The position numbers and the translations under genes are program-made. A stretch of DNA of 64,000 bases from an uncultured Methanomicrobiales archaeon (GTDB taxonomy: Archaea; Halobacteriota; Methanomicrobia; Methanomicrobiales; Methanospirillaceae): NCBI GenBank assembly GCA_903832665.1, contig CAILCG010000016.1, positions 62,001 to 126,000 of the forward strand. The letters run 5' to 3'. The notes under the pieces are model-generated. The model was not told the origin of the DNA. It searched no databases and saw only the letters and a list, made by a program, of their open reading frames with translations. Shown in pieces: positions 1-64,000 of this stretch (positions within the stretch are counted from its first letter, which is position 1; each line of letters starts with the position of its first letter).

Positions 1-27
1 ATAGGCATAAAAAAAAGTGAGCAGATA

Positions 28-2865
28 ATGTCAGCAACGCAGCCGAATACATCCCCAATTTCACTACTGTGCGTGGATGATGATATCTGGATCCTGGATG
101 CCCTCAAAAAATATTTTGATCATGAACCGGATATCGCTCTCCACACCAGCACTTCGGCTGTAGAAGCACTCAATCTCCTCAGTTCCCGGCATTTCGATGC
201 GGTCATCTGTGACTATTCCATGCCGAACATGGATGGCATTGCATTACTGCGGGAGATCCGGTCCCGGGGAAATGATGCAATATTTATTATTTTTACCGGG
301 AAGCGTCTCGCACACGTGGCAATTGAGACCCTGAACAGCGGAGGGGATTACTACCTGCAGAAGGGTGTCAATATCATCAGCGAGCTCCCCAAAGTTGTTG
401 GCTACATACGAAGTCACCGGAACAACGATCATGCCGGAGACATTTCCCCCGCCACAGACAATCCGTTTCACCGGCTGGTGGAAAACCAGTTCGATCCTGT
501 CTGCTGTTTTGACAGGGATGGGGAGATCCGGTATGCCAACAAGTCGTTTAAACGGGATATTGCACCGGAAATGCGTGAGGGGGAGGTTAGTGATTTTTTT
601 TCATCCATACCAGAAAATGAGCGTGAAGGGCTCCTCATACATTTAAAATCCCTTTCCCTGCTCAATCCCAATGCCCATATCGAGCACCAGATCCGCATCC
701 ATGACGGCTCATTGAAACAATACTTGTGGAATTACCGTGCGATTGGCGATGAATCCGGTGAGATCACCGGATACACTGCGCAGAGAATCAATCTTTCCGA
801 CAGGGTCCGTCTCTCCCCTCCTGTCCTGCTTTCAACCCCCGGTTCCGATACGGAAGCAGAAGTATCGACCCCGGAAGTGTCTTCCCCGGAGCCCGGGATC
901 CCTGTACCGGTAAAAAAAGGAGAAGAAACCCTGGACTATTTTACCGATCTTGCAGCTTCTGTTGAACATGTCCAGTACCCGATATTTGCCATTGACCGGA
1001 CCGGGAAGATCGTTGTATGGAACCGGGCGATTGCTGACATGACCGGGGTCAAGGCCGGAGAAATAATCGGCAGGGGCGATCATGCGTATTCCCTTGCCAT
1101 CTATGGCGATAAACGAGCCATGCTGATCGATTATATCTTCGATCCGCCAGAGGAGCATGAACTCAAAAAGACCCTGGGAATAACCCGCGAAGGGGATTCA
1201 TTCACCGGGGATCTCGAAACCGTCATGATCCACGGAAAGATGGTACTGCTCTGGAGCAAGGGAGCGGCAATCTTCGGTCCGGAGGGTGAGACAATTGCTG
1301 CAGTCCAGTCGATCCTTGTCAGCGACGGGCAGGCTGAGAAAAACAGCGATGAGCGTGCGGAGCACGAGCACTATATCGGGGGAATCTCGAGCGTCATCCT
1401 CAAGGTTACTAGCGGGGGAATGGGTGGGGCGATTGGATCCACGACCGGGGGTTATGGGGTATATGCCACCAGCAAGAGACTCTTTGTGATCCATAACCCG
1501 ACACCGGAGGACCGGCGCAATGATCTGATCCAGTTCGGGACATTTGTCATCGACGAACTCTTCGGGATCAATATCGATATCCGCCCCCGATCTATCGAAG
1601 AACTGGAAGCACACAAGGTGTTTGAGGTATGGAGAACGAATATCTCCAGTATTGAACTGAAGAAACCCCGGCTTCTTGCCGGATACCTTATCCTTAAAAC
1701 AGTGAACGGTGAGTCGTTCCGGGTCTATGTCGACAATAACAGGGCCTTTGTCCACCTTGAACAGCTCTTCAGGATGTTCTACCCGGAACTTCTCGTACCC
1801 ACTGCACCGGGAGCTCCCGATAAAGACCTGGTCTGGCTCGATGAGATCCATTCATATGATCTCGTAGGTAATTTCGCAATCGATGACCCTCTTGAAAATA
1901 TCGGCACCAGGGCAGATAATATCCCCGCAGCACTAAAAACACCCCACGCATCCATTGCCAGACCTGCCAGCGGGACAAAACGCACATGGGACGATCTTGC
2001 AGAAGCGGTCCGTTCAGTCCCCTATCCGATCTTTGCCATTGACCGCGAGGGAATAGTGATTGCCTGGAACGATGCAATTGAACTTCTTACCGGAATTAAA
2101 GCCCGGGAGATGGTCGGAAAAGGAGACCATGCCTATGCATTGCCATTCTATGGAATCGCCCGGTCAATGCTGATCGACTATATCGTGATGCCTCCCGATG
2201 CACAGATAAGTGATGAGATCCCGGCCATTACCCGCGACGGGGATACGTTTATCGGGGATCTTGAGAACGTCACCATCAGGGAAAAACCGATGGTGATATG
2301 GGGGAAGGGGACCGGCATTTACGATGCACAGGGAAGTACCGTTGCTGCCATCCAGTCGATCCTGGTCAATGAACCTCCCACGGTAAAAACACTCCTGGGT
2401 ATCTCGGACCAGGAGAAATATATCGGGGGTATATCAAGCATCATCGTAAAACTGGGGAGTGGGGGTATGAGCGGTTCGATTGCAGGAGCGCTTGGATCCA
2501 CAACCGGGGGATACGGCGTCTATGCGACCGACCGGCGCCTGTTTGTGGTCCATAACCCGGAACTCGATGCAACACGGTCCGATGGAATCTCCTTCGGGGT
2601 ATTCATTATCGATGAATTGTTCGGGACAACGGTGGATACCCGCCCGCGCAGGATTGAGGATATCGAGAGCCGGAAAGTCATTGAGATCGGGAGAAGGGAG
2701 ATTACCAGCATCGAGATGAAACGACCTCTTCTGCTCGCAGGATACAGCATCTTCAAGACCCGGAATGGCGAGGCGTTCAGGATCTACATCGATCACAAGA
2801 AAGCATTCATCCATATCGATCAGCTGCTCAGGTTATTCTATCCTGAGATTCTCCGGATTGAATGA
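28..2865 (+). CDS. REC-PAS sensor protein with duplicated PAS + unknown-domain module
   Basis: Cytoplasmic signalling protein of 945 aa without membrane segments. An N-terminal receiver domain (about residues 12-125) has the acidic cluster D17-D19, a phosphoacceptor Asp62 in CDYSMP and K112. A PAS domain follows (about 145-265). Then come two copies of a roughly 300-residue module (about 302-602 and 653-945), each a PAS domain with the motif KGDHAY/RGDHAY and a C-terminal domain starting YIGGISS at 449 and 798, rich in G and aromatic residues and not one I can name. There is no histidine kinase or other output domain, so the repeated domain may be the output or a ligand/protein-binding unit. 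The ATG at 28 is close to the window edge, and an AGTGAGCAG stretch lies just upstream. Confidence 0.85.
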   Translation: MSATQPNTSPISLLCVDDDIWILDALKKYFDHEPDIALHTSTSAVEALNLLSSRHFDAVICDYSMPNMDGIALLREIRSRGNDAIFIIFTGKRLAHVAIETLNSGGDYYLQKGVNIISELPKVVGYIRSHRNNDHAGDISPATDNPFHRLVENQFDPVCCFDRDGEIRYANKSFKRDIAPEMREGEVSDFFSSIPENEREGLLIHLKSLSLLNPNAHIEHQIRIHDGSLKQYLWNYRAIGDESGEITGYTAQRINLSDRVRLSPPVLLSTPGSDTEAEVSTPEVSSPEPGIPVPVKKGEETLDYFTDLAASVEHVQYPIFAIDRTGKIVVWNRAIADMTGVKAGEIIGRGDHAYSLAIYGDKRAMLIDYIFDPPEEHELKKTLGITREGDSFTGDLETVMIHGKMVLLWSKGAAIFGPEGETIAAVQSILVSDGQAEKNSDERAEHEHYIGGISSVILKVTSGGMGGAIGSTTGGYGVYATSKRLFVIHNPTPEDRRNDLIQFGTFVIDELFGINIDIRPRSIEELEAHKVFEVWRTNISSIELKKPRLLAGYLILKTVNGESFRVYVDNNRAFVHLEQLFRMFYPELLVPTAPGAPDKDLVWLDEIHSYDLVGNFAIDDPLENIGTRADNIPAALKTPHASIARPASGTKRTWDDLAEAVRSVPYPIFAIDREGIVIAWNDAIELLTGIKAREMVGKGDHAYALPFYGIARSMLIDYIVMPPDAQISDEIPAITRDGDTFIGDLENVTIREKPMVIWGKGTGIYDAQGSTVAAIQSILVNEPPTVKTLLGISDQEKYIGGISSIIVKLGSGGMSGSIAGALGSTTGGYGVYATDRRLFVVHNPELDATRSDGISFGVFIIDELFGTTVDTRPRRIEDIESRKVIEIGRREITSIEMKRPLLLAGYSIFKTRNGEAFRIYIDHKKAFIHIDQLLRLFYPEILRIE

Positions 2866-2889
2866 TCCCGTGCGGGGGATAAAAAAAAG

Positions 2890-3762
2890 TTATTTCCTGT
2901 TGATTGGGTAACCTTCCGTCTCGGTCACGGATTTGAATGAGGCCATCAGTTGCCGGGTGATTGGCCCGGGCTTGCCGCTGCCAACCGTGCGCCCGTCAAC
3001 CCAGGTGATCGGTGCGACTTCTGCTGCGGTTCCGGTGCAGATGATCTCATCTGCGGTATAGAGGTCGAAGTACCCCATATTCTGTTCTTTTACCGTAATT
3101 CCCAGGGATTTTGCAATCTCGATAAGAACCATCCGGGTAACTCCCCGGAGATTGTTGAGGGTGGGCGGGGTGATGATCTCCCCGTTCTTGACTATGTAGA
3201 GATTGTCACCGGAGCCTTCAGAAAGGTAGCCGTTGGTATCGAAGAAGATGGCTTCGTCGCCACCCTTATAATTTGCCTCAATCTTTGCCAGGATGTTGTT
3301 TAAGTAATTCAGGCTCTTGACATTGGGCGGCATGGATTCCGCGGGATTGCGGCGAACGGAGACGGTAACACCCTTGAGACCTTTTTCGTACAGGTCGCCA
3401 TACATTGCTCCCCAGGTCACCGCAATGATGATCACCGACGGCTTTGGGCATTTGCGGGGGTCGAGACCGAGATCGCCTACTCCCCGGGTGATGATCGGGC
3501 GGATGTAGGCATTGGTCAGGTTATTTTTCCTGAGCGTTTCACAAATCGCCTCGGTCATCTCTTCTTTTGATATCGGGGGATGGATATCGATCGTCTTAGC
3601 CGAATCAAACAGGCGATCGAGATGTTCCTTTAACCGGAATATTTTCCCGTTATAGGCCCGGATCCCTTCAAACACGCCGTCCCCGTACAGGAACCCGTGA
3701 TCGAACACAGAGACTTTTGCCTGGTCATCCGGCACAAATTTCCCATCATAATAGATGATCAT
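2890..3762 (-). CDS. ilvE: Branched-chain amino acid aminotransferase
   Basis: PLP enzyme (fold type IV, 290 aa) that transfers the amino group between glutamate and the 2-oxo acids of leucine, isoleucine and valine. The N-terminus [11 protein letters not shown] and the [15 protein letters not shown] motif are typical, the PLP lysine is probably Lys149 in KSLNYLNN, and SEGSGDNLY is the phosphate-binding signature. The reading frame is open 25 codons further upstream, but that extension has no family similarity, so the ATG at 3762 is preferred. It is transcribed toward the sensor gene and diverges from the PAS gene at 3942. No partner ilv genes lie alongside. Confidence 0.93.
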
Positions 3763-3896
3763 AGTTTCTGATGGATCGCAGGGGTTTTTGTAGTTTTTTC
3801 TTTTGTGCGGAAATTTGGGAAAAATTACATTTTCCAAGGTTTCTTTTGAGTATAATAATCATTAACAACATCCCCAAAACAATACTACTATTCACA

Positions 3897-3913
3897 GACG
3901 TGGATACCACGTC
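3897..3913. promoter_or_regulatory. Perfect palindrome upstream of the PAS gene
   Basis: GACGTGGATACCACGTC is a 7-bp inverted repeat with a 3-nt loop, 29 nt before the PAS gene start. It could be an operator or a short hairpin in the 5' leader. An AT-rich TATA-like stretch (TATAATAATC) lies about 45 nt further upstream. Confidence 0.35.
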
Positions 3914-3941
3914 GCAGTGAAAAAAAAGGAAATGATAGATA

Positions 3942-4613
3942 ATGTCCCTCACGAACGAACCACACCCGGATAAACCGTCAATATCGGCAGACACCAGCGA
4001 GAGTCTGTTCAAAGCGGTTTTCGACAGGATCCAGACCGGTATCATCATCGTAGATCCTCATACTCACGCGATTGTTGATGCCAACCCGATTGCTCTGGAG
4101 ATCCTGGGTTCCTCGAAAAATGAACTGGTGAACCGGACCTGCCATGAATTTATCTGCCCGGCAAAGAAGGGAGCCTGCGAAGTTACCGACCTCAATACTG
4201 CGGTAACAAACGAAGAGCGGGTGTTGATCAACAAGCGGGGAGAGAGGGTGGCCATACTCAAGACCGTGGTACGGACAAATATCAACAATAAGGAATACCT
4301 GATCGAAAGTTTTGTCGACATCTCTGACCGGAAAATTGCCGAAAACCGGAAGATTGCACTCATAGGATTTCTGAATGAATCAGTACTTCGCATCCGACGA
4401 CCTCTCGAGCTGACAAAGATGAACCTGCAACTCATTGCAGATCAGGTCAAGACCGAAGAGTTTGAACCCGAAGAGATCCGGATGGAACTCCAGATCCAGG
4501 CAAACAATATCAGCCAGATGCTGAAAAATCTCGATGACCTTGTCCGGATGGTCGCAGAGGAACGCGAAGCTGAGATCCCCCAGGAGTTCCGGGAATTCCT
4601 TCTCGGAAAGTGA
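3942..4613 (+). CDS. PAS domain protein
   Basis: A 223-aa soluble protein. One PAS domain (about residues 18-135) shows the usual pattern ending in VDISDRKIAENRK. The C-terminal 90 residues are helical and charged, resembling a kinase dimerisation coiled coil, but there is no phosphoacceptor His motif and no ATPase domain. A purine-rich AAAGGAAATGAT precedes the ATG. Its TGA overlaps the GTG of the next gene (GTGA), so the two are translationally coupled. A PAS protein paired with a DUF835-type protein is likely a small sensory module. The output is unknown. Confidence 0.8.
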   Translation: MSLTNEPHPDKPSISADTSESLFKAVFDRIQTGIIIVDPHTHAIVDANPIALEILGSSKNELVNRTCHEFICPAKKGACEVTDLNTAVTNEERVLINKRGERVAILKTVVRTNINNKEYLIESFVDISDRKIAENRKIALIGFLNESVLRIRRPLELTKMNLQLIADQVKTEEFEPEEIRMELQIQANNISQMLKNLDDLVRMVAEEREAEIPQEFREFLLGK

Positions 4614-5164
4614 GTGCTGTGGTAGACTCGGCATTTCCTGAAGATACCAGGGACAATTCCCTGTACCTGATACTAGCCCCACCAGAAAAAGTTCATGAGA
4701 TGAATATTTCTATCATGAAAAAAATCCTCGGACAGGGGTTCACGCCGCTCATCATCACCGTGAACCAGCCGTATAAGGTCCTGGCAAAAACCTACCTCCG
4801 GGAAGGAATCGACATTTCAAAAATTTATGTGATCGATACCGTGACCCAGTAGTCCGGCGGCATCTGTGAGGAGTCGCCCCGGGTAAAATATGTAAATAAT
4901 CCTGCAAACCTGACCGATCTGGGCATCGTGCTGTCTGAAATTCTCCCCCAGTTGCCGGGGGCGAAAAGGTGTATCATCTTCGATTCGGTCAGCATGCTCC
5001 TTATCCATACGCCTTCAGCAACAGCTTCAAAGTTCTTCCATTTTGTCGTGAACAAGCTGAGACTTTCTGAAGTCTCGGGCTATTTTCTCTGCGTGGAAAA
5101 AGGGCTTGACCCGGTCATCCTGTCCCAGATGTCTTCATTTGTCGACAAAATTGTAGATTTTTAA
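4610..5164 (+). pseudogene. DUF835/RecA-like signalling protein interrupted by an in-frame TAG
   Basis: The GTG-initiated frame runs 80 codons, meets TAG at 4850-4852 and continues in the same frame to TAA at 5162-5164. Together the two halves make one 184-aa protein. The first half contains a β-strand/helix unit (LYLILAPPEK, then KIYVIDTVTQ). The second half contains RCIIFDSVSMLL and SGYFLCVEKGLDP, resembling the Walker-B region of KaiC/RecA-like DUF835 proteins. The homology-like continuity across the stop suggests a nonsense mutation, a sequence error or readthrough. No pyl genes are visible in the window. It is coupled to the upstream PAS gene. Confidence 0.7.
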
Positions 5165-5220
5165 GACCCGGTATAACCGGCAATGGCAGGTACATCAGCA
5201 TCCGCCCGATGATAAAAAAA

Positions 5221-6594
5221 TCATTTTTTCCGGCAGGTCCGGACAAAATGTTCGAGCATCCCCCTGCTTCCAACGGGGTGCAGGTGGGTATAACTGCCTA
5301 GTGTGTTGCCGGTCACTGCCCCGTCGAGATTGTCCCGGATCCCAATACCCCGGCTGAGGCGGTACGCAAACCGGGTTTCCGGAGAGAGCACCACATCGGA
5401 ATGGTGAAATTCATGGCCATGGAACTCTGCCTGACCTACGGGAGAGTTCATATCACTCGTCCCGGTAACATAACTGACCACCCTGCGGGCGGGCATCCGG
5501 GTCTCCCCTGAAAAGACCCCGCACATCGCATAGTGCTTCTCTCCAGCAGCACCCTGCCAGCCGGCCTGCAGAACAATGCGATCGGTAAGATACATGAGAC
5601 CTCCGCATTCCGCATAGATGGGCGTCCCCCTCTTTGAGGCAGCACTGATGGCTTCCCTCATGGGCTGGTTGGCTTCAAGTTCACGGGCATAGAGTTCCGG
5701 GTACCCGCCGCCAATGATATACCCGTCCGCTTCCGGGAGGGTATCGTGGACGGGACTGAACATCACCGTCTTTGCCCCCAGTGAAGAGAGCACGTCAAAG
5801 AGATCAGAATAATAGAAATTGAACGCCTCATCGAATGCAATGCCGATCGTTACATCAGGTTCTGGGGTCTTTTCAAAGGACGGGAAGGGATGCACCGGGA
5901 CAGTACTGCCCTTCATCAGGGTGACCAGGCGTTCGAGATCGACATACTTTCCGATCATTGCGGTGATCGTCTCGATCCGCTGGTCAAAGTCGCCTTTCCC
6001 GGCTCCTTCACGATACGGCACCAGTCCCAGGTGACGCATGGTCAGCTGCATCTCGTCCATCCGGGGGATCGCACCGATGACCGGTACCCCGCAATAATGT
6101 TCAATGGCAGCAACCGCTTTTGCCTTATGGGAACCGCCTTTCACATTGTTGAGGATAACACCCACGATCCGGACGTTCGGATCGAAAGCCTGGAAACCCT
6201 TCACCAGTGCTGCCGCACTGCGGGTGATGCTCTGGGCCGATACCACCAGGATCACCGGAAGATCCAGAGATTTGGCAATCGCTGCGGTGCTCCCTACGTC
6301 CGTGAGCGCTTCGGCACCTTCGTAGAGCCCGCGGACCCCCTCCACAAGGGCGATATCCGCATCACGGCAGCCATAGGAATAGATTTCCTGTACCTGGCCG
6401 GGAGTGAGCGCGAAACTGTCGAGATTCCGGCACGGGCGTCCTGAAGCGGCTGACAGGTAGGATGGATCGATGTAATCCATCCCCACCTTGAATGTCTGGA
6501 CCCGGTATCCCTTTGCCAGGAGAGCCGTGAGGGCAAGCGTGATACTGGTCTTGCCGCTGCCGGATCGATCGCCGGTGATAAGGATCTGTTTCAT
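5221..6594 (-). CDS. cfbB: Ni-sirohydrochlorin a,c-diamide synthase (F430 pathway)
   Basis: ATP- and glutamine-dependent amidation of the a and c acetate side chains of Ni-sirohydrochlorin. The 457-aa protein has a P-loop GDRSGSGKT at 8-16 (DTBS-like fold) and a C-terminal class I glutamine amidotransferase domain with nucleophile Cys330 in YAECGGLMYL. It belongs to the CobB/CbiA family. The cobalamin enzyme CbiA is very similar, so the F430 assignment rests on the neighbours cfbD, cfbE and cfbA. Its ATG directly follows the TAG of cfbD without a gap, indicating coupled translation at the 3' end of the operon. Confidence 0.92.
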   Translation of the reverse strand: MKQILITGDRSGSGKTSITLALTALLAKGYRVQTFKVGMDYIDPSYLSAASGRPCRNLDSFALTPGQVQEIYSYGCRDADIALVEGVRGLYEGAEALTDVGSTAAIAKSLDLPVILVVSAQSITRSAAALVKGFQAFDPNVRIVGVILNNVKGGSHKAKAVAAIEHYCGVPVIGAIPRMDEMQLTMRHLGLVPYREGAGKGDFDQRIETITAMIGKYVDLERLVTLMKGSTVPVHPFPSFEKTPEPDVTIGIAFDEAFNFYYSDLFDVLSSLGAKTVMFSPVHDTLPEADGYIIGGGYPELYARELEANQPMREAISAASKRGTPIYAECGGLMYLTDRIVLQAGWQGAAGEKHYAMCGVFSGETRMPARRVVSYVTGTSDMNSPVGQAEFHGHEFHHSDVVLSPETRFAYRLSRGIGIRDNLDGAVTGNTLGSYTHLHPVGSRGMLEHFVRTCRKK

Positions 6595-7656
6595 CTACAG
6601 GCTCCGGAGAACCGCTCCGAATTCGCTCTCAACAATATCCCGGACACCCAGGGTCTTGGGGTGAAGGTCAATCTCAACCATCACATGCTGGTGCCTGAGA
6701 TCCCGGAGGGGTTCGACCTGCCGGGGACCATTGGTGATGGAAAAGCATTCGATGCCGGTCGTATATTCCCCCGGTATTGCGTGCGGGACTCCCGCGATCA
6801 GGGCAAACGATGGGGCGATCCCGCGGATGCGTTTGCCGAGAATGTCCCCATTGGCACCATACTCATCCAGTGCTCCGATAAGTTCAACGTTCACCCCACG
6901 GCTCTTCATCTGGTCAAGAATGATGGCAGCATCCCGGCGCACCTTGGGCAGGCCCCGCTGGTCAAGGTTGGCAATATACGTGATATCGGCCTCAGGGCAG
7001 GCATCATGGAGCGCGATCAGTTCGTCGGCAAACATGTAGGCTGTCTCCTTCTTTGCATTCAGGATCGCAACTCCCCTTGCCCCGCTCCGGGCACATTGCC
7101 GCAGGCGCTCTGCCGCCAGGTGTTTCAGGTCCCCGCGGGACGGCTCTATGTAAGATTTGCAGGCAGCGCCCCGGACCCGCTCAACCTCGTTTGCCTTCTG
7201 CATGAGGAACTGCTGGCGGGTGAGTTCCTCCGGGCTGATCCATCCTGCCAGCTGGGCTGCCTCGAGCGTTGCGAGAACCCCCGCGATATTTTCGAGAAAA
7301 CCCGCATGGATGTCGACTGCAATGGTCGGGGTTGTGATGCCAGACCCGTCAATGGCCGACTGGAGATCCTCGCCAATGATCATCGAGACGCAGGTTCCCA
7401 CCACCACCATCCGTTTGGGAGAGAAATGCTCTTCTGCATACCGCAGCACGTTCTCAAGCGTGGCCTGACCCCCGAAGATAAACTCGTTATCCGCTAAGGA
7501 GGTGGTGAGCACCCGCAGGCCATCTTCTTCAAGAAGTCGGGCATGCTTGAACGAACAGCCGGAAGGGCCGTGCAGGATCGCCACATCGGCTTCAAGATCC
7601 CGGGCGGTATATAGGGCAGCAACGATCGAACTGGGACGGGGGTGCATGTATTTCAT
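6595..7656 (-). CDS. cfbD: Nitrogenase-like Ni-sirohydrochlorin a,c-diamide reductive cyclase subunit
   Basis: NifD-like subunit that, with the NifH-like CfbC, carries out the six-electron reduction and γ-lactam ring formation that give 15,17(3)-seco-F430. The 353-aa protein carries conserved cysteines in HGPSGCSFKH (Cys34) and GTCVSMIIGED (Cys89), the likely cluster ligands. It is shorter than true NifD and lacks the FeMo-cofactor region. It ends in TAG and is followed at once by the cfbB ATG, and it starts 8 nt after cfbE ends. The partner cfbC is not in this operon or elsewhere in the window. Confidence 0.92.
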   Translation of the reverse strand: MKYMHPRPSSIVAALYTARDLEADVAILHGPSGCSFKHARLLEEDGLRVLTTSLADNEFIFGGQATLENVLRYAEEHFSPKRMVVVGTCVSMIIGEDLQSAIDGSGITTPTIAVDIHAGFLENIAGVLATLEAAQLAGWISPEELTRQQFLMQKANEVERVRGAACKSYIEPSRGDLKHLAAERLRQCARSGARGVAILNAKKETAYMFADELIALHDACPEADITYIANLDQRGLPKVRRDAAIILDQMKSRGVNVELIGALDEYGANGDILGKRIRGIAPSFALIAGVPHAIPGEYTTGIECFSITNGPRQVEPLRDLRHQHVMVEIDLHPKTLGVRDIVESEFGAVLRSL

Positions 7657-7664
7657 GGTATCAG

Positions 7665-8882
7665 TTATCTCCAGGTTTTTACGGCAAGAACAATCGATCC
7701 TCTTTCGGTCTTTTCCACGGCAGCTCTGCGTCCTTCATTAAATGTCGTGCAGTGAGCATCTATATTCATCTGACCTGACCGGATAAGATCAGAATCCAGG
7801 TCCGGAAGCCGGCCCACCCAGATCAGTTTCCGGGGACGGATACTCCCAATCGCTTCGAGAATCTGGGCAAAGGAAAAACCTTCACAGACTTTGCCATCGC
7901 CTTCCACCTGTCCGATGACAAGGGTCAGGTCCCCGGTTCCTGCAAGGTATCGTGCGTACCGGGCAGCGCACAGGGTTGTTGCAGCATTGGTACCGCTGTT
8001 GGCATTGTCGACAATGATGAGCTCTTTTTCATGACTGACCGACATCCTGCCGGGAAGGGCGGCAAAATGATTGAGGGGGGTTGGATCCATCTTAAGGATC
8101 ATGGCAGCGGCGGCAGCGAGCATGAGGGGAAGACGATACGGCGGCAGGCTGAAGAGGGGATTGGTCAGGACAATCCGTTTCCCTCCCCATTCCACCGTAC
8201 AGTTCATCCCTTTGCACCGGGCCACATCCTCAACCTGCACAACGTTCCCGTGATCGCATACAATGCCATCGGCAACAAGCAGGTGCTTTGCCTTTCGTGC
8301 AGAAGCGATCTTCTCCGGTAAGGCCTGTTTCTTCCCTGCAGCGAACGGGTAATCTTCTGATGAAGTGATGATGGCGAGATCCCCGGCACCCGTGACCCCA
8401 AGCGAAAGTTCAGCAACCAGCCACCCGTGCATCTTGCTGGCAGCATCCACAGCAGAAAGAACGGATGCTGGAGTGATACTCCGCGTCCCGAGCAGATCCT
8501 TTGCGGGATACGAGTACGTCCCGGTCGAAGTGTGCAGCACGCCTTTTCCCGGTAACAGGTGAGCCAGGGCATGGGCGGTCGTCGTCTTGCCCCTGGTTCC
8601 GGTGATCTCGATCATCGGTACCGGGAGCGCGTCCCTCAGCAACCGGCATACTGCCTCATGATGGGAGATTATGGGCGCATGCCGGTTTGCAAGGAGCGGG
8701 TGTGCCGGATCCAGGTGAACCGGTGCAATAATGAGATCATACGTACGGGTTGTGGCCATCTCTGCCAATGCCGGTGTACTACGTTTGTACACATCAACAA
8801 CATCGACATAGTGTCCCTGGCTGGCATAACGGCCTCCAATTTCCCTGCCGCCATGGATGGTATCCAGTACAAGGATCTGCAT
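7665..8882 (-). CDS. cfbE: Coenzyme F430 synthase (Mur ligase-like)
   Basis: ATP-dependent ligase-type enzyme that closes the carbocyclic F ring of seco-F430 to give F430. The 405-aa protein has a Mur-ligase P-loop TGTRGKTTT at about 94-102, preceded by a 90-residue N-terminal domain, and the central NSGTNAATT and C-terminal domains of the Mur family. It lies between cfbA and cfbD with 7-8 nt gaps, consistent with one transcript. Ordinary Mur peptide ligases are unlikely in this archaeon because of the context. Confidence 0.9.
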   Translation of the reverse strand: MQILVLDTIHGGREIGGRYASQGHYVDVVDVYKRSTPALAEMATTRTYDLIIAPVHLDPAHPLLANRHAPIISHHEAVCRLLRDALPVPMIEITGTRGKTTTAHALAHLLPGKGVLHTSTGTYSYPAKDLLGTRSITPASVLSAVDAASKMHGWLVAELSLGVTGAGDLAIITSSEDYPFAAGKKQALPEKIASARKAKHLLVADGIVCDHGNVVQVEDVARCKGMNCTVEWGGKRIVLTNPLFSLPPYRLPLMLAAAAAMILKMDPTPLNHFAALPGRMSVSHEKELIIVDNANSGTNAATTLCAARYARYLAGTGDLTLVIGQVEGDGKVCEGFSFAQILEAIGSIRPRKLIWVGRLPDLDSDLIRSGQMNIDAHCTTFNEGRRAAVEKTERGSIVLAVKTWR

Positions 8883-8889
8883 AAAAAAG

Positions 8890-9291
8890 TTAGATGAGGG
8901 AAAGTGCTTTGGTTGCGTTCTTGACCATCAGGTCCGCAAGCAGGGGATCGCTGCCGATCGGGTCTGCGTACACGAGAGGAATCGACTTCCCGTTCAGGGC
9001 AAAGCTGCCTTTCTTGATGCCCTCGGGCAGTCCAATCTCACCGGGAATATCCTTTTCGATGTGGACACCTTTTGCAAGGAACAGGGGTACGACAACGAGC
9101 GAGTCAATGGATTCCTGGCGGAACGCTTCCATTGATTCCTTGATCGTGGGTTTGTTCATATTCATAAAACCGCACTTGACAATGAAATCCGTGTTACCTG
9201 CCTTGATCATGGCGGCAGTTTTCTCAATGAGATCCTGATTGTATGGCATCGTGCTTCCGTGCCCGACAAGTAACATTCCTTTCTTACCCAT
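8890..9291 (-). CDS. cfbA: Sirohydrochlorin nickel/cobalt chelatase, short form
   Basis: Inserts Ni2+ into sirohydrochlorin for F430, and Co2+ for cobamides in the homologous CbiX-S role. At 133 aa it has the single-domain length of the ancestral homodimeric chelatase. The metal-binding histidines are His11 in VGHGST and His77 in AKGVHIEKD. It is the first gene of the minus-strand cfb operon. The 250 nt upstream (9292-9543), shared with the divergent nuclease gene, are AT-rich with several TATA-like stretches and no other visible gene. Confidence 0.92.
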   Translation of the reverse strand: MGKKGMLLVGHGSTMPYNQDLIEKTAAMIKAGNTDFIVKCGFMNMNKPTIKESMEAFRQESIDSLVVVPLFLAKGVHIEKDIPGEIGLPEGIKKGSFALNGKSIPLVYADPIGSDPLLADLMVKNATKALSLI

Positions 9292-9543
9292 GTATGTAAC
9301 TCCAGTGTTGCTGATTGATAATTTTTAATAATGGTTCACTGTTTCTGAGGTTCCGTCTGCCGGAAGATCAGCAAGAGAAAACACTTAGTATGAAAATCTA
9401 CTTCAAATCGTAATAACTTTCGGATTTTGTATTGGATTGAATAGGGTTCTGGGGAAAAACGATCCGCGATATTTATTGGGAATCCCCATCTGTCGCATAA
9501 GGAGGAAATGCATTTTTTTAACATCCCATCACACCATTGAACA

Positions 9544-9996
9544 ATGAGTGATTTCGAACGGGAGATAGTCAATTGCCTGAACCGTTATTTTAAGAAAAAT
9601 AATCTTCAGGGTTTTGCATTCCGGCTCAAGCCGCAAAAAACGGGGATCTCCTGCGCTGATGTGCTGGCGGACTCCCCTGACCCGGCATACAATCTTTCGA
9701 TAGAGTGCAAATCGATCATTGATACGAAACTCTATTTTTCGCAGCACTTTCATTCCGATAAACAGGGTCTCCACCCGGTCGATGCGATTGCCGATTTCCT
9801 GGCAAAAAGCGGCAGGACCGGTTACCTGGCTATTGAGTTCCGCCAGCCGCCCGGAAAGGAAAATCGGGCATTCCTCATTCCATGGGGGACGGTTGTTGAG
9901 CATTTCCGGAAGAACCAGGGCATTTCCATCAGCGATCCCGGGAAGTACAGGGAATTCGGACGGTCCAGAGAAGGCTATATCCTGGAAGATCTCTAA
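9544..9996 (+). CDS. PD-(D/E)xK nuclease, Hjc-like Holliday junction resolvase family
   Basis: A 150-aa protein with the archaeal resolvase pattern: FEREIVNCLNRYF near the N-terminus (Glu), an Asp in CADVLAD and the ECK motif in LSIECKSI about residue 58, followed by LYFSQHF. This is the E..D..ExK metal-binding set of the Hjc/PD-(D/E)xK fold. Sequence between motifs is not a close match to canonical Hjc, so it may be a paralogue. It diverges from the cfb operon and is followed by a 25-bp-period repeat array. Confidence 0.7.
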   Translation: MSDFEREIVNCLNRYFKKNNLQGFAFRLKPQKTGISCADVLADSPDPAYNLSIECKSIIDTKLYFSQHFHSDKQGLHPVDAIADFLAKSGRTGYLAIEFRQPPGKENRAFLIPWGTVVEHFRKNQGISISDPGKYREFGRSREGYILEDL

Positions 9997-10061
9997 CCTT
10001 TTGATCAGTGCCTGAACCAAGATTTCCTGTTGTTTCACGTATCAATCACTCAGTTCATTTT

Positions 10062-10392
10062 CAATCGAACCCTGATACAAAATCCTTGACCGGACCTTGA
10101 TTTACCAATTTCAACCGGACCTCGATTATAATTTCTTAACCGGACCTTGATGGAAATATTTTCCACGCTTCTCTCGGAATCGCGACGGGAAAATGATCCG
10201 GAACAATCAAATCTTGATGCAAAATCTTCAACTGGATCCTGATTCAAAAATTTTAAACGGACTTTGATCTAAAAATTTAAACCGGACATTGATAGTAATT
10301 TTTATCTGGATCCCGGTTTACAAATTTTAAGCAGACTTTGATTGCAATTTCTTAACCGGACCTTGATGATAAGTTTTCAACCGGATCCCGAT
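10062..10392 (+). repeat. 25-bp-period degenerate direct-repeat array
   Basis: Twelve copies of a 14-nt core close to AACCGGACCTTGAT, separated by AT-rich 11-nt spacers often containing AAAATTT or ATTTCTT. Core starts are 10062, 10088, 10113, 10138, then after a 67-nt step 10205, 10230, 10255, 10280, 10304, 10329, 10354 and 10379. The interruption at 10152-10204 contains a small hairpin (GGAAATATTTTCC). The period is not a multiple of three, so it is not coding. The stretch 9997-10551 contains no other gene. The cores face the same way, as in iterons or clustered protein-binding sites. Confidence 0.8.
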
Positions 10393-10551
10393 TCAAATAA
10401 TTTTGGCCGTTTCAAAATGAGGGGGGTCTCGATCAAAAGAAGTGTTTTTGAGAGCTCACCTCCCAAAAAAACAAGGAAAAAGATCCTTTTGATTCTGGAA
10501 ACATTATGCAAAGTAATTTGTTCGATCAACCTCAACGAATATGAACTCATG

Positions 10552-11688
10552 ATGAATGCATTTGAGCGCTTTGGGCTGCTCATCAATGATCGCGTGGTCA
10601 GAACGCCCGTGGGAATCGCATCCATGGCAGGAATTGTTGATGCAGCCTATGTAATCGAACGATCCGAACATATCGGCTTTGCATTCATTGGCGGATATTC
10701 GATCGACCAGAAGACCATGGAAGCCGGCAAACTCATTGCGGCAAAGGGGGATCGCCGGGAATTTTTATCCGACAATCCTGTCGAAGAGTTACTCCGGCAG
10801 ATCGCACTGATGGGCTCCAGCACCGTGATCCTGGGAATCAATCTTCGCGGCAGCACACCCGAGGCCTTTAGCGCCATTGCAGCGGCTATTGGCGACAAAG
10901 TAGTGTACGAGATCGATGCACATTGCCGCCAGCCGGAAATGATCGCAGCGGGTTGCGGAGAGCACTACTTAAAAAATCCAGAGGAACTCGTTGCCGTCGT
11001 CAGGTCCCTCAAGAGCCACGGGGTAACCGTATCGGTAAAGATCCGTGCCGGGGTAGCGGCCGATGACCGGGAACTTGCCCGCATGCTCTGGAACGCCGGG
11101 GCAGACGTCCTGCATATCGATCTCATGGATTTTGGCCCGGCCAAACTCCGGCAGATCCGGAACAGTTGTCCCCTCATGCTGATTGCGAACAATTCCATCA
11201 CCAGTTTTGACAAGATGAAGGACATGCTCTCTCACGGGGCGGATCTGGTCTCCCTTGCGCGACAGTCTGACGTGCGAACCCTCTCCGGGCTGGATGCCGT
11301 TATCACGCGACATGCTGATGAGGATGGCTGGTACAATGCACCCAAGCAACTCTGTCGTGGCGGGGATATCCGCTCCCTGGCATTCTGCTGCATGCCGGTC
11401 AAAGAGTGTCCCCTCATCCCGACCCTGACCCGGATGGAGATATCCAAGGAAAATTACATCCGGATGAAGCAGGACGCCGTGAAGGGGACTCCGCTCGATA
11501 CCGGGCAGCAGACCTGCTTTGGCAATCTCACCTGGTGCTGCAAGATTTCCTCGCCCTGTATGTTCCGCGATATGACCATCAGGCAGATAGGTCTCTCGAA
11601 GAAAGAATATATGCGTCTCAAACGGGACCTCTCTGATACATTGATGAGTGGTGTTTTTCATGACCTGCCTTCTGATGAAAGCGGCTGA
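10552..11688 (+). CDS. Methanogenesis marker protein 9 (TIM-barrel plus Cys-rich domain)
   Basis: 378-aa protein of unknown biochemical role restricted to methanogens. The N-terminal 250 residues are a nifR3/Dus-like TIM barrel (TPVGIASMAG, VKIRAGV, MLIANNSI). The C-terminal domain has the paired Cys signatures of the marker-9 domain, FCCMPVKECPL and WCCKISSPCMF, plus further cysteines likely to bind metal. The frame is open back to 10342, but that part runs through the 25-bp repeats and has no similarity, so the ATG at 10552 (or 10549) is chosen. No clear Shine-Dalgarno site is seen. The stop overlaps the next gene. Confidence 0.85.
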   Translation: MNAFERFGLLINDRVVRTPVGIASMAGIVDAAYVIERSEHIGFAFIGGYSIDQKTMEAGKLIAAKGDRREFLSDNPVEELLRQIALMGSSTVILGINLRGSTPEAFSAIAAAIGDKVVYEIDAHCRQPEMIAAGCGEHYLKNPEELVAVVRSLKSHGVTVSVKIRAGVAADDRELARMLWNAGADVLHIDLMDFGPAKLRQIRNSCPLMLIANNSITSFDKMKDMLSHGADLVSLARQSDVRTLSGLDAVITRHADEDGWYNAPKQLCRGGDIRSLAFCCMPVKECPLIPTLTRMEISKENYIRMKQDAVKGTPLDTGQQTCFGNLTWCCKISSPCMFRDMTIRQIGLSKKEYMRLKRDLSDTLMSGVFHDLPSDESG

Positions 11689-12493
11689 ACGGGCCCAGCT
11701 GGCGATGATGCTAGAGGTCTGCGCATTTCCCAAGCCAGGCAATGTCGATCGCTGCCACGATTATCCTGAAACATGCCTGGAGCATTTTCTCGCCTCGACC
11801 ATCTTTTCGCGCCCCGCACTTGAAGAGGCGGAGAAGGGAGAAGGACGGATTGGCGAGATCATCCATCATGCGGTCCAGCAGACCAACTGCCACAAGGGGG
11901 GAAATACCCACTTCGGTGCATTCATCCTGCTCATCCCCCTGGTGTATGGAGGCTCCATAGAAGGTGCGATGAAGGCGATTGAGCACACGGACACATCCGA
12001 TGCTGTCGCATTCTACCGGGCATTCGGCCTGACAAAAGTCCGGACCTATTCAGAAGATGATCTGGACGTGAACGATCCCAAATCGCTCTCCCTGCTTCGG
12101 GAACGCGGTATGACTCTCCTGGATGTCATGGAGTATTCCGCGGCCAATGATATGGTTGCGCGTGAATGGATAACGGGATTTCCCCTGACCCGGCGTGGGG
12201 CCGATCTGCTCAAACAATTTGGCAATGGTCGCCAGGCAATCACGCAGATGTTCATCACCCTCCTTGCCCAGGAACCCGATACCTTCATTGCAAAAAAACA
12301 CGGCAGGATTGTCGCTCATGATACCATGCGTAGGGCCCGGGACGTGCTTGATGGCAGGGAAACTCTTGAACACTTTGACCAGGACTGTATTGATCGGGAC
12401 ATCAACCCCGGTTCAATTGCCGATATCACCATAGCGGCACTCTTTGTTGCCCTTGGAGAGGGCTGGGAATGGGACTCTTACGATCCGGTATAA
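11675..12493 (+). CDS. CitG-like triphosphoribosyl-dephospho-CoA synthase family protein
   Basis: Helical 272-aa protein of the CitG/MdcB family. Conserved patterns are PKPGNVDRCHDY near the N-terminus, THFGAFILLIPL, and the acidic NPGSIADITIAALF near the C-terminus. Methanogens lack citrate lyase, so the citrate-lyase prosthetic-group reaction is unlikely to be the true role. A phosphoribosyl-transfer reaction in coenzyme or nucleotide metabolism is an inference. An alternative ATG at 11660 would add MTCLL. It overlaps mmp9 upstream and the DUF447 gene downstream by 25 nt. Confidence 0.8.
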   Translation: MKAAERAQLAMMLEVCAFPKPGNVDRCHDYPETCLEHFLASTIFSRPALEEAEKGEGRIGEIIHHAVQQTNCHKGGNTHFGAFILLIPLVYGGSIEGAMKAIEHTDTSDAVAFYRAFGLTKVRTYSEDDLDVNDPKSLSLLRERGMTLLDVMEYSAANDMVAREWITGFPLTRRGADLLKQFGNGRQAITQMFITLLAQEPDTFIAKKHGRIVAHDTMRRARDVLDGRETLEHFDQDCIDRDINPGSIADITIAALFVALGEGWEWDSYDPV

Positions 12494-13023
12494 ATGAAGT
12501 CATCGCGACAACAGAGTACAATGCTGCACCTATGGGTATCATCGTGAGAGAGGGGGTAGCACGAATGGTCCTCTTCTCCGGCAGCCACACCGCGGCAAAT
12601 ATTGAGAAGAATGGCTGGCTGGTAGCAAATTTTGTGCATGATCCAGTCCTGTACGTAAAAACGGCTTTTGATGATATACCCAAAGAAGATTTTACCGAAG
12701 AGACGATCAACGGCAAAAAAATGTACCGCCTCACGGATACGGATGCGTGGGCGGCTTTCACGGCAACTATCGACAAACAGACAACCGAAGCACTGATGAT
12801 TACCGTAACCCTGCAAAAAGAGATCATCGAACGAGTTGCCCTGCACCCGGTCAACCGGGGGTTTAACAGTATTATCGATATCACTGTCCATGCTACGCGG
12901 TACCGGGTGGACCATAGTCCTGAACTCAAGGCACAGATCGAGTATCATGCGGCGATTGTCCGGAAATGCGGGGGAAAGCGTGAACTTGCCGCACTGGCTC
13001 TCCTGATGCAGTATATCTCCTGA
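12469..13023 (+). CDS. DUF447 family flavin-binding-like protein
   Basis: 184-aa archaeal protein of the DUF447 family, predicted split-barrel fold related to FMN-binding flavoreductases (GINEVIATTEYNAAPMGI at the N-terminus, FVHDPVLYVKTAF in the middle). Function is not established. It is the third gene of the mmp9/CitG-like/DUF447 operon and starts inside the preceding gene behind a GGAGAGGG motif. The context suggests a shared task in a methanogen or C1-archaeal cofactor pathway. Confidence 0.8.
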   Translation: MGLLRSGINEVIATTEYNAAPMGIIVREGVARMVLFSGSHTAANIEKNGWLVANFVHDPVLYVKTAFDDIPKEDFTEETINGKKMYRLTDTDAWAAFTATIDKQTTEALMITVTLQKEIIERVALHPVNRGFNSIIDITVHATRYRVDHSPELKAQIEYHAAIVRKCGGKRELAALALLMQYIS

Positions 13024-13172
13024 TTCACCCGTTCACCAGGTCAGGGCAGCCTTTCAAAACACCCGGCAGATTGGCCGTCAATTTCCTGTGCGATCGCTAT
13101 TCTTTTATATTTCATAAACGGTAAATCACTACATCGACTTTATACTATAATTTCTTCAAAATAGTCGTATCA

Positions 13173-14534
13173 GTGAGGCATAAAGACCATGCGACCAATC
13201 AGCAAGGAAAAAAATTCACCTATGATATTTTCATTATTCTCAGTGTCCTTGCATCCGTAGTAATTACCTACATCTCAATAAACCGGGGAATTTACGATGT
13301 ATTTCCCTATTTTTACCTGATTCCCGTAGTCCTGATCGCGTATACCCGGCCTAAGATCAGCATATTCGTGACTGTATTTGTCGGATGGCTCTATATTGGC
13401 CTGGTCTATTCCCTTGGCCTTCCGGACACCGGCATATTTGCCCGGGCAACGGTCTGGTTTTTTATCTTTGTCTCGATTGGAGTACTCATTTCTACGTATT
13501 CGAGGGAATACCAGAAGGAGGGGGAACGGAGCTGCGGGTCGTTCTTCAATTCCCAGGCCGGGGCTTTCAGTTACGATCGGGAAAACTTGAAAATACGCGA
13601 TCCAAACTGGAAATTCTCCCAGTTCATCGGGTACTATCGCGAGTCTCTCAAGTCAAAGACACTCGCCGATGTCATTACCGACACCCCCGAACGCGAATCG
13701 TTTCTGGCCAAAGTAAAGGACAAGAGACGGGTCGGCGACATTGAAGTGAGATTTACCTGTGCCGACGGGAGTAAGCACTGGGCACTGGTCTCTGCAGCAG
13801 ATTGTGGCGAACCTGCTATTGTCTGTACAACGGTCGATATCAGCGAACAAAAACAGGCTCAGGATGCACTCCGTCTCGCAAACCGGAAACTCAACCTGCT
13901 CAACAATGTCACCCGTCATGATATCCTCAACCAACTTACGGCGCTCATCGGGTACCTGGAAATCTCGCGCGAAGACATACAAGATCCCTGGGTGCTCACC
14001 TATGTTACCAAAGAAGAACAGGCCGCCAATGCCATCCGCAACCAGATCCTCTTCACCCGGGATTACCAGAACATTGGGGTACATTCCCCCCAGTGGTATA
14101 ATATTGCAGAGACCGTCTCTCTTGCTATGGCAACCCTGGACATTCACCAGGTCACCGTAAAGGTAAATCTCGCAGCCGTTGAGATCTATGCAGATCCCTT
14201 GCTTGAGAAAGTTTTTTACAACCTGATCGAAAACTCCCTCCGTCATGGGGACCGGGTAACGGAGATCGAGATCAATTCGGTTCCCACCAGTGACGGCATC
14301 GACATTGTCATCCGGGATAACGGTGCGGGAATTCCCGAGGATACCAAAGAGCGGATTTTCCGGCGGGAATATTTCAAGAATACGGGTTTCGGCCTCTTTT
14401 TAACCCGGGAAATTCTCGCGATCACCAATCTGTCCATAACAGAGACCGGAACCTGTAGCAGCGGTGCCTGTTTTGTGATCCATGCTCCCCGGGGAACTTT
14501 CCGTCCCATGTCGGGGGAAAATCCCGGTATCTAA
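13173..14534 (+). CDS. Membrane-bound histidine kinase
   Basis: 453-aa sensor kinase. Four hydrophobic segments lie between residues 15 and 115, followed by a PAS-like region (about 125-225), a dimerisation/phosphoacceptor helix with His249 in NNVTRHDILNQL, and a HATPase_c domain with N-box NLIENSLRHG, G1 DNGAGI and G2 GFGLFL. The start is GTG because no ATG precedes the first membrane segment. TATA-like TTTATACTATAA lies about 30 nt upstream, so the leader is short. No response regulator is adjacent. Confidence 0.88.
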   Translation: MRHKDHATNQQGKKFTYDIFIILSVLASVVITYISINRGIYDVFPYFYLIPVVLIAYTRPKISIFVTVFVGWLYIGLVYSLGLPDTGIFARATVWFFIFVSIGVLISTYSREYQKEGERSCGSFFNSQAGAFSYDRENLKIRDPNWKFSQFIGYYRESLKSKTLADVITDTPERESFLAKVKDKRRVGDIEVRFTCADGSKHWALVSAADCGEPAIVCTTVDISEQKQAQDALRLANRKLNLLNNVTRHDILNQLTALIGYLEISREDIQDPWVLTYVTKEEQAANAIRNQILFTRDYQNIGVHSPQWYNIAETVSLAMATLDIHQVTVKVNLAAVEIYADPLLEKVFYNLIENSLRHGDRVTEIEINSVPTSDGIDIVIRDNGAGIPEDTKERIFRREYFKNTGFGLFLTREILAITNLSITETGTCSSGACFVIHAPRGTFRPMSGENPGI

Positions 14535-14548
14535 GGAATTCTAAAAAG

Positions 14549-14567
14549 TATTTTTACTTTTTTTCTT
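14549..14567. terminator. Poly-T transcription terminator between convergent genes
   Basis: A TATTTTTACTTTTTTTCTT tract lies 15 nt after the kinase stop codon. Oligo-T runs end archaeal transcripts. The convergent hypE gene ends at 14641. Confidence 0.5.
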
Positions 14568-14640
14568 AACAAAACAGGGAGAATGTGCGGGATAATTGCA
14601 CATTCAAAGAAAAATTCCCGGGGTTATTCGTCATATATCA

Positions 14641-15636
14641 TTAACAGACACGGGGGACGGGATCACCCATGGGGGGTTCAATGAACCGCTCGCCGCCAAT
14701 AGTTGTTTCCATAATGACATGGGATCCCTTTGTCACGGTCCCAACGACTGCCGCATCTCTTCCGTACTTGTGGGAGCGAAGCGCAGCCAATACTGCATCC
14801 ACCTGGGAAGCAGGAACGCCCATGACCACTTTGCCCTCATTTGCCACTTCAAGAGGATCAATGCCCAGCATGCCGGCGGCACTTTTCACACTCTTGCAGA
14901 TCGGCAGCGATTCTTCTGAGATACGGACGCAGACACCACTCTTTCGTGCCATCTCATTGATCGCATTGGCAAATCCCCCGCGGGTGGGATCTTTCATCGC
15001 ATGGACCGATCCCGCGTCAAGAACTTTTTCAACCATGCCCCAGAGAGGGGAGACATCGGATTTGATCTGTTCACCAAGATCGAACCCCTCGCGGTGTGCC
15101 ATGATGGCGATCCCGTGATCGCCAAGCGTGCCGGAGACGATGATCGCATCACCGGGAGTAAGGCCATTGTCCCGTACCACCGTCTTTGCAATACCGATAC
15201 CGGAAGTGTTGATCGCGATACCATCAAGGGCACCCCGTTCCATCACTTTTGTATCGCCGGTTACCAGATTTGCCCCGCATTCTCCAAGAGCCTCATCCAT
15301 CGAGGCAACGATTCGGGCAAGATCATCAATCTCAAAACCTTCTTCGATGATCATGCCACACGACAGCGCGATCGGTCTGCCCCCCATCATCGCGAGATCA
15401 TTGACCGTCCCGCAGACCGAGATCCTGCCGATATCCCCGCCCGGGAAAAAGATCGGGCGGACCACGTGGGAATCGGTGGTAAAGACAAGATTCTGGCCAT
15501 TTAACGGGATGACGGCCCCGTCATCCATCGCTTCGAGGCCGATTCCCCCGGCATTGTTATGTTTGAACTTCGTGAGCGTCTGTAACAGTTCGCCCATCAC
15601 TTCTCCGCCTGCTCCGTGCATCATATTGACTTTCAT
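14641..15636 (-). CDS. hypE: Hydrogenase maturation protein HypE
   Basis: With HypF, makes the cyanide ligand of the NiFe site: HypE carries a thiocarboxamide on its C-terminal Cys and dehydrates it with ATP. The 331-aa PurM-like protein starts MKVNMMHGAGG and ends PRVC, the required C-terminal Cys331. The open frame reaches 11 codons further upstream but those overlap hypA, and the ATG at 15636 fits the family. It is the last gene of hypC-hypA-hypE. hypB, hypD and hypF are not in the window. Confidence 0.95.
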   Translation of the reverse strand: MKVNMMHGAGGEVMGELLQTLTKFKHNNAGGIGLEAMDDGAVIPLNGQNLVFTTDSHVVRPIFFPGGDIGRISVCGTVNDLAMMGGRPIALSCGMIIEEGFEIDDLARIVASMDEALGECGANLVTGDTKVMERGALDGIAINTSGIGIAKTVVRDNGLTPGDAIIVSGTLGDHGIAIMAHREGFDLGEQIKSDVSPLWGMVEKVLDAGSVHAMKDPTRGGFANAINEMARKSGVCVRISEESLPICKSVKSAAGMLGIDPLEVANEGKVVMGVPASQVDAVLAALRSHKYGRDAAVVGTVTKGSHVIMETTIGGERFIEPPMGDPVPRVC

Positions 15637-15637
15637 T

Positions 15638-15973
15638 TCAGTCCACCTCGATCTCGATATTTGTGACAACTATTTCCCTGCCTTTTACCATATGGGGAAG
15701 GGCCCCGCACCCGGGACAGACATAAATTTCCTGTCCCGAGTAACCGCACGGACAGGTGGTTTCAGGAGGGACTTCTGTACAGACAAGTTCGGTCTTTTCA
15801 AAAAGGGGATCATCTTCTTTGACAGTGCCAAACAAGAAAATGACCTGTTCAGGATTTACCATTGCCATCTTCCCGACCTCAACGCTGACTCGTTTTACCT
15901 TGCTCGCGTTGTTCTCGATCGCGGCCTTGCGTGCCGTAGCGTACAGGTCATAGGCAATGGAAAACTCGTGCAT
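15638..15973 (-). CDS. hypA: Hydrogenase nickel-insertion protein HypA
   Basis: Delivers Ni2+ to the hydrogenase large subunit. The 111-aa protein starts MHEFSIAYDLY, in which His2 is the nickel ligand. Two CxxC pairs, CPCG and CPGCG, form the zinc site. The ATG at 15973 overlaps the TGA of hypC (ATGA), so it is preferred over a GTG one codon earlier. It ends 1 nt before the hypE ATG. The partner GTPase HypB is not adjacent. Confidence 0.95.
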   Translation of the reverse strand: MHEFSIAYDLYATARKAAIENNASKVKRVSVEVGKMAMVNPEQVIFLFGTVKEDDPLFEKTELVCTEVPPETTCPCGYSGQEIYVCPGCGALPHMVKGREIVVTNIEIEVD

Positions 15974-16197
15974 CACTCCTCCAGTGCTGCATACACCTGC
16001 TTGAAGACTTCCCGGGTCTCAAGACCTTCTTCCCGGGAGAGGCGCTGTATTGCAAAACCGACATGGACTAATACAAACTCACCGACCTGCACGTCCACCA
16101 GGTCGAGCCTGACCTCCTGTTTGAGATCCCCGTAATCGACAAGACCAATATTTCCCTCTCTAATTTCAAGCACTTCTGCGGGAACTGCAACACACAT
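15973..16197 (-). CDS. hypC: Hydrogenase maturation chaperone HypC
   Basis: 74-aa chaperone that works with HypD to assemble and carry the Fe(CN)2CO unit to the hydrogenase. It begins MCVAVPAEV with the essential Cys2, and GDLKQEVRLDLV and EFVLVHVGFAIQ are family motifs. First gene of the hypC-hypA-hypE operon on the minus strand, coupled to hypA by an ATGA overlap. Confidence 0.95.
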   Translation of the reverse strand: MCVAVPAEVLEIREGNIGLVDYGDLKQEVRLDLVDVQVGEFVLVHVGFAIQRLSREEGLETREVFKQVYAALEE

Positions 16198-16400
16198 CGA
16201 TGATCCTCTTAGTTATCTAACCTGTACTGTGGGAGGTTCAACCACATAAAAACAGTGATATTGATGCTGCTCGTTTTTTTCGCCGGGAAGATATCGTCTT
16301 TGCCGGATTGAGTAGATTCACTCAAAAGAAAACAGATGGGAAACGATCGGTCAACCAGCAAAAAATGGCTTTGCCAAAAAACATCCAAAAAAGAAAGGAA

Positions 16401-16484
16401 CGCCGGGGAAGAGATTTGAACTCTTGAGGTGCGAGCACCAGTAGCTTTCAAGGCTACCGCCTTCCCGGACTAGACTACCCCGGC
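16401..16484 (-). tRNA. tRNA-Ser (anticodon UGA)
   Basis: 84-nt tRNA on the minus strand. The 7-bp acceptor stem GCCGGGG/CCCCGGC closes with discriminator G as expected for serine. The anticodon stem GTAGC/GCTAC holds the loop CTTGAAA, giving anticodon TGA. A long variable arm (class II) and the T-arm with GTTCAAATC complete it. No CCA is encoded and no intron is seen. It lies in the gap between hypC and the surface protein gene. The rest of 16198-16585 shows no other gene. Confidence 0.95.
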
Positions 16485-16585
16485 AGTGCTCCATATGTAG
16501 GGCGTAGTATGTAAAAAAGGCTTCTTAACATTCCGGGATTTACAGGACAAAACACGGAAATAATGAATCCCCGTAATGAAAAAAG

Positions 16586-17668
16586 TTATTTCCGCAAAAA
16601 CAGGAAAATGATGGCGATGGCGAATATACCCAGAAGGGAGAACTGGGGGGACTGGGGAGTTGCCGTGGGAGTCTGGGGTTCAGATGCCGCAAATGCTGCT
16701 GGTACGGTGGGACTCACGGTTACCGAATGAACGTTCTCTGCATAGAGAAACACTTCGCTGTCATCCGCATATTTGTAGGGGTAAATTTTTACATAGACAA
16801 GCTTTCCCGTGCCTATAAACTCTGCCCGCTCGGGATTTTGCCCGCCATAATTATTTTCCATGTGAAGAACGCCTTTGTCATCCACATATTCAATAACCCA
16901 GTCGATGGATGATGACGTATGCATTACAACAGGTCCAATTGCAGTCCGGACAACAAAATACGCTGGCGCATCCCGTGATGCTTTAGCGTGTGCGGAGTAT
17001 ACGGCAAATGTGGTCGTGGTCGCAACCGGGGTAGAGCTTAAGGTGGATTCACTCGTGACGGTGATCGTGCGGGATCCGATGTATCCCTTCGCATCGGTAA
17101 AACTCACCTCATAATCACCGGGTTCTGTTATGGAAACGTCGGTAGCAAAGGAGCCCGCATTGTTCGTATTCACGTAACTGGGGCCAAATACCACGGTGTT
17201 CGAAGGCCCGATTATTTCTACCTGGACCCCGGAATTTTCTCCCCCCTTGATTGTTCCTGCAAGATAGATATTTCCAGTAAATGCCTGGCGAGAAAGAGAG
17301 GACATATAGATGTCGTCAGACCGGTCGATAAGCTGGATAATGCGCATATTTTCTGAAGAGGTGCCCAACTGGTTTGACGGTACTTCAACCTTATACGTCC
17401 CTTTCTTCAGATTCGTTGTATCAAAAAAAGTTTTGAAGGACTTATCTGACTGGACATAGACAACCTTGCGTCCAACTTCGGTCGTAGTCGTCTCCTGGTA
17501 GTAGAGCACCACATCAATGGGAGTCCCGATACCCAGCGTGGTTGTCCCAGTGACTATCAAAGGCTTTCCTATGGAGAGTGATACCGGAGCTATGATATTG
17601 ACCTGATATCCCGATACAAATCCGGATAAAAAGAATAGTCCTATCACAATAAGGACGATCTTTTTCAT
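16586..17668 (-). CDS. Predicted S-layer-type surface protein with C-terminal anchor
   Basis: 360-aa secreted protein. An N-terminal signal peptide (about 1-20, ending GFVSGY) is followed by β-rich repeats (TTEVGRKVVYV, IQLIDRSDDIY, GDYEVSFTDAKGYIG). A Thr/Pro-rich linker then leads to a C-terminal hydrophobic helix ending FLFLRK, the layout of archaeosortase-processed or membrane-anchored cell-surface proteins. It is a paralogue of the gene at 56012-56842, sharing the STEV/TTEV, LIDRS and GDY-x-V-x-FTD-x-KGYIG signatures. Exact role unknown. Confidence 0.75.
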   Translation of the reverse strand: MKKIVLIVIGLFFLSGFVSGYQVNIIAPVSLSIGKPLIVTGTTTLGIGTPIDVVLYYQETTTTEVGRKVVYVQSDKSFKTFFDTTNLKKGTYKVEVPSNQLGTSSENMRIIQLIDRSDDIYMSSLSRQAFTGNIYLAGTIKGGENSGVQVEIIGPSNTVVFGPSYVNTNNAGSFATDVSITEPGDYEVSFTDAKGYIGSRTITVTSESTLSSTPVATTTTFAVYSAHAKASRDAPAYFVVRTAIGPVVMHTSSSIDWVIEYVDDKGVLHMENNYGGQNPERAEFIGTGKLVYVKIYPYKYADDSEVFLYAENVHSVTVSPTVPAAFAASEPQTPTATPQSPQFSLLGIFAIAIIFLFLRK

Positions 17669-17690
17669 CTATATAGGATCAACTAATAGG

Positions 17691-18683
17691 ATGTTAATGA
17701 TTTCTGAACAGAGAGAAAAACCGCTCGCATCCTGGCGGGGGAAAGAGCGGTACGGCAATGAGTTGCTGGAATGTCTCACGGTGATATTCAAAAGCGCGGG
17801 CTGTACGTGGTCGAAATGCCGGATGTGCAGTTACCGGCATGAACGATACAACGAACAGTCCTGTGAGAAACTGTACCACCGGCTGGCAGCCCAGCTGGCA
17901 TGGGTAAACGCCGAATATAAACCGGAAGAGTACCAGATGGTGAAAATATTCACTTCCGGCAGTTTTTTTGATCCTGCTGAAGTGCCACCGGAATTTTTAC
18001 ACGATGTTGCTACGTATTTTTGCGGCAAACTGGTCATTGCTGAAACACGCCCGGAATTTATCGAAACCGAGGTCATCCGGACATTTGTAGAAAAACTGGA
18101 TAACGGAACCTGGGAAAAACCGCTCTATTGTGCTTTCGGGCTGGAGACAAGCAATGATGCCATCCGGGAAAAATGTATCAACAAGGGATTTACCTATGCA
18201 GATTTTACTGCCGCAACTTCGAGAGCCAAAGCAGCCGGGGCGGGAATAAAGGCCTACCTCCTCTTCAAACCGCTCTTTTTAACAGAAAAAGAGGCCGTAG
18301 AGGACATGAAACAATCTATCCGCGATGCATCACAGCACGCCGAAATGATCTCGATGAACCCCTGCAGCGTACAGCGGAGAACCGAACTGGAGTTTTACTG
18401 GAAGCGTGGGGCATATCGCCCGCCTTATCTCTGGAGCGTCCTTTCGCTGCTTCAGGATTCCCCTGTGCATATCACCTGTGATCCATTGGGCGGAGGGCAA
18501 TCCCGGGGACCCCACAATTGTAAAAAATGTGATTACGATCTGGTCAAAGGTATCCGGGAATATTCACTGAATGCTGATCGGGAACTGATCAATGCCCTCA
18601 TGGAAACACCGTGTGATTGCAGAAAGGAATGGGAATACGTACTCGAATACGAAGCTCCCTTCTGTATGCCCCTGACCCGTTGA
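17691..18683 (+). CDS. Archaeosine synthase radical SAM subunit RaSEA
   Basis: 330-aa radical SAM enzyme of the TIGR01210 family, which acts with ArcS to convert lysine-modified preQ0 in tRNA position 15 to archaeosine. The [4Fe-4S] cluster motif is CTWSKCRMCSY, and a late Cys group (CKKCDYD, PCDCRKEW) may bind a second metal. The start could be the ATG at 17691 or at 17697. It diverges from the surface protein gene across only 22 nt, so the two promoters must overlap the coding ends or be leaderless. Confidence 0.85.
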   Translation: MLMISEQREKPLASWRGKERYGNELLECLTVIFKSAGCTWSKCRMCSYRHERYNEQSCEKLYHRLAAQLAWVNAEYKPEEYQMVKIFTSGSFFDPAEVPPEFLHDVATYFCGKLVIAETRPEFIETEVIRTFVEKLDNGTWEKPLYCAFGLETSNDAIREKCINKGFTYADFTAATSRAKAAGAGIKAYLLFKPLFLTEKEAVEDMKQSIRDASQHAEMISMNPCSVQRRTELEFYWKRGAYRPPYLWSVLSLLQDSPVHITCDPLGGGQSRGPHNCKKCDYDLVKGIREYSLNADRELINALMETPCDCRKEWEYVLEYEAPFCMPLTR

Positions 18684-18696
18684 AATTCAAAAAAAA

Positions 18697-19935
18697 TTAC
18701 TTTTTTGCCGCTGCACTCTGGATCTCAAGCTGCTTTGCCAGCAGGGGGAGGAATGTCCCGGCATCGGATACGATACCTATTGCCTGCGTTGTACCGCGAT
18801 CCATCAGCTTGGTAAGATGGGCCGGGTTGATATCCACACACACCGTCTTGACCTTTGAAGGAAGGCAGTTCCCGACGGCAATCGAGTGGAGGAGCGTTGC
18901 AATCATCAATACCATGCTGCATCCTTCGATATGCTTGCGCATGGCATCCTGGGCTTCCATAACGTCCCGGATCACATCGGGCAACGGGCCGTCGTCCCTG
19001 ATGGAGCCGGCAAGCACGAAGGGGACTTTTTTCTTAACGCACTCATACATAATTCCGCTTTTTACCACACCGTTATCCACGGCATTCTTTATGGATCCTG
19101 CCCGCATGATCTCGCTGATTGCATAGAGGTGATGCTTGTGGCCACCCATGACTGGCTTACCGGTTGAGATATCCATCCCCAGGGAGGTTCCGAAGATATT
19201 GTATTCGATATCATGGGTGGGCAGGGCATTTCCGGCAAAGAGCACATCGATGTACCCCTTATGGATCAATTCTGCAAGTGCCTTGTCTGCCCCGGTATGA
19301 ATGATGGCAGGTCCCCCTACGAGGGCAATTTTTCCGCCGTTCTTCCGGACCTCCAGAACCTCACTGGCGATTCGCGCAATAAGAGTCTCGCTGGGTCGTT
19401 CGGAAGAGACGGTGCCATGCATGAACTCAAATGCACTCTCTTCGCGGGGGCGTTCGGGATAGTTTACACTCACTCCCTGTTCTCCAACAATCACCAGGTC
19501 TCCCTTGCGGACTTTTCCCAGGGCTACAGCGGTTGCATGATTCTTTTTTGGATCCACCACAATGAGAAAATCCATCTCAATTGCATGGACAGGAATCCAT
19601 TCTCCCCCGTACTTCACCTCAGTCGGATGATTGGAAGTTGTGTAAAATCCTTTGGGAACTACGCAATCTGCTTCGGCCGGGACCAGGAAGACGTCCTTGA
19701 CTTCAACCGGGCGTGCACCGAGACGATGGACTTCGGACAGAATGGATCGGAGTTTCTCATTATTCGGGGCATTGATCCGCAGGCGGGCATAACTCGGATC
19801 GGTCTTCTTCTTGCCAATATCAAAGACAAGGATCTCAAAGTTGCCGCCCATATCCATGACCCGGTCGAAGAGCTGTGTCATGATTCCGGAGTCGATGATA
19901 TGACCCCGCAGCTCTATCTCCTGCGACTCTCCCAT
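18697..19935 (-). CDS. TIGR00300 / LOR-SDH domain protein (putative ornithine cyclodeaminase)
   Basis: 412-aa protein with an N-terminal LOR/SDH-bifunctional-enzyme-conserved domain (about 1-100) and a C-terminal Rossmann-like domain (GGPAIIHTGADKAL, GNALPTHDIEYN, GSIRDDGPLPDV). Archaeal relatives of this family have been assigned ornithine cyclodeaminase activity (ornithine to proline plus ammonia). That transfer to this gene is by family only. Monocistronic on the minus strand with an AT-poor upstream region, and convergent with RaSEA across 13 nt. Confidence 0.75.
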   Translation of the reverse strand: MGESQEIELRGHIIDSGIMTQLFDRVMDMGGNFEILVFDIGKKKTDPSYARLRINAPNNEKLRSILSEVHRLGARPVEVKDVFLVPAEADCVVPKGFYTTSNHPTEVKYGGEWIPVHAIEMDFLIVVDPKKNHATAVALGKVRKGDLVIVGEQGVSVNYPERPREESAFEFMHGTVSSERPSETLIARIASEVLEVRKNGGKIALVGGPAIIHTGADKALAELIHKGYIDVLFAGNALPTHDIEYNIFGTSLGMDISTGKPVMGGHKHHLYAISEIMRAGSIKNAVDNGVVKSGIMYECVKKKVPFVLAGSIRDDGPLPDVIRDVMEAQDAMRKHIEGCSMVLMIATLLHSIAVGNCLPSKVKTVCVDINPAHLTKLMDRGTTQAIGIVSDAGTFLPLLAKQLEIQSAAAKK

Positions 19936-20055
19936 AATGATGAAGATCTTGGTGATGCACCTTTATATGCATTCCTGACAAATTTGGCAGATTCGGGCCC
20001 GTTTTTGGTTGAATGTCACAAATTGATTGTGTTTTTCCTGATATGATTAAACGGA

Positions 20056-20664
20056 TTATCCAGCCACGACCGGGTATTTTTTAAAAAATGCTTCGGCTTT
20101 TGCAAGATCAGCACGGGTGTTGATATTGAGTGCGAGTCGGGGTTCATCGAGAAGTATCTGCAATTCATCCTGGGGTTGGCCGATACACCCCCCGCTCAGA
20201 ATATTTACTCCGGTTGGACAAGCCTCAATGCCATGGATCATTTCACGATAGGGCATTGCCTCCTTGGAAGTGTTCACAAGGGTTGCAGGTACCCAGGTCG
20301 AAGCAGCATCTTTGTCATGGGAAAGGAACAGATCAGATATCGTATGAATAATTTCCGGCGTTATGCCCGGAATATCGGATACACTCACAAACAGCGGGTT
20401 TTCTTCTTCAAGAAGATGCACCGCACTGATCATATCGTCAACATATCCGGCGCCACCTGTTTTTACAAAATCTATACCATGAGCCCTGCACCAGTTCATC
20501 GTCATGGGCGTTTGCGGAGATGTGGCAACGACCGGACTGCACCCTGCACCTTTGAATGCATCTATCACATAGGAGATGAGCGGTCGCCCCGCGATCATGA
20601 TAAGGGGTTTTTCTCCAAGGTTAATCCGGACTCCGGCTCCGCCGGCCATAATCAGCGCATACAT
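20056..20664 (-). CDS. cobY: GTP:adenosylcobinamide-phosphate guanylyltransferase CobY
   Basis: Archaeal non-orthologous replacement of CobU. It activates adenosylcobinamide phosphate with GTP before attachment of the lower ligand. The 202-aa nucleotidyltransferase has the N-terminal IMAGGAGVRI signature, GEKPLIMIAGRPLI, and VSVSDIPGITPE with metal-binding Asp. It overlaps the end of cobD by 13 nt and is probably cotranscribed with it. CobY lacks the kinase activity of CobU, consistent with a separate route to the aminopropanol phosphate (cobD product). Confidence 0.92.
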   Translation of the reverse strand: MYALIMAGGAGVRINLGEKPLIMIAGRPLISYVIDAFKGAGCSPVVATSPQTPMTMNWCRAHGIDFVKTGGAGYVDDMISAVHLLEEENPLFVSVSDIPGITPEIIHTISDLFLSHDKDAASTWVPATLVNTSKEAMPYREMIHGIEACPTGVNILSGGCIGQPQDELQILLDEPRLALNINTRADLAKAEAFFKKYPVVAG

Positions 20665-21650
20665 TCTAAAAGTGCCTCGATGAGCAGAATATTTTCTTCA
20701 TGCGTCCTTACGGCAACGCGTACGCAGGTCGGTAAACCAAATGAAGTGCAGTCCCTTAGAAGGATCGAACGTTCTTCAAGCTGGTCGCAAAGTCGAGAAA
20801 CAGGGCGATTGCATTCGACGAGGATGTAATTGACTGACGACGGATAACACACCAGTCCCAGCGCTGTGATCTCCCAGATTAACCATTCACGCTCTTTTTC
20901 GATCTGTTCACGGGATTTCTCCAGATCATCTATGTGGAGGAGTGCCTCCATTGCAAAAGCTTCAGCATATGCATTCACACTCCACGGAGGACGGGTGATC
21001 TCAATCATCTCGATCAGTTCCGGCGAGCCGAACCCAAAGCCAAACCGGATCCCTGGTACCGAGAAACTTTTCGTAAGGGAATGCAGGACAAAGAGGTTTG
21101 GATCGGAGATATCTGAAAGGCTTTGGCGGGGATCGGAGAGCCCGATAAAGGCTTCATCGCAAAAGAGCATCCCGTCATGCGATTTTATTTCAGCGAGGCG
21201 CTGCAACAGGGCCTGTTTATCCAGCAACCTGCCGGTTGGATTATTGGGATTGCAGATGAATGAGACGTCCGCGGCTGAAGGATCTGCTGCCATGGCTGCA
21301 CCGGCGAGCTGGGCGGATAGTGCATATTCCCCAAATGTCGGAGATTCACAAAAATACTTTTTTTCTCCCCTTAACATGAGGGAACAAAAAACCCTGATGA
21401 TCTCGATTGACCCATTGCCGACACAGATCTCATCCGGCTTGCGGTGAAATGTTGCCGCTATCCGCCCCTTGAGCTCATAGTACGTGTCATCCGGATAGGA
21501 AGCAAGAAATGTCGGATCGCAGTTCCAGGCCAGTTGGGGGGGGTATGGGTTGATGCTCGCGCTGAAATCCTGCACTTTTTTTCGGGTTTTCTCGAGCTGT
21601 CGCTTCCCAGTGCCCCCATGAACCACGCGTTTTGGAAAGTCAACTGCCAC
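20652..21650 (-). CDS. cobD: Threonine-phosphate decarboxylase, cobamide aminopropanol branch
   Basis: PLP-dependent fold-type I enzyme (332 aa) of the histidinol-phosphate aminotransferase superfamily. N-terminal HGGTGKRQLEK and FSASINPYPP, then ICNPNNPTGRL and the PLP lysine in HSLTKSFSVPG are typical for CobD. It supplies (R)-1-amino-2-propanol phosphate for the nucleotide loop. A HisC identity is possible from sequence alone, but overlap with cobY favours CobD. A pseudo-close relationship to the cfb genes upstream is metabolic, not positional. Confidence 0.85.
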   Translation of the reverse strand: MAVDFPKRVVHGGTGKRQLEKTRKKVQDFSASINPYPPQLAWNCDPTFLASYPDDTYYELKGRIAATFHRKPDEICVGNGSIEIIRVFCSLMLRGEKKYFCESPTFGEYALSAQLAGAAMAADPSAADVSFICNPNNPTGRLLDKQALLQRLAEIKSHDGMLFCDEAFIGLSDPRQSLSDISDPNLFVLHSLTKSFSVPGIRFGFGFGSPELIEMIEITRPPWSVNAYAEAFAMEALLHIDDLEKSREQIEKEREWLIWEITALGLVCYPSSVNYILVECNRPVSRLCDQLEERSILLRDCTSFGLPTCVRVAVRTHEENILLIEALLECMR

Positions 21651-21732
21651 GAAAATCCCTTATTTTCCCTGAATACTTTGTTTGGCTGTCTTAAATGCGT
21701 TTTGAGAAGGCTCGACAATCAAAGAAGAAGGT

Positions 21733-21832
21733 TTTTATACCTATATGTTTTATTTAGATTCATCTGGTTAAGTCAGACACTAAGACACTTTTTGTCTGAC
21801 ACTTGTATGACAATTGACAGACAAGTGTCAGA
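21733..21832 (+). promoter_or_regulatory. Promoter and inverted-repeat operator of the RHH-ftsZ operon
   Basis: TATA-like TTTTATAC at 21733-21740 is followed by nested inverted repeats just past the predicted start site. GTCAGACA (21772-21779) pairs with TGTCTGAC (21793-21800). TCTGACACTTGT (21795-21806) pairs perfectly with ACAAGTGTCAGA (21821-21832). Symmetric TGTC/GACA half-sites at this position are what a dimeric ribbon-helix-helix repressor would bind, and the first gene encodes such a protein. Autoregulation is an inference. Confidence 0.7.
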
Positions 21833-21848
21833 TACATGAGGTAAAATG

Positions 21849-22025
21849 ATGCAAAGAATCACGCTCCGGCTGCCTGAACAGCAAATCAATCTTCTCCAAC
21901 AGATAGTGGATACGGGAGAGTATCCCAACATCTCTGAAGCTGTGAGGGCCGCGGTCCGCGAACTTGTTGAAAAACGTGCAAACCGTGTCTTAAAAGAGAG
22001 CGACCAGGTTTCATTCAAGGTTTGA
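21849..22025 (+). CDS. CdrS-like ribbon-helix-helix regulator upstream of ftsZ
   Basis: 58-aa protein (59 if the adjacent ATG at 21846 is used). The N-terminal β-strand [11 protein letters not shown] and helices around [19 protein letters not shown] are the MetJ/Arc/CopG fold, and the sequence style closely matches haloarchaeal CdrS, a short RHH regulator cotranscribed with ftsZ2 that controls cell division. GAGGT at 21838-21842 is a suitable ribosome-binding site. The stop is 10 nt before the ftsZ ATG. It lies directly behind the inverted-repeat operator. Confidence 0.88.
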
Positions 22026-22035
22026 GAGGGTAAAC

Positions 22036-23202
22036 ATGCAGAGCATTATTAACGACGCTTTAAAAAATGCCGATCTCGAGAAAGAGATCAAAAAGGCCGG
22101 TAACGCAAGTGAAACGGACGACGACTTCTGCGGTCAGCCGCGGATCGTCATCATCGGATGCGGAGGCGCTGGAAACAACACCGTAAACCGTATTCATCAC
22201 ATGGGAGTATCCGGTGCAGAGACGATTGCAATCAACACGGACAAGCAGCACCTGGACATGATCCAGGCCGACAAACGTATCCTGATTGGCAAATCCTTAA
22301 CCAAGGGTCTCGGTGCCGGCGGGTATCCCGATGTCGGTAAACGCGCAGCTGAGATGGCCCGCCCCACACTGGAGGCTATTCTTGAATCAGCCGATCTCGT
22401 CTTCATCACAGCAGGTATGGGAGGAGGAACAGGTACCGGTTCAGCACCCGTTGTTGCATCCATTGCAAAAGAGCAGGGCGCAATCGTTGTCGGGATGGTC
22501 AGCTATCCGTTCCAGGTAGAAAAAGCCCGTCTGATCCGCGCTGAAGAAGGTCTCGAAGCACTTGCAGCATCCGCAGACTCGGTGATTGTTCTGGATAACA
22601 ACCGCCTGAAGAACTTCGTCCCCAATCTGCCACTCGGCCAGGCATTCTCCGTAATGGACCAGCTCATTGGTGAAACCGTAAAAGGTATTTCAGAAACCAT
22701 CACCGAACCGTCACTCATCAACATCGACTATGCAGATGTCCGTGCCATCATGTCAAAGGGCGGCGTTGCGGTCATGCTTGTCGGAGAGAGCAAGCAGCAG
22801 AACAAGGCAGAAAGTGTAGTTCGTGAATGTTTAAGCAACCCGATGCTCGACATCGACTACCGTGGCGCAACCGGCAGCCTGATCCACATCACGGGTGGCA
22901 CTGACCTTACGCTCCAGGATGCAGAAGAAGTTGCAACCTCGTTGACATATGAACTCGATCCCCATGCAGATGTCATCTGGGGCGCCCGCGTCCGCAGTGA
23001 CATGGAAGGCAAGATTCGTGTCCTCGCTATCATGACCGGTGTCAAGAGCGCGCAGATTCTCGGAACACGCCAGTCATACAAGACCATGGTCCAGGATATC
23101 GAGACCAAGAGATCGAACCCGAAAGCCGTTGAGATGCCCCAGAGCAGAAGAAGCGGCAGAGACCAGCCAAGTGGCGGCGGCGTTCTTGAATGGGTCGGTT
23201 AA
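22036..23202 (+). CDS. ftsZ: Cell division GTPase FtsZ
   Basis: Tubulin-like GTPase that forms the division ring. The 388-aa protein has GCGGAGNN at 41-48, the tubulin signature GGGTGTG at 129-135 and the T7 catalytic loop [11 protein letters not shown] at about 229-239. The tail is Arg/Ser/Gly-rich and ends GGGVLEWVG, a C-terminal interaction peptide. AGAGGGT precedes the ATG. Cotranscription with the upstream RHH gene is likely. A T-rich run follows at 23290. Confidence 0.96.
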
Positions 23203-23387
23203 TTATACCGGTATACATTAACAACAACAAGAAATTTCAAAAACTCTAAGTAATTCAGGGAAATGTTGGCCAATCCAACCACCAACATCCTTTTTAAAAA
23301 AAATATTCAGATCGCAGATTTCCGCGCCATTTTCTCCGGGTCGTATCATCAGGAGAACCGGCGAAACACTTAATAATTCTTCAATCG

Positions 23388-23693
23388 TTTAAAATATAGT
23401 ACATTTGATCTATCCTTCGCTGGGAAGGGTATAGGTTGCATCCCGATTGAGATGGCACCTAGGTATTGGGAGCTGAACATCATGAACCGAGTGTTGAACA
23501 AAGACTTCATTTCGAGGTCTTCACTGAATTCTACGCTGATCACATTTTCTGATGTTTTTCACCCTGCATCCTGCATGCAGAGTTGGTATTTGAGTAACCC
23601 GGAAGGATCATGTTTCCGGTTCTTTATTAAAAAAATATCACAAATTCTCCATGCACTTCCCGGACAGGAGAATCTGATGAGGAGCTGTAACGC
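23388..23693 (+). promoter_or_regulatory. Promoter and long 5' leader of the coiled-coil gene
   Basis: The 491-nt gap after ftsZ holds no convincing gene. TATA-like TTTAAAATATAG at about 23388-23399 would start transcription near 23420, leaving a leader of about 270 nt. Within it, 23432-23442 and 23451-23461 can pair (TAGGT/ACCTA and CATC/GATG around a 2x2 internal loop) with the 8-nt loop CCGATTGA. A conserved leader or small RNA is possible. GAGGAG near 23678 is the ribosome-binding site of the next gene. Confidence 0.4.
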
Positions 23694-24554
23694 ATGTTGA
23701 ATGACCTTATGGAAAAGAGAAAGAAGACTCTTGCCGAGTCCGAAGAACACAAAAACCGTCGCAATGAACTGAATGCATCTGCAAGCAAGTTCGCCCGGGA
23801 AAGAAACACACTCAACAACCAGACCCGGGAATTTGTCGAAGAGGCGCAGAAGAATAAGGATCTCAGGGACAAATATAACCAGGACGTCCTTGATGTCAAA
23901 GCTCAGCGCAACGATTTCAACGACAAGGCAAATGTTCTTTTTGAAGAGATTGAATCGTTTAAAAAAGATCACGGCACTGCAAAAAGCCGTGGCACCAAAG
24001 AGATCCAGAAGCAGATCGAACTGATGGAATACCGCCAGCAGACGGAAGTATTTACCACAGACAAGGAACGCGAACTGATCGATAAGATCAAACAGATGAA
24101 AAGCCAGGTGCGCGAACAGGAAGCAGAGTTCGAACAGAACAAAGAGATGCGCACCAAGATCACGGAAGCACGTGAATTTCGAAAAGAAGCTTCAGATCTT
24201 CATGCAAAAGTAACCGAAGTTGCTGAGCTTGCCCAGAAACACCATGACCTGATGGTCGACTCATATCGCAAGGCAGACAAATCGCGCGAGGCTGCTGACG
24301 CAGCGCATAAGAGTTTTGTCGAGGCACAGGAATCAGCCGATTCCGAACACAAGTTCTTCATTGCCTGCCAGAAAGAACTCCGCGACTATGATAAAGTCAT
24401 ATCCGGCCTGCGCAAGAAGACCAAGAAAGTCAAAGTAACCAAAGAACAAAAAGCGGTCAGGAAAGAAGCAGAGAGCCTGTTTAAGAATTTCCGGGCCGGA
24501 GAAAAACTTACAACCGACGATATTTTACTTCTCCAGCGCTCAAAACTCATCTGA
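23694..24554 (+). CDS. COG1340-type archaeal coiled-coil protein
   Basis: 286-aa protein made almost wholly of charged heptad-like helices (about 1-250) rich in K, E, Q and R, with no membrane segment or signal. It resembles the archaeal coiled-coil family COG1340, whose function is not known. A basic stretch KKTKKVKVTKEQK precedes a short C-terminal domain ending LLLQRSKLI. It follows ftsZ after a long leader, so a structural or division-related role is possible but unproven. Poly-T tracts follow the stop. Confidence 0.7.
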   Translation: MLNDLMEKRKKTLAESEEHKNRRNELNASASKFARERNTLNNQTREFVEEAQKNKDLRDKYNQDVLDVKAQRNDFNDKANVLFEEIESFKKDHGTAKSRGTKEIQKQIELMEYRQQTEVFTTDKERELIDKIKQMKSQVREQEAEFEQNKEMRTKITEAREFRKEASDLHAKVTEVAELAQKHHDLMVDSYRKADKSREAADAAHKSFVEAQESADSEHKFFIACQKELRDYDKVISGLRKKTKKVKVTKEQKAVRKEAESLFKNFRAGEKLTTDDILLLQRSKLI

Positions 24555-24620
24555 TTTTTTTCACTCTTTTTTTCTCCGTCAGTAATAGTTTAATAGATTT
24601 ACTGCGATTTTATACTAGTA

Positions 24621-25754
24621 ATGACGCAAGGGCGGACATTAGTCCTCAGTGTCGATCGAGACGATGATATTGGCTGGAAAGGAAAGATCGAAAGCCCGGT
24701 CATTGGTCGAGCGGCAACAGTAAAAGCAGCTAACACATTAGCCCTTGCTGACCCTGAAGATTCGGATGTGAACGCAATCTTCATGGCCATCAAAATCTAC
24801 GATGAACTCACCGCCAAAGGTGAAGATACAGCGATTGCAGTGATTGCGGGGAATCATCTGCATATGATCGAAGGAGATCGCAAGATAGCCGCCTCACTGG
24901 AACAGGTAGTAAAGGAAACTCAGGCGACTACCTGCATTCTTGTTTCAGATGGGGCGGAAGATGAATACGTGGTTCCTATCATCCAGTCAAAGATCCCGGT
25001 CTCAAGCATAACACGGGTTATTGTAAACCAGATGCCCAATCTCGAAGGGACCTACTATATCCTAAAGAAATTATTTGATGATCCAAAAATCTCCCGGATG
25101 ATCTTCATCCCGCTCGGGCTTGCCATGCTCCTGTATGCATCGGCGTATCTTCTTGGGTATCCGGGCACGGCGACCATCATAGTTGTCGGAGTGATCGGAT
25201 GTTACATGCTCTACAAAGGCTTCGGGTTCGATGAGATTGTTCACGGAGTACTCGATGCGCTACGATTATCTCTCTCACGGGGGAGGTTCTCATTTATCAC
25301 CTACTCCACAACAATCCTCCTTATAATCATAGGGTTTACGACGGGATTTATCAATATCTTAAAATATTATACAGCAGACTCAAGCAACGGCATTGTGCTC
25401 TACATAATGACATTTATTTTTGGCTCAATCGAATGGCTGATTGTTGCCGGGCTTGTCACGACCATTGGTATAATTATCGACGTGTATGTCAACGAACGGG
25501 AGTCACTCGGAAAAGTGATCGTCTTTCCGTTCTTTGTCACAGCACTCGGCCTGATTCTGTACGGTGCCAGCGTGTTCATCATCATCCAGAACAGTGTGCC
25601 TGATTTCCCCCTGACAGCGGTCGAGGCACAAAGTGTCATTCTGTACACTACAATATTTGGTATAATTTCAGCAGTTCTGGGGGTTGTAATCCAGCATTTC
25701 GTGAATAAGAAGATGACAGAACTCCGCAAACAGGAAATTATCGAAGTTATGTAA
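24621..25754 (+). CDS. DUF373 membrane protein
   Basis: 377-aa archaeal protein of family DUF373. The soluble N-terminal half (about 1-150) has LVLSVDRDDDIG, SPVIGRAATVKAAN and CILVSDGAEDE, a metal- or nucleotide-binding-like acidic pattern. The C-terminal half carries about seven hydrophobic segments (from IFIPLGLAMLLYA to IFGIISAVLGVVI). Function is unknown. TATA-like TTTTATACTAG lies only 8-15 nt before the ATG, suggesting that either the start is further downstream or another promoter is used. The 278 nt after it show no gene. Confidence 0.8.
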   Translation: MTQGRTLVLSVDRDDDIGWKGKIESPVIGRAATVKAANTLALADPEDSDVNAIFMAIKIYDELTAKGEDTAIAVIAGNHLHMIEGDRKIAASLEQVVKETQATTCILVSDGAEDEYVVPIIQSKIPVSSITRVIVNQMPNLEGTYYILKKLFDDPKISRMIFIPLGLAMLLYASAYLLGYPGTATIIVVGVIGCYMLYKGFGFDEIVHGVLDALRLSLSRGRFSFITYSTTILLIIIGFTTGFINILKYYTADSSNGIVLYIMTFIFGSIEWLIVAGLVTTIGIIIDVYVNERESLGKVIVFPFFVTALGLILYGASVFIIIQNSVPDFPLTAVEAQSVILYTTIFGIISAVLGVVIQHFVNKKMTELRKQEIIEVM

Positions 25755-26032
25755 AAGAGCTGTAATTTACAAAATATTTACTGCACCCTGCTGAACTAAA
25801 AATAAAATAACCTTTTCTCTGGCACAAGGTTCAACGGGTTTTTATAAAATCTCCTGCAGGTGCTCGTAACAAATATTTACCAGAGCTAAAAACTCCGGCT
25901 GATCTTCGAGAACAATCCCAAAGAGGAAATTGTTCATCTGCAGTAGGATACCGGATTCTGTTGCAGGACGTATTCCCCGGTACGTGCAAAACAATTACCA
26001 TACTGATGAACAAGAATCAGTAAAAAAAGTGA

Positions 26033-26527
26033 TTATTTTGCGGACTTAAACCCGGATGCATCAGGCGAAGAACCGGTATTATTCGTGGCGAAATAACCCA
26101 TTCCGGCCGGGAATGCCTTTGCCATCGTAAAGTTACGGGTCTTTTGAGGGGTCTGGATTGTCAGGTTAGGTATTGCAACGTTAAACTCATGGGACGGGTA
26201 CCAGTATATTCCGTTCCCGTACGAGAAGGCTGCATCAGCAACAATAAAATCTGCACTGGAGAGATCGATGCGGGTAATCTGCGCATCCTCGTAATTAAGG
26301 ATCTTTAACAGTTTGCTCTTGAGATCCTGTTTTCCCAGAAGGAAGAATATGAACCGCGTCCCCTCATCCACGGCATAATTCACATGAATAGCGGCTGTGC
26401 CGTTGTCAAGCCGGACTATCACATCCTGGACTTTGATATACCCGTAACGTTCCTCATTCGCGGCGAATGCCGGGGTAATAAGGGACAGGGAAATGATGAA
26501 CAGCAGCGCGATAGCACAGGCTCGCAT
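26033..26527 (-). CDS. Secreted protein of unknown function
   Basis: 164 aa with a signal peptide (about 1-22, cleavage after TPAFA) and a β-rich body containing VIVRLDNGTAAIHVNYAVDEG and an aromatic stretch YGNGIYWYPSHEF. The tail SSPDASGFKSAK lacks a membrane anchor, so it may be released or held by partners. I recognise no family. It lies downstream of the propeller gene on the same strand with a 130-nt gap. Confidence 0.55.
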   Translation of the reverse strand: MRACAIALLFIISLSLITPAFAANEERYGYIKVQDVIVRLDNGTAAIHVNYAVDEGTRFIFFLLGKQDLKSKLLKILNYEDAQITRIDLSSADFIVADAAFSYGNGIYWYPSHEFNVAIPNLTIQTPQKTRNFTMAKAFPAGMGYFATNNTGSSPDASGFKSAK

Positions 26528-26659
26528 AGCAATACAAATTCGTGAAAGTCGCTTAAATGGTTTTGGGTAATCGCTACCGGTACCCGGAATTTTTCCGGAT
26601 TCATGACGTAAACTGATTCTGAAAAAATAACCCCCGCATGCAACAGATGATCTATTTTT

Positions 26660-27940
26660 TTAAAAAAATGGGGCAGTGAAATTCACACCAATTTTTTGAG
26701 AAAGGGAACTGATCGCATGCATAATGGGATCAACGATCTGGGAAAAAATGGCCGTGACCGGAGATATACCAGATGAGGGGTCCACAATCCCCGTCGGGAC
26801 TGGTTTAACAGGAGTAACATTCACGAGAGTAATTGGGATCAATGAAGCAGCTGGTGTAACCATGTTGATTTGCACAAGTCCTTCAGAAGAGGTATTTTCC
26901 CGATAAAACCCTACGTACCCCTGTGTTGCAAACCAGACCCGGTTTTCTGCATCAACATTTACGGTTTTCACAATGTCTGAAGTACCAATGCCTTCAAAAC
27001 GGGAAAGATGCCGGTATATCTCACCATCGCGCCAGATATATATCCCGTCATCGGTAGCAATATTGAGGCTCCCGTCCGATCCCGCAGCAATATCATTTAT
27101 GGTAATCTGTTTCTGCGTCAGATCACCCGTTTTCAGTATATCCTCAAAACCGGATACAGTGTCGAAATGAATGATCGTACTCGGGTTAAAGAAATAAACC
27201 CCGCCTAACGGGTCCCGTTTTACGTGCTGCATCTGTCCCTGGGGCGTATCTGTTCCTGCCAGGAGTTCGAACGAAACCGGGTCTTCCGGAGAGCGAACTA
27301 TCCATAACCCTTCATTTTCTGTGGCAATCACCAGTGAATTGCTTGCAGTATCAAGGGTCATGCTGTTTACCTCATAGAAACCCGGCCCATTTTTGATCAT
27401 TGGCTGAAACCATGTCCATTCGCCATTGCGGAACCGATGAATCCTGGAATGACCGGTCGATATCCACATATCATCATTCCAGCGCTGGAGATCATGGATT
27501 CGTGTTTCCTTGAGAAGCTGCTGATCGCGGATTACCTGGTAATAGACCCCGTTATAGATCTGGATGCCTCCGGAATACCCGATCCAGAGATTTCCCCGGT
27601 GATCGAATTCGATAGCGGTAACAAAATCATCCATCAGCCCTTGGGAAATATTGTCCCGGTTGATGTGACGCGTGTTCCAGGATCCATTGAAGGTAGATAA
27701 ACCGAATGAAGTTGCAAAGAGAACTTCACCACCCGGACCATTAATCTGGTCCATAATCTGGTCGGAATGGATCTGACTGCTGGTGGGAATGAAGAGCTCT
27801 ATTGTATAAGACAGTGTCTGAACAGCGGGAGACAACTCACCGGTAAAAGAAGTGTCATTTTGCAGGAGTGCACTGACCGGAGAAAAAATGAGTAATGAGA
27901 TGACTATAACAGCGATTTCATAACTCGCTCGTGACGCCAT
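26660..27940 (-). CDS. Secreted or membrane-attached sensor β-propeller
   Basis: 426 aa. After a signal-anchor segment (VIVISLLIFSPVSALL) come repeats of the two-component-regulator propeller type (GNLWIGYSGGIQIYNG, DDMWISTGHSRIHRF, GSLNIATDDGIYIWR, NRVWFATQGYVGFY), which form a sensory β-propeller. There is no kinase domain, and the last 70 residues are Pro/Val-rich with an amphipathic end. The start codon at 27940 lies inside cheD, so it is translationally coupled to the chemotaxis genes, suggesting a sensing partner. An upstream in-frame ATG at 27970 is less likely. Confidence 0.7.
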   Translation of the reverse strand: MASRASYEIAVIVISLLIFSPVSALLQNDTSFTGELSPAVQTLSYTIELFIPTSSQIHSDQIMDQINGPGGEVLFATSFGLSTFNGSWNTRHINRDNISQGLMDDFVTAIEFDHRGNLWIGYSGGIQIYNGVYYQVIRDQQLLKETRIHDLQRWNDDMWISTGHSRIHRFRNGEWTWFQPMIKNGPGFYEVNSMTLDTASNSLVIATENEGLWIVRSPEDPVSFELLAGTDTPQGQMQHVKRDPLGGVYFFNPSTIIHFDTVSGFEDILKTGDLTQKQITINDIAAGSDGSLNIATDDGIYIWRDGEIYRHLSRFEGIGTSDIVKTVNVDAENRVWFATQGYVGFYRENTSSEGLVQINMVTPAASLIPITLVNVTPVKPVPTGIVDPSSGISPVTAIFSQIVDPIMHAISSLSQKIGVNFTAPFF

Positions 27941-28409
27941 CTGCTCTCCGGATCGAGATCTTTCCACCATTGGCGGGAAGGAATGTGACCGTTCGCCCCA
28001 CCTTGCCTCCTACATCCTCGGCAGATAACTTGATTCCCTGCTCTTTTAAAATTGCACGGACTTTTTCTGTGTTGCGTTCACCAATATTGAGGTTCGTGCC
28101 GAAATACTCAAACATACATGCCCCCCCGGCCATTTTTGCAATAAGGGAGCATTTTCCACTACCGAGCTTCTCCAGTTCACTCAATATCAGGGGGATGGCC
28201 GTATCTGCATATTTACCCGAGCGATCCGTTCTTCCGCCACTATCGGGCAACATGATGTGCACCATTGCACCGGTTTTTTTCTGCGAATCATACAAGGTGA
28301 GTCCAATACAGGAGCCCAGCCCGATAGTCATAATGGGAAACGAACCAACCCGGTATTCACCAATACCAATCATCGCCGGTTGTAGGGTCGGAGAACTTTG
28401 ATCGGCCAT
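27918..28409 (-). CDS. cheD: Chemoreceptor glutamine deamidase CheD
   Basis: Deamidates receptor glutamines and binds CheC to tune adaptation. The 163-aa protein has the catalytic Cys in GLGSCIGLTLYD and His in VHIMLPDS, plus GGACMFEYFG. It follows cheC with a 14-nt gap and is overlapped by the propeller gene. No methyl-accepting receptor gene is in the window. Confidence 0.93.
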   Translation of the reverse strand: MADQSSPTLQPAMIGIGEYRVGSFPIMTIGLGSCIGLTLYDSQKKTGAMVHIMLPDSGGRTDRSGKYADTAIPLILSELEKLGSGKCSLIAKMAGGACMFEYFGTNLNIGERNTEKVRAILKEQGIKLSAEDVGGKVGRTVTFLPANGGKISIRRADGVTSEL

Positions 28410-28423
28410 TATATTCCCAGATA

Positions 28424-29044
28424 TCAGGTTCCGTTCATCATCGCTTCTAGAAGTTCGGTAATTCTTTTGAGCGTACTTAATTCCGGGAGCATGATAATAT
28501 CACTGTCAATCTTGTGCTCCTCACAGATAAGTTCTGTTGAGAAGAGCAGGACTTCGTCAACTTCCTCACCCAGCTGGGCGATGAGTGATTCCATTGCTGC
28601 ATGCGCCATGTCAATACTGAGTGCCGGGGGAGAAGGGAGCATGATAAATCCGAGAAGTTCCGCGGTCGCATCCAGGAACGCAGAGACCATGATGTTACCC
28701 ACTTCAAGGAGAGCACTCTGGTCCATCTCATTTAATTCACGATCCGTATCTGTCATGCCCAGCATGGTATTGGTCAGGCGTATCGCAGATTCACGGGTGA
28801 TGTAAAAAATAATATATCCGCCGTGCTGGATCTCGCCCTGTAGTTCAAAAACGACCATTGCGGCTGATTCATCACCGATATGATTTCCCAGTTCGGCCAG
28901 GTCAATAGATTTTATCGCCGGGACACTCATCGAAACGGAACTCGAAAGCATCTGGGACAGAGTCGTTGCTGCATGAGCAGCTCCGATATTTCCAAGCTCC
29001 TGAATCGCGTCTGCCTGTACTGCTGATAATTTCATTTCATTCAC
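28424..29044 (-). CDS. cheC: CheY-P phosphatase CheC
   Basis: 206-aa CheC/CheX-family protein that dephosphorylates CheY-P and is stimulated by CheD. Two phosphatase motifs are visible: the first D/S-x3-E-x2-N in QADAIQELGNIGAAHA and the second in SALLEVGNIMVSAFLD. The frame opens with GTG at 29044, immediately after the TAG of the cheA 3' part, and an ATG follows three codons later. Strong coupling to cheA and cheD is evident. Confidence 0.93.
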   Translation of the reverse strand: MNEMKLSAVQADAIQELGNIGAAHAATTLSQMLSSSVSMSVPAIKSIDLAELGNHIGDESAAMVVFELQGEIQHGGYIIFYITRESAIRLTNTMLGMTDTDRELNEMDQSALLEVGNIMVSAFLDATAELLGFIMLPSPPALSIDMAHAAMESLIAQLGEEVDEVLLFSTELICEEHKIDSDIIMLPELSTLKRITELLEAMMNGT

Positions 29045-29428
29045 CTACACCATGGTATTTACATCGAGCACGGGAACCACTTCACCATCGCCAAGTATCG
29101 TAATCCCGCTGATTCCCCGGGTGTTACCGATAATACTGCTGAGTAGTTTTACTACAACTTCCTGCTTCCCTTCCACGATATCAACGGCAATGCAGCACTT
29201 TCGCTTCAGGTACTGCACAACAATAAGGATATCCCGCTCATCTGACCTTCCCATCATATCGTCAAGCATGAAGATCTCCAGCACTTCATCCCGCAGGAGA
29301 ATTGCATCGCTTTTTCCAATCCGGTGGGTTGAACCCGTCTTGTAATCCGCCACCTCAACAATACTGCTGATCGGAATGGCGAGCCTCCTCTTGTTGATCC
29401 TCACGATCATGACATCCACAATGGCCAT
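29045..29428 (-). CDS. cheA: CheA C-terminal regulatory (P5) domain, split off by a frameshift
   Basis: 127 aa that read as the CheW-like P5 domain of CheA rather than free CheW: it begins MAIVDVMIVRINKRRLAIP, which normally follows the LLLPPT end of the kinase domain, and ends GISGITILGDGEVVPVLDV, the typical CheA terminus. It overlaps the upstream cheA frame by 22 nt in another frame. One extra C in the C6 run at about 29430-29435 would join both. It ends with TAG, followed directly by cheC. Whether it is translated separately is unknown. Confidence 0.75.
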   Translation of the reverse strand: MAIVDVMIVRINKRRLAIPISSIVEVADYKTGSTHRIGKSDAILLRDEVLEIFMLDDMMGRSDERDILIVVQYLKRKCCIAVDIVEGKQEVVVKLLSSIIGNTRGISGITILGDGEVVPVLDVNTMV

Positions 29429-31008
29429 CGTGGGGGGAGTAATAATTCGAAACGGCTCCCTTTTCCGGGGGTTGTTTCGACCCGGATAGAGCCTTTTAAG
29501 GATTCAATGGATCTCCTGACCACATCGAGCCCGACTCCTCTTCCACTGATATCGGAGATCTTGTCAGCGGTCGAGAATCCCGGAAGGAACAGGATTTCGA
29601 CAGCCTGTTCAGTGGTCATTGTTCTGGCATCTTCCGGAGTTACGAGCCCTTTTTCGATTGCCTTCGACTTTACTTTCTCGACATTGATGCCGCCGCCATC
29701 ATCAATCAATTCGATGATGACATTATCGCGGTCCCGGTGAGCGGAAAGTTTGACAAAACCTTTACGGGGTTTACCCGCTTTTTCCCTGACATCGGGAGAT
29801 TCAATCCCATGATTAACCGCATTACGAATCAAGTGAAGAAGCGGGTCATTGAGCCCGTCCATGACACTTCGATCCAGTTCCGTCTCTCCGCCTTCAATAA
29901 CAAATTCCACTTCCTTCCCATCGTACTGGGCAACATCCCGGACAACCCGTGGAAGGCGATTGAAGATATGATTGAGAGGAATCATACGGATATTCATCAT
30001 CAGGTTCTGGAGATCGGATACGGAACGATCCACAGTGCTGATTGCTTCATCAAGCTCCTTGATCTTGTTCTGTTCAGCGATCTGCTTGAGCCTGCCGCGA
30101 TTTATGACCAGAGCTTCGACAAGGTTCATGATATGATCAAGCTGGGTGATATCCACCCGGAGATTTTTGATCTCCCGGGTCTTGTCCTGTGCAGCGGCAG
30201 CTGCAGCCTGCTGTTTTTTATCAGATTCGGCAGGAGTTGTCTCATCAGAGACTTTTGGGGAAGAGAGCGGCTCTGTCTTTCCTGCGATCGCGACTTCGAC
30301 CGATGCGATATCTGTGCCGGTTGCAGCATTTTTCAGGGCATCGTCACCGACATCACTGGCGATCTTCAATACCAGAGAACCATCGAATTTGCCCTCATCG
30401 ATATCATCGCGTGACGGGTTTATGCAAAGGATCGTTCCCAGCGATTCGAGATTGCCGATGGCCAGCAACGCCCGGATATCCTTCATCATGCAGTCGTCTG
30501 CAACCTTGATTTTTATGACATACCGGGGGCGATCGGTTTCATCAATAACTTCTGCAACTTTTTCAGCAGGGCCTTTGTTCTGTGAGGCCGGGGTTTTGGC
30601 ACCTTCGCTTTTCGGCGTGCCGGCACCGGCAGTGATCCATTGTTTTAAGGCTTTTACCTGTTCATCCGGATTGACGGATAAAGAATCTCCCCCGCCTTCC
30701 ACGTCATCCAGCATCAACTCGATAACATCGGAGCATGCCAGCAGCAGGTTATTGAGATCGGCGGTGATCACGGCACTTCCGCTGCGAATCATCTGGAATA
30801 CATCTTCCATCGTATGGCAGAGCCGCTCCATCTCCATAAATCCCATGGATGCCGAGGCGCCTTTGAGCGTATGGATGGACCGGAATATCTCATCAATAGC
30901 AGTCTGGCTCCCTCCCTTCTCCAGGATCAGCATATTCCGTACGAGATTCTCGTGATTCTCCCGGGATTCTGCAACGAAAAGAGAACGGTATGCTTCAAAC
31001 TCAGACAT
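29407..31008 (-). CDS. cheA: Chemotaxis histidine kinase CheA, P1-P4 part, frameshifted before P5
   Basis: 533 codons covering the HPt domain (phosphorylated His in IHTLKGASASMG), P2 CheY-binding domain (about residues 175-270), P3 dimerisation helices and the P4 ATPase (HLIRNAVNHG, DDGGGI, GRGVGLDVV). The frame ends abnormally in LLLPPRWPLWMS because of a likely -1 slip in a run of six C. The rest of CheA is in the overlapping frame at 29045-29428. The ATG at 31008 gives MSEFEAYRSLF and overlaps the end of cheB. Without P5 the kinase could not couple to receptors through CheW. Confidence 0.85.
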   Translation of the reverse strand: MSEFEAYRSLFVAESRENHENLVRNMLILEKGGSQTAIDEIFRSIHTLKGASASMGFMEMERLCHTMEDVFQMIRSGSAVITADLNNLLLACSDVIELMLDDVEGGGDSLSVNPDEQVKALKQWITAGAGTPKSEGAKTPASQNKGPAEKVAEVIDETDRPRYVIKIKVADDCMMKDIRALLAIGNLESLGTILCINPSRDDIDEGKFDGSLVLKIASDVGDDALKNAATGTDIASVEVAIAGKTEPLSSPKVSDETTPAESDKKQQAAAAAAQDKTREIKNLRVDITQLDHIMNLVEALVINRGRLKQIAEQNKIKELDEAISTVDRSVSDLQNLMMNIRMIPLNHIFNRLPRVVRDVAQYDGKEVEFVIEGGETELDRSVMDGLNDPLLHLIRNAVNHGIESPDVREKAGKPRKGFVKLSAHRDRDNVIIELIDDGGGINVEKVKSKAIEKGLVTPEDARTMTTEQAVEILFLPGFSTADKISDISGRGVGLDVVRRSIESLKGSIRVETTPGKGSRFELLLPPRWPLWMS

Positions 31009-31873
31009 CGATGCCCTCCATCTCCCGAACTGCCTTCTCAATTTCCTTCGCGAGCTTTTTTAATGGAACAATTTTGTGGGCGGCATCATACTTGATGACG
31101 GATCGTGGCATTCCGTAGACCAAGCAGTCTTTCTCATCACAGACAAGATTTGTTCCGCCGGCCTGTTTTATCACCAGCGCCCCTGCACCGGCATCATTTC
31201 CCATTCCGCTCAGTGTCACAGAGACGATATTTTTCCCATAAACCGTAACTGCGGATTCGAATGTCTTATCCACCGCGGGTTTTACCCCATGAAGTGAAGG
31301 GGAATTCGTGTGTATGATCTTCCCGATTTTTTTATTGTGCTCCGATAATGCACCGCTGACAACCGTATGTACGCCGGCTTTTGAGAGAAGGATCCTTCCT
31401 ATAAGGATTGAATCACCGGTCTCAGTCTCTTTGACCGGGATGGGCGAAATCCGGTTGAAACGTTCAGCAAGAGGTGCAGTAAAACCCGGTGGCATATGCT
31501 GGGTAACGATCACGCCAGCCGGAAGATCCGCGGGGAGCTCGGCGAGAAGGGTGTCGAGCATGAGCGGACCTCCCGCTGAAGACCCGATGAGGACAACCCT
31601 GTCGGCAGATTTGGCGGATAAGGTTTCTTTTCTGGTCACTGCCTTTACCGGCAGTGTCATGAGATGTTTGACGGAATTTATCAGTTCCTGCCCAATCTCC
31701 CGCACATGAGGGATATCCTTTGGCTTGAGCATAAAATCATCTGCCCCGAGCCGTATTGCCTGGTGAGTCAGGTCCGCATCCTTGGTGGTGAGGGTGCTCA
31801 GCATCAGGATCTTGGGACGTTTGGATTGTTTCTGGAGTTCTTTTAAGACTTCAATTCCATTCATCACCGGCAT
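31001..31873 (-). CDS. cheB: N-terminally truncated protein-glutamate methylesterase CheB
   Basis: The methylesterase domain is complete, with catalytic Ser in GSSAGGP, His in TQHMPPGFT and Asp in GMGNDAGA. The receiver domain is cut. Coding similarity begins at EKIKSLSPDL and includes the phosphoacceptor LDIEMP, but there is a stop at 31934-31936 and no start codon before MPVMNG at 31873. About 35-40 residues are missing, replaced by the end of the arlG-type gene, which stops at 31929. Any product from the ATG at 31873 lacks the phosphorylation site. It overlaps cheA by 8 nt. Confidence 0.8.
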   Translation of the reverse strand: MPVMNGIEVLKELQKQSKRPKILMLSTLTTKDADLTHQAIRLGADDFMLKPKDIPHVREIGQELINSVKHLMTLPVKAVTRKETLSAKSADRVVLIGSSAGGPLMLDTLLAELPADLPAGVIVTQHMPPGFTAPLAERFNRISPIPVKETETGDSILIGRILLSKAGVHTVVSGALSEHNKKIGKIIHTNSPSLHGVKPAVDKTFESAVTVYGKNIVSVTLSGMGNDAGAGALVIKQAGGTNLVCDEKDCLVYGMPRSVIKYDAAHKIVPLKKLAKEIEKAVREMEGIDV

Positions 31874-31928
31874 TTCAATATCGAGGGTGATGAGGTCCGG
31901 AGAGAGGCTTTTGATCTTTTCTGGTGCT

Positions 31929-32393
31929 TCAGCTCACGTTGAATTCAATCGAGCGCCATATGCCATCCGGAAGAATAAACTGGAAATATACCAGGTTGCC
32001 TTTTGCCGGCATGGAGGGCGGTCTAACGGAAATCTGCAGGGTCTCTCCCGGGTCCCAGTCGTTGTTCCCGTTGAGATCAAAAATAGTAAACGTCCAGTCG
32101 GATACTCGGCCATAATTATTTGAAGGACCGCAGAAGACATCGGAACGCAAAATATCCGAATTGGGAATTCTCTGGCTTCCGATATTTTTCATCCAGACAT
32201 TTGCCGTGGTACTGTTGGCAAAGGTTGTGACAATCTTGAAATCCGTACGCAATCGCTGATCCGATTCATGCGTAGCAGACTGGAAAGTCCCGGCCATGGT
32301 ATACACTACCGGAAAAACCGCGTTGATCAATACTCCTGCAGCAATCACTGCAGTAATCAAAAACATGGCGGTGGTGAACGTCTCGGCAGACAT
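31929..32393 (-). CDS. Archaellum stator-type protein, ArlG/FlaG family
   Basis: 154 aa: one N-terminal membrane helix (MFLITAVIAAGVLINAVFPVV, residues 10-30) followed by an extracytoplasmic β-sandwich domain (KIVTTFANSTTANVWMKNIG, VYFQFILPDG). This layout is that of the ArlF/ArlG pair that anchors the archaellum to the S-layer. Similarity favours ArlG. It starts 3 nt after the arlCDE-type gene ends. The expected arlF, arlH, arlI and arlJ do not follow. Instead the truncated cheB begins at the same place. Confidence 0.75.
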   Translation of the reverse strand: MSAETFTTAMFLITAVIAAGVLINAVFPVVYTMAGTFQSATHESDQRLRTDFKIVTTFANSTTANVWMKNIGSQRIPNSDILRSDVFCGPSNNYGRVSDWTFTIFDLNGNNDWDPGETLQISVRPPSMPAKGNLVYFQFILPDGIWRSIEFNVS

Positions 32394-32396
32394 GGA

Positions 32397-33362
32397 TCAT
32401 ATCCTGTCGGGAAGGTTCATCCAGTCATCATCGTTTTCTTTACTCTTGGAAGGGGAGGATCGTTCTCTCATTGAGACTCCGGACACGTCGATCCTTCCTT
32501 CTCCGGATTTTTCCTTCTGGGGAGCATCCTGCTGGCGATGCTCCATCATCACTTCAATCATATCCCGGTCAAGGGATGTATCGGTGGGGGCTAATATGCG
32601 GTTCAATGAGTAGAGTTCGGCAACAAACTCATCCGGCCCTACCTCATGTTCCTCACCGAGATTTGCCGGCATAAGGCGGGAGATCTCCCGGATCTCATCG
32701 CAGGAATCCTTGGTGATGTATCCCATCGCCTGGTAAGAGCCCAGTATTATCTCAAGCCGGTCATGCCCGTACTTCTTCACGGCCTGGTGGGTCCATTTGA
32801 AAAGCTTATACACTTTCTGGAGTCTAAGTTTCTCGTTTAATGGGACTGCCGGCTGCACTGCAGTTTTGGCCGGCTGGCTGACCTGTTGACTTGCGAGCGG
32901 GTTTACCAGTGGTGGAACCAGATTCTGGTTTCTTAACGCAGCAAGCATCTGCTCATCCAGCAGTTTTCGTTCTGCATCGTATTGCGTCACTGGTGCCGAA
33001 GGTTTTTCTGCTTCCTTCGGGTGATCTGCCTTGGTTTTCTCTGCTTCATCCTTTGACTTGGTTGCATCGATCTGCGATTCGCGGGCATCAAGGGCTGCTT
33101 CCCGGGCTTCAAGTGCAGATCGTTTTGCATCGCCGGCATCAGTATCAGCTGACGAGGCATTCGGACCCGATCCTCCGGGCATTGCCGTGAGGGTAAAAGG
33201 GTTTTCCAGTTCGTTCATCCGTTCGCGGATGTCCATGAGGAGACGTTTTATGGAGGTTTTGATCAGGTCGACTTCCCGCTCAAGGTTCTGCAGTTTAACC
33301 TCGGGGTCATCCTCTGATGCGGCAGTGATGATATGGTCTACCTGGGACTGATTAACCGCCAT
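32397..33362 (-). CDS. Archaellum cytoplasmic-ring protein, ArlC/D/E-type
   Basis: 321 aa. The conserved FlaD/E domain lies at about residues 175-265 (RLQKVYKLFKWTHQAVKKYG, LEIILGSYQAMGYIT, EIREISRLMP). The N-terminal part is a charged coiled coil (EREVDLIKTSIKRLL, ALEAREAALDARESQ) and the tail is Ser/Lys-rich. Such proteins form the cytosolic ring that links CheF/CheY signals to the motor. The ATG at 33362 is preferred over an upstream extension. 33363-33551 contains a TATA-like ATAAATATTCG on this strand and no gene. Confidence 0.8.
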   Translation of the reverse strand: MAVNQSQVDHIITAASEDDPEVKLQNLEREVDLIKTSIKRLLMDIRERMNELENPFTLTAMPGGSGPNASSADTDAGDAKRSALEAREAALDARESQIDATKSKDEAEKTKADHPKEAEKPSAPVTQYDAERKLLDEQMLAALRNQNLVPPLVNPLASQQVSQPAKTAVQPAVPLNEKLRLQKVYKLFKWTHQAVKKYGHDRLEIILGSYQAMGYITKDSCDEIREISRLMPANLGEEHEVGPDEFVAELYSLNRILAPTDTSLDRDMIEVMMEHRQQDAPQKEKSGEGRIDVSGVSMRERSSPSKSKENDDDWMNLPDRI

Positions 33363-33551
33363 AATGTATCTATGCGATACATCGCATTTGTGCTTAATAA
33401 ATATTCGTATACCCAAATACCGAGAAATCGGGACGGGGGTTTAATTTTGGGAATATTGCGGGATTTTGCAGGCTACTTGGCGGAAGAAGGGGTCGGGCAA
33501 AAAGAAAAGATAGTCTTTCTGTTTGTGAAAGAGGGAAGATCGAAAGAAAAA

Positions 33552-33995
33552 TTATTCCGGCTTTTGTCCGGCCGGAAAACTCAATAAACCGGCTTTCTTG
33601 ATCATATAATAACCAGCGCCGAGACCGACAACAATCACGCCAATTCCCATCAGCTCAAACCCCGATTCGAAACCCTTTAAGGAAGAGGGATCCAGGAGGA
33701 TCACTTTTCTTGCCATCGCGATCATAGCCAGCAGGATAACAATCTCTACGTGGATGGTATTCTCGATAAAGTACGCCTTGATCGTATCGAGCAGTTCAAC
33801 CCCAATCAGTACGAGGAGGAAACCACCCAGAATGGTGACCATCTCCCCGGGTACGAAAATGCCGGGAGTTACTAACACCAGCGTCTTCCACAGGAACAAA
33901 ACCAGTTCACCCACACTTGCGATCAGCACGACCATCAGCAGGATCATGAGAACAGCATAGATCGCTTTTTCGAATTTATTGACTATTTCGATCAT
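33552..33995 (-). CDS. PsiE-like membrane protein
   Basis: 147 aa with four hydrophobic segments (about 12-35, 48-68, 78-95, 112-132), matching the phosphate-starvation-inducible PsiE family: IEIVNKFEKAIYAVLMILL at the start and VILLAMIAMARKVILLD in the middle. Function of the family is not known. It lies 9 nt after the end of cobA on the same strand, so it may be cotranscribed with the tetrapyrrole genes, although a functional link is not evident. Confidence 0.75.
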   Translation of the reverse strand: MIEIVNKFEKAIYAVLMILLMVVLIASVGELVLFLWKTLVLVTPGIFVPGEMVTILGGFLLVLIGVELLDTIKAYFIENTIHVEIVILLAMIAMARKVILLDPSSLKGFESGFELMGIGVIVVGLGAGYYMIKKAGLLSFPAGQKPE

Positions 33996-34004
33996 AAAAA
34001 TCCC

Positions 34005-34760
34005 CTATTCAACAGGAATAAGATCCGGGTTCGCCGGATTATAAAGCTTCACCACATCACCGATCACGATCACCGCGGGAGGCTTCACGCCGATTTTTCC
34101 GGCCTCATCGGCAATGGATACCAGCGCTCCGGCAGTCACCCGCCGGTCTTTCCGGAGGCCCCGTTCAATGATCGCAACCGGGGTCCCTTCAGACTTGCCA
34201 TTCCGGATAAGCACTTCGGCAATCTTGCCAAGGTTTGCCACCCCCATCAGGATCACGATCGTGCCCCGGCTCTGTGCGAGAAGTCGCCAGTCCAGTGCAG
34301 GTTCAGCCTTTGTCGGATCTTCGTTACCGGTCAGAATCGTGACCTGCGAGGCGTACTTCCGGTGGGTGAGCGGAATTCCCACGGAAGCGGGGACCGCAAG
34401 TGCGCTGGAGATCCCCGGCACCATCTCGACAGCGATCCCGGCAGAGCTGACGGTCTCGAGTTCCTCGCCTCCCCGGCCGAACAGGAACGGATCGCCGCCT
34501 TTTAGCCGGACCACCGTCTTTCCCTTCCGGGCCCGGTCCACCACCAGGGCTTCGATCTCATCCTGTTCGAGCACATGCTTGCCCCCGTACTTCCCGCAGT
34601 CGATCTTCTCGGCCCGGGCGGGCAGGGATGCGATGATCTCCTCACCCGGGAGCTGGTCGAAGAGGACAACATCCGCTGCATCGATCACCCTGCGGCCCCG
34701 CTGCGTGAGGAGACCCTCACCACCAGGGCCTGAACCCACCAGATACACTTTACCGTTCAT
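34005..34760 (-). CDS. cobA: Uroporphyrinogen-III C-methyltransferase
   Basis: SAM-dependent double methylation at C2 and C7 to make precorrin-2, the branch toward siroheme, cobamides and F430. The 251-aa protein has the N-terminal VGSGPGGEGLLT, RLKGGDPFLFGRGGEE and VPGISSALAVPA motifs and no fused HemD or dehydrogenase domain. The ATG at 34760 overlaps the hemC TGA (ATGA). It ends with TAG. The next enzyme, precorrin-2 dehydrogenase, is not in the window. Confidence 0.95.
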   Translation of the reverse strand: MNGKVYLVGSGPGGEGLLTQRGRRVIDAADVVLFDQLPGEEIIASLPARAEKIDCGKYGGKHVLEQDEIEALVVDRARKGKTVVRLKGGDPFLFGRGGEELETVSSAGIAVEMVPGISSALAVPASVGIPLTHRKYASQVTILTGNEDPTKAEPALDWRLLAQSRGTIVILMGVANLGKIAEVLIRNGKSEGTPVAIIERGLRKDRRVTAGALVSIADEAGKIGVKPPAVIVIGDVVKLYNPANPDLIPVE

Positions 34761-35653
34761 GGATACTCCTCCTTACTTATCCCCAGTTGCCTGCAGGCTT
34801 CATCGATCAGGTCCTGTGCTTTTCCTTTGAGCAGACGGCCCTTCTCCCGCGCCTCTTCAATGGTTTTCACATCCACTTCGATTCGTTCGGTCCGTGCGCC
34901 ATCCAGCGAGAGGACCTCTGCTATGAGATGACCGGCCCGGCAGTAGATCCCCAGGGGCGTATAGCATCCCCCGCCCAGCTGCTCCATCACGGCCCGTTCG
35001 ATCAGCACATCATTCCGGGTCTGCGGGTGATCGAGCGCCGAGAGCATCTCCATCAGTGATGGATCGGACCGGCTCACCACCGCGATCGTGCCCTGGTTTG
35101 GGGATGGGACGAACTTCTCCGGGGGAAAGCGATCTCCGGGGATCCGGATGCCCAGCCGGGTCAGTCCCGCTTCGGCAAGAATGATCGCATCGTATTCGCC
35201 TTCATTGAGTTTCCGGAGCCGGGTATCGACATTTCCCCGGAGATCCTTTACCATCAAATCCGGATCGTGCCTGAGCAACTGGGCAGTACGCCGGGTGCTC
35301 GAAGTCCCGATCACCTTCACCTTGCCCAGCGGGATCGTGTGGGCAATATAATCTGCAGGGGAATCGCGCTTGAGGACTGCCGCGGTAAAGAGCCCGTGGG
35401 GACGGAACGCGGGAATATCCTTCATGCTGTGCACGGCACAATCGATCTCGCCGGCAAGGATTGCGTCATCCAGTGCCCGGACAAATACTCCCTGGCCGCC
35501 AATCGCATGCAACGGGACTCCCGTGGTGGTGTCTCCCTGGGTGGAGATGATCTGCTTCTCGGAAGGAATCCCGAGCGCAGCTAATTTTTTCATGACCGTC
35601 TCGGTCTGGGCAAGGGCCAGCTTGCTGCCCCGGGTTCCAATTGTTATCGACAT
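34757..35653 (-). CDS. hemC: Hydroxymethylbilane synthase (porphobilinogen deaminase)
   Basis: Polymerises four porphobilinogen units to hydroxymethylbilane. The 298-aa protein begins [16 protein letters not shown], has [11 protein letters not shown] at about 116-126, and carries the dipyrromethane cofactor on Cys230 in [11 protein letters not shown]. The frame is open 48 codons upstream inside hemL, but the family start is at 35653. It overlaps hemL by 10 nt and cobA by 4 nt. The hemD gene needed for the next step is absent from the operon. Confidence 0.96.
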
Positions 35654-36903
35654 TGTGAGTACGCCTGTGAGAGGGTGGAGAGGTCCTGATCGCTGTGCGC
35701 TGTTGAGATAAAATTGGTCTCGAACTGTGAGGGGGGCAGGAAGATACCGGCATCCAGCATCCTTGTCCAGAAGCGTCCGAATGCCTCGGTGTTGCATTCC
35801 TTGACCTCCCGGTAATTCTTCGGGGGCGTGCTGCGGAAGAAATATTTGAACATCGAGCCGAGCCGGACAAACGAGCCGTCGTGCTTTCCTTCCAGCGACT
35901 CTTCAAGAGCCCGGGTCTTTGCCTCCAATTCCTGGTACAGCATCTGGTTGTCGTGAAGGTACCGGAGTGTGGCGATACCGGCCGAAAGGGAGAGCGGGTT
36001 TCCGGAGAACGTTCCTGCCTGGTATACCGGGCCCTGCGGGGCGGTGAGCGAAAGGATATCCCGGCGCCCTCCGAATGCCCCTATGGGAAGCCCGCCACCA
36101 ATAATTTTGCCCAGGGTCGTGAGATCCGGCTTCACGCCGTACATCACCTGGGCGCCACCAATACCGAGCCGGTAGCCGGTGATCACCTCATCGAAGATCA
36201 GGAGCACATCGTGCGCCCTGGTGATCTCCCGGACGGCCTGAAGATAGTTGTCGTCAGGCAGCACCGGCCCGATGTTGCCAAGCACCGGTTCGATAATAAG
36301 GGCCGCGACATCGGCATTGGCCGAGAGCACTGTCTCGAGTGCTTCGGGATCATTGTACGGCACCTGCCGGGTATGCTTCACCAGATCGGCCAGCACGCCG
36401 GCGGAATCCGGGACTCCCATCGTGGTGGCACCGGAACCCGCCTTGACGAGCACCGCATCGTGGGCTCCGTGGAACCCGCCTTCGATCTTCACGATATCTT
36501 TTTTACCGGTAAACCCGCGGGCAAGCCGGATGGCAGCCATCGTGGCTTCCGAGCCGCTCGATACGAACCGGACCATGTCCATGCCGGGGTGATCCCCGGT
36601 GATCAGCTTCGCAAACGCGGGTTCGAGCGGCGAGGGGGTCCCGTACAGCCACCCATAATCCAGCTGGGCTTCGATCGCCAGCCGGACCTGGGGTGCTGCG
36701 TGCCCGAGAAGGAGCGGGCCATATGCCATGCAGCAGTCAAGCAGGGAATCCCCGTCAACGGTGGTCAGGTACGAACCGCTGGCGCTGGCGGTGTAAAACG
36801 GGTATGGTCTGATTGCCCGTACCGGGCTGCTGACGCCGCCGGGCATCAGGGTCTTTGCAACTTCGAACAGGTCGCTACTGGCACTACGGTTATTGTCGTT
36901 CAT
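35644..36903 (-). CDS. hemL: Glutamate-1-semialdehyde 2,1-aminomutase
   Basis: PLP/PMP enzyme that makes 5-aminolevulinate from glutamate-1-semialdehyde in the C5 pathway. 419 aa with [27 protein letters not shown] and the PLP-binding Lys266 in [14 protein letters not shown]. The start [13 protein letters not shown] at 36903 fits the family better than the ATG at 36960 and overlaps hemB by 14 nt. hemA, which makes the substrate, is not in the window. Confidence 0.96.
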
Positions 36904-37873
36904 CAAGCCACCCGGCAACATCTGCTGCAAAATAGGTAATGATGAGGTCAGCTCCCGCACGCTTGATGCAGGTCAGGCTCTCAAGCACTGCTTCTTTCTC
37001 CTTGATCCACCCGCGTTCCGCGGCAGCTTTTATCATAGAGTATTCCCCGCTCACCTGGTAGGCCGCTACCGGAAGGCCGAGTTCTGCAACCCCGGCAAGA
37101 ATGTCGAGATAGAATCCCGCCGGCTTTACCATGAGGATATCGGCGCCTTCATCCGCATCCATCTGGGATTCAAGGATCGCTTCCCGGCTGTTGGCATAAT
37201 GGATCTGGTACGTGGAGCGATCCCCAAACGAGTACCCGGAGCCCGCTGCTTCCCGGAAGGGGCCGTAGAGGACAGAGGAGAACTTGGTCGAGTACGACAT
37301 GATCAGCACGTCTTCAAACCCGGCATCGTCCAGCGCGGCACGCAGCGAGCCGACCATCCCGTCCAGCATGCAGGAAGGGGCAATGATATCTGCCCCGCTC
37401 TCGGCATGACTGACCGCGATCCGGTTCATCAGTTCGAGCGATGGATCGTTGAGCAGGTCCGGACCGTTCCGGCCTTCCCCGATGATCCCGCAATGGCCGT
37501 GATCGGTATATTCACAGGCACAGACATCGGTGATGACCACCATGCCCGGCACGGCAGTTTTTATATTTCGTACAGCCTGCTGGACAATCCCCTGGGCATC
37601 GTGGGCCGAGCAGGCTTCGGGATCCTTGACTTTCGGAATACCAAAGAGCAGCACAGCACGAATCCCGCGTTTCCAGAGATCTGCGGCAACCGCGGCAATC
37701 CCGCTCACGGGATAGTTGAACTGGCCGGGCATCGCATCGATCGGTCGGGGGGAACTGATCGTCTCGTTCACAAAAAGGGGAGCGATCAGATCGTTCTTGG
37801 TCAGACTGCATTCACGCAGGAGCGGCTGGATATGCCGTGTCCGTCTCCTTCTCATCCGTCGCTGGGGAAACAT
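36890..37873 (-). CDS. hemB: Porphobilinogen synthase (5-aminolevulinate dehydratase)
   Basis: Condenses two 5-aminolevulinates to porphobilinogen. The 327-aa TIM-barrel has the zinc-type Cys motif [14 protein letters not shown] and the two Schiff-base lysines in [17 protein letters not shown] and [10 protein letters not shown]. First gene of hemB-hemL-hemC-cobA. It starts [12 protein letters not shown]. The order B-L-C-cobA sends carbon directly from aminolevulinate to precorrin-2 if hemD is supplied elsewhere. Confidence 0.96.
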
Positions 37874-37950
37874 AAGTGTACCGGTGCCTCCTGCTTTTGT
37901 CAGGTTACAGTTTGAAAACCAATGGTATTTATGGTTACCATATTCCCAAG

Positions 37951-38682
37951 TCAGGCACCGCCGGTCTCTTCTGCAGTATGGATCTTGAGGGCGCAGGCAA
38001 GCCGGAGGGCACTGTTGACCATGTTGTGCAGATCTTCCTGAGTATATTTGTTCTTCTCGATCAGGTCCCAGTCCTTCGTGGTATCCTCGTCATTTTCTCC
38101 AACCCATGACGCGATCGCAACTTCCGGCGTATGAAATCCCAGCCAGGAGAAAAAGTTCAGGAGATTGCCGGCCACGTGCTGGATCCCGTCAACGTGGCCG
38201 ATGATGATAAGGGCACCGACCTTGTTGGTGATCATGCGGTTGCCGAACCACGAGAACTGGTTCTCGATACTGTTCATCCACTCCACGAATTTCTGGACCA
38301 GTGCCGAATGATTATTCCACCGTATCGGGGTGGCGAGGATCAGGATATCGCAGGCAAGGACCGCATCGTACACATCCTGCATCTGGTCATCGTCATATTT
38401 CAGCGAACTCTGGCAGGGATACGTGCAGTAATCCGGGTTCTCGGAATAGTTCCCCTCGCAGTCATGGATCACCAGATCCTTGAGCCGCAGGAACTTGGTC
38501 CCGCACCCGTACTCCTTGTACAGGTCAAGGGACCGCAGCAGGAGACGTTCCGATTTGCTCATCCCGGGTTGCTGCCGGCTCGAAACGGAAAGTCCCAGCA
38601 CCTTGATCTTTCGGCAGGTATTCCGGTCCGGGACCGGGATGATGTTGAGCCCAAACTTTCTTCCAACCAGTGGCGCAGGCAT
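37951..38682 (-). CDS. Iron-sulfur flavoprotein / NADPH-dependent FMN reductase family
   Basis: 243-aa flavodoxin-fold protein. The FMN-binding loop is VLGLSVSSRQQPGMSKSE near residue 30, a Cys group occurs in HDCEGNYSENPDYCTYPCQ (about 93-111), the position of the compact 4Fe-4S motif in methanogen iron-sulfur flavoproteins, and ILATPIRWNNHSALVQKF binds FMN. The spacing of the cysteines is not the classical one, so a cluster is probable but not certain. It lies 78 nt upstream of hemB on the same strand. Electron transfer or stress roles are inferred from family. Confidence 0.75.
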   Translation of the reverse strand: MPAPLVGRKFGLNIIPVPDRNTCRKIKVLGLSVSSRQQPGMSKSERLLLRSLDLYKEYGCGTKFLRLKDLVIHDCEGNYSENPDYCTYPCQSSLKYDDDQMQDVYDAVLACDILILATPIRWNNHSALVQKFVEWMNSIENQFSWFGNRMITNKVGALIIIGHVDGIQHVAGNLLNFFSWLGFHTPEVAIASWVGENDEDTTKDWDLIEKNKYTQEDLHNMVNSALRLACALKIHTAEETGGA

Positions 38683-38781
38683 GAATTAATAATCCCGGGT
38701 CCTGATTATCTATCTGTTGGTCTGTTTCACTGCCAGGAACAACCGGGACCTTTCAGATCATGCAACAAAAAAGGTGTGCTG

Positions 38782-39021
38782 ATGAACGAGAACACGAAAA
38801 TCATTGACGAGAACAAGAAGAAGTGTATCTGTGAACCCTGCCCTTCGTACACAGAATGCATGCGGGCGGGCAATCAACTGCTCTTCTGCGTGACCGGCAA
38901 AAGTCCTGACTGCATCTTTGAGAAGAAAGGGTGCCTCTGCCCGGGCTGTCCCGTCACCGTCATCCTTGGCCTGAAGAAGGCGTATTACTGCATCAAAGGG
39001 TCCCCGCCAGAACAGAAATAA
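38782..39021 (+). CDS. Small cysteine-rich protein, DUF2769-type
   Basis: 79 aa with ten cysteines arranged as CICEPCPSYTEC, FCVTGKSPDC and CLCPGCPV followed by YYC, consistent with metal or Fe-S binding and with the DUF2769 family of methanogens. AAGGTG lies 8 nt before the ATG. It diverges from the flavoprotein gene across 100 nt. A partner role with that flavoprotein in redox chemistry is speculative. A longer frame through it extends from 38131 but lies antisense to the flavoprotein. Confidence 0.75.
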   Translation: MNENTKIIDENKKKCICEPCPSYTECMRAGNQLLFCVTGKSPDCIFEKKGCLCPGCPVTVILGLKKAYYCIKGSPPEQK

Positions 39022-39110
39022 CCCGGGATGATGATGACCCGGTGATTTTTTTTAATCCGGGATGCCGCCAGATATTGCGGTTTTTTATGCCGGTCCGGGG
39101 AATTTAAATC

Positions 39111-39773
39111 ATGCAACGATCCCCTACCATTTTTGTCCTGTTCATAATTTGTGCAGCAGTTCTTTGTGCCGGGTGTACCCAGCCAGTTTCTCTGGCGCCG
39201 GGAACACCTGTTCCGGTAACCGGTACCGCAACAGCGCTGGATCCCGGACCCCTTGGTCTTGCCTCAGCCGATCTGCCCCAGGGATCGATCCTGGTTGAGA
39301 GCAGGACAAAAAATACCTCATAGATGACCCGGCTTGCCCTGGATCTTGGATGGCAGGGGGGGCAGGTTGTCCGTTACGTACTCCCCGCTCATGAAGATAA
39401 GGGGACCTATGAAATTATCCATTCGATCGCGATGTACCCGGAAGCCGCAGTACCCGACGTGATCGGATATTCAGAACGGGCGGCCCGTTCCGATCCCGGC
39501 TTTACCTATACGGATTTTGCCGTTAACGGGATTGGAAACAATGCAAGGGCATTTTCCGGTATCGCTGCAGTGCAACCCGTACAAAAGCCGGTGAGCAATC
39601 CCATCATCGCAGGTCCGGATACCGAGGAAACCACGGCGGGAATAAAGACAAACTTTTCCGAGATCATATTTTCCCGGGGAAAGACCTTTGAGGTCATAAA
39701 AATTACCGGACCTTCGCCGGATACTGCGATGCTGATCGACCTGAGCCGGAAGGCGTACGCAAAGATTCCCTGA
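39111..39773 (+). pseudogene. Lipoprotein gene interrupted by an in-frame TAG
   Basis: The frame begins with a signal peptide and a lipobox (AAVLCAGCTQP, lipid-modified Cys22) followed by a Pro/Thr-rich linker, reaches TAG at 39321-39323 after ESRTKNTS, and continues in the same frame with MTRLALDLGWQGG to TGA at 39771-39773. Joined, it would be 220 aa. The continuing half has no signal of its own and would be cytoplasmic if restarted at the ATG after the TAG. GAG to TAG would be a one-base change. Family unknown. Confidence 0.65.
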
Positions 39774-39893
39774 AGGCTGTATAATAACCGGCAAGGAATA
39801 AATCCTGCCAAAAAATCTTTTTTACCATCATTTTATTCAGTCGGAACATCCAACAGACTGTCATCAGCAAACGGTACCCACCGGAGAGAGCCC

Positions 39894-40479
39894 ATGGAAT
39901 TCAAAGAAATTGTCATGCAGAGATATGCAACAAAAGAATTTGACAGCAGGATGATCGATGATTCAATACTCTATGCACTGCTGGACCTGATCCGCTTTGC
40001 CCCGTCCGCATTCAATCTCCAGCCATGGAAGATCAAGGTCGTATCCGCAAGCCGGATCAAGAAGAACCTGCGTCCCTATTCCAATGACCAGCCCCAGGTC
40101 AGCACCTGCTCGTATTCTGTGCAAACACGGAACTTGAGCAGCTGGTCGAGCGGGTGAGCGAGGGACTGAAAGGATCAGGCATGCCCCCCGCATCCATTGC
40201 ACAATACACGGAGATGATGAAGGGATATATCCGCTCAGCCCTGAACAGAAACTCGCATTTGCCCGGGAACAGTGCTATATCGCGCTGGGCAATGCAGTGA
40301 ATGGTGCCAAATCGCTTGGCATCGACTCATGCCCGATGGGGGGGTTTGATCCTGCGGGGTATGCAGAGATCCTGTTTCTACCCGAAGAATATATTCCGGT
40401 CGTGGTCTGTGCCATCGGGTATGCCGCGGACACGCCCCTGCCCAAATGGCGGCTGCCCCGGGAAGAAGTCTTCTTTTAA
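39894..40479 (+). pseudogene. Nitroreductase family pseudogene with two frameshifts
   Basis: NAD(P)H-dependent FMN enzyme fragment series. Frame 1 gives MEFKEIVMQRYATKEFD and RFAPSAFNLQPWKI. From about 40105 the homologous reading continues in another frame (LLVFCANTELEQLVERV, SGMPPASIAQYTEMMKGY). From about 40230 it moves to a third frame (SPEQKLAFAREQCYIALGN, GIDSCPMGGFDPAGY, WRLPREEVFF). Two indels within 130 nt make a functional product unlikely unless they are sequence errors. Confidence 0.85.
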
Positions 40480-40742
40480 TTTCCGGTCATCACATTTTTT
40501 TTGACTCCAATAAGGGATTTTGTCTATCCAGATTTTTTACGATACCATTTGACCATTTCGTTGAATCAGAGAATTCATATGAAGTACTATCAGGCCGGTT
40601 GCATTCGATCTCCGGAATCGGCTCGCAGACAGAATAAAAAATGGAAGTTACCGCGATGCAGCCATCCAGCTCCTCCACTTTGAATTTCCCAAATCCCGGA
40701 AGAACTCCCTGATGGAGCAAAACACATGGGGCAAAAAATCTT

Positions 40743-41576
40743 TTAGTTCAGATCGTACTTTGCCTGCAGCCGGTACCAGCTCTGGTTATCCACCAGGGAA
40801 AGTGTCGTTCCATCCTCGCGGGCAGCTTTGGATTTCAGTTGCATCATAATCCAGGTACGAGCATCGTAATATTCAATGTTCGCACTCTCCAGCGAGCGCC
40901 CATCTGATGTCAGGTAAATTTCCGGATTGGACCAAACCCGGCCAGAGATCGCATACGAAGTATTGTCGGTAATGATGACAACATTGGTTGTTTCAACCAG
41001 GCAGTACCCGGAATCCTGGAAATCATATGCCTCCGGGCAGGCGATGCCAACGGTCATATGATTTTCCCGGACAAAATACATCAGGGAGGAGTTGAATCCC
41101 AGCTCCCTTAACAGGGCCGCAAGAAGAATAGATTTTTCCTGGCATACCCCGCTTCTCTCGTAAAGGACTTCGTAGGGATAACGGGTTGGCGATCCCCAAA
41201 GGTAGGGTATATGCTGGACCAGGCTGATCGCAATGCGGGCCTGATCATCGGGATCCCGGGTTTCCGCACGGCTCTCACTGGCCAGGGTCTTCACATAGGG
41301 TTTCTCATCTGGATCGTCCAGGAAGTTCTGGAAATAGGATGCATTATCATAGGTTCCCCGGGATTTTTTACCCAGATAATCCCCGTATAATTTTGTTGAC
41401 AGGTTAAGGGGTAAAGTCCCGGGTCTCCCATCAAGGAAATAATCGTAATGAACGGTAACATTGGGACCGGGTTGACTGTCCATAGGAGAGATCTCCCCGG
41501 CAGTTGCTGCCAGAGCTTGAGGGACTATGGCGGTGCATAAGAGTACAGCCATAAGGAATAACGGGATCCGGCGCAT
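40743..41576 (-). CDS. Secreted transglutaminase-like protein, copy 1
   Basis: 277 aa with a signal peptide (about 1-23, ending QALAA). The core shows a transglutaminase/cysteine-protease-like fold: Cys in RSGVCQEKSILLAALLRELG, His in ENHMTVGIA and an acidic residue near YCLVETTN, as in the Cys-His-Asp triad family. It is a paralogue of the gene at 41865. TATA-like GTTATAAG is centred about 25 nt before the ATG, so the transcript is probably leaderless. Substrate unknown. 40480-40742 holds no gene. Confidence 0.75.
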   Translation of the reverse strand: MRRIPLFLMAVLLCTAIVPQALAATAGEISPMDSQPGPNVTVHYDYFLDGRPGTLPLNLSTKLYGDYLGKKSRGTYDNASYFQNFLDDPDEKPYVKTLASESRAETRDPDDQARIAISLVQHIPYLWGSPTRYPYEVLYERSGVCQEKSILLAALLRELGFNSSLMYFVRENHMTVGIACPEAYDFQDSGYCLVETTNVVIITDNTSYAISGRVWSNPEIYLTSDGRSLESANIEYYDARTWIMMQLKSKAAREDGTTLSLVDNQSWYRLQAKYDLN

Positions 41577-41864
41577 GGACAGAAGTCCCGTCCGGGCTTC
41601 TTATAACAGTCCGCTACAAAACAAAAACTGTATCGGGAGGTCCCTCCTGTTCGAAAATTTTTCCGGGTGCGATCTTTAAGGAGATCGAAAATCTGATTCG
41701 GAGGGATACCGCACAGATGTCCGGCATCTGCTGCAAACCGGTGCACCGGTTCATGGTGCAAAAAGATGAGGCTGCGATCCATACAGTGCAGATTTCCCGG
41801 CACGTGCATGTTACCAGGGAACATTTTAGTAATCCTGTTTCGGATTCCTGCGAAAAATTCCCTT

Positions 41865-42707
41865 TTAGTTCAGATCGTACTTTGCCTGCAGCCGGTACCA
41901 GTTCAGGCTGTCATCGGTAGAAAGTATTGTCCCACTCTCGCGAGCGATTTTGGATTTTGCCTGTAAATCAATCCAGGTTCGTGCATCATTATATTCCCGG
42001 CTTACACTCTCAAGCGAGCGCCCGTCCGAGGTCGGGTAAACCTCAGGAACTGACCAACCCTCCCCGGAGATCTCATACGACGTATCATCGGTGATGATGA
42101 CAACATTGGTTGCTTCAACCATACAGTACCCAGATTCCTGGAAATCAAAATGATCCGGGCAGGAGATGCCGACCGCCATGTGATTTTCCCGGACAAAATA
42201 CATAACGGAGGATTTGAACCCCAGTTCCCGCAAGAGGGCCGCAAGAAGAATGGATTTTTCCTGGCACACCCCACACCCCTCATAGAGGACTTCATAGGGA
42301 TACCGGTAGGGTGATCCCCGCTGGTACGGGATATGCTGGACGAGGCTGATCGCGATGCGGGCCTGGTCATCAGGATCTGCTGTTTCTGCCCGGATCTCAT
42401 CGGCAAGGGTTTCAAAATAAAGTTCCTGATCGGGATCGTTTAAGTAGGAGAGGAAATAGGAGGCATTGTCAGTATTTTCCCGGGGTTTTTTGCCAAGATA
42501 CTCCTCGTACACTTTTGTCGAGAGGGCAAAGGGAAGGGTTCCCGGTCTCCCGTCAAGGAAATAATGGTAATAACGGGTAATGTACGGACCGGTAGAACCA
42601 TACCGCGCTGAGGTATCCCCCACGTTCGCTGCCAGAACCGGGGTGACAATGGCGGTGAATACAAGAATGGCCACACAGAGAAAGAGAACCCGGCGCCTCA
42701 CCCTCAT
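41865..42707 (-). CDS. Secreted transglutaminase-like protein, copy 2
   Basis: 280 aa, closely similar to its downstream neighbour over the whole length, with the same Cys (GCGVCQEKSILLAALLREL), His (ENHMAVGIS) and YCMVEATN positions. The two genes share an identical stretch of more than 30 bp at their 3' ends, as expected for a recent tandem duplication. TATAAA (TTATATAAAT on this strand) is centred only about 15 nt before the ATG, so initiation may occur at a GTG inside the first codons. The gap 41577-41864 between copies shows no gene. Confidence 0.75.
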   Translation of the reverse strand: MRVRRRVLFLCVAILVFTAIVTPVLAANVGDTSARYGSTGPYITRYYHYFLDGRPGTLPFALSTKVYEEYLGKKPRENTDNASYFLSYLNDPDQELYFETLADEIRAETADPDDQARIAISLVQHIPYQRGSPYRYPYEVLYEGCGVCQEKSILLAALLRELGFKSSVMYFVRENHMAVGISCPDHFDFQESGYCMVEATNVVIITDDTSYEISGEGWSVPEVYPTSDGRSLESVSREYNDARTWIDLQAKSKIARESGTILSTDDSLNWYRLQAKYDLN

Positions 42708-42738
42708 CTTGGCAGGGATTTATATAACGGTGCCGATA

Positions 42739-42757
42739 CAATGCAAAAATTGCATTG
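42739..42757. promoter_or_regulatory. Palindrome upstream of transglutaminase copy 2
   Basis: CAATGCAA, AAA, TTGCATTG: an 8-bp inverted repeat just upstream of the TATA-like element at 42716-42726. Its place upstream of TATA suggests an activator or repressor site. It is not repeated before copy 1. Confidence 0.35.
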
Positions 42758-42816
42758 ACAGGTCAGCACGCGTCCGCACATTTTGAGACCCGATCAGAAG
42801 GGGAAACCAGGGGAAA

Positions 42817-43320
42817 TTATGGACTGCACAGCTGTTCAACTTCCGCAGCCAGACGGTACATCCGGTCCTGGAATTTTTGGGGCAGGAAAGAGGACGACAC
42901 AACGCTCTCATCAATAGTGATCCGTTTCGTCCCGGCCACCAGGTTGTCTGCGTGGCAGACGATCTTCTCTTCCGGAGTCGAGGGTATGCAGTCCCGTGGC
43001 TTCAGGCCGAGCGCGACACATTCGTCTGCAGTCAGGCCGGCTCCGGTATGGCATTCGACAATCCGGACAACTTCTTCGGGAAAACCTCTGGCCCGCAGGA
43101 GATCGGCACCCTCCTGGGCATGGGCAATAGTGTGGGTAATACTTCTCCCGATGTCATGCAGGAGGGCCCCCTCTTCAACAAGAGAAAAATTGATTGCGGG
43201 ATTACGCTGTGCATATTCGCAGGCAACATCCCGCACGACCCCACAGTGGGCAATTACTTTTTTGCTGCACCCTGATTCGTGCAGCAGTTCTTCGCATTTT
43301 TTACGGAGCTTAACAGACAT
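42817..43320 (-). CDS. HD-domain phosphohydrolase (TIGR00295-like)
   Basis: 167-aa metal-dependent phosphohydrolase-like protein. His in VIAHCGVVRDVA, the HD pair in EGALLHDIGRS and a further His-rich HTIAHAQEG and ECHTGAGL complete the HD metal site. The substrate is not known. It resembles the archaeal TIGR00295 family. Last gene of the HTH-trm56-ATP-grasp-tfe-HD operon, overlapping tfe by 11 nt. Confidence 0.85.
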   Translation of the reverse strand: MSVKLRKKCEELLHESGCSKKVIAHCGVVRDVACEYAQRNPAINFSLVEEGALLHDIGRSITHTIAHAQEGADLLRARGFPEEVVRIVECHTGAGLTADECVALGLKPRDCIPSTPEEKIVCHADNLVAGTKRITIDESVVSSSFLPQKFQDRMYRLAAEVEQLCSP

Positions 43321-43837
43321 GACCGAGCGACTTCTTGATAGAGCCGGTGCGGGACTTGAGGGATTTTAACAGCATCTCGTTATCAAAATGTCCCATCGGC
43401 TTTCCACACGCTGGGCATTTGAACTCACTGTTCATGGCAAGGGGGAACGTGAAGATGAGGTGGCAGTCCTTGCAGATGAAGAAGTCATTCTCCTCTTCAT
43501 ACTTCTCGCGCCGGGAGAGCTTCTCCAGCACGAGCCCCATATCCTCGCGGATCGCATCGTAGATATGATCCGGGCGGAGCTGCCAGAGGTAGGTAAGCCA
43601 GCCGGTCTCATTGTTCTTGATGCGGTGGTATTCAGCCAGCCGCTTCTCGTATAAGGTATAGAGCGTGTGCCGCACGGTGTTTAAGTTGATACCCGTGCTC
43701 GCGGCCAGCCCTTCGTCGCTGTGCTCGCCTTCTTTGGGGAATCGTTCAAGAAGGTTGAGCCCGTCATCGCCAACTATCCGGTGGAGATATGCCCTCACTG
43801 CCGGATCACTCAGCACGTCGTTTGCAGGAACCATCAC
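43310..43837 (-). CDS. tfe: Transcription factor E (TFE)
   Basis: Archaeal homologue of TFIIE-α that helps open the promoter with RNA polymerase. The 175-aa protein has an N-terminal winged helix (about 5-90, LHRIVGDDGLNLLERFP) and a C-terminal zinc ribbon (CKDCHLIF, CPACGKPMGHF). The GTG at 43837 overlaps the stop of the ATP-grasp gene (GTGA). An ATG one codon later is equally possible. It shares 11 nt with the HD gene. Confidence 0.93.
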   Translation of the reverse strand: MMVPANDVLSDPAVRAYLHRIVGDDGLNLLERFPKEGEHSDEGLAASTGINLNTVRHTLYTLYEKRLAEYHRIKNNETGWLTYLWQLRPDHIYDAIREDMGLVLEKLSRREKYEEENDFFICKDCHLIFTFPLAMNSEFKCPACGKPMGHFDNEMLLKSLKSRTGSIKKSLGHVC

Positions 43838-44910
43838 TGTATGTATTGTGTAACGGTGCTAATATGCTTATCCAGCAGGGCCATTGCTGCTGTGCGGGTC
43901 TCGCCCCACCCGTACACGCTGACCAGCGCCTGGCCTGTCTCAAAGGATGAACCCACGGGCGGAATGTCGGCCACAAAATTTTTCAGCGCGGTGAGATCGG
44001 CGTGGATGGTGCAATCCCGGTCGGCAAATAGGATGCTGCGGACGGCGACCTGTTTTTTCGCGGGTGATGCGGGGGGCAGGATATCCGCGCATGCATCCAC
44101 ATGGTACTGGAAGAGGTTGCAGCCATGCGCCCGCTCAACGGTATCGACCGTTCCCTGGAACCGGGGGTTGATCTCGATGGCATGCGACTGCTCATCATCG
44201 ACAACAAAATCGATCCCCAGGGTACCGATGCACCCGCTCGCGGCGGCGATCTGCTCGGCTATCTTCACCATCGTTCCGGCCAGCGGGTGTTCGAAGGGCG
44301 TTATCGATCCGCAGAAGCCAAAGGAAGCGGACCCTTTCCCCTGGAGAAGCTGCTCATTGGTTGCAATCGCCCGGGCCTGCTTCCCATCCGCCACGCAGCA
44401 GACACTTGCCGGGATTCCGGCAATCATCTCCTGCCGGATATAGTCAACCCCCGGGTAGAGCAACTCCCAGGCTTCCTGTCCGGCAGCCGTACTGACCACG
44501 GCATTCCGCCAGCCGCCGGCCCCGCACCGGGGTTTGATCATGGCAGGAAATGCTCCCTCAGGCAGGAGCCGGGGGACGGCGATCATATTTTTTTCAAAAA
44601 AATGCTGGATATCCAGTTTATCCAGGAACCGTGCCACGTTCTGCCGGGGGGTCCCGCAGAGCGGTATCGAACTCGGCAGTTCCTCGGCACCGGACGTGAC
44701 CACGAGCATATCGAACGCATAGCGCCGGCTCATCTGGTCCAGGGCATCCGGAAGATCCGCGAGATCTTCAAATTTGATCCGGTCGCGGGTATACCAGGAG
44801 AGATCCTGGTCGCAGAAATGGTCAACCGAGCAGACTTCATAGCCTGCACGGAATGCGGACTGGGCAACATGGCGCGTGGAGAACCCCGCAACCAGTACCC
44901 GCCCCTTCAC
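43834..44910 (-). CDS. ATP-grasp ligase family protein
   Basis: 358 aa with an N-terminal pre-ATP-grasp Rossmann part ([16 protein letters not shown]), the ATP-grasp lobe ([18 protein letters not shown]) and metal-binding [26 protein letters not shown]. It resembles COG2232-type carboligases of archaea, whose substrate is unknown. Start is GTG at 44910, coupled to trm56 by GTGA. Position between trm56 and tfe may be housekeeping clustering rather than a shared pathway. Confidence 0.8.
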
Positions 44911-45437
44911 CGTTCCACCGTCTGCTTCCCCACGCGGGTCGGGATGATGCTGATCTGTGCGCCGGGAAATTCGCAGGCAAACTCTTTGCCCTGGAAAAAA
45001 TTGTCGAGAAAAAGCGCGAGGCTCGAGATCTCGGAATGGGGCTGGCTGGTGACAGCTACGTTGTAATCCGCAAGCCCGTAGATATCACCGGGCACCTTCT
45101 CGGCCCCGACAATCACCAGAACCCTGGCGTGCGGCCGGATCTCACCGATCACATCGGGCAGGTTGAGGCCGTACATGGTGAGATGAACAACGACCCCGCC
45201 CTGTGCCTTCCATTCCTTGATGCAGGCACGGTACTTCACGTTATCCTCGCAGAAGAACTCGCCGCCCCAGCGTTCCACCACATCACTGATACTCTCTACA
45301 ACTCCCTTGTCGGCACTGGCAAGGTACATGCCTTTGGCACCCAGGGCCCGGGCGGTGAGACCGACATGGGTGGTCACCCGCTGGTCGCGTTCGGGGCGGT
45401 GGCCTATCCGGAGGATGGCAACGTCTTGTGATGTCAT
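44907..45437 (-). CDS. tRNA (cytidine-56) 2'-O-methyltransferase
   Basis: Archaeal aTrm56, a SPOUT-class enzyme that methylates C56 in the T-loop. 176 aa with the conserved start [20 protein letters not shown], the knot region VHLTMYGLN and [22 protein letters not shown]. Length fits the family. ATG at 45437 overlaps the HTH gene stop (ATGA). Confidence 0.93.
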
Positions 45438-45712
45438 GGGGTTCGTTTCTTCTCCTTGATGACGCCGTTTTCTATGATGAACGGCAGGTCTTTTTCATAT
45501 TTGCACTGGTTGCGGAGGAGTGCTTCTCCAAAGTTCAGCATCCGGATCATATTTCCTGAACGCTCGATGAGGCAGGACCGTTCAAGCCGCGCCAGTGAGC
45601 CCGCGATAGTAGGGGCATCAATACCGCAGGCCGACGCCAGCACTTCTTCTTCGATTGCGGCATTTACCGGAATCCGGTGGTAGACCAGCCAGTCCGCATC
45701 CTCATCTTTCAC
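45434..45712 (-). CDS. Small winged-helix DNA-binding protein
   Basis: 92 aa, GTG start. A winged-helix pattern spans residues 10-70 ([32 protein letters not shown]). The C-terminus is basic. First gene of a five-gene coupled operon (HTH, trm56, ATP-grasp, tfe, HD), so it may regulate that operon or act with tfe. This is inference. Nearest relatives are methanogen hypothetical proteins with the same fold. Confidence 0.75.
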
Positions 45713-45815
45713 CTTTATTCATTCCCTATCATGGAGAATAAGGGTTGTGACCGGTTATGCAGGACTGGGTTCCCGGATACGGGATGTTTTATGCGGCCGC
45801 ATCCAATAATTCCTC

Positions 45816-46238
45816 ATGAGCGAGAAGGGGGCAGGTATTCCATATTCCCGGCTGATTGCGATTGCCGATAAACTGCTGGAAGATGCCGATGACGATATGG
45901 TTTGCCTCGTCAACGCGATTGACGCACTCGATGAAGATGTGCGCGAGGAACTGCTGGTCTCGGACCAGTTGAATGCCTACCAGGTTTTTTATTATTTTTT
46001 CCGCACCGAGCCCGATCTGCTGGTGCAGGAACAGCTGGACCTTGAACCTGCATCGTCTCTTGTCCGGGGCCTGAAGCTCGATGAGACCGATCTCCTGGAG
46101 ACATTTTTTGCCGTTAAGAATACAAAACCGGTCATAGTGATCAGCGATGGCGATAAGATTGTCGCAACGTTCTCGGGTACATCTGCATACAGGCAGGGCC
46201 GGGAGTTTTTGAAGAGCCCGGCATACCATATTATATAG
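45816..46238 (+). CDS. Hypothetical protein of 140 aa
   Basis: Acidic soluble protein. The N-terminal helices (LIAIADKLLEDADDDMV, VNAIDALDEDVREELLV) are followed by a β-rich end (KPVIVISDGDKIVATFSG, GREFLKSPAYHII). No family recognised. It ends in TAG. Diverges from the wHTH operon across 103 nt. Confidence 0.6.
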   Translation: MSEKGAGIPYSRLIAIADKLLEDADDDMVCLVNAIDALDEDVREELLVSDQLNAYQVFYYFFRTEPDLLVQEQLDLEPASSLVRGLKLDETDLLETFFAVKNTKPVIVISDGDKIVATFSGTSAYRQGREFLKSPAYHII

Positions 46239-46718
46239 GGAGAATTCAGAGGGAGCATTTAGGAGAATTTACGTCAGTAACTCATGAAAAAATATTAAGG
46301 AACAAAAACAAGAAGCGGGGCCAAAAATCCGTACGCATCTGTATACGGGAATGCGATTGAACGTGAGTTCACACCGAATTAAAAAAAATCAAAATTACCA
46401 TGTATCCCCACATCAGAATTTTTACTAAGCACTGCGGGACAAAAAAAGTTTCATACATTTTTATTTTTAGTCATTGATCCGTCGCGGGGGCGCCCCGTCG
46501 GGGGCGGCGGAGTTCATCATAATTGAAAAATAGAAAAATCCCAAACCTGAACTACCGCAGTGATAGTTGAAAATGGGGATTCCTGCAAGAGCAAAATTTT
46601 CCGCAAAAAAATCCGGTAAATAATCTTATGAAAAAAATTTGAGCACGCCCCGTTAAAATTTTTTCGAGTGAGATTCGATAATAAAATTTAAAAAAAAATA
46701 TTTTATTTCTCACCGGCC
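46239..46718. other. Gene-free AT-rich interval carrying one copy of a dispersed repeat
   Basis: No convincing gene. Long A and T runs dominate. A GC-rich 60-bp element lies at 46459-46518, with core GCGGGGGCGCCCCG, flanked by TTTATTTTTAGT and GGAGTTCATC. A near-identical copy in inverse orientation is at 55634-55693. Inverted-repeat-like CGCATCTGTATACGGGAATGCG lies near 46333. Confidence 0.6.
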
Positions 46719-47429
46719 CTACCGGTCCCCCGCACTGATCAACCGCTCGTCCACATCTGCACGCACCAACAAAGGCAGATCTCCCCACCGGACATGCCGG
46801 TCCCCCATAACCGCAAAGATCCCCCGCACATCATTCGGGTTGACCCGGTCAAGCACCGATACGTCATCCGGCCGGATCTCATTGCATACAGCAGTCGCCC
46901 ACGCATCCGCCAGGGCAACATTGCGCGAGAAGATCGTGACCGCATCGGCCACGCCAAAAGAGATGGAAGGACCTACGGTGGCCGATGAGGTGCAGATGCC
47001 CAGCACCGAATCCTGCGGTGGCACGACAAACGCAATCCGGTTCGAGAGAGCCGCGTCTCCGGCATGCACACCCACCCGCACGTTCCGGTCGCTGAGGAGC
47101 GCAATATCCCCGCCATTGTCAATCACCCCGAACACTGCCCCGGCTTCCTGCATCGCCTCGATGCCGGCCCAGGCAATCGCACCCGCAACCGCGGCCATCG
47201 GCCCGACTCCGGCAGCCCGTGTTGCATCCGCCATCCGGTTGATGATCAGATCATCAGAATCAGGCGTGTAGGGATCGAAGGTGGTGGAAAAAAAAGGATC
47301 GCGGGCAATGTAGACCTCCAGCACCTGCCGCGCAGCCAGCATCCCAGCTTTTGCCACTTCGATATGTGCCGGCGCATCTGCAAGAATGGTTGCAAAGGTC
47401 TGCCGGTACGAGAAACGTTCGCGGATCAT
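46719..47429 (-). CDS. UPF0280 family protein (ApbE-like fold)
   Basis: 236 aa with MIRERFSYRQTFATI at the start, GPMAAVAGAIAWAGIEAM, IDNGGDIALLSDRNV and SSATVGPSISFGVADAVTI. Family fold resembles ApbE/FMN transferases, but the biochemical role is not established. The start ATG at 47429 overlaps the NIL-ferredoxin stop (ATGA). It is therefore the third gene of the homocysteine-synthesis operon. Ends with TAG. Confidence 0.85.
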   Translation of the reverse strand: MIRERFSYRQTFATILADAPAHIEVAKAGMLAARQVLEVYIARDPFFSTTFDPYTPDSDDLIINRMADATRAAGVGPMAAVAGAIAWAGIEAMQEAGAVFGVIDNGGDIALLSDRNVRVGVHAGDAALSNRIAFVVPPQDSVLGICTSSATVGPSISFGVADAVTIFSRNVALADAWATAVCNEIRPDDVSVLDRVNPNDVRGIFAVMGDRHVRWGDLPLLVRADVDERLISAGDR

Positions 47430-47812
47430 ACCGGGAGCGTGAGGGCATGAGACGGGCAGGCTTCCACACACTTGCCGCAGATCACGCACTTTTTCTCATC
47501 AATGCAGAGTTTCCAGTCCCGATCGAACGTGAAGACCTCGCGAGGACAGATGCTGATGCAGGCCCCGCAATCGACACATTCGCTCTCATCCAGGCTCACC
47601 CCGTGTTCGAGAATATGCACGGTCGCCCCGAGGCCCACCATCGAATCCCGAACGAGCTGGCACTGGTCATCCGGCACATCGATGAGCGCTTCTCCTTCGG
47701 AGGAGTCAATGACCGCCCGTTCCACGTTGATGAGCACCCCGGTATCCCGTACCACCTGTGCAATGATCGGCTTGCGTCCCTTTCCTCGTGAAAAATTCAC
47801 CAGCAGTTTCAT
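47426..47812 (-). CDS. NIL-domain ferredoxin of the homocysteine synthesis system
   Basis: 128 aa. The N-terminal NIL domain (about 1-75, MKLLVNFSRGKGRKPI) is followed by two 4Fe-4S motifs, CVDCGACISICP and CVICGKCVEACP. Homologous to M. acetivorans MA1822, the redox partner of the DUF39 protein in the O2-sensitive pathway that makes homocysteine from aspartate semialdehyde and sulfide. ATG 47812 overlaps the DUF39 gene stop (ATGA). Confidence 0.9.
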   Translation of the reverse strand: MKLLVNFSRGKGRKPIIAQVVRDTGVLINVERAVIDSSEGEALIDVPDDQCQLVRDSMVGLGATVHILEHGVSLDESECVDCGACISICPREVFTFDRDWKLCIDEKKCVICGKCVEACPSHALTLPV

Positions 47813-49317
47813 TTCAGCCACCTCCCGCCAAAGAGTTTCCCGAGATTCATTGCCGTCAGGATACCCAGCACCCGGTGCTCGGGATCCACCACCGGCAGGG
47901 CACTGATATTGTACTGTTCGAGTTTCTGCACGGCAATATCAACGGCCTCATCCGGCTTTGCCGTGATCACCTTGGTCTTCATGATGTCCTGGACAAGGTG
48001 TGCCTTGCCGGGATTTGCCACGGCCTTGGAGATATCAAAGGTCGTGACGATCCCGACAAGGATACCGGCAGCATTGATCACCGGCAGGTGATTCGTCTCG
48101 CCCTTGAGCAGCTTCTTTGCGGCGGTCTTGATCTCTTCATCTTCCCGGATGCTGACCACATGGCGGTCCATGATATCAAGCACCCGGGGGCCCTGCGTAC
48201 TCTGGTGCATGGGCCGGGATGCTTTTTTGGCATCGATCGGGCGCGTGGGCAGGGCCAGCTGCATCTTGCCCTGCTCCACCCAGCCTTTGAGTTCTGCCGC
48301 CACCTGCCGGGCCCTGCGGAAGCTGGAGAGCGATGAGGTCTTGACCTCTTCCCCGTTCAGCTCGATCGAGCCGCTGCGGAGTTCGGCATAGTTGACTTTC
48401 CGGAGCACGGGCCGGCTCCGGCTCGGGACTGCATAATCCAGCAGGTCAACACTGATATCCTCATCACGGACCGCTGTTGCCCGGACCACATCAAGGTCGA
48501 GCACCGGCAGGGGAACGCCGAGACCCACGTAGAGCGTGACACCGTAACCGGTCATCGTCGCCGCCCGCAGGTAGTCCTGCGACATCTGTTTGAGGTCGCC
48601 GGTCACCATCAGCGTGCCAAAACCTCCGGCCGGGGAATGCTGGGTACCTTCACCCACGACCATGCCCTGCGCACCACAGAGGAAGATGGGAACACCGCTG
48701 CCGATCATCCGGAGGTGCGGGTCATTCGAGAGCGGGTTGAGCAGTCCCGCTCCGGAATACGATACATTCCCGCAGCCCGGCAACAGCGTGCCCATGTACG
48801 TGTGTAGGGTCCGGTCAGTGGTATTGGTCGCTGCATTGTAGCGCTGGTAGGCATTGCGCGGGTTGCACATGATCGCCTGGTTCAGGTTCTCCAGCAACAG
48901 GTCAGTGGTGATCGTCCGGCGCGGGTAGCAGTCAGTGCCTCTTGAGCTGGCCCGGAGTTCTACGGATTTTCCCGCCACGAGATCTTCGAGCACATGCGCA
49001 CCGCCGTACTGATCTTCGCGGGTATCGGACTGCTGTGTTGCACCGATGTAGGTATCTACGGCCGCAAGACCGCCATAGGCTTCGACATTATTCAGCCAGA
49101 TCCGCTCCATGCGGATGGGGGGTTCCGCATGGCCGAAATTTAAGAATGCACCGGAGGAGCACATGGCTCCAAAGGTACCGGTGGTGACGACATCGACTTC
49201 TTTCAATGCCCCCTCTTCACCGAGCTCGGCAACGATCGCGGGCATCTCTTCTGCGGTAACCACCCGCGCACTGCCGTCACGGATCCGCTCATTGATCTGG
49301 CTGATGGTCTTGTGCAT
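47809..49317 (-). CDS. L-aspartate semialdehyde sulfurtransferase (DUF39 plus CBS domains)
   Basis: 502 aa. The DUF39 catalytic domain (about 1-350) carries Cys53 (AMCSSGAFLNFGHAEPP) and Cys130 (GTDCYPRRT), the two conserved cysteines of the MA1821 family (positions from memory). A CBS pair (about 383-500: VVSIREDEEIKTAAKKLL, DIMKTKVITAKPDE) follows and probably binds an adenosyl ligand. The protein and the ferredoxin form homocysteine, the methionine precursor. Divergent from the nif3-like gene. Confidence 0.93.
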   Translation of the reverse strand: MHKTISQINERIRDGSARVVTAEEMPAIVAELGEEGALKEVDVVTTGTFGAMCSSGAFLNFGHAEPPIRMERIWLNNVEAYGGLAAVDTYIGATQQSDTREDQYGGAHVLEDLVAGKSVELRASSRGTDCYPRRTITTDLLLENLNQAIMCNPRNAYQRYNAATNTTDRTLHTYMGTLLPGCGNVSYSGAGLLNPLSNDPHLRMIGSGVPIFLCGAQGMVVGEGTQHSPAGGFGTLMVTGDLKQMSQDYLRAATMTGYGVTLYVGLGVPLPVLDLDVVRATAVRDEDISVDLLDYAVPSRSRPVLRKVNYAELRSGSIELNGEEVKTSSLSSFRRARQVAAELKGWVEQGKMQLALPTRPIDAKKASRPMHQSTQGPRVLDIMDRHVVSIREDEEIKTAAKKLLKGETNHLPVINAAGILVGIVTTFDISKAVANPGKAHLVQDIMKTKVITAKPDEAVDIAVQKLEQYNISALPVVDPEHRVLGILTAMNLGKLFGGRWLK

Positions 49318-49357
49318 AATCTGAAATATGTTTTAGTGTATACTTAAATCAATCGCT

Positions 49358-49372
49358 ATTACTAATGGTAAT
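49358..49372. promoter_or_regulatory. Palindrome in the divergent promoter region
   Basis: ATTACTAATGGTAAT (5-bp arms, 5-nt centre) lies between the DUF39 gene (start 49317) and the nif3-like gene (start 49408), near TATA-like AAATTTTTAAC for the plus strand. It could be a regulator site for either gene. Confidence 0.3.
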
Positions 49373-49407
49373 ACTAAATTTTTAACCCCCGGCCTCCCAT
49401 TACGTGT

Positions 49408-50115
49408 ATGCATCTGCATGCCTTCATCGACGAAATGGAACGGCTCGCCCCGCCCGCTCTTGCCGAAGAATTTGATACCGGGAAGATCGGCCTGGTGGTC
49501 GAAGGCAGGCCGGAGATCAGCAGGATCTGCTGTGCCCTGGACGCGACAGCATTTGTTGTCAGAAGAGCTGCAGAAGCCGGGGCGGATATGCTCGTGGTCC
49601 ACCACACACCGCTCTGGACGCCGGTCACCGCACTGACCGGGCCCACCGCGCTGCTGATGCGCCAGCTTCTCAAAGCCGACATGAACCTCTATGTCATGCA
49701 CACGAATTTCGATCATGCACCGGAAGGTGTCAACGATGCGCTGGCCGAACTCCTTTCATTGGAAGACAGTGTTGCGCTCTCTCTCGGCCTCATCGGCACC
49801 TGCACGATCCCGGTTGAGGAACTGGCCCGGCGCCTGGGAGGAAATATCCGCATCTGGGGAGAACTCTCATCGCTGTCGCGCCTCGCTATTGTTGCCGGCA
49901 GCGGCTTCGATCCCGCGTTCCTGGCCGAAGCAAAGGCAGCCGGGGCCGATGCCTTCCTCTCGGCTGAACTCAAGCATTCGGTCTTCCGGGCCTCTCCCCT
50001 TCCCTGCATTGAAGCAACGCATTACGCACTCGAAGCGCCGGCTATGCGCCGCCTTGCTGCCCGGAACGGCTGGCAATATATCGAAGACACCCCCCGGATC
50101 CGTTCCCTCATATGA
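49408..50115 (+). CDS. NIF3-like dinuclear metal protein (DUF34)
   Basis: 235 aa of the NIF3/YbgI family. Metal ligands are the His pair in MLVVHHTPLWTPV, Asp in HTNFDHAPEGVNDALA and the His/Glu of AELKHSVFRA and CIEATHYALEAPAM. The function of the family is uncertain (GTP cyclohydrolase-like, or metal homeostasis). ATGA overlap with the SWIM gene. Confidence 0.9.
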   Translation: MHLHAFIDEMERLAPPALAEEFDTGKIGLVVEGRPEISRICCALDATAFVVRRAAEAGADMLVVHHTPLWTPVTALTGPTALLMRQLLKADMNLYVMHTNFDHAPEGVNDALAELLSLEDSVALSLGLIGTCTIPVEELARRLGGNIRIWGELSSLSRLAIVAGSGFDPAFLAEAKAAGADAFLSAELKHSVFRASPLPCIEATHYALEAPAMRRLAARNGWQYIEDTPRIRSLI

Positions 50116-50564
50116 GTGATCTCTGGCAGCGGATGAAAGAAAAACGGGTCCTGGATTCTGCAGTACGCGAAGAGCTAGAAGCGGCCTTTGGGGCTCGGGG
50201 AAAAAAAGCGCTCGCAGCCATCGATGCCGGCAAGGTAAAGCAGTACCGGGATTTTTTTGTTGTCGAGGGCCGGACTGCGGAATATGTGGTGGACGAGGAT
50301 TTCTGCACCTGCCGGGATTTCCTGTACCGGGGCCGGACCTGCTGGCACCTGCTCGCAGTCCGGATTGCCATTGCCGCGGATCTTGCCAGTCCGGTCGATG
50401 AGTGGTACCAGGATCGCTGGAAAACCAGGGAGGGTGAATCACGGGCAGAAATACTACCGGCCTGGGATTATCCTGCTCAAAACGATACCGCCGCACTATC
50501 GGTCTGTGAGCCTTCGAGAAGTTATACCACCGGACCGGAATTTTTCAGAAAAAAGATTCAGTAG
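50112..50564 (+). CDS. SWIM zinc-finger protein
   Basis: 150 aa. The SWIM motif CTCRDFLYRGRTCWHLLAV (CxCx(n)CxH, about residues 76-94) follows a helical N-terminal part. No nuclease or helicase domain is fused. Coupled to the nif3-like gene by ATGA. Role unknown, DNA or protein binding suggested by the motif. Ends with TAG, overlapping the convergent lipoprotein gene by 7 nt. Confidence 0.8.
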   Translation: MSDLWQRMKEKRVLDSAVREELEAAFGARGKKALAAIDAGKVKQYRDFFVVEGRTAEYVVDEDFCTCRDFLYRGRTCWHLLAVRIAIAADLASPVDEWYQDRWKTREGESRAEILPAWDYPAQNDTAALSVCEPSRSYTTGPEFFRKKIQ

Positions 50565-51460
50565 CCTCCGCCGCCGCTACTGCTGGAGCTGTAATCGAAT
50601 GTCGGAATAGTTGTAGGGATGGCGGTGGGAAGTGCCGTGGGAACGGTAGTTGGCGTGGCGGGTACAAACCCGGTGATATCGGCAACATACCAGGAGTTGA
50701 TAATTCCCTGGCCTTTCACATCCCCCGGTTTGGAATCCTTGCTGAAATAATATAAGGGCCGGTCTTTATAGAATGACTGCATCATGCCATCGGGGCGTTT
50801 CCCCCCGGAGAAATCAGCGCTCTTCAGGAGCGAGGGAGCCACGAGCGACCCTGAGGAGAACGGGGGCCAGGTTGTCGCACAGGAATCCGTGCAGGCTGTT
50901 GCATCTGCAGCATCACGGGTGAAATAATAGAGCGTCCTGCCAGTCGCATCAGTAAGGTAGGTACCTACGCCCGGCTGGTGGGCATACATCACCGTGTAAT
51001 CGGGTTTAGCAACCGACCAGTTCCCCTGGATATTCTCCCCTTTCAGGTCACCGGCACTGGCATCTTTCGAGAAGTAATACAGGGGCCAGCCCTTGTAGGT
51101 GGTTTGAGATGTTCCATCAGCACGGGTGATCACCGAAAAGTCTGAAGCCGCCAGCGGAGCCGATACGACCGGAGATGCCGAATAGAATACCGGCCAGAAA
51201 CTCAGGCACTTCCCCGAACAGGTACTGATCCCGCTGCTAGGAATATCATCTGCGAAGAAATAGAGTGACTTCCCCTGGGAATCCGTGAGGATCGTTCCCA
51301 GGGACGTTGCCGCAGTTTTCACCGTATCGCCGGAAGGGACCGGAGCATTCTTTGTCGGGACTGGTGTTGCCGCGGGAGCGGGCGTACTCTGGGTACAACC
51401 CGCAACTAGGATGAGCATGCAGACTGCGAAGCACAGGATTAGAGAACTCAGGTTTTTCAT
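50558..51460 (-). CDS. Lipoprotein with COG4315-type secreted repeats
   Basis: 300 aa. Lipobox LILVAGCTQST (lipidated Cys22), then four repeats of the pattern LTDSQGKSLYFF / GWPLYYFSKD / LTDATGRTLYYF / DRPLYYFSKD with Cys pairs CSGKC and CTDSC, and WPVF/WPPF signatures. Ends in a Thr/Pro-rich linker and GGGGY. The repeats occur in many archaeal and actinobacterial surface proteins of unknown function. 51461-51734 upstream has no gene. Confidence 0.85.
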   Translation of the reverse strand: MKNLSSLILCFAVCMLILVAGCTQSTPAPAATPVPTKNAPVPSGDTVKTAATSLGTILTDSQGKSLYFFADDIPSSGISTCSGKCLSFWPVFYSASPVVSAPLAASDFSVITRADGTSQTTYKGWPLYYFSKDASAGDLKGENIQGNWSVAKPDYTVMYAHQPGVGTYLTDATGRTLYYFTRDAADATACTDSCATTWPPFSSGSLVAPSLLKSADFSGGKRPDGMMQSFYKDRPLYYFSKDSKPGDVKGQGIINSWYVADITGFVPATPTTVPTALPTAIPTTIPTFDYSSSSSGGGGY

Positions 51461-51734
51461 CAGGAATCGCCTTGTGGTGGCGTAATCTGCCGGAACGATA
51501 ATGCTTGCGACAAGTTACAAAACGAGAAACATCCGGAAAAACGATCAGGTCGTTTACAGGTAATTCTTTTTGCTTGCCGGTTCAAACCTGTACTGAATAA
51601 TTAAATGACAGGCCTCCGGGTTCAGACCCCCCATCCTGCCGGAGATCCTCACCGCTCAATCCGTAGCGGTATTTCCGGCACAGGTCTGAATAATGGCTTT
51701 GTCTTCTTTCCGGAGTTTTCCGGCATAAATCTCA

Positions 51735-54491
51735 ATGGACGTGCGTTTGATGCTCGAAGAAGAATACCAGCTGGATTATTTTAAAGAACAGGGAATGGTC
51801 CGCAAGATCTGTAAAAGCTGCGGGTCTGCCTTCTGGACACGTGACAGTGCGCGGGAGATCTGCGGCGATGCACCCTGCGAGCCGTATAATTTTATTGGCG
51901 AACCGATCTTCAAAACCCACAATCTCGATTCGATGCGCGAGGCATATCTCTCATTTTTTGAGAAGAACGGGCACACAAGGATCGAGCGCTACCCGGTTGC
52001 CGCACGATGGAGAGACGATATCTACTTGACCATCGCTTCGATTGCGGATTTCCAGCCGTTTGTCACCAGCGGCATCGTCCCCCCGCCGGCCAACCCGCTC
52101 ACCATCTCCCAGCCCTGCATCCGGCTCAATGATCTCGACTCGGTCGGCAGGTCCGGACGGCATCTCACCACCTTCGAGATGATGGCCCATCACGCCTTCA
52201 ACACGCCCAATGAAGAGATTTACTGGAAGGACCGGACGGTCGAGCTCTGCGACCAGTTCATCGCATCTATTGGCGGGGACCTCAACAAGGTCACGTTCAA
52301 GGAGAGCCCGTGGATTGGCGGCGGGAATGCCGGCCCCAGTGTCGAGGTCCTGATTGGCGGTCTCGAGATCGCCACGCTCGTCTTCATGAGCCTTGGCCGG
52401 AAGAAGACCGACCAGCCGGGCTATGATCTCAAGGGCGAGATGTACTACCCGATGAAGCTCCGGATCGTCGATACCGGCTACGGGCTGGAACGCCTGGTCT
52501 GGGCGTCGAAGGGTTCGCCCACCATCTACGATGCGGTCTTCCCCGAGATGGTGAGCCACGTGATGAGCTCGGCCGGCCTCTCCCATATGCTGGACAACAA
52601 GGACTACACGCGGATCCTCTCGCTCAATGCAAAGTTCGCCGGCCTGATGGATATCTCCGGCACCAATCTCTTCCAGCTGCGAAAGAAAGTGGCCGCCGCC
52701 ATTGACATCTCTCCGGAAAAACTCGACCGGATCATTACGCCGATGGAGAAGGTGTACGCAACGGTGGATCACACCCGCTGCCTGGCCTACATGCTCGGCG
52801 ACTGCATCGTGCCTTCCAATGTGCGGGAAGGGTACCTTGCCCGGCTGGTTATCCGCCGCACGCTCCGGATGATGACCGATCTCAAGATCGAAGAGCCCCT
52901 TGCGGACCTGATCGAGCAGCAGACCCGGATCATCGGCATGAAAAAGTTCGAGCAGGACATCGGGGTTGTGCGGGAGATTGCCGAACGCGAGACCGAGAAA
53001 TATGCTGCAACGCTCGAACGCGGGACCCGGATTGTCCAGAAGATTGCCAAGACCTACAAGGCCAAGAGCCAGCGGGTCCCGCTCAGCGAGATTGTCACCC
53101 TGTATGATTCGCATGGCATCCAGCCCGAGATGATCAAGGACATCGCAGCCAAGGAAGGGGCGGTTGTTGACCTGCCGGATAATTTCTATTCAATGGTTGC
53201 CGACATGCACTCCGAGTCCAAAAAAGAAGCGGAAGTCAACCCCACGGCAAAATACGATGAACGGGTGCAGGGGCTTCCCCCGACCAAGAAGCTGTACTAC
53301 GAGCAACCGTCAGATATCGAGTTTGAAGGCGTGGTGCTGGACTTCTTTGACGGGTACGCGGTTCTGGACCAGACCCTCTTTTACCCGGAGGGAGGTGGAC
53401 AGCCCGCAGATTCCGGAACCATGGTGAGCTCCGAGAGCATGGTCCGTGTCGACGATGTGGTAAAGGTCGGCGAGGTCATCCTCCACCACGTGAGCGGGGG
53501 CATCCTGCAGCGCGGTGACCGGGTCAAAGGCATGGTGGATGAGGAGCGGCGCTGGTCACTGATGCGCCACCACACGGCCACCCACATCATTCTCCACGCA
53601 ACCAAGGAAGTGCTCGGTGCCCATATTCACCAGGCCGGTGCCCAGAAGGGGCCCGAGAGTTCCCGCATGGACCTCCGGCATTTCAAGCACATCACTGCCG
53701 ATGAACTGCGCCGGATTGAGACCGCGGCCAACCGCATGATCATGGCCAACCAGCCGGTCGAAATCTCGACTGAGGACCGGACCAAAGCCGAACAGAAGTA
53801 TGGGTTCTCCCTGTACCAGGGAGGGGTGCCTCCAGGCAAAGATCTCCGGATCGTCAAGGTGGCCGGTGACATTGAAGCGTGTGCCGGCACCCACTGCCGG
53901 AGCACCGGGGAAGTCGGTGTCATCAAGATCATCCGGGTGGAGCATATCCAGGACGGGATAGAACGGATCGAATTCACCGCAGGGATTGCCGCGGTCTATT
54001 ACATGCAGCATCTCGAACAGATCGTCAACTCTTCTGCAGAGGCCCTCTCGGTCCAGCCGGATAACCTGCCCGCAACCGTGAACCGGTTCTTTGGCGAATG
54101 GAAGGACCAGAAGAAAGAGATCGAGCGCATGAGCTCGAAAGTGGTCGAGCTGGAGATGCAGTCCCTGGTTGCCGAGACCATGGATGGGATCCCGGTTGTC
54201 ATCAAGCGGATCGATCTTCCCCAGAAGGAACTCTCGCAACTCGCCAGCTCCATCTCCGAAAAGGGCGGTATCGCGCTTCTCGCGGGTGTCGGGGAGACGG
54301 TACGGGTGGTCCTCGCATCCGGTGAGCCCCGGGTAAATGCCGGGGAGATCATCGGGCAGGTCTGCAGCCTGCTGGGCGGAAAGGGCGGGGGTAAACCCAC
54401 GATGGCGCAGGGCGGAGGCCCGGATGCTGCCCAGGTGGACCTTGCCCTAAAAGTTGGTCGTGAACGGATCATTGCTGCCCTGCAAGGGTAA
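51735..54491 (+). CDS. alaS: Alanyl-tRNA synthetase, archaeal type
   Basis: 918-aa class II synthetase. An archaeal N-terminal zinc-like motif CKSCGSAFWTRDSAREICG is followed by the aminoacylation core (RWRDDIYLTIASIADFQPF, GRSGRHLTTFEMMAHHAF). The editing domain has HHTATH at about 612-617 and CAGTHC at 716-721. The C-Ala domain ends GGKGGGKPTMAQGGGPDAA. The start is uncertain: ATG 51735 or ATG 51750 (MLEEEYQL). TATA-like GGCATAAAT is only 12 nt before, so a leaderless start may apply. Confidence 0.96.
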   Translation: MDVRLMLEEEYQLDYFKEQGMVRKICKSCGSAFWTRDSAREICGDAPCEPYNFIGEPIFKTHNLDSMREAYLSFFEKNGHTRIERYPVAARWRDDIYLTIASIADFQPFVTSGIVPPPANPLTISQPCIRLNDLDSVGRSGRHLTTFEMMAHHAFNTPNEEIYWKDRTVELCDQFIASIGGDLNKVTFKESPWIGGGNAGPSVEVLIGGLEIATLVFMSLGRKKTDQPGYDLKGEMYYPMKLRIVDTGYGLERLVWASKGSPTIYDAVFPEMVSHVMSSAGLSHMLDNKDYTRILSLNAKFAGLMDISGTNLFQLRKKVAAAIDISPEKLDRIITPMEKVYATVDHTRCLAYMLGDCIVPSNVREGYLARLVIRRTLRMMTDLKIEEPLADLIEQQTRIIGMKKFEQDIGVVREIAERETEKYAATLERGTRIVQKIAKTYKAKSQRVPLSEIVTLYDSHGIQPEMIKDIAAKEGAVVDLPDNFYSMVADMHSESKKEAEVNPTAKYDERVQGLPPTKKLYYEQPSDIEFEGVVLDFFDGYAVLDQTLFYPEGGGQPADSGTMVSSESMVRVDDVVKVGEVILHHVSGGILQRGDRVKGMVDEERRWSLMRHHTATHIILHATKEVLGAHIHQAGAQKGPESSRMDLRHFKHITADELRRIETAANRMIMANQPVEISTEDRTKAEQKYGFSLYQGGVPPGKDLRIVKVAGDIEACAGTHCRSTGEVGVIKIIRVEHIQDGIERIEFTAGIAAVYYMQHLEQIVNSSAEALSVQPDNLPATVNRFFGEWKDQKKEIERMSSKVVELEMQSLVAETMDGIPVVIKRIDLPQKELSQLASSISEKGGIALLAGVGETVRVVLASGEPRVNAGEIIGQVCSLLGGKGGGKPTMAQGGGPDAAQVDLALKVGRERIIAALQG

Positions 54492-54514
54492 TATGCACAG
54501 AGCGGAGGACTGAG

Positions 54515-55243
54515 ATGGCTGAAGAAGTGGTATTTCTTGAACCTGGTGATGAACGGGCCCAGAAGATAGCAAAAGCCATGGGCAGCCAGACGGCCAGCGA
54601 CATCCTCCAGCTCCTCTCGGAAGGCCAGAAGAGCCTGACCGACATCACCGAGCGACTCGCCATCCCCATGACCACGGCAAAATACCACGTGGAGAACCTG
54701 CTCGATGCCGGGCTCCTCTCGATGAGCGAGACCAAGTACAGTGTCAAGGGCCGGGAAGTGAAACTCTATTCGCTCACCAACCAGCTCCTCATTGTGGCGC
54801 CCCGGCACTCGAACGTGCGTTCACTGCTGCTGAAATATGCCTCGCTGTTCGGGATCGTTGCATTCGGTTCGTTCATCATCGGCATCATGTCGCCTCTCTT
54901 TGGATCCGAGAGCGTGATGCGCAGCAGCCTGAACACCGTTCCCCGCATGGCCGTGCAGGAGCCGGGAGGCTCCTGGGCCAAGGGGGTCGCCGACACGTAT
55001 GCGGCCAACGTTACCAATGCTCCCGAAGTGGTTGGTACCGGGGCAAACCGATTTTCAGAATCAGCAGTTGCGAATTTTTCGCCGCCATCTGAGGCACTGG
55101 TGCATCTCACCCAGGTTGCTCCGGAACCTGCAACTTCCGGGCTTTTGCTGATGCCGGATACGGCCCTTGCATTCTTCCTGGGGGGCGTAATGATAATTTT
55201 TGTCCTGCTCTGTTACGAGGCCTATCTCTGGAAACGGAAATAA
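54515..55243 (+). CDS. ArsR-type winged-helix regulator anchored in the membrane
   Basis: 242 aa. The winged-helix domain (about 15-95) has TASDILQLLSEGQKSLTDITERL and TAKYHVENLLDAGLL, typical of ArsR-like archaeal regulators. Two hydrophobic segments follow (about 112-132 and 212-235), with an extracytoplasmic loop of about 80 residues (EPGGSWAKG, NVTNAPE). This suggests a one-component membrane sensor. GGAGG precedes the ATG. It lies 23 nt after alaS. Confidence 0.8.
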   Translation: MAEEVVFLEPGDERAQKIAKAMGSQTASDILQLLSEGQKSLTDITERLAIPMTTAKYHVENLLDAGLLSMSETKYSVKGREVKLYSLTNQLLIVAPRHSNVRSLLLKYASLFGIVAFGSFIIGIMSPLFGSESVMRSSLNTVPRMAVQEPGGSWAKGVADTYAANVTNAPEVVGTGANRFSESAVANFSPPSEALVHLTQVAPEPATSGLLLMPDTALAFFLGGVMIIFVLLCYEAYLWKRK

Positions 55244-56011
55244 AGGCTGATCTTTTTTATCTCAAAATTGAGTGGAAATTAATTGAACTGCAGCTCTGCT
55301 GAAATTCAATGTACCAGTGATTCGCATTTTCTGGTCTGGAGAAATTATCGTTTATCAGATACTTGCCAACCCTCTTTGGAATAGGGGAGGGTGACCCCCT
55401 CTCTCCCCCAAAGGGGGAAGCATCCCAAGGGGTGAACCCCCCTTGACCCCCATTTCGGAAGGCGTGTTGACCTTCGGAGGTTATCACTAGTTGGGGATGC
55501 CCTAGTGGGATGAGGGAAGCACGAAGGGGGAGATCCCAAGAACGACACCTGAATTATTCGCAAGCATTTCCCTGGTATATCGCATTGTTCTGAAAGGTTG
55601 ATGGGGGGTGAGACCCCCATACCCCCAAGATACGATAAATTCCGCCGCCCCCAACGGGGCGCCCCCGCGGCGGATTAATTACTAAAAAATAAATTGAAGG
55701 AAACATCCTTGCCCCGCTGTGCCTCGGAGAGGCCCTGAAGCGGGGGATAACCATTACACCAGATCATGATGCCAATTTTTCGAGGTTCGGGTGCGAACAC
55801 CAGTTCATATAAAGCTGGGATTGCAAAAAAATCGCTGAAAAAAGAACGAGAACATCAGAAAAAAATTTCGTTTTACCGGATCGTTTCTTTACGCTGATGG
55901 ATTGATACGAAAACCAGACTTTATATTTTTTCATTCGTTTTCCGGCGGTCGTTTTGCTCCAAAACTACAACCGCGATGCCCGGGATGCCCGGTAAAAAAA
56001 AGATTTGAAAT
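55244..56011. other. Gene-poor interval with G/C homopolymer runs and a dispersed repeat
   Basis: No credible gene in 768 nt. Short frames on the minus strand have biased composition. 55379-55560 is full of C4-C6 and G4-G5 runs, including a hairpin CCCCCAAAGGGGG. The 60-bp dispersed repeat copy at 55634-55693 (core CGGGGCGCCCCCGC) is inverted relative to 46459-46518. 55900-56011 is AT-rich, with TATA-like tracts. Confidence 0.6.
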
Positions 56012-56842
56012 TTAGTTCCGCTTCATGACAAAAACAGCCCCGAGCCCTGCTCCGGCAAGAGCGGCAAACGCGGTCAGTGGCGAAAGGGGAGATTTTGTTG
56101 CCGTGGGCCAGGGAGTCGGAGCGGTGGTCAGCGGGGCCTTGGTGGTTTTGACTGCAGTAATGGTCGGGACAGTGGTGATGACCTGCGTGGCTGTTGAGCC
56201 GACATGGAAGGTTTTCATGCCGATGTATCCCTTCTGATCCGTAAAGATGACGTCATAATCGCCGGCACTGATTACGGGTACCTGCTTAGTAAAGATGCCA
56301 GCTCCGTTCTGTACCTGTTCTTTCGTACCAATCCATTCATCACGCAGGGTAACCCCGTCAGGTCCCCGGACCTCAATCTTTACGCCCCCGTTCCCAAGCT
56401 TATAGATCGATCCTTCGATGCGGAGCGCATCTTCCAGGATCTGGGTCATCGGTGATGTGATGGTAATGTCACCGGACCGGTCGATGAGTTTGACCAGCTG
56501 CAGGGTCTTTGAGTCCGAGCGAAGCCGTGGCTCATCGCCACCGGTATACTGGACTTCCACTTTGTAATTACCCCCGGGCAGACCTTCCGTATCCAGCAGC
56601 TTGTACTGGGTGACCTGGTTGTCCTGGATGGTGATAGGCTGCCGGCTCACTTCGGTCGAGGTGTATTGCGTCTGGTAAAAGACGATGTTGAACGTTGTCC
56701 CGGCGGGGAAATCGCTGTCAATGGAACATTTCAGCGGGAGACCCGCCTGGATACTCTCCGGGCAGCTCAGGTAGAGCCCGTACGCGGACACCGTACCGGT
56801 GAAACATGCCAGGCACAAGGCGATGAGAATGATTCGTTTCAT
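56012..56842 (-). CDS. Predicted S-layer-type surface protein, second paralogue
   Basis: 276 aa. Signal peptide (about 1-20), β-domains with YTSTEVSRQPITI, GDEPRLRSDSK, KLIDRSGDITI, GDYDVIFTDQKGYIG, a Thr/Pro-rich linker and a C-terminal hydrophobic helix ending VFVMKRN, like archaeosortase/PGF-CTERM-type sorting tails. The ATG at 56842 matches the signal-peptide start. An extension to 56923 lacks similarity. Paralogue of 16586-17668. Confidence 0.75.
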   Translation of the reverse strand: MKRIILIALCLACFTGTVSAYGLYLSCPESIQAGLPLKCSIDSDFPAGTTFNIVFYQTQYTSTEVSRQPITIQDNQVTQYKLLDTEGLPGGNYKVEVQYTGGDEPRLRSDSKTLQLVKLIDRSGDITITSPMTQILEDALRIEGSIYKLGNGGVKIEVRGPDGVTLRDEWIGTKEQVQNGAGIFTKQVPVISAGDYDVIFTDQKGYIGMKTFHVGSTATQVITTVPTITAVKTTKAPLTTAPTPWPTATKSPLSPLTAFAALAGAGLGAVFVMKRN

Positions 56843-56916
56843 GGATACAGATTCGAATGGCAGAAAATAAAATGGTATCTTTTGTATCCTGGAGATTGGA
56901 TGAATAAAAAAAAAGT

Positions 56917-57522
56917 TCAGCACATGCCGATGAAATTACTCAGCAGGCGCAGGCCGATCGCACCGCTCTTTTCCGGATGGAACTGGACCCCAAAGGTGTT
57001 CCTGCGGCCTACCGAAGATGCAAAGGGGCAGATGTAGCTCGTGGAAGTGAGGGTGTTCTCCAGGGTGGTATCGGCATAGTACGAGTGGACGAAGTACACG
57101 TACTCATCGATGCCAAACCCGGCAAAGAGCGGGTGATCGGGGTTCGTGAGGGTCAGCGAATTCCATCCCATGTGCGGGACTTTCAGGCCCTGGACCCGGG
57201 GGAACTTCCGTACGCTTCCCGGGATCAGGCCAAGACCTTGGTGAATCCCGTGCTCTTCGCTGGTCTCCATGAGCATCTGCATGCCGAGGCAGATGCCCAG
57301 CAGGGGAACTTCGCGGGTCGAATCGAGGACCGTCTCTTTAAGACTCCCGAGTTGTTCCATGCCTTCGTGAAATGCCCCGACACCCGGCAGTACCAGGCCA
57401 TCGGCAGCAGCGATCTCGGCTTTGTCGCAGGTAATAACGGCCTGTGCCCCGGCTTTTTCCAGCCCGCGTATCACGCTGCGAAGGTTTCCTAATCCGTAAT
57501 CAATAATGGCTATCTTCGTCAT
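56917..57522 (-). CDS. hisH: Imidazole glycerol phosphate synthase glutaminase subunit HisH
   Basis: 201-aa class I glutaminase that feeds ammonia to HisF in histidine synthesis. Nucleophile Cys78 in LLGICLGMQML, oxyanion PGVGAFHEGM and the His/Glu pair in VQFHPEKSG are visible. The start MTKIAIIDYG at 57522 lies inside the end of the preceding PAPS-reductase-like gene, overlapping by 23 nt. hisF and other his genes are not adjacent. Confidence 0.96.
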   Translation of the reverse strand: MTKIAIIDYGLGNLRSVIRGLEKAGAQAVITCDKAEIAAADGLVLPGVGAFHEGMEQLGSLKETVLDSTREVPLLGICLGMQMLMETSEEHGIHQGLGLIPGSVRKFPRVQGLKVPHMGWNSLTLTNPDHPLFAGFGIDEYVYFVHSYYADTTLENTLTSTSYICPFASSVGRRNTFGVQFHPEKSGAIGLRLLSNFIGMC

Positions 57523-58912
57523 CCGCAGTACCTTCCACCAGTCTCCATTTTCCTTCCGTGATCCATTCGACGGGTAATCCATGTGCTGCCCGGTACCCTT
57601 CGAGTTTTGCAAGCCAGCCCTTCCAGAGCTCGGGATATTCCTCTTCAATAATGTAGATCAGAGCCATATCGCTCGATGGGCACATGAAACAACCGATCCG
57701 GTCCAGGTGATGCTCGTACAGCACATTGTGCGGTGCCTTCTCCTGCATGAGGTAGAGCCAGACATGGAGTGCGGTCCAGTTGTGAATGGGAGCTGCCGAG
57801 AGCTGCGCCCGTACATTCTTGTTGCGCCAGACCCGTTCGCTCTGGGCCCGGGAGGCAGACTCGTACCGGCGCTGACCGATGAACGAAAGGCACTGGCCCC
57901 AGTTCGCCTGGATCAGGTTGCCGACCGGGGTCAGTTTGCAGACCTTGCAGCACCACCGGGCATTGACCGCGGGGGGGCCCTGCCGCTCAAAGGTCTCCCA
58001 GAAAGTGGTGGTGCCATCGGAGCGGATGAGTTCCAGCCCGTAGCGCTGGGACGCTTCATCGATATTGGCATAGGTCTCGGGAAACTCCAGGCCGGTGTCG
58101 GCAAAGAGCATCGGGACTTTCCCGATCGCCTTGGTCACCACGAGCAGGGTTGCAAGACTGTCTTTTCCCCCGGAGTACGAGACATTTGCCACGAGATCGC
58201 GGTTGCGCCCGGCAACTTCCTGGACAAACAGGATCGCGGAGGCCTCGGTCTTCCGGAGTGCTTCTGCATTTGCCCGCACGGCATCGTCCCAGCTGGCGGC
58301 ACCCGGTACGATAGTGGATGCAATATTCCTGCGGGTCCGGACGATCTGGCCTTTCTCCATCCCTTCGGCAGTGGCGGCATCCACTTTTGCCCGCCCGACT
58401 GCGATGCAGGTACCATTTTTTGTGAGGATGAACACCTCATCGCCCGCACGGACATCCTCGTGGATCGATACCAGTCCGGGTGCAAGGACACTCATGCCCT
58501 GGTCGCGGATGAACGGGACTGCCCCGTCATCGACAACAATGAATCGTTTTTTTGGCGTAAAAAGGAGACAGGCTTCGGGCCGGGGGACCGGTTCCCAGCG
58601 CCGCTGTTCCGGGAAATACCGGATGATCCCGGCAATGCCGCCCCCGACAATGATCTCCTCCATCCGGTCCAGGTCCGGCACCTTGTTGAGGAGCGCGATA
58701 TGGCCTTCCGGGATCAGGGGGGCACCAAAATGTTCGGTATAGATCCGGTTGATCAGCGCAATATCTGCGGGAAATGCGGGGCGGGCATCTCCCGGGGGAG
58801 TGACCGGGACACTTCGCGTCTCTGCCCCGCAGGCACACTTTTCGGCAAGGACCGGTGCATGACAGTGGTCGCACCAGCGCAAAAGGATCTTCCCAAGATA
58901 AGACGGGGGCAT
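57500..58912 (-). CDS. PUA-domain PAPS reductase/ATP-sulfurylase-like protein
   Basis: 470 aa. An N-terminal zinc-ribbon-like part (RWCDHCHAPV, EKCACG), a PUA domain (about 100-180, RRFIVVDDGAVPFI-like region) and a PP-loop ATP pyrophosphatase/PAPS-reductase domain (SYSGGKDSLATLL about residue 245, CCKVCKLTPVG, CFMCPSSDMA). The PUA domain suggests RNA or nucleotide thiolation rather than assimilatory sulfate reduction. Known methanogen homologues are uncharacterised. It overlaps hisH by 23 nt and diverges from mrpF. Confidence 0.8.
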   Translation of the reverse strand: MPPSYLGKILLRWCDHCHAPVLAEKCACGAETRSVPVTPPGDARPAFPADIALINRIYTEHFGAPLIPEGHIALLNKVPDLDRMEEIIVGGGIAGIIRYFPEQRRWEPVPRPEACLLFTPKKRFIVVDDGAVPFIRDQGMSVLAPGLVSIHEDVRAGDEVFILTKNGTCIAVGRAKVDAATAEGMEKGQIVRTRRNIASTIVPGAASWDDAVRANAEALRKTEASAILFVQEVAGRNRDLVANVSYSGGKDSLATLLVVTKAIGKVPMLFADTGLEFPETYANIDEASQRYGLELIRSDGTTTFWETFERQGPPAVNARWCCKVCKLTPVGNLIQANWGQCLSFIGQRRYESASRAQSERVWRNKNVRAQLSAAPIHNWTALHVWLYLMQEKAPHNVLYEHHLDRIGCFMCPSSDMALIYIIEEEYPELWKGWLAKLEGYRAAHGLPVEWITEGKWRLVEGTADDEDSHY

Positions 58913-59002
58913 CTGTCTTACCTATTCGTGTTCCAGAAATAAATACTACAAGGGAGATGGCAGTATTCATAAATACCCCGGTTTCTAAAAGTACATCAGG
59001 AA

Positions 59003-59260
59003 ATGATAGACACCTGGCTTTTTTCAGCAATCTGTTTCGGTTTTCTGGCACTCTGTGCTCTCCTGCGGGTGATCCCGGGTCCTGAACGAAATGACCGGAT
59101 CGTGTCTTTCACTGCAGCAGTTACCCTTGGTTCAGCAGCGGCTCTTTTATACACTATTGCCACGGGAAATCTCCTTGTTCTTGATGCTGCGATCGTCATC
59201 GCGCTGATCCTTTTCGCCGGCATTTTTGCGTCCATAAAAATTCAGGGAGGCAGACACTGA
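59003..59260 (+). CDS. MrpF/MnhF-like antiporter subunit
   Basis: 85 aa with three hydrophobic segments (LFSAICFGFLALCALLRV, SFTAAVTLGSAAALLYTI, DAAIVIALILFAGIFAS) and GPERNDRIVSF between the first two, the family signature. Mrp/Mbh-type modules couple Na+/H+ translocation with respiratory-like complexes. Only F and G are present. AGG at 58998-59000 is a weak ribosome-binding site. The stop overlaps the next ATG (TGATG). Confidence 0.8.
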   Translation: MIDTWLFSAICFGFLALCALLRVIPGPERNDRIVSFTAAVTLGSAAALLYTIATGNLLVLDAAIVIALILFAGIFASIKIQGGRH

Positions 59261-59607
59261 TGAGTTCGCTGGGATTCGATCTCGGTATCTGGGTACTGCT
59301 TGCCCTGGGAGTTGGCTTTGGACTGATAGGGCTGATCGGTCTCTTCCTTTTTCCCGATACCCGCAGTCGTATGTACACCGCAGTACGAGCAACAATGATC
59401 AGCCAGGTTTTTGACGGTCTGGCAGTGTTAATCTATGGCATATACGCCCTGCAAACATCAGGAGGGGTTCTCTACCAGACCCTGATTCTCCACACAGTTG
59501 TCCTGGTTGTGATCGTTGGCCTGGGTAATTATGGAATCTCCCGGAAAATTCTGGAAAAGACCCGGTACTCTAAGGGTAATCTGCTCTCCCCGGAAAAAAA
59601 GGGATAA
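59260..59607 (+). CDS. MrpG/MnhG-like antiporter subunit
   Basis: 115 aa with three hydrophobic segments (WVLLALGVGFGLIGLIGLFLF, MISQVFDGLAVLIYGIY, LILHTVVLVVIVGL) and the FPDTRSRMYTAVRA motif between the first two. Coupled to the mrpF-like gene. The A, B, C, D and E subunits do not follow. Poly-T tracts (TTTTTGTTTTTTG) follow the stop. Confidence 0.8.
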   Translation: MSSLGFDLGIWVLLALGVGFGLIGLIGLFLFPDTRSRMYTAVRATMISQVFDGLAVLIYGIYALQTSGGVLYQTLILHTVVLVVIVGLGNYGISRKILEKTRYSKGNLLSPEKKG

Positions 59608-59754
59608 CCGGAGAAAAATTCTAATTTTTGTTTTTTGTTTTTTTTACGCCGGTTTGATAAATTACCTTTTTGATTGGGGTATCCCGGTAAGAATCTCTCC
59701 CCGCAATCATGAATGAATTACAAAAATTACTTTTATTCATAGAGGGCAGCGGAT

Positions 59755-60099
59755 TCAGGGGTTTTCCGGTGCCACTTCTTCCCACACAGGTTCCTTAAAA
59801 CAGAGAACGGCCGCAATTCCCAGGGTCAGAATTGCCGGCATATAGAGAAACAGAAGATTGAGCGTGCCGGCAACGGGAACGGAAAGCATGATCCAGACTG
59901 CTGAGGAGAGGAGCATCCATCCGGCAAATCGTGGCTCTTTCTTTGAGATGGCCGCTCCCCCCATGCCGAGGCTGGAAAACAGGGCCGCCTGCACTCCCGA
60001 CAGGGTCATGTCGCCCGATGTGGAAGAAAGGATAACAAAAAATGCAGTTACCAGTCCAAAAACAGCTCCTGCAAGACCTATGACTAACGGCTTCTTCAT
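59755..60099 (-). CDS. Small membrane protein of unknown function
   Basis: 114 aa with four hydrophobic segments (KKPLVIGLAGAVFGLVTAFF, LSGVQAALFSSLGMGGAA, FAGWMLLSSAVWIMLSVP, LLFLYMPAILTLGIAAV) and a short acidic tail. The frame is open upstream to 60240, but the ATG at 60099 precedes the first helix directly. No family recognised beyond a general DUF4064-like feel. Convergent with mrpG. Confidence 0.6.
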   Translation of the reverse strand: MKKPLVIGLAGAVFGLVTAFFVILSSTSGDMTLSGVQAALFSSLGMGGAAISKKEPRFAGWMLLSSAVWIMLSVPVAGTLNLLFLYMPAILTLGIAAVLCFKEPVWEEVAPENP

Positions 60100-60453
60100 A
60101 CACTTAACGGGTAGGTGATTAACAATAAATGTTCTCGTGAACAATGAACCGGTTGTCCGGGGATCAGTTTCCCGGGCGCACATGGACCTGCGATGAACAT
60201 TACGACAGAAAAGACGGCTTTGAAATCGCTCAAAAATCAAGATTTAAGCAGATTCCGGTTGATTTTGCAGGATTGCGCTTTTTGCGCTTTATCTCACCTA
60301 TAATTCGTTTTTGGTCGGATTGTGCCCCAAAGCAGGAACCAAAGTGAATGTTTATACTCATTCTGTGCGGGAAAATAATATAGCGACAAAAATATTTATT
60401 AATAGATAAAATAACAGGAAATATAACCTTTTCCGGTAGGAGGTGGAAATCAC
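60100..60453. other. AT-rich interval with the promoter of the Lys/Ala peptide gene
   Basis: 354 nt with no gene. TATA-like AATATTTATTAAT at about 60389-60401 would start transcription near 60425, close to the TAGGAGGTGG ribosome-binding site at 60437-60446. The rest is AT-rich with runs such as CGCTTTTTGCGC. Confidence 0.4.
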
Positions 60454-60537
60454 ATGGCAGCAGCAAAGAAGGCAGCGGCAAAGAAGCCGGAACCCAAAAA
60501 ATCAGCGGCAAAGAGTGCAGCAGCAAAAAAGAAGTGA
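60454..60537 (+). CDS. 27-aa lysine/alanine-rich basic peptide
   Basis: Open frame MAAAKKAAAKKPEPKK... to TGA, with nine Lys and no acidic residues except one Glu. It reads like the tail of a linker histone H1 or a low-complexity nucleic-acid-binding peptide. A near-perfect ribosome-binding site (GGAGGTGG) lies 8 nt before the ATG. It is too short for routine gene calling, but the strong site and promoter support expression. Charge and bias suggest DNA or RNA binding. This is inference. Confidence 0.6.
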   Translation: MAAAKKAAAKKPEPKKSAAKSAAAKKK

Positions 60538-61042
60538 TTTTAGTAATCTTACCCTATTTTACCGGTGCATTGAACCGGAAGCACTTTCATCCGTACGCTT
60601 TTTTTCAAGAGGTATCCCGCTTTGGCCCATAATTTCCGGAAGAATTCAAAATTTGTTAAATCGATACCGCGGAATTTCTTCTTTTGATACTCGTTATGTA
60701 CATCACTGAGCAGTAATGTCCGGAGAATTTTGTTCCACCACATCAGACACTTATGGGAACAGCCAGAATTTTTATCAGAGTTGGTACAAATTATCCGCAG
60801 AACATACCCGCGATCATAGGGATTTTTCATTCCCAAAAGATGGACTTAAAAAAAATATATGGCCATATAATGCCGCAAATAGGAATCACCATGATTTTTA
60901 CCCGCGATAAAAGTTATCGCCCCTTCTTTAAGTCTTAATCGGTAATTCAGTCCCATTTGGGTCATTGAAATTTTGCGGTTAAATAAACATTTATATAGAA
61001 CTACAATACAACAGATATTAGAAAAACTAACTTGGATGCACT
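60538..61042. promoter_or_regulatory. Upstream region and promoter of the grpE-dnaK-dnaJ operon
   Basis: 505 nt without a credible gene. TTTATATAG at 60990-60998 is a strong TATA box, so transcripts start near 61020, about 20 nt before the grpE ATG. A perfect 14-bp palindrome TATATGGCCATATA lies at 60856-60869. No clear heat-shock operator is recognised. A 95-codon frame on the minus strand (60549-60836) has no similarity. Confidence 0.5.
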
Positions 61043-61567
61043 ATGAATGATGCAGAACGCAGTGAAGAACAGACCGTCGAAGAATCAACCGGTATTCCGG
61101 ACACTGCCCCTTTGAGCAGCCAGACCGCTTCTGTCGATCTGGATCTGCAGAAGAAGGCATTTTCCGAACTCAATGACCGGTACTTACGCCTGGCTGCGGA
61201 TTTTGAAAATTTCAAAAAACGCACGGCACGTGACCGGGAAGCGATTACGAACCTTGCAAATGAACGGTTCGCGATCGATATTATTGAAGTCCTCGACAAC
61301 TTTGAACGGGCGATCAAAACCGACGATGCACATCTGCGCGAGGGAATCGTACAGATCCAGCACCTGCTCGCGTCACAGTTGGAGCGCCATGGCATCACAC
61401 CTCTTGAATCTCTCAAAAAACCATTCAATCCTGCAGAGCATGAGGCGATTGCATATGTGCCTTCCGAAGAAAAGGAAGGTATTGTGGTCGATGAAGTGGC
61501 ACGAGGATACCGAATGCATGACAAAGTAATCCGACACGCGAAAGTCGCAGTCTCAAAAGGAAACTAA
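61043..61567 (+). CDS. grpE: Nucleotide exchange factor GrpE
   Basis: 174 aa: an acidic Ser/Thr-rich N-terminus, a long coiled-coil helix ([24 protein letters not shown]), then the β-domain ending [22 protein letters not shown]. It releases ADP from DnaK. Genes grpE-dnaK-dnaJ are an operon acquired by many methanogens from bacteria. It starts near a strong TATA box and is followed by dnaK after 20 nt. Confidence 0.95.
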
Positions 61568-61587
61568 GTACACAGGAGGAAAAAAAT

Positions 61588-63438
61588 ATGGCAAATGATA
61601 AAATTCTGGGAATCGATCTGGGAACAACGTATTCCTGTATGTCGATCATGGAGGCGGGAAAACCCATCGTAATCCCCAATTCGGAAGGGGGACGAACAAC
61701 CGCTTCAATAGTTGCGTTCACCAAAGAAGGTGAACGACTGGTTGGCAGCCTTGCAAAGCGCCAGGCGGTAACAAACCCGCAGCGGACAATCCAGTCAATC
61801 AAGCGCAAGATGGGAAGCAGCGAAAAGATCAAGATTGACGATAAGAGTTATACCCCGCAGGAAATTTCGTCAATGATCCTGCAGAAATTAAAGATCGATG
61901 CGGAAGCCTATCTTGGCGAGAAGATCTCAAAAGCCGTCATCACGGTCCCGGCATATTTCAACGATGCCCAGCGCCAGGCAACCAAGGATGCCGGCAAGAT
62001 CGCTGGACTCGAAGTCCTTCGTATCATCAACGAGCCCACCGCAAGTGCTCTTGCGTACGGCATTGACAAGGAACAGGATGCCACGGTCCTGGTCTATGAT
62101 CTTGGCGGCGGTACCTTCGATGTGTCTATCCTCACGCTAGGGGATGGCGTCTTTGAAGTGAAATCCACCGCTGGGAATAATCACCTGGGTGGCGATGATT
62201 TCGACCAGCGGGTAACTGATTACCTGGTAGAAGAGTTCAAAAAGAAAGAGGGCATCGACCTGCGCACGGATCCCTATGCCATGCAGAGACTGCGGGATGC
62301 CTCAGAGAATGCAAAGATTGAGCTCTCCCAGCGCCAGAGCACCAACATCAACCTGCCGTACATTACGCAGGACAAGAGCGGCCCGAAGTTCTTAAACATC
62401 GATCTCACCAAGGCCAAGCTCGAACAGTTGATCGGTGACCTGGTCGAATCGACCGTTGGCCCGGTCAAGCAGGCACTCAGCGATGCGAAGCTTGAGGCTA
62501 AAGATATCGATCACGTCTTACTTGTTGGCGGTTCAACCCGTGTCCCGATGGTCCAGGATACCGTGAAGAAATTGCTCGGAAAAGAACCCGACAAGGGACT
62601 CAACCCGGATGAATGCGTAGCTCTGGGCGCTGGTATCCAGGGTGCCGTGCTAACCGGGGAGACAAAAGATATTGTGCTCCTGGACGTCACCCCCCTCACC
62701 CTGGGTATCGAGACACTTGGCGGCATTGCAACCAAGCTCATCGAGCGCAACACCACCATCCCGACCCGCAAAAGCCAGATCTTCTCAACAGCAGCAGACG
62801 GCCAGACCAGTGTCGAGATCCATGTAGTCCAGGGAGAACGTGCACTGGCAAAAGACAACTTCACGCTCGGCAAGTTCCAGTTGACCGGCATTCCCCCGGC
62901 TCCCCGGGGCATTCCCCAGGTTGAAGTCACCTTCGATATCGATTCCAATGGTATCATTCACGTCTCTGCCAAGGATCTTGGTACCGGCAACCAGCAGAAC
63001 ATCTCGATCAAAGGAGACAAGAAACTCTCTGATGAAGACATCAAGAAGATGATGGATGCTGCAAAGACCTTCGAGAATGAAGACAAGCAGAAGCGCGACG
63101 AGATCGAACTCCACAACCAGGCCGATACCGCTGTCTTTACCGCTGAGAAGATGCTCAAGGAAAGCGGCGACAAGCTTGATGCTGAAGACAAGCAGAAAGT
63201 TGAAGAGAGTGCTGCTGCTGTTAAAAAAGCGCTGGCAGACGATAATCTCGATGAGATCAAGAAGACCATGGAAGCACTCACCGAAGCAGTATATGCTGTG
63301 ACGACAAAGATCTACCAGAAAGTCCAGGCAGAGCAGGCCGCCCAGCAGCAGTCTGCGGGTGCCGGTGCTCCGCCAAACCCGGAAGCCAAAGACGATGACA
63401 ATGTCGTCAATGCAGATTACAAGGTAAAAGAAGAGTGA
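61588..63438 (+). CDS. dnaK: Molecular chaperone DnaK (Hsp70)
   Basis: 616 aa. N-terminal ATPase motifs [24 protein letters not shown] and [12 protein letters not shown], a substrate-binding domain ([14 protein letters not shown]) and an Ala/Gln-rich C-terminal lid. The shorter lid fits archaeal/mesophilic bacterial DnaK. ACAGGAGGAAAAAAATATG gives an excellent ribosome-binding site. Followed by dnaJ after 8 nt. Confidence 0.97.
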
Positions 63439-63446
63439 ATTAACCT

Positions 63447-64000
63447 ATGGGCGCAGGAGATTATTACGACACACTCGGCATACCCCGGAATGCCGATGAG
63501 AAAGAAGTAAAGAAAGCATACCGCAACCTCGCCCGTAAATATCACCCGGATGTCTGCAAAGAACCGGGAGCAGAAGATAAGTTCAAGAAGATCAACGAAG
63601 CCTACAGCGTACTTTCTGACGAGCAGAAGAAAAGCCAGTACGACAATATGGGCCACGAAACGTTCACGAACGCTTCGAAGGGCTCGTACACCGGAGGTGG
63701 GCAGAGTGGCGGAGGCTTCTCTTCCGACTTCTCCGGCTTCGGGGATATTTTTGATTTTTTCGGTGGAGGGCAGCGGCGATCAGGACCTCAGCCGGGTGCA
63801 GATCTTCTCATGCGCATCCAGATCGGGCTGGAGGATGCCGTTTCGGGTATCGATCGCGAGATCGAAGTGATGCACACTGAACCCTGTGCAGCCTGCAGCG
63901 GTTCGGGAAGCGAGAACAAACGCCTCAACGTATGCCCCCGATGCGGGGGAACCGGGCAGATGCGACAGACGGCCAACTCTGCGTTTGGCCAGTTTGTCCG
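63447..64000 (+). CDS. dnaJ: Co-chaperone DnaJ, partial at the window edge
   Basis: The first 184 codons: J-domain ([22 protein letters not shown], with HPD motif in KYHPDVC at 34-36), Gly/Phe-rich linker ([21 protein letters not shown]) and the start of the zinc-finger domain ([17 protein letters not shown]). Stimulates DnaK ATPase. The 3' end lies beyond 64000. Confidence 0.97.

Follow-up and report, generated by a model that had tools for sequence, protein, structure and literature searches.

In Methanoregula and other Methanomicrobiales, the arl-che cluster of four relatives (G007, G034, G029, and G018) contains arlF-arlH-arlI-arlJ, a 433-aa gene, cheF, and cheY, together with full-length cheB and cheA. 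With neither ArlI nor ArlJ, no archaellum is assembled or rotated. Loss of motility genes is common. In the Methanotrichales the loss of the archaellum is old and extends across the whole order, and the authors link it to the gain of a sheath (PMC11576556), and within Methanoregula itself “Ca. Methanoregula pelomyxae” has been described as an endosymbiont of the amoeba Pelomyxa schiedti (PMC10579272). The genome under study, G000, shares archaellum loss with the Methanotrichales and has the same flanking gene order as the four relatives, whereas the genes that these relatives keep are deleted or broken.

The assembly of G000, a Methanoregula-type genome, comprises 2.88 Mb in 28 contigs and is 98.8% complete, and the window analyzed is a 64,000-nucleotide stretch of it (C16:62001-126000, forward strand). 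The named close matches of the window arlG were Methanoregula and Methanomicrobiales assemblies. The closest relative was the GL140_5 MAG (G007; contig JANYKQ010000083.1), and both flanks of the locus were read in six relatives (G007, G034, G033, G001, G018, and G029). The gene order on the minus strand, which carries all the cluster features described below, was a 339-aa gene, arlG, cheB, cheA, cheC, and cheD. The conserved 339-aa gene (32397..33416, with a likely start at ATG 33362) occupies the arlC/D/E position and immediately precedes arlG in those relatives that were read; a Pfam and NCBIfam profile search with it gave no match. The arlG-type archaellum stator gene (31929..32393; 154 aa) is intact, has 86% identity to that of G007, and matches Pfam Arch_flagellin at 9.8e-10, with an NCBIfam ArlG match (7e-07) under the family cut-off. 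It is ended by its own TGA at 31929, as in G007, and the cheB frame is open directly past this stop.

The cheB gene (31001..31931) is truncated at its 5′ end, lacking codons 1–37, and the retained part aligns to residues 38–346 of the 346-aa G007 CheB. Its methylesterase domain is complete (PF01339, CheB_methylest, positions 1–174 of 174, E = 1.5e-52), and its receiver domain is halved, the Pfam Response_reg match not starting until profile position 52. The first usable start is ATG 31873, and a protein initiated there would be short of 56 CheB residues, including the phosphorylated Asp54. In relatives, cheA is a single ORF of ~650 aa; here it is split into a 5′ part (29407..31041) with profile matches to the Hpt, P2, dimerisation, and ATPase domains, and a 3′ part (29045..29428) with the CheW-like domain (NCBIfam CheA_Halo positions 539–666). 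The frameshift lies at about 29432-29437, where CCCCCC is one base short of the seven-base stretch (CCCGCCC, CCCACCC, and similar) of five aligned relatives, and at this homopolymer site the frameshift taken alone could be a sequencing error. Both cheC (28424..29044; Pfam CheC) and cheD (27918..28409; Pfam CheD) are intact, with 98% and 89% identity to G007, respectively.

In G007 and G034, 7.4–7.5 kb separate the two ends that meet between arlG and cheB in G000, and the distance is several kb in G033, G001, G018, and G029. The missing block consists of arlF, arlH, arlI, arlJ, the 433-aa gene, a CheF-like gene, cheY, and cheB codons 1–37. NCBIfam matches in the intervening block were 6e-80 for ArlH, 3e-215 for arlI, and 1e-214 for arlJ, the CheF-like gene belonged to PF04283, and the 433-aa gene was assigned to no family. 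DNA comparison with G007 and G034 placed the junction at 31929..31933, where GCTGA is common to the arlG end and cheB codons 37–38; the microhomology is 3–5 nt, since GCTGA is shared in G034 and TGA alone in G007. A search for direct repeats of at least 10 nt within 31700-32400 found none, and with only 3–5 nt common at the junction a repeat-mediated deletion was rejected. The sequence-only reading had correctly noted that the arlG end and the start of the truncated cheB coincide and that cheB is short of its first 35–40 residues. Its proposal that several kb with arlF, arlH, arlI, and arlJ had been lost is borne out by the six relatives, with the 433-aa gene, the CheF-like gene, and cheY to be added to its list.

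Searches of the 2.88 Mb assembly did not locate the block at any other position. When the 7.7 kb G007 region served as DNA query, the hits were confined to its two flanks and one short ATPase match, and at the DNA level this search gave no copy of arlF, arlH, or arlJ. The protein search for ArlI in G000 retrieved only 40%-identical pilus paralogues on contigs C14 and C22; no G000 protein exceeded the cut-off of the ArlI family NF058587, the best (409.8 vs 550 bits) being the C14 pilus paralogue. With G007 ArlJ as query the best match in G000 had E = 0.14, and a protein search for CheF gave no match. ArlI over the family cut-off was present in 25 of the 39 genus genomes, and several of the others were cut by contig ends.

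Damage was also found in filament genes on contigs other than that of the junction. One of the three full-length archaellin genes is intact, as are two chemoreceptor genes in addition to cheC and cheD. The second archaellin of a pair on C17 has TAG at signal-peptide codon 7, a sense codon in relatives, and a third archaellin, on C13, lacks any ATG, GTG, or TTG in the stretch from the upstream stop to the signal peptide, ATA standing at the expected start site. On C22, a pilus-type ATPase gene carries a 4-nt deletion and a pilus platform gene a 1-nt deletion, the latter in a homopolymer (T run), where a sequencing error is possible. Among the platform genes of the C14 pilus-type system, the first has a GAG to TAG change at codon 22 and the second, intact in nine relatives, has a 1-nt deletion. 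Since these lesions lie on other contigs and are partly substitutions, along with short deletions, a faulty join at 31930 cannot explain them. Because TAG accounts for three of the stop lesions, its use as a sense codon was weighed and rejected: TAG ends 11 of 95 genes and therefore acts as a stop in G000, and TGA stops and indels occur among the other lesions.

The background rate of gene damage was estimated over ~0.9 Mb of G000, with intact G007 and G034 genes as reference. Listed stops were excluded when they fell close to a gene start or lay antisense to a gene. About ten or eleven G000 genes were damaged in 191 comparisons (some genes being in both sets), while the reciprocal test of intact G000 genes against the relatives gave 0 frameshifts in 122 (G007) and 63 (G034) genes (p = 0.002, hand-curated counts). 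Eight of the 14 retained filament and chemotaxis genes were damaged against about six of 175 others (p = 2e-7), and six of 14 against five of 175 (p = 2e-5) when the two homopolymer cases were left out; both p-values are rough because the filament loci were picked deliberately, the C13, C14, C17, and C22 regions having been chosen for their filament genes and the counts being hand-curated. An indel-rich assembly as the cause of all frameshifts was rejected, as across ~190 gene comparisons the lesions were concentrated in filament genes. The damaged non-filament genes encode a nitroreductase, an acyltransferase, a SpoIIE-type phosphatase, an unknown protein, a P-type ATPase, and a carboxyltransferase. 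Relative to G007, a nitroreductase-family pseudogene in the window (39894-40476) has 10-nt and 4-nt deletions, a 388-aa gene of no known function (window about 17517) has a TGG to TGA change at codon 30, and a P-type cation ATPase gene (G000:C14 near 157370) is missing ~150 codons.

The remaining arl and che genes showed nonsynonymous/synonymous ratios (omega) of 0.02–0.16 since the split from G007 (parsimony count), similar to those of the G007 branch. Such values mark genes under purifying selection, and on this substitution record the loss of the archaellum is recent.

Taken together, the locus very probably records a real, recent deletion of ~7.4 kb, one of several independent knock-outs of archaellum and chemotaxis genes in a genome in which both other type IV pilus-like systems are damaged as well. 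The deletion most likely arose by microhomology-mediated joining at the 3–5 nt microhomology, and would have taken out the genes for the motor, stator, and assembly of the archaellum, together with the CheF/CheY link and the first part of cheB, in a setting where selection for surface filaments had presumably been relaxed or reversed. Because ArlI and ArlJ are absent, no archaellum would be built or turned, and because CheF and CheY are absent and cheA and cheB broken, no signal would reach a motor. Judged from its lesions, the organism is probably non-swimming and non-chemotactic. The sequence-only reading had likewise held that cheA is broken and the cluster apparently unable to build or steer an archaellum; the C run one base short of five relatives agrees with the former, and the latter, as a predicted phenotype, follows from the disappearance of the sole motor ATPase (ArlI) and platform protein (ArlJ) of the archaellum. 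It had also proposed looking for arlH, arlI, and arlJ elsewhere in the genome, and the searches of G000 turned up no other copy of the block. The loss of motility is ordinary in kind, and the damage is wider than that reading had thought.

That reading had left the choice between a deletion and an assembly join open; unlinked, partly non-indel lesions argue strongly against the join. An assembly or binning artefact would require that a block present in the organism had been bypassed at a false join and was then missing from the bin. G000 is in 28 contigs, and the frameshifts in cheA and one platform gene are homopolymer indels, as such an artefact might produce, but the junction shares only 3–5 bases with no repeat and is located at about 93.9 kb within a 202 kb contig, and the archaellins on two other contigs are disabled by independent substitutions. 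Short-read graph assemblers make no joins on 3–5 shared bases. We regard the artefact as improbable, and a deletion as much likelier than a bad join because the junction is mid-contig and repeat-free and the damage extends to unlinked genes with the same function.

A deletion that is real could nevertheless be one allele of a mixed population, or have arisen in an enrichment culture, with sister cells retaining the full cluster. The omega of about 0.02–0.16 in the flanking genes would suit so young an event, but several different lesions in the same functions all stand in the consensus assembly, which suggests that the lineage has been non-motile for some time and makes such a variant unlikely. 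It is harder still to credit that arlG, a receiver-less CheB, CheC, CheD, a split CheA, and the chemoreceptors are kept for another task, for example as an unregulated methylesterase acting on two chemoreceptors. The intact CheB methylesterase domain, cheC, cheD, and two chemoreceptors, with cheC 98% identical to G007, would fit such streamlining, but the truncated cheB offers no start codon upstream of ATG 31873 and retains only half a receiver, and recency explains the conservation equally well; we consider this highly improbable.

A lifestyle may be suggested, though tentatively: G000 could be an early-stage host-bound lineage (a protist endosymbiont), or one otherwise permanently sessile, that is losing the whole type IV pilus superfamily (archaellum and two pilus systems) together with chemotaxis, and so independently reaching the end state of “Ca. 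Methanoregula pelomyxae”. The latter (G015), like G000, has no ArlI over the cut-off; no ArlG was found in it, it has no C22-type pilus ATPase, and its C14-type ATPase is frameshifted, so that each of the three systems has been lost or broken in both. Other genus members without ArlI (e.g., G030 and G061) keep both pilus ATPases, and it is this difference that makes a host-bound or sessile life plausible. The two genomes differ in stage: archaellum loss in “Ca. Methanoregula pelomyxae” is complete but for one archaellin-like gene, whereas G000 keeps most of the neighboring genes. Against a host-bound life, the G000 genome is not reduced, at 2.88 Mb compared with 1,949,073 bp in a single contig. 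The main text of the paper describing the endosymbiont (PMC10579272) contains no word starting with archaell or pili.

What G000 adds is the breadth and freshness of its filament loss, whose stages can be seen side by side: a deleted motor, archaellins and pilus machines with point lesions, and flanking genes that are still undecayed. If it should prove host-associated, G000 would be an intermediate between free-living and endosymbiotic methanogens, with which it could be tested whether surface filaments rank among the earliest losses.

Other genomes of the comparison contained unusual arl loci of their own. In G003 (L130, G003:C57, 10045-16522), arlC/D/E, arlH, arlI, arlJ, and the 433-aa gene are present without arlF or arlG between them, and a search of that genome for an archaellin found none, a gene loss that is the complement of the one in G000. 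In G032 (L128, G032:C206, 11848-13266), where the cluster is otherwise present, the ArlI gene lacks ~150 codons in frame around the ATP-binding motifs, possibly an independent archaellum lesion or an assembly error, and the ArlI of G025 (L129, G025:C7, 487-2224) is spread across several frames, as in a pseudogene or a poor assembly. G001 (L051, G001:C235, 5759-13049) carries a second, partial tandem copy of arlH-arlI-arlJ, with two full ArlI genes.
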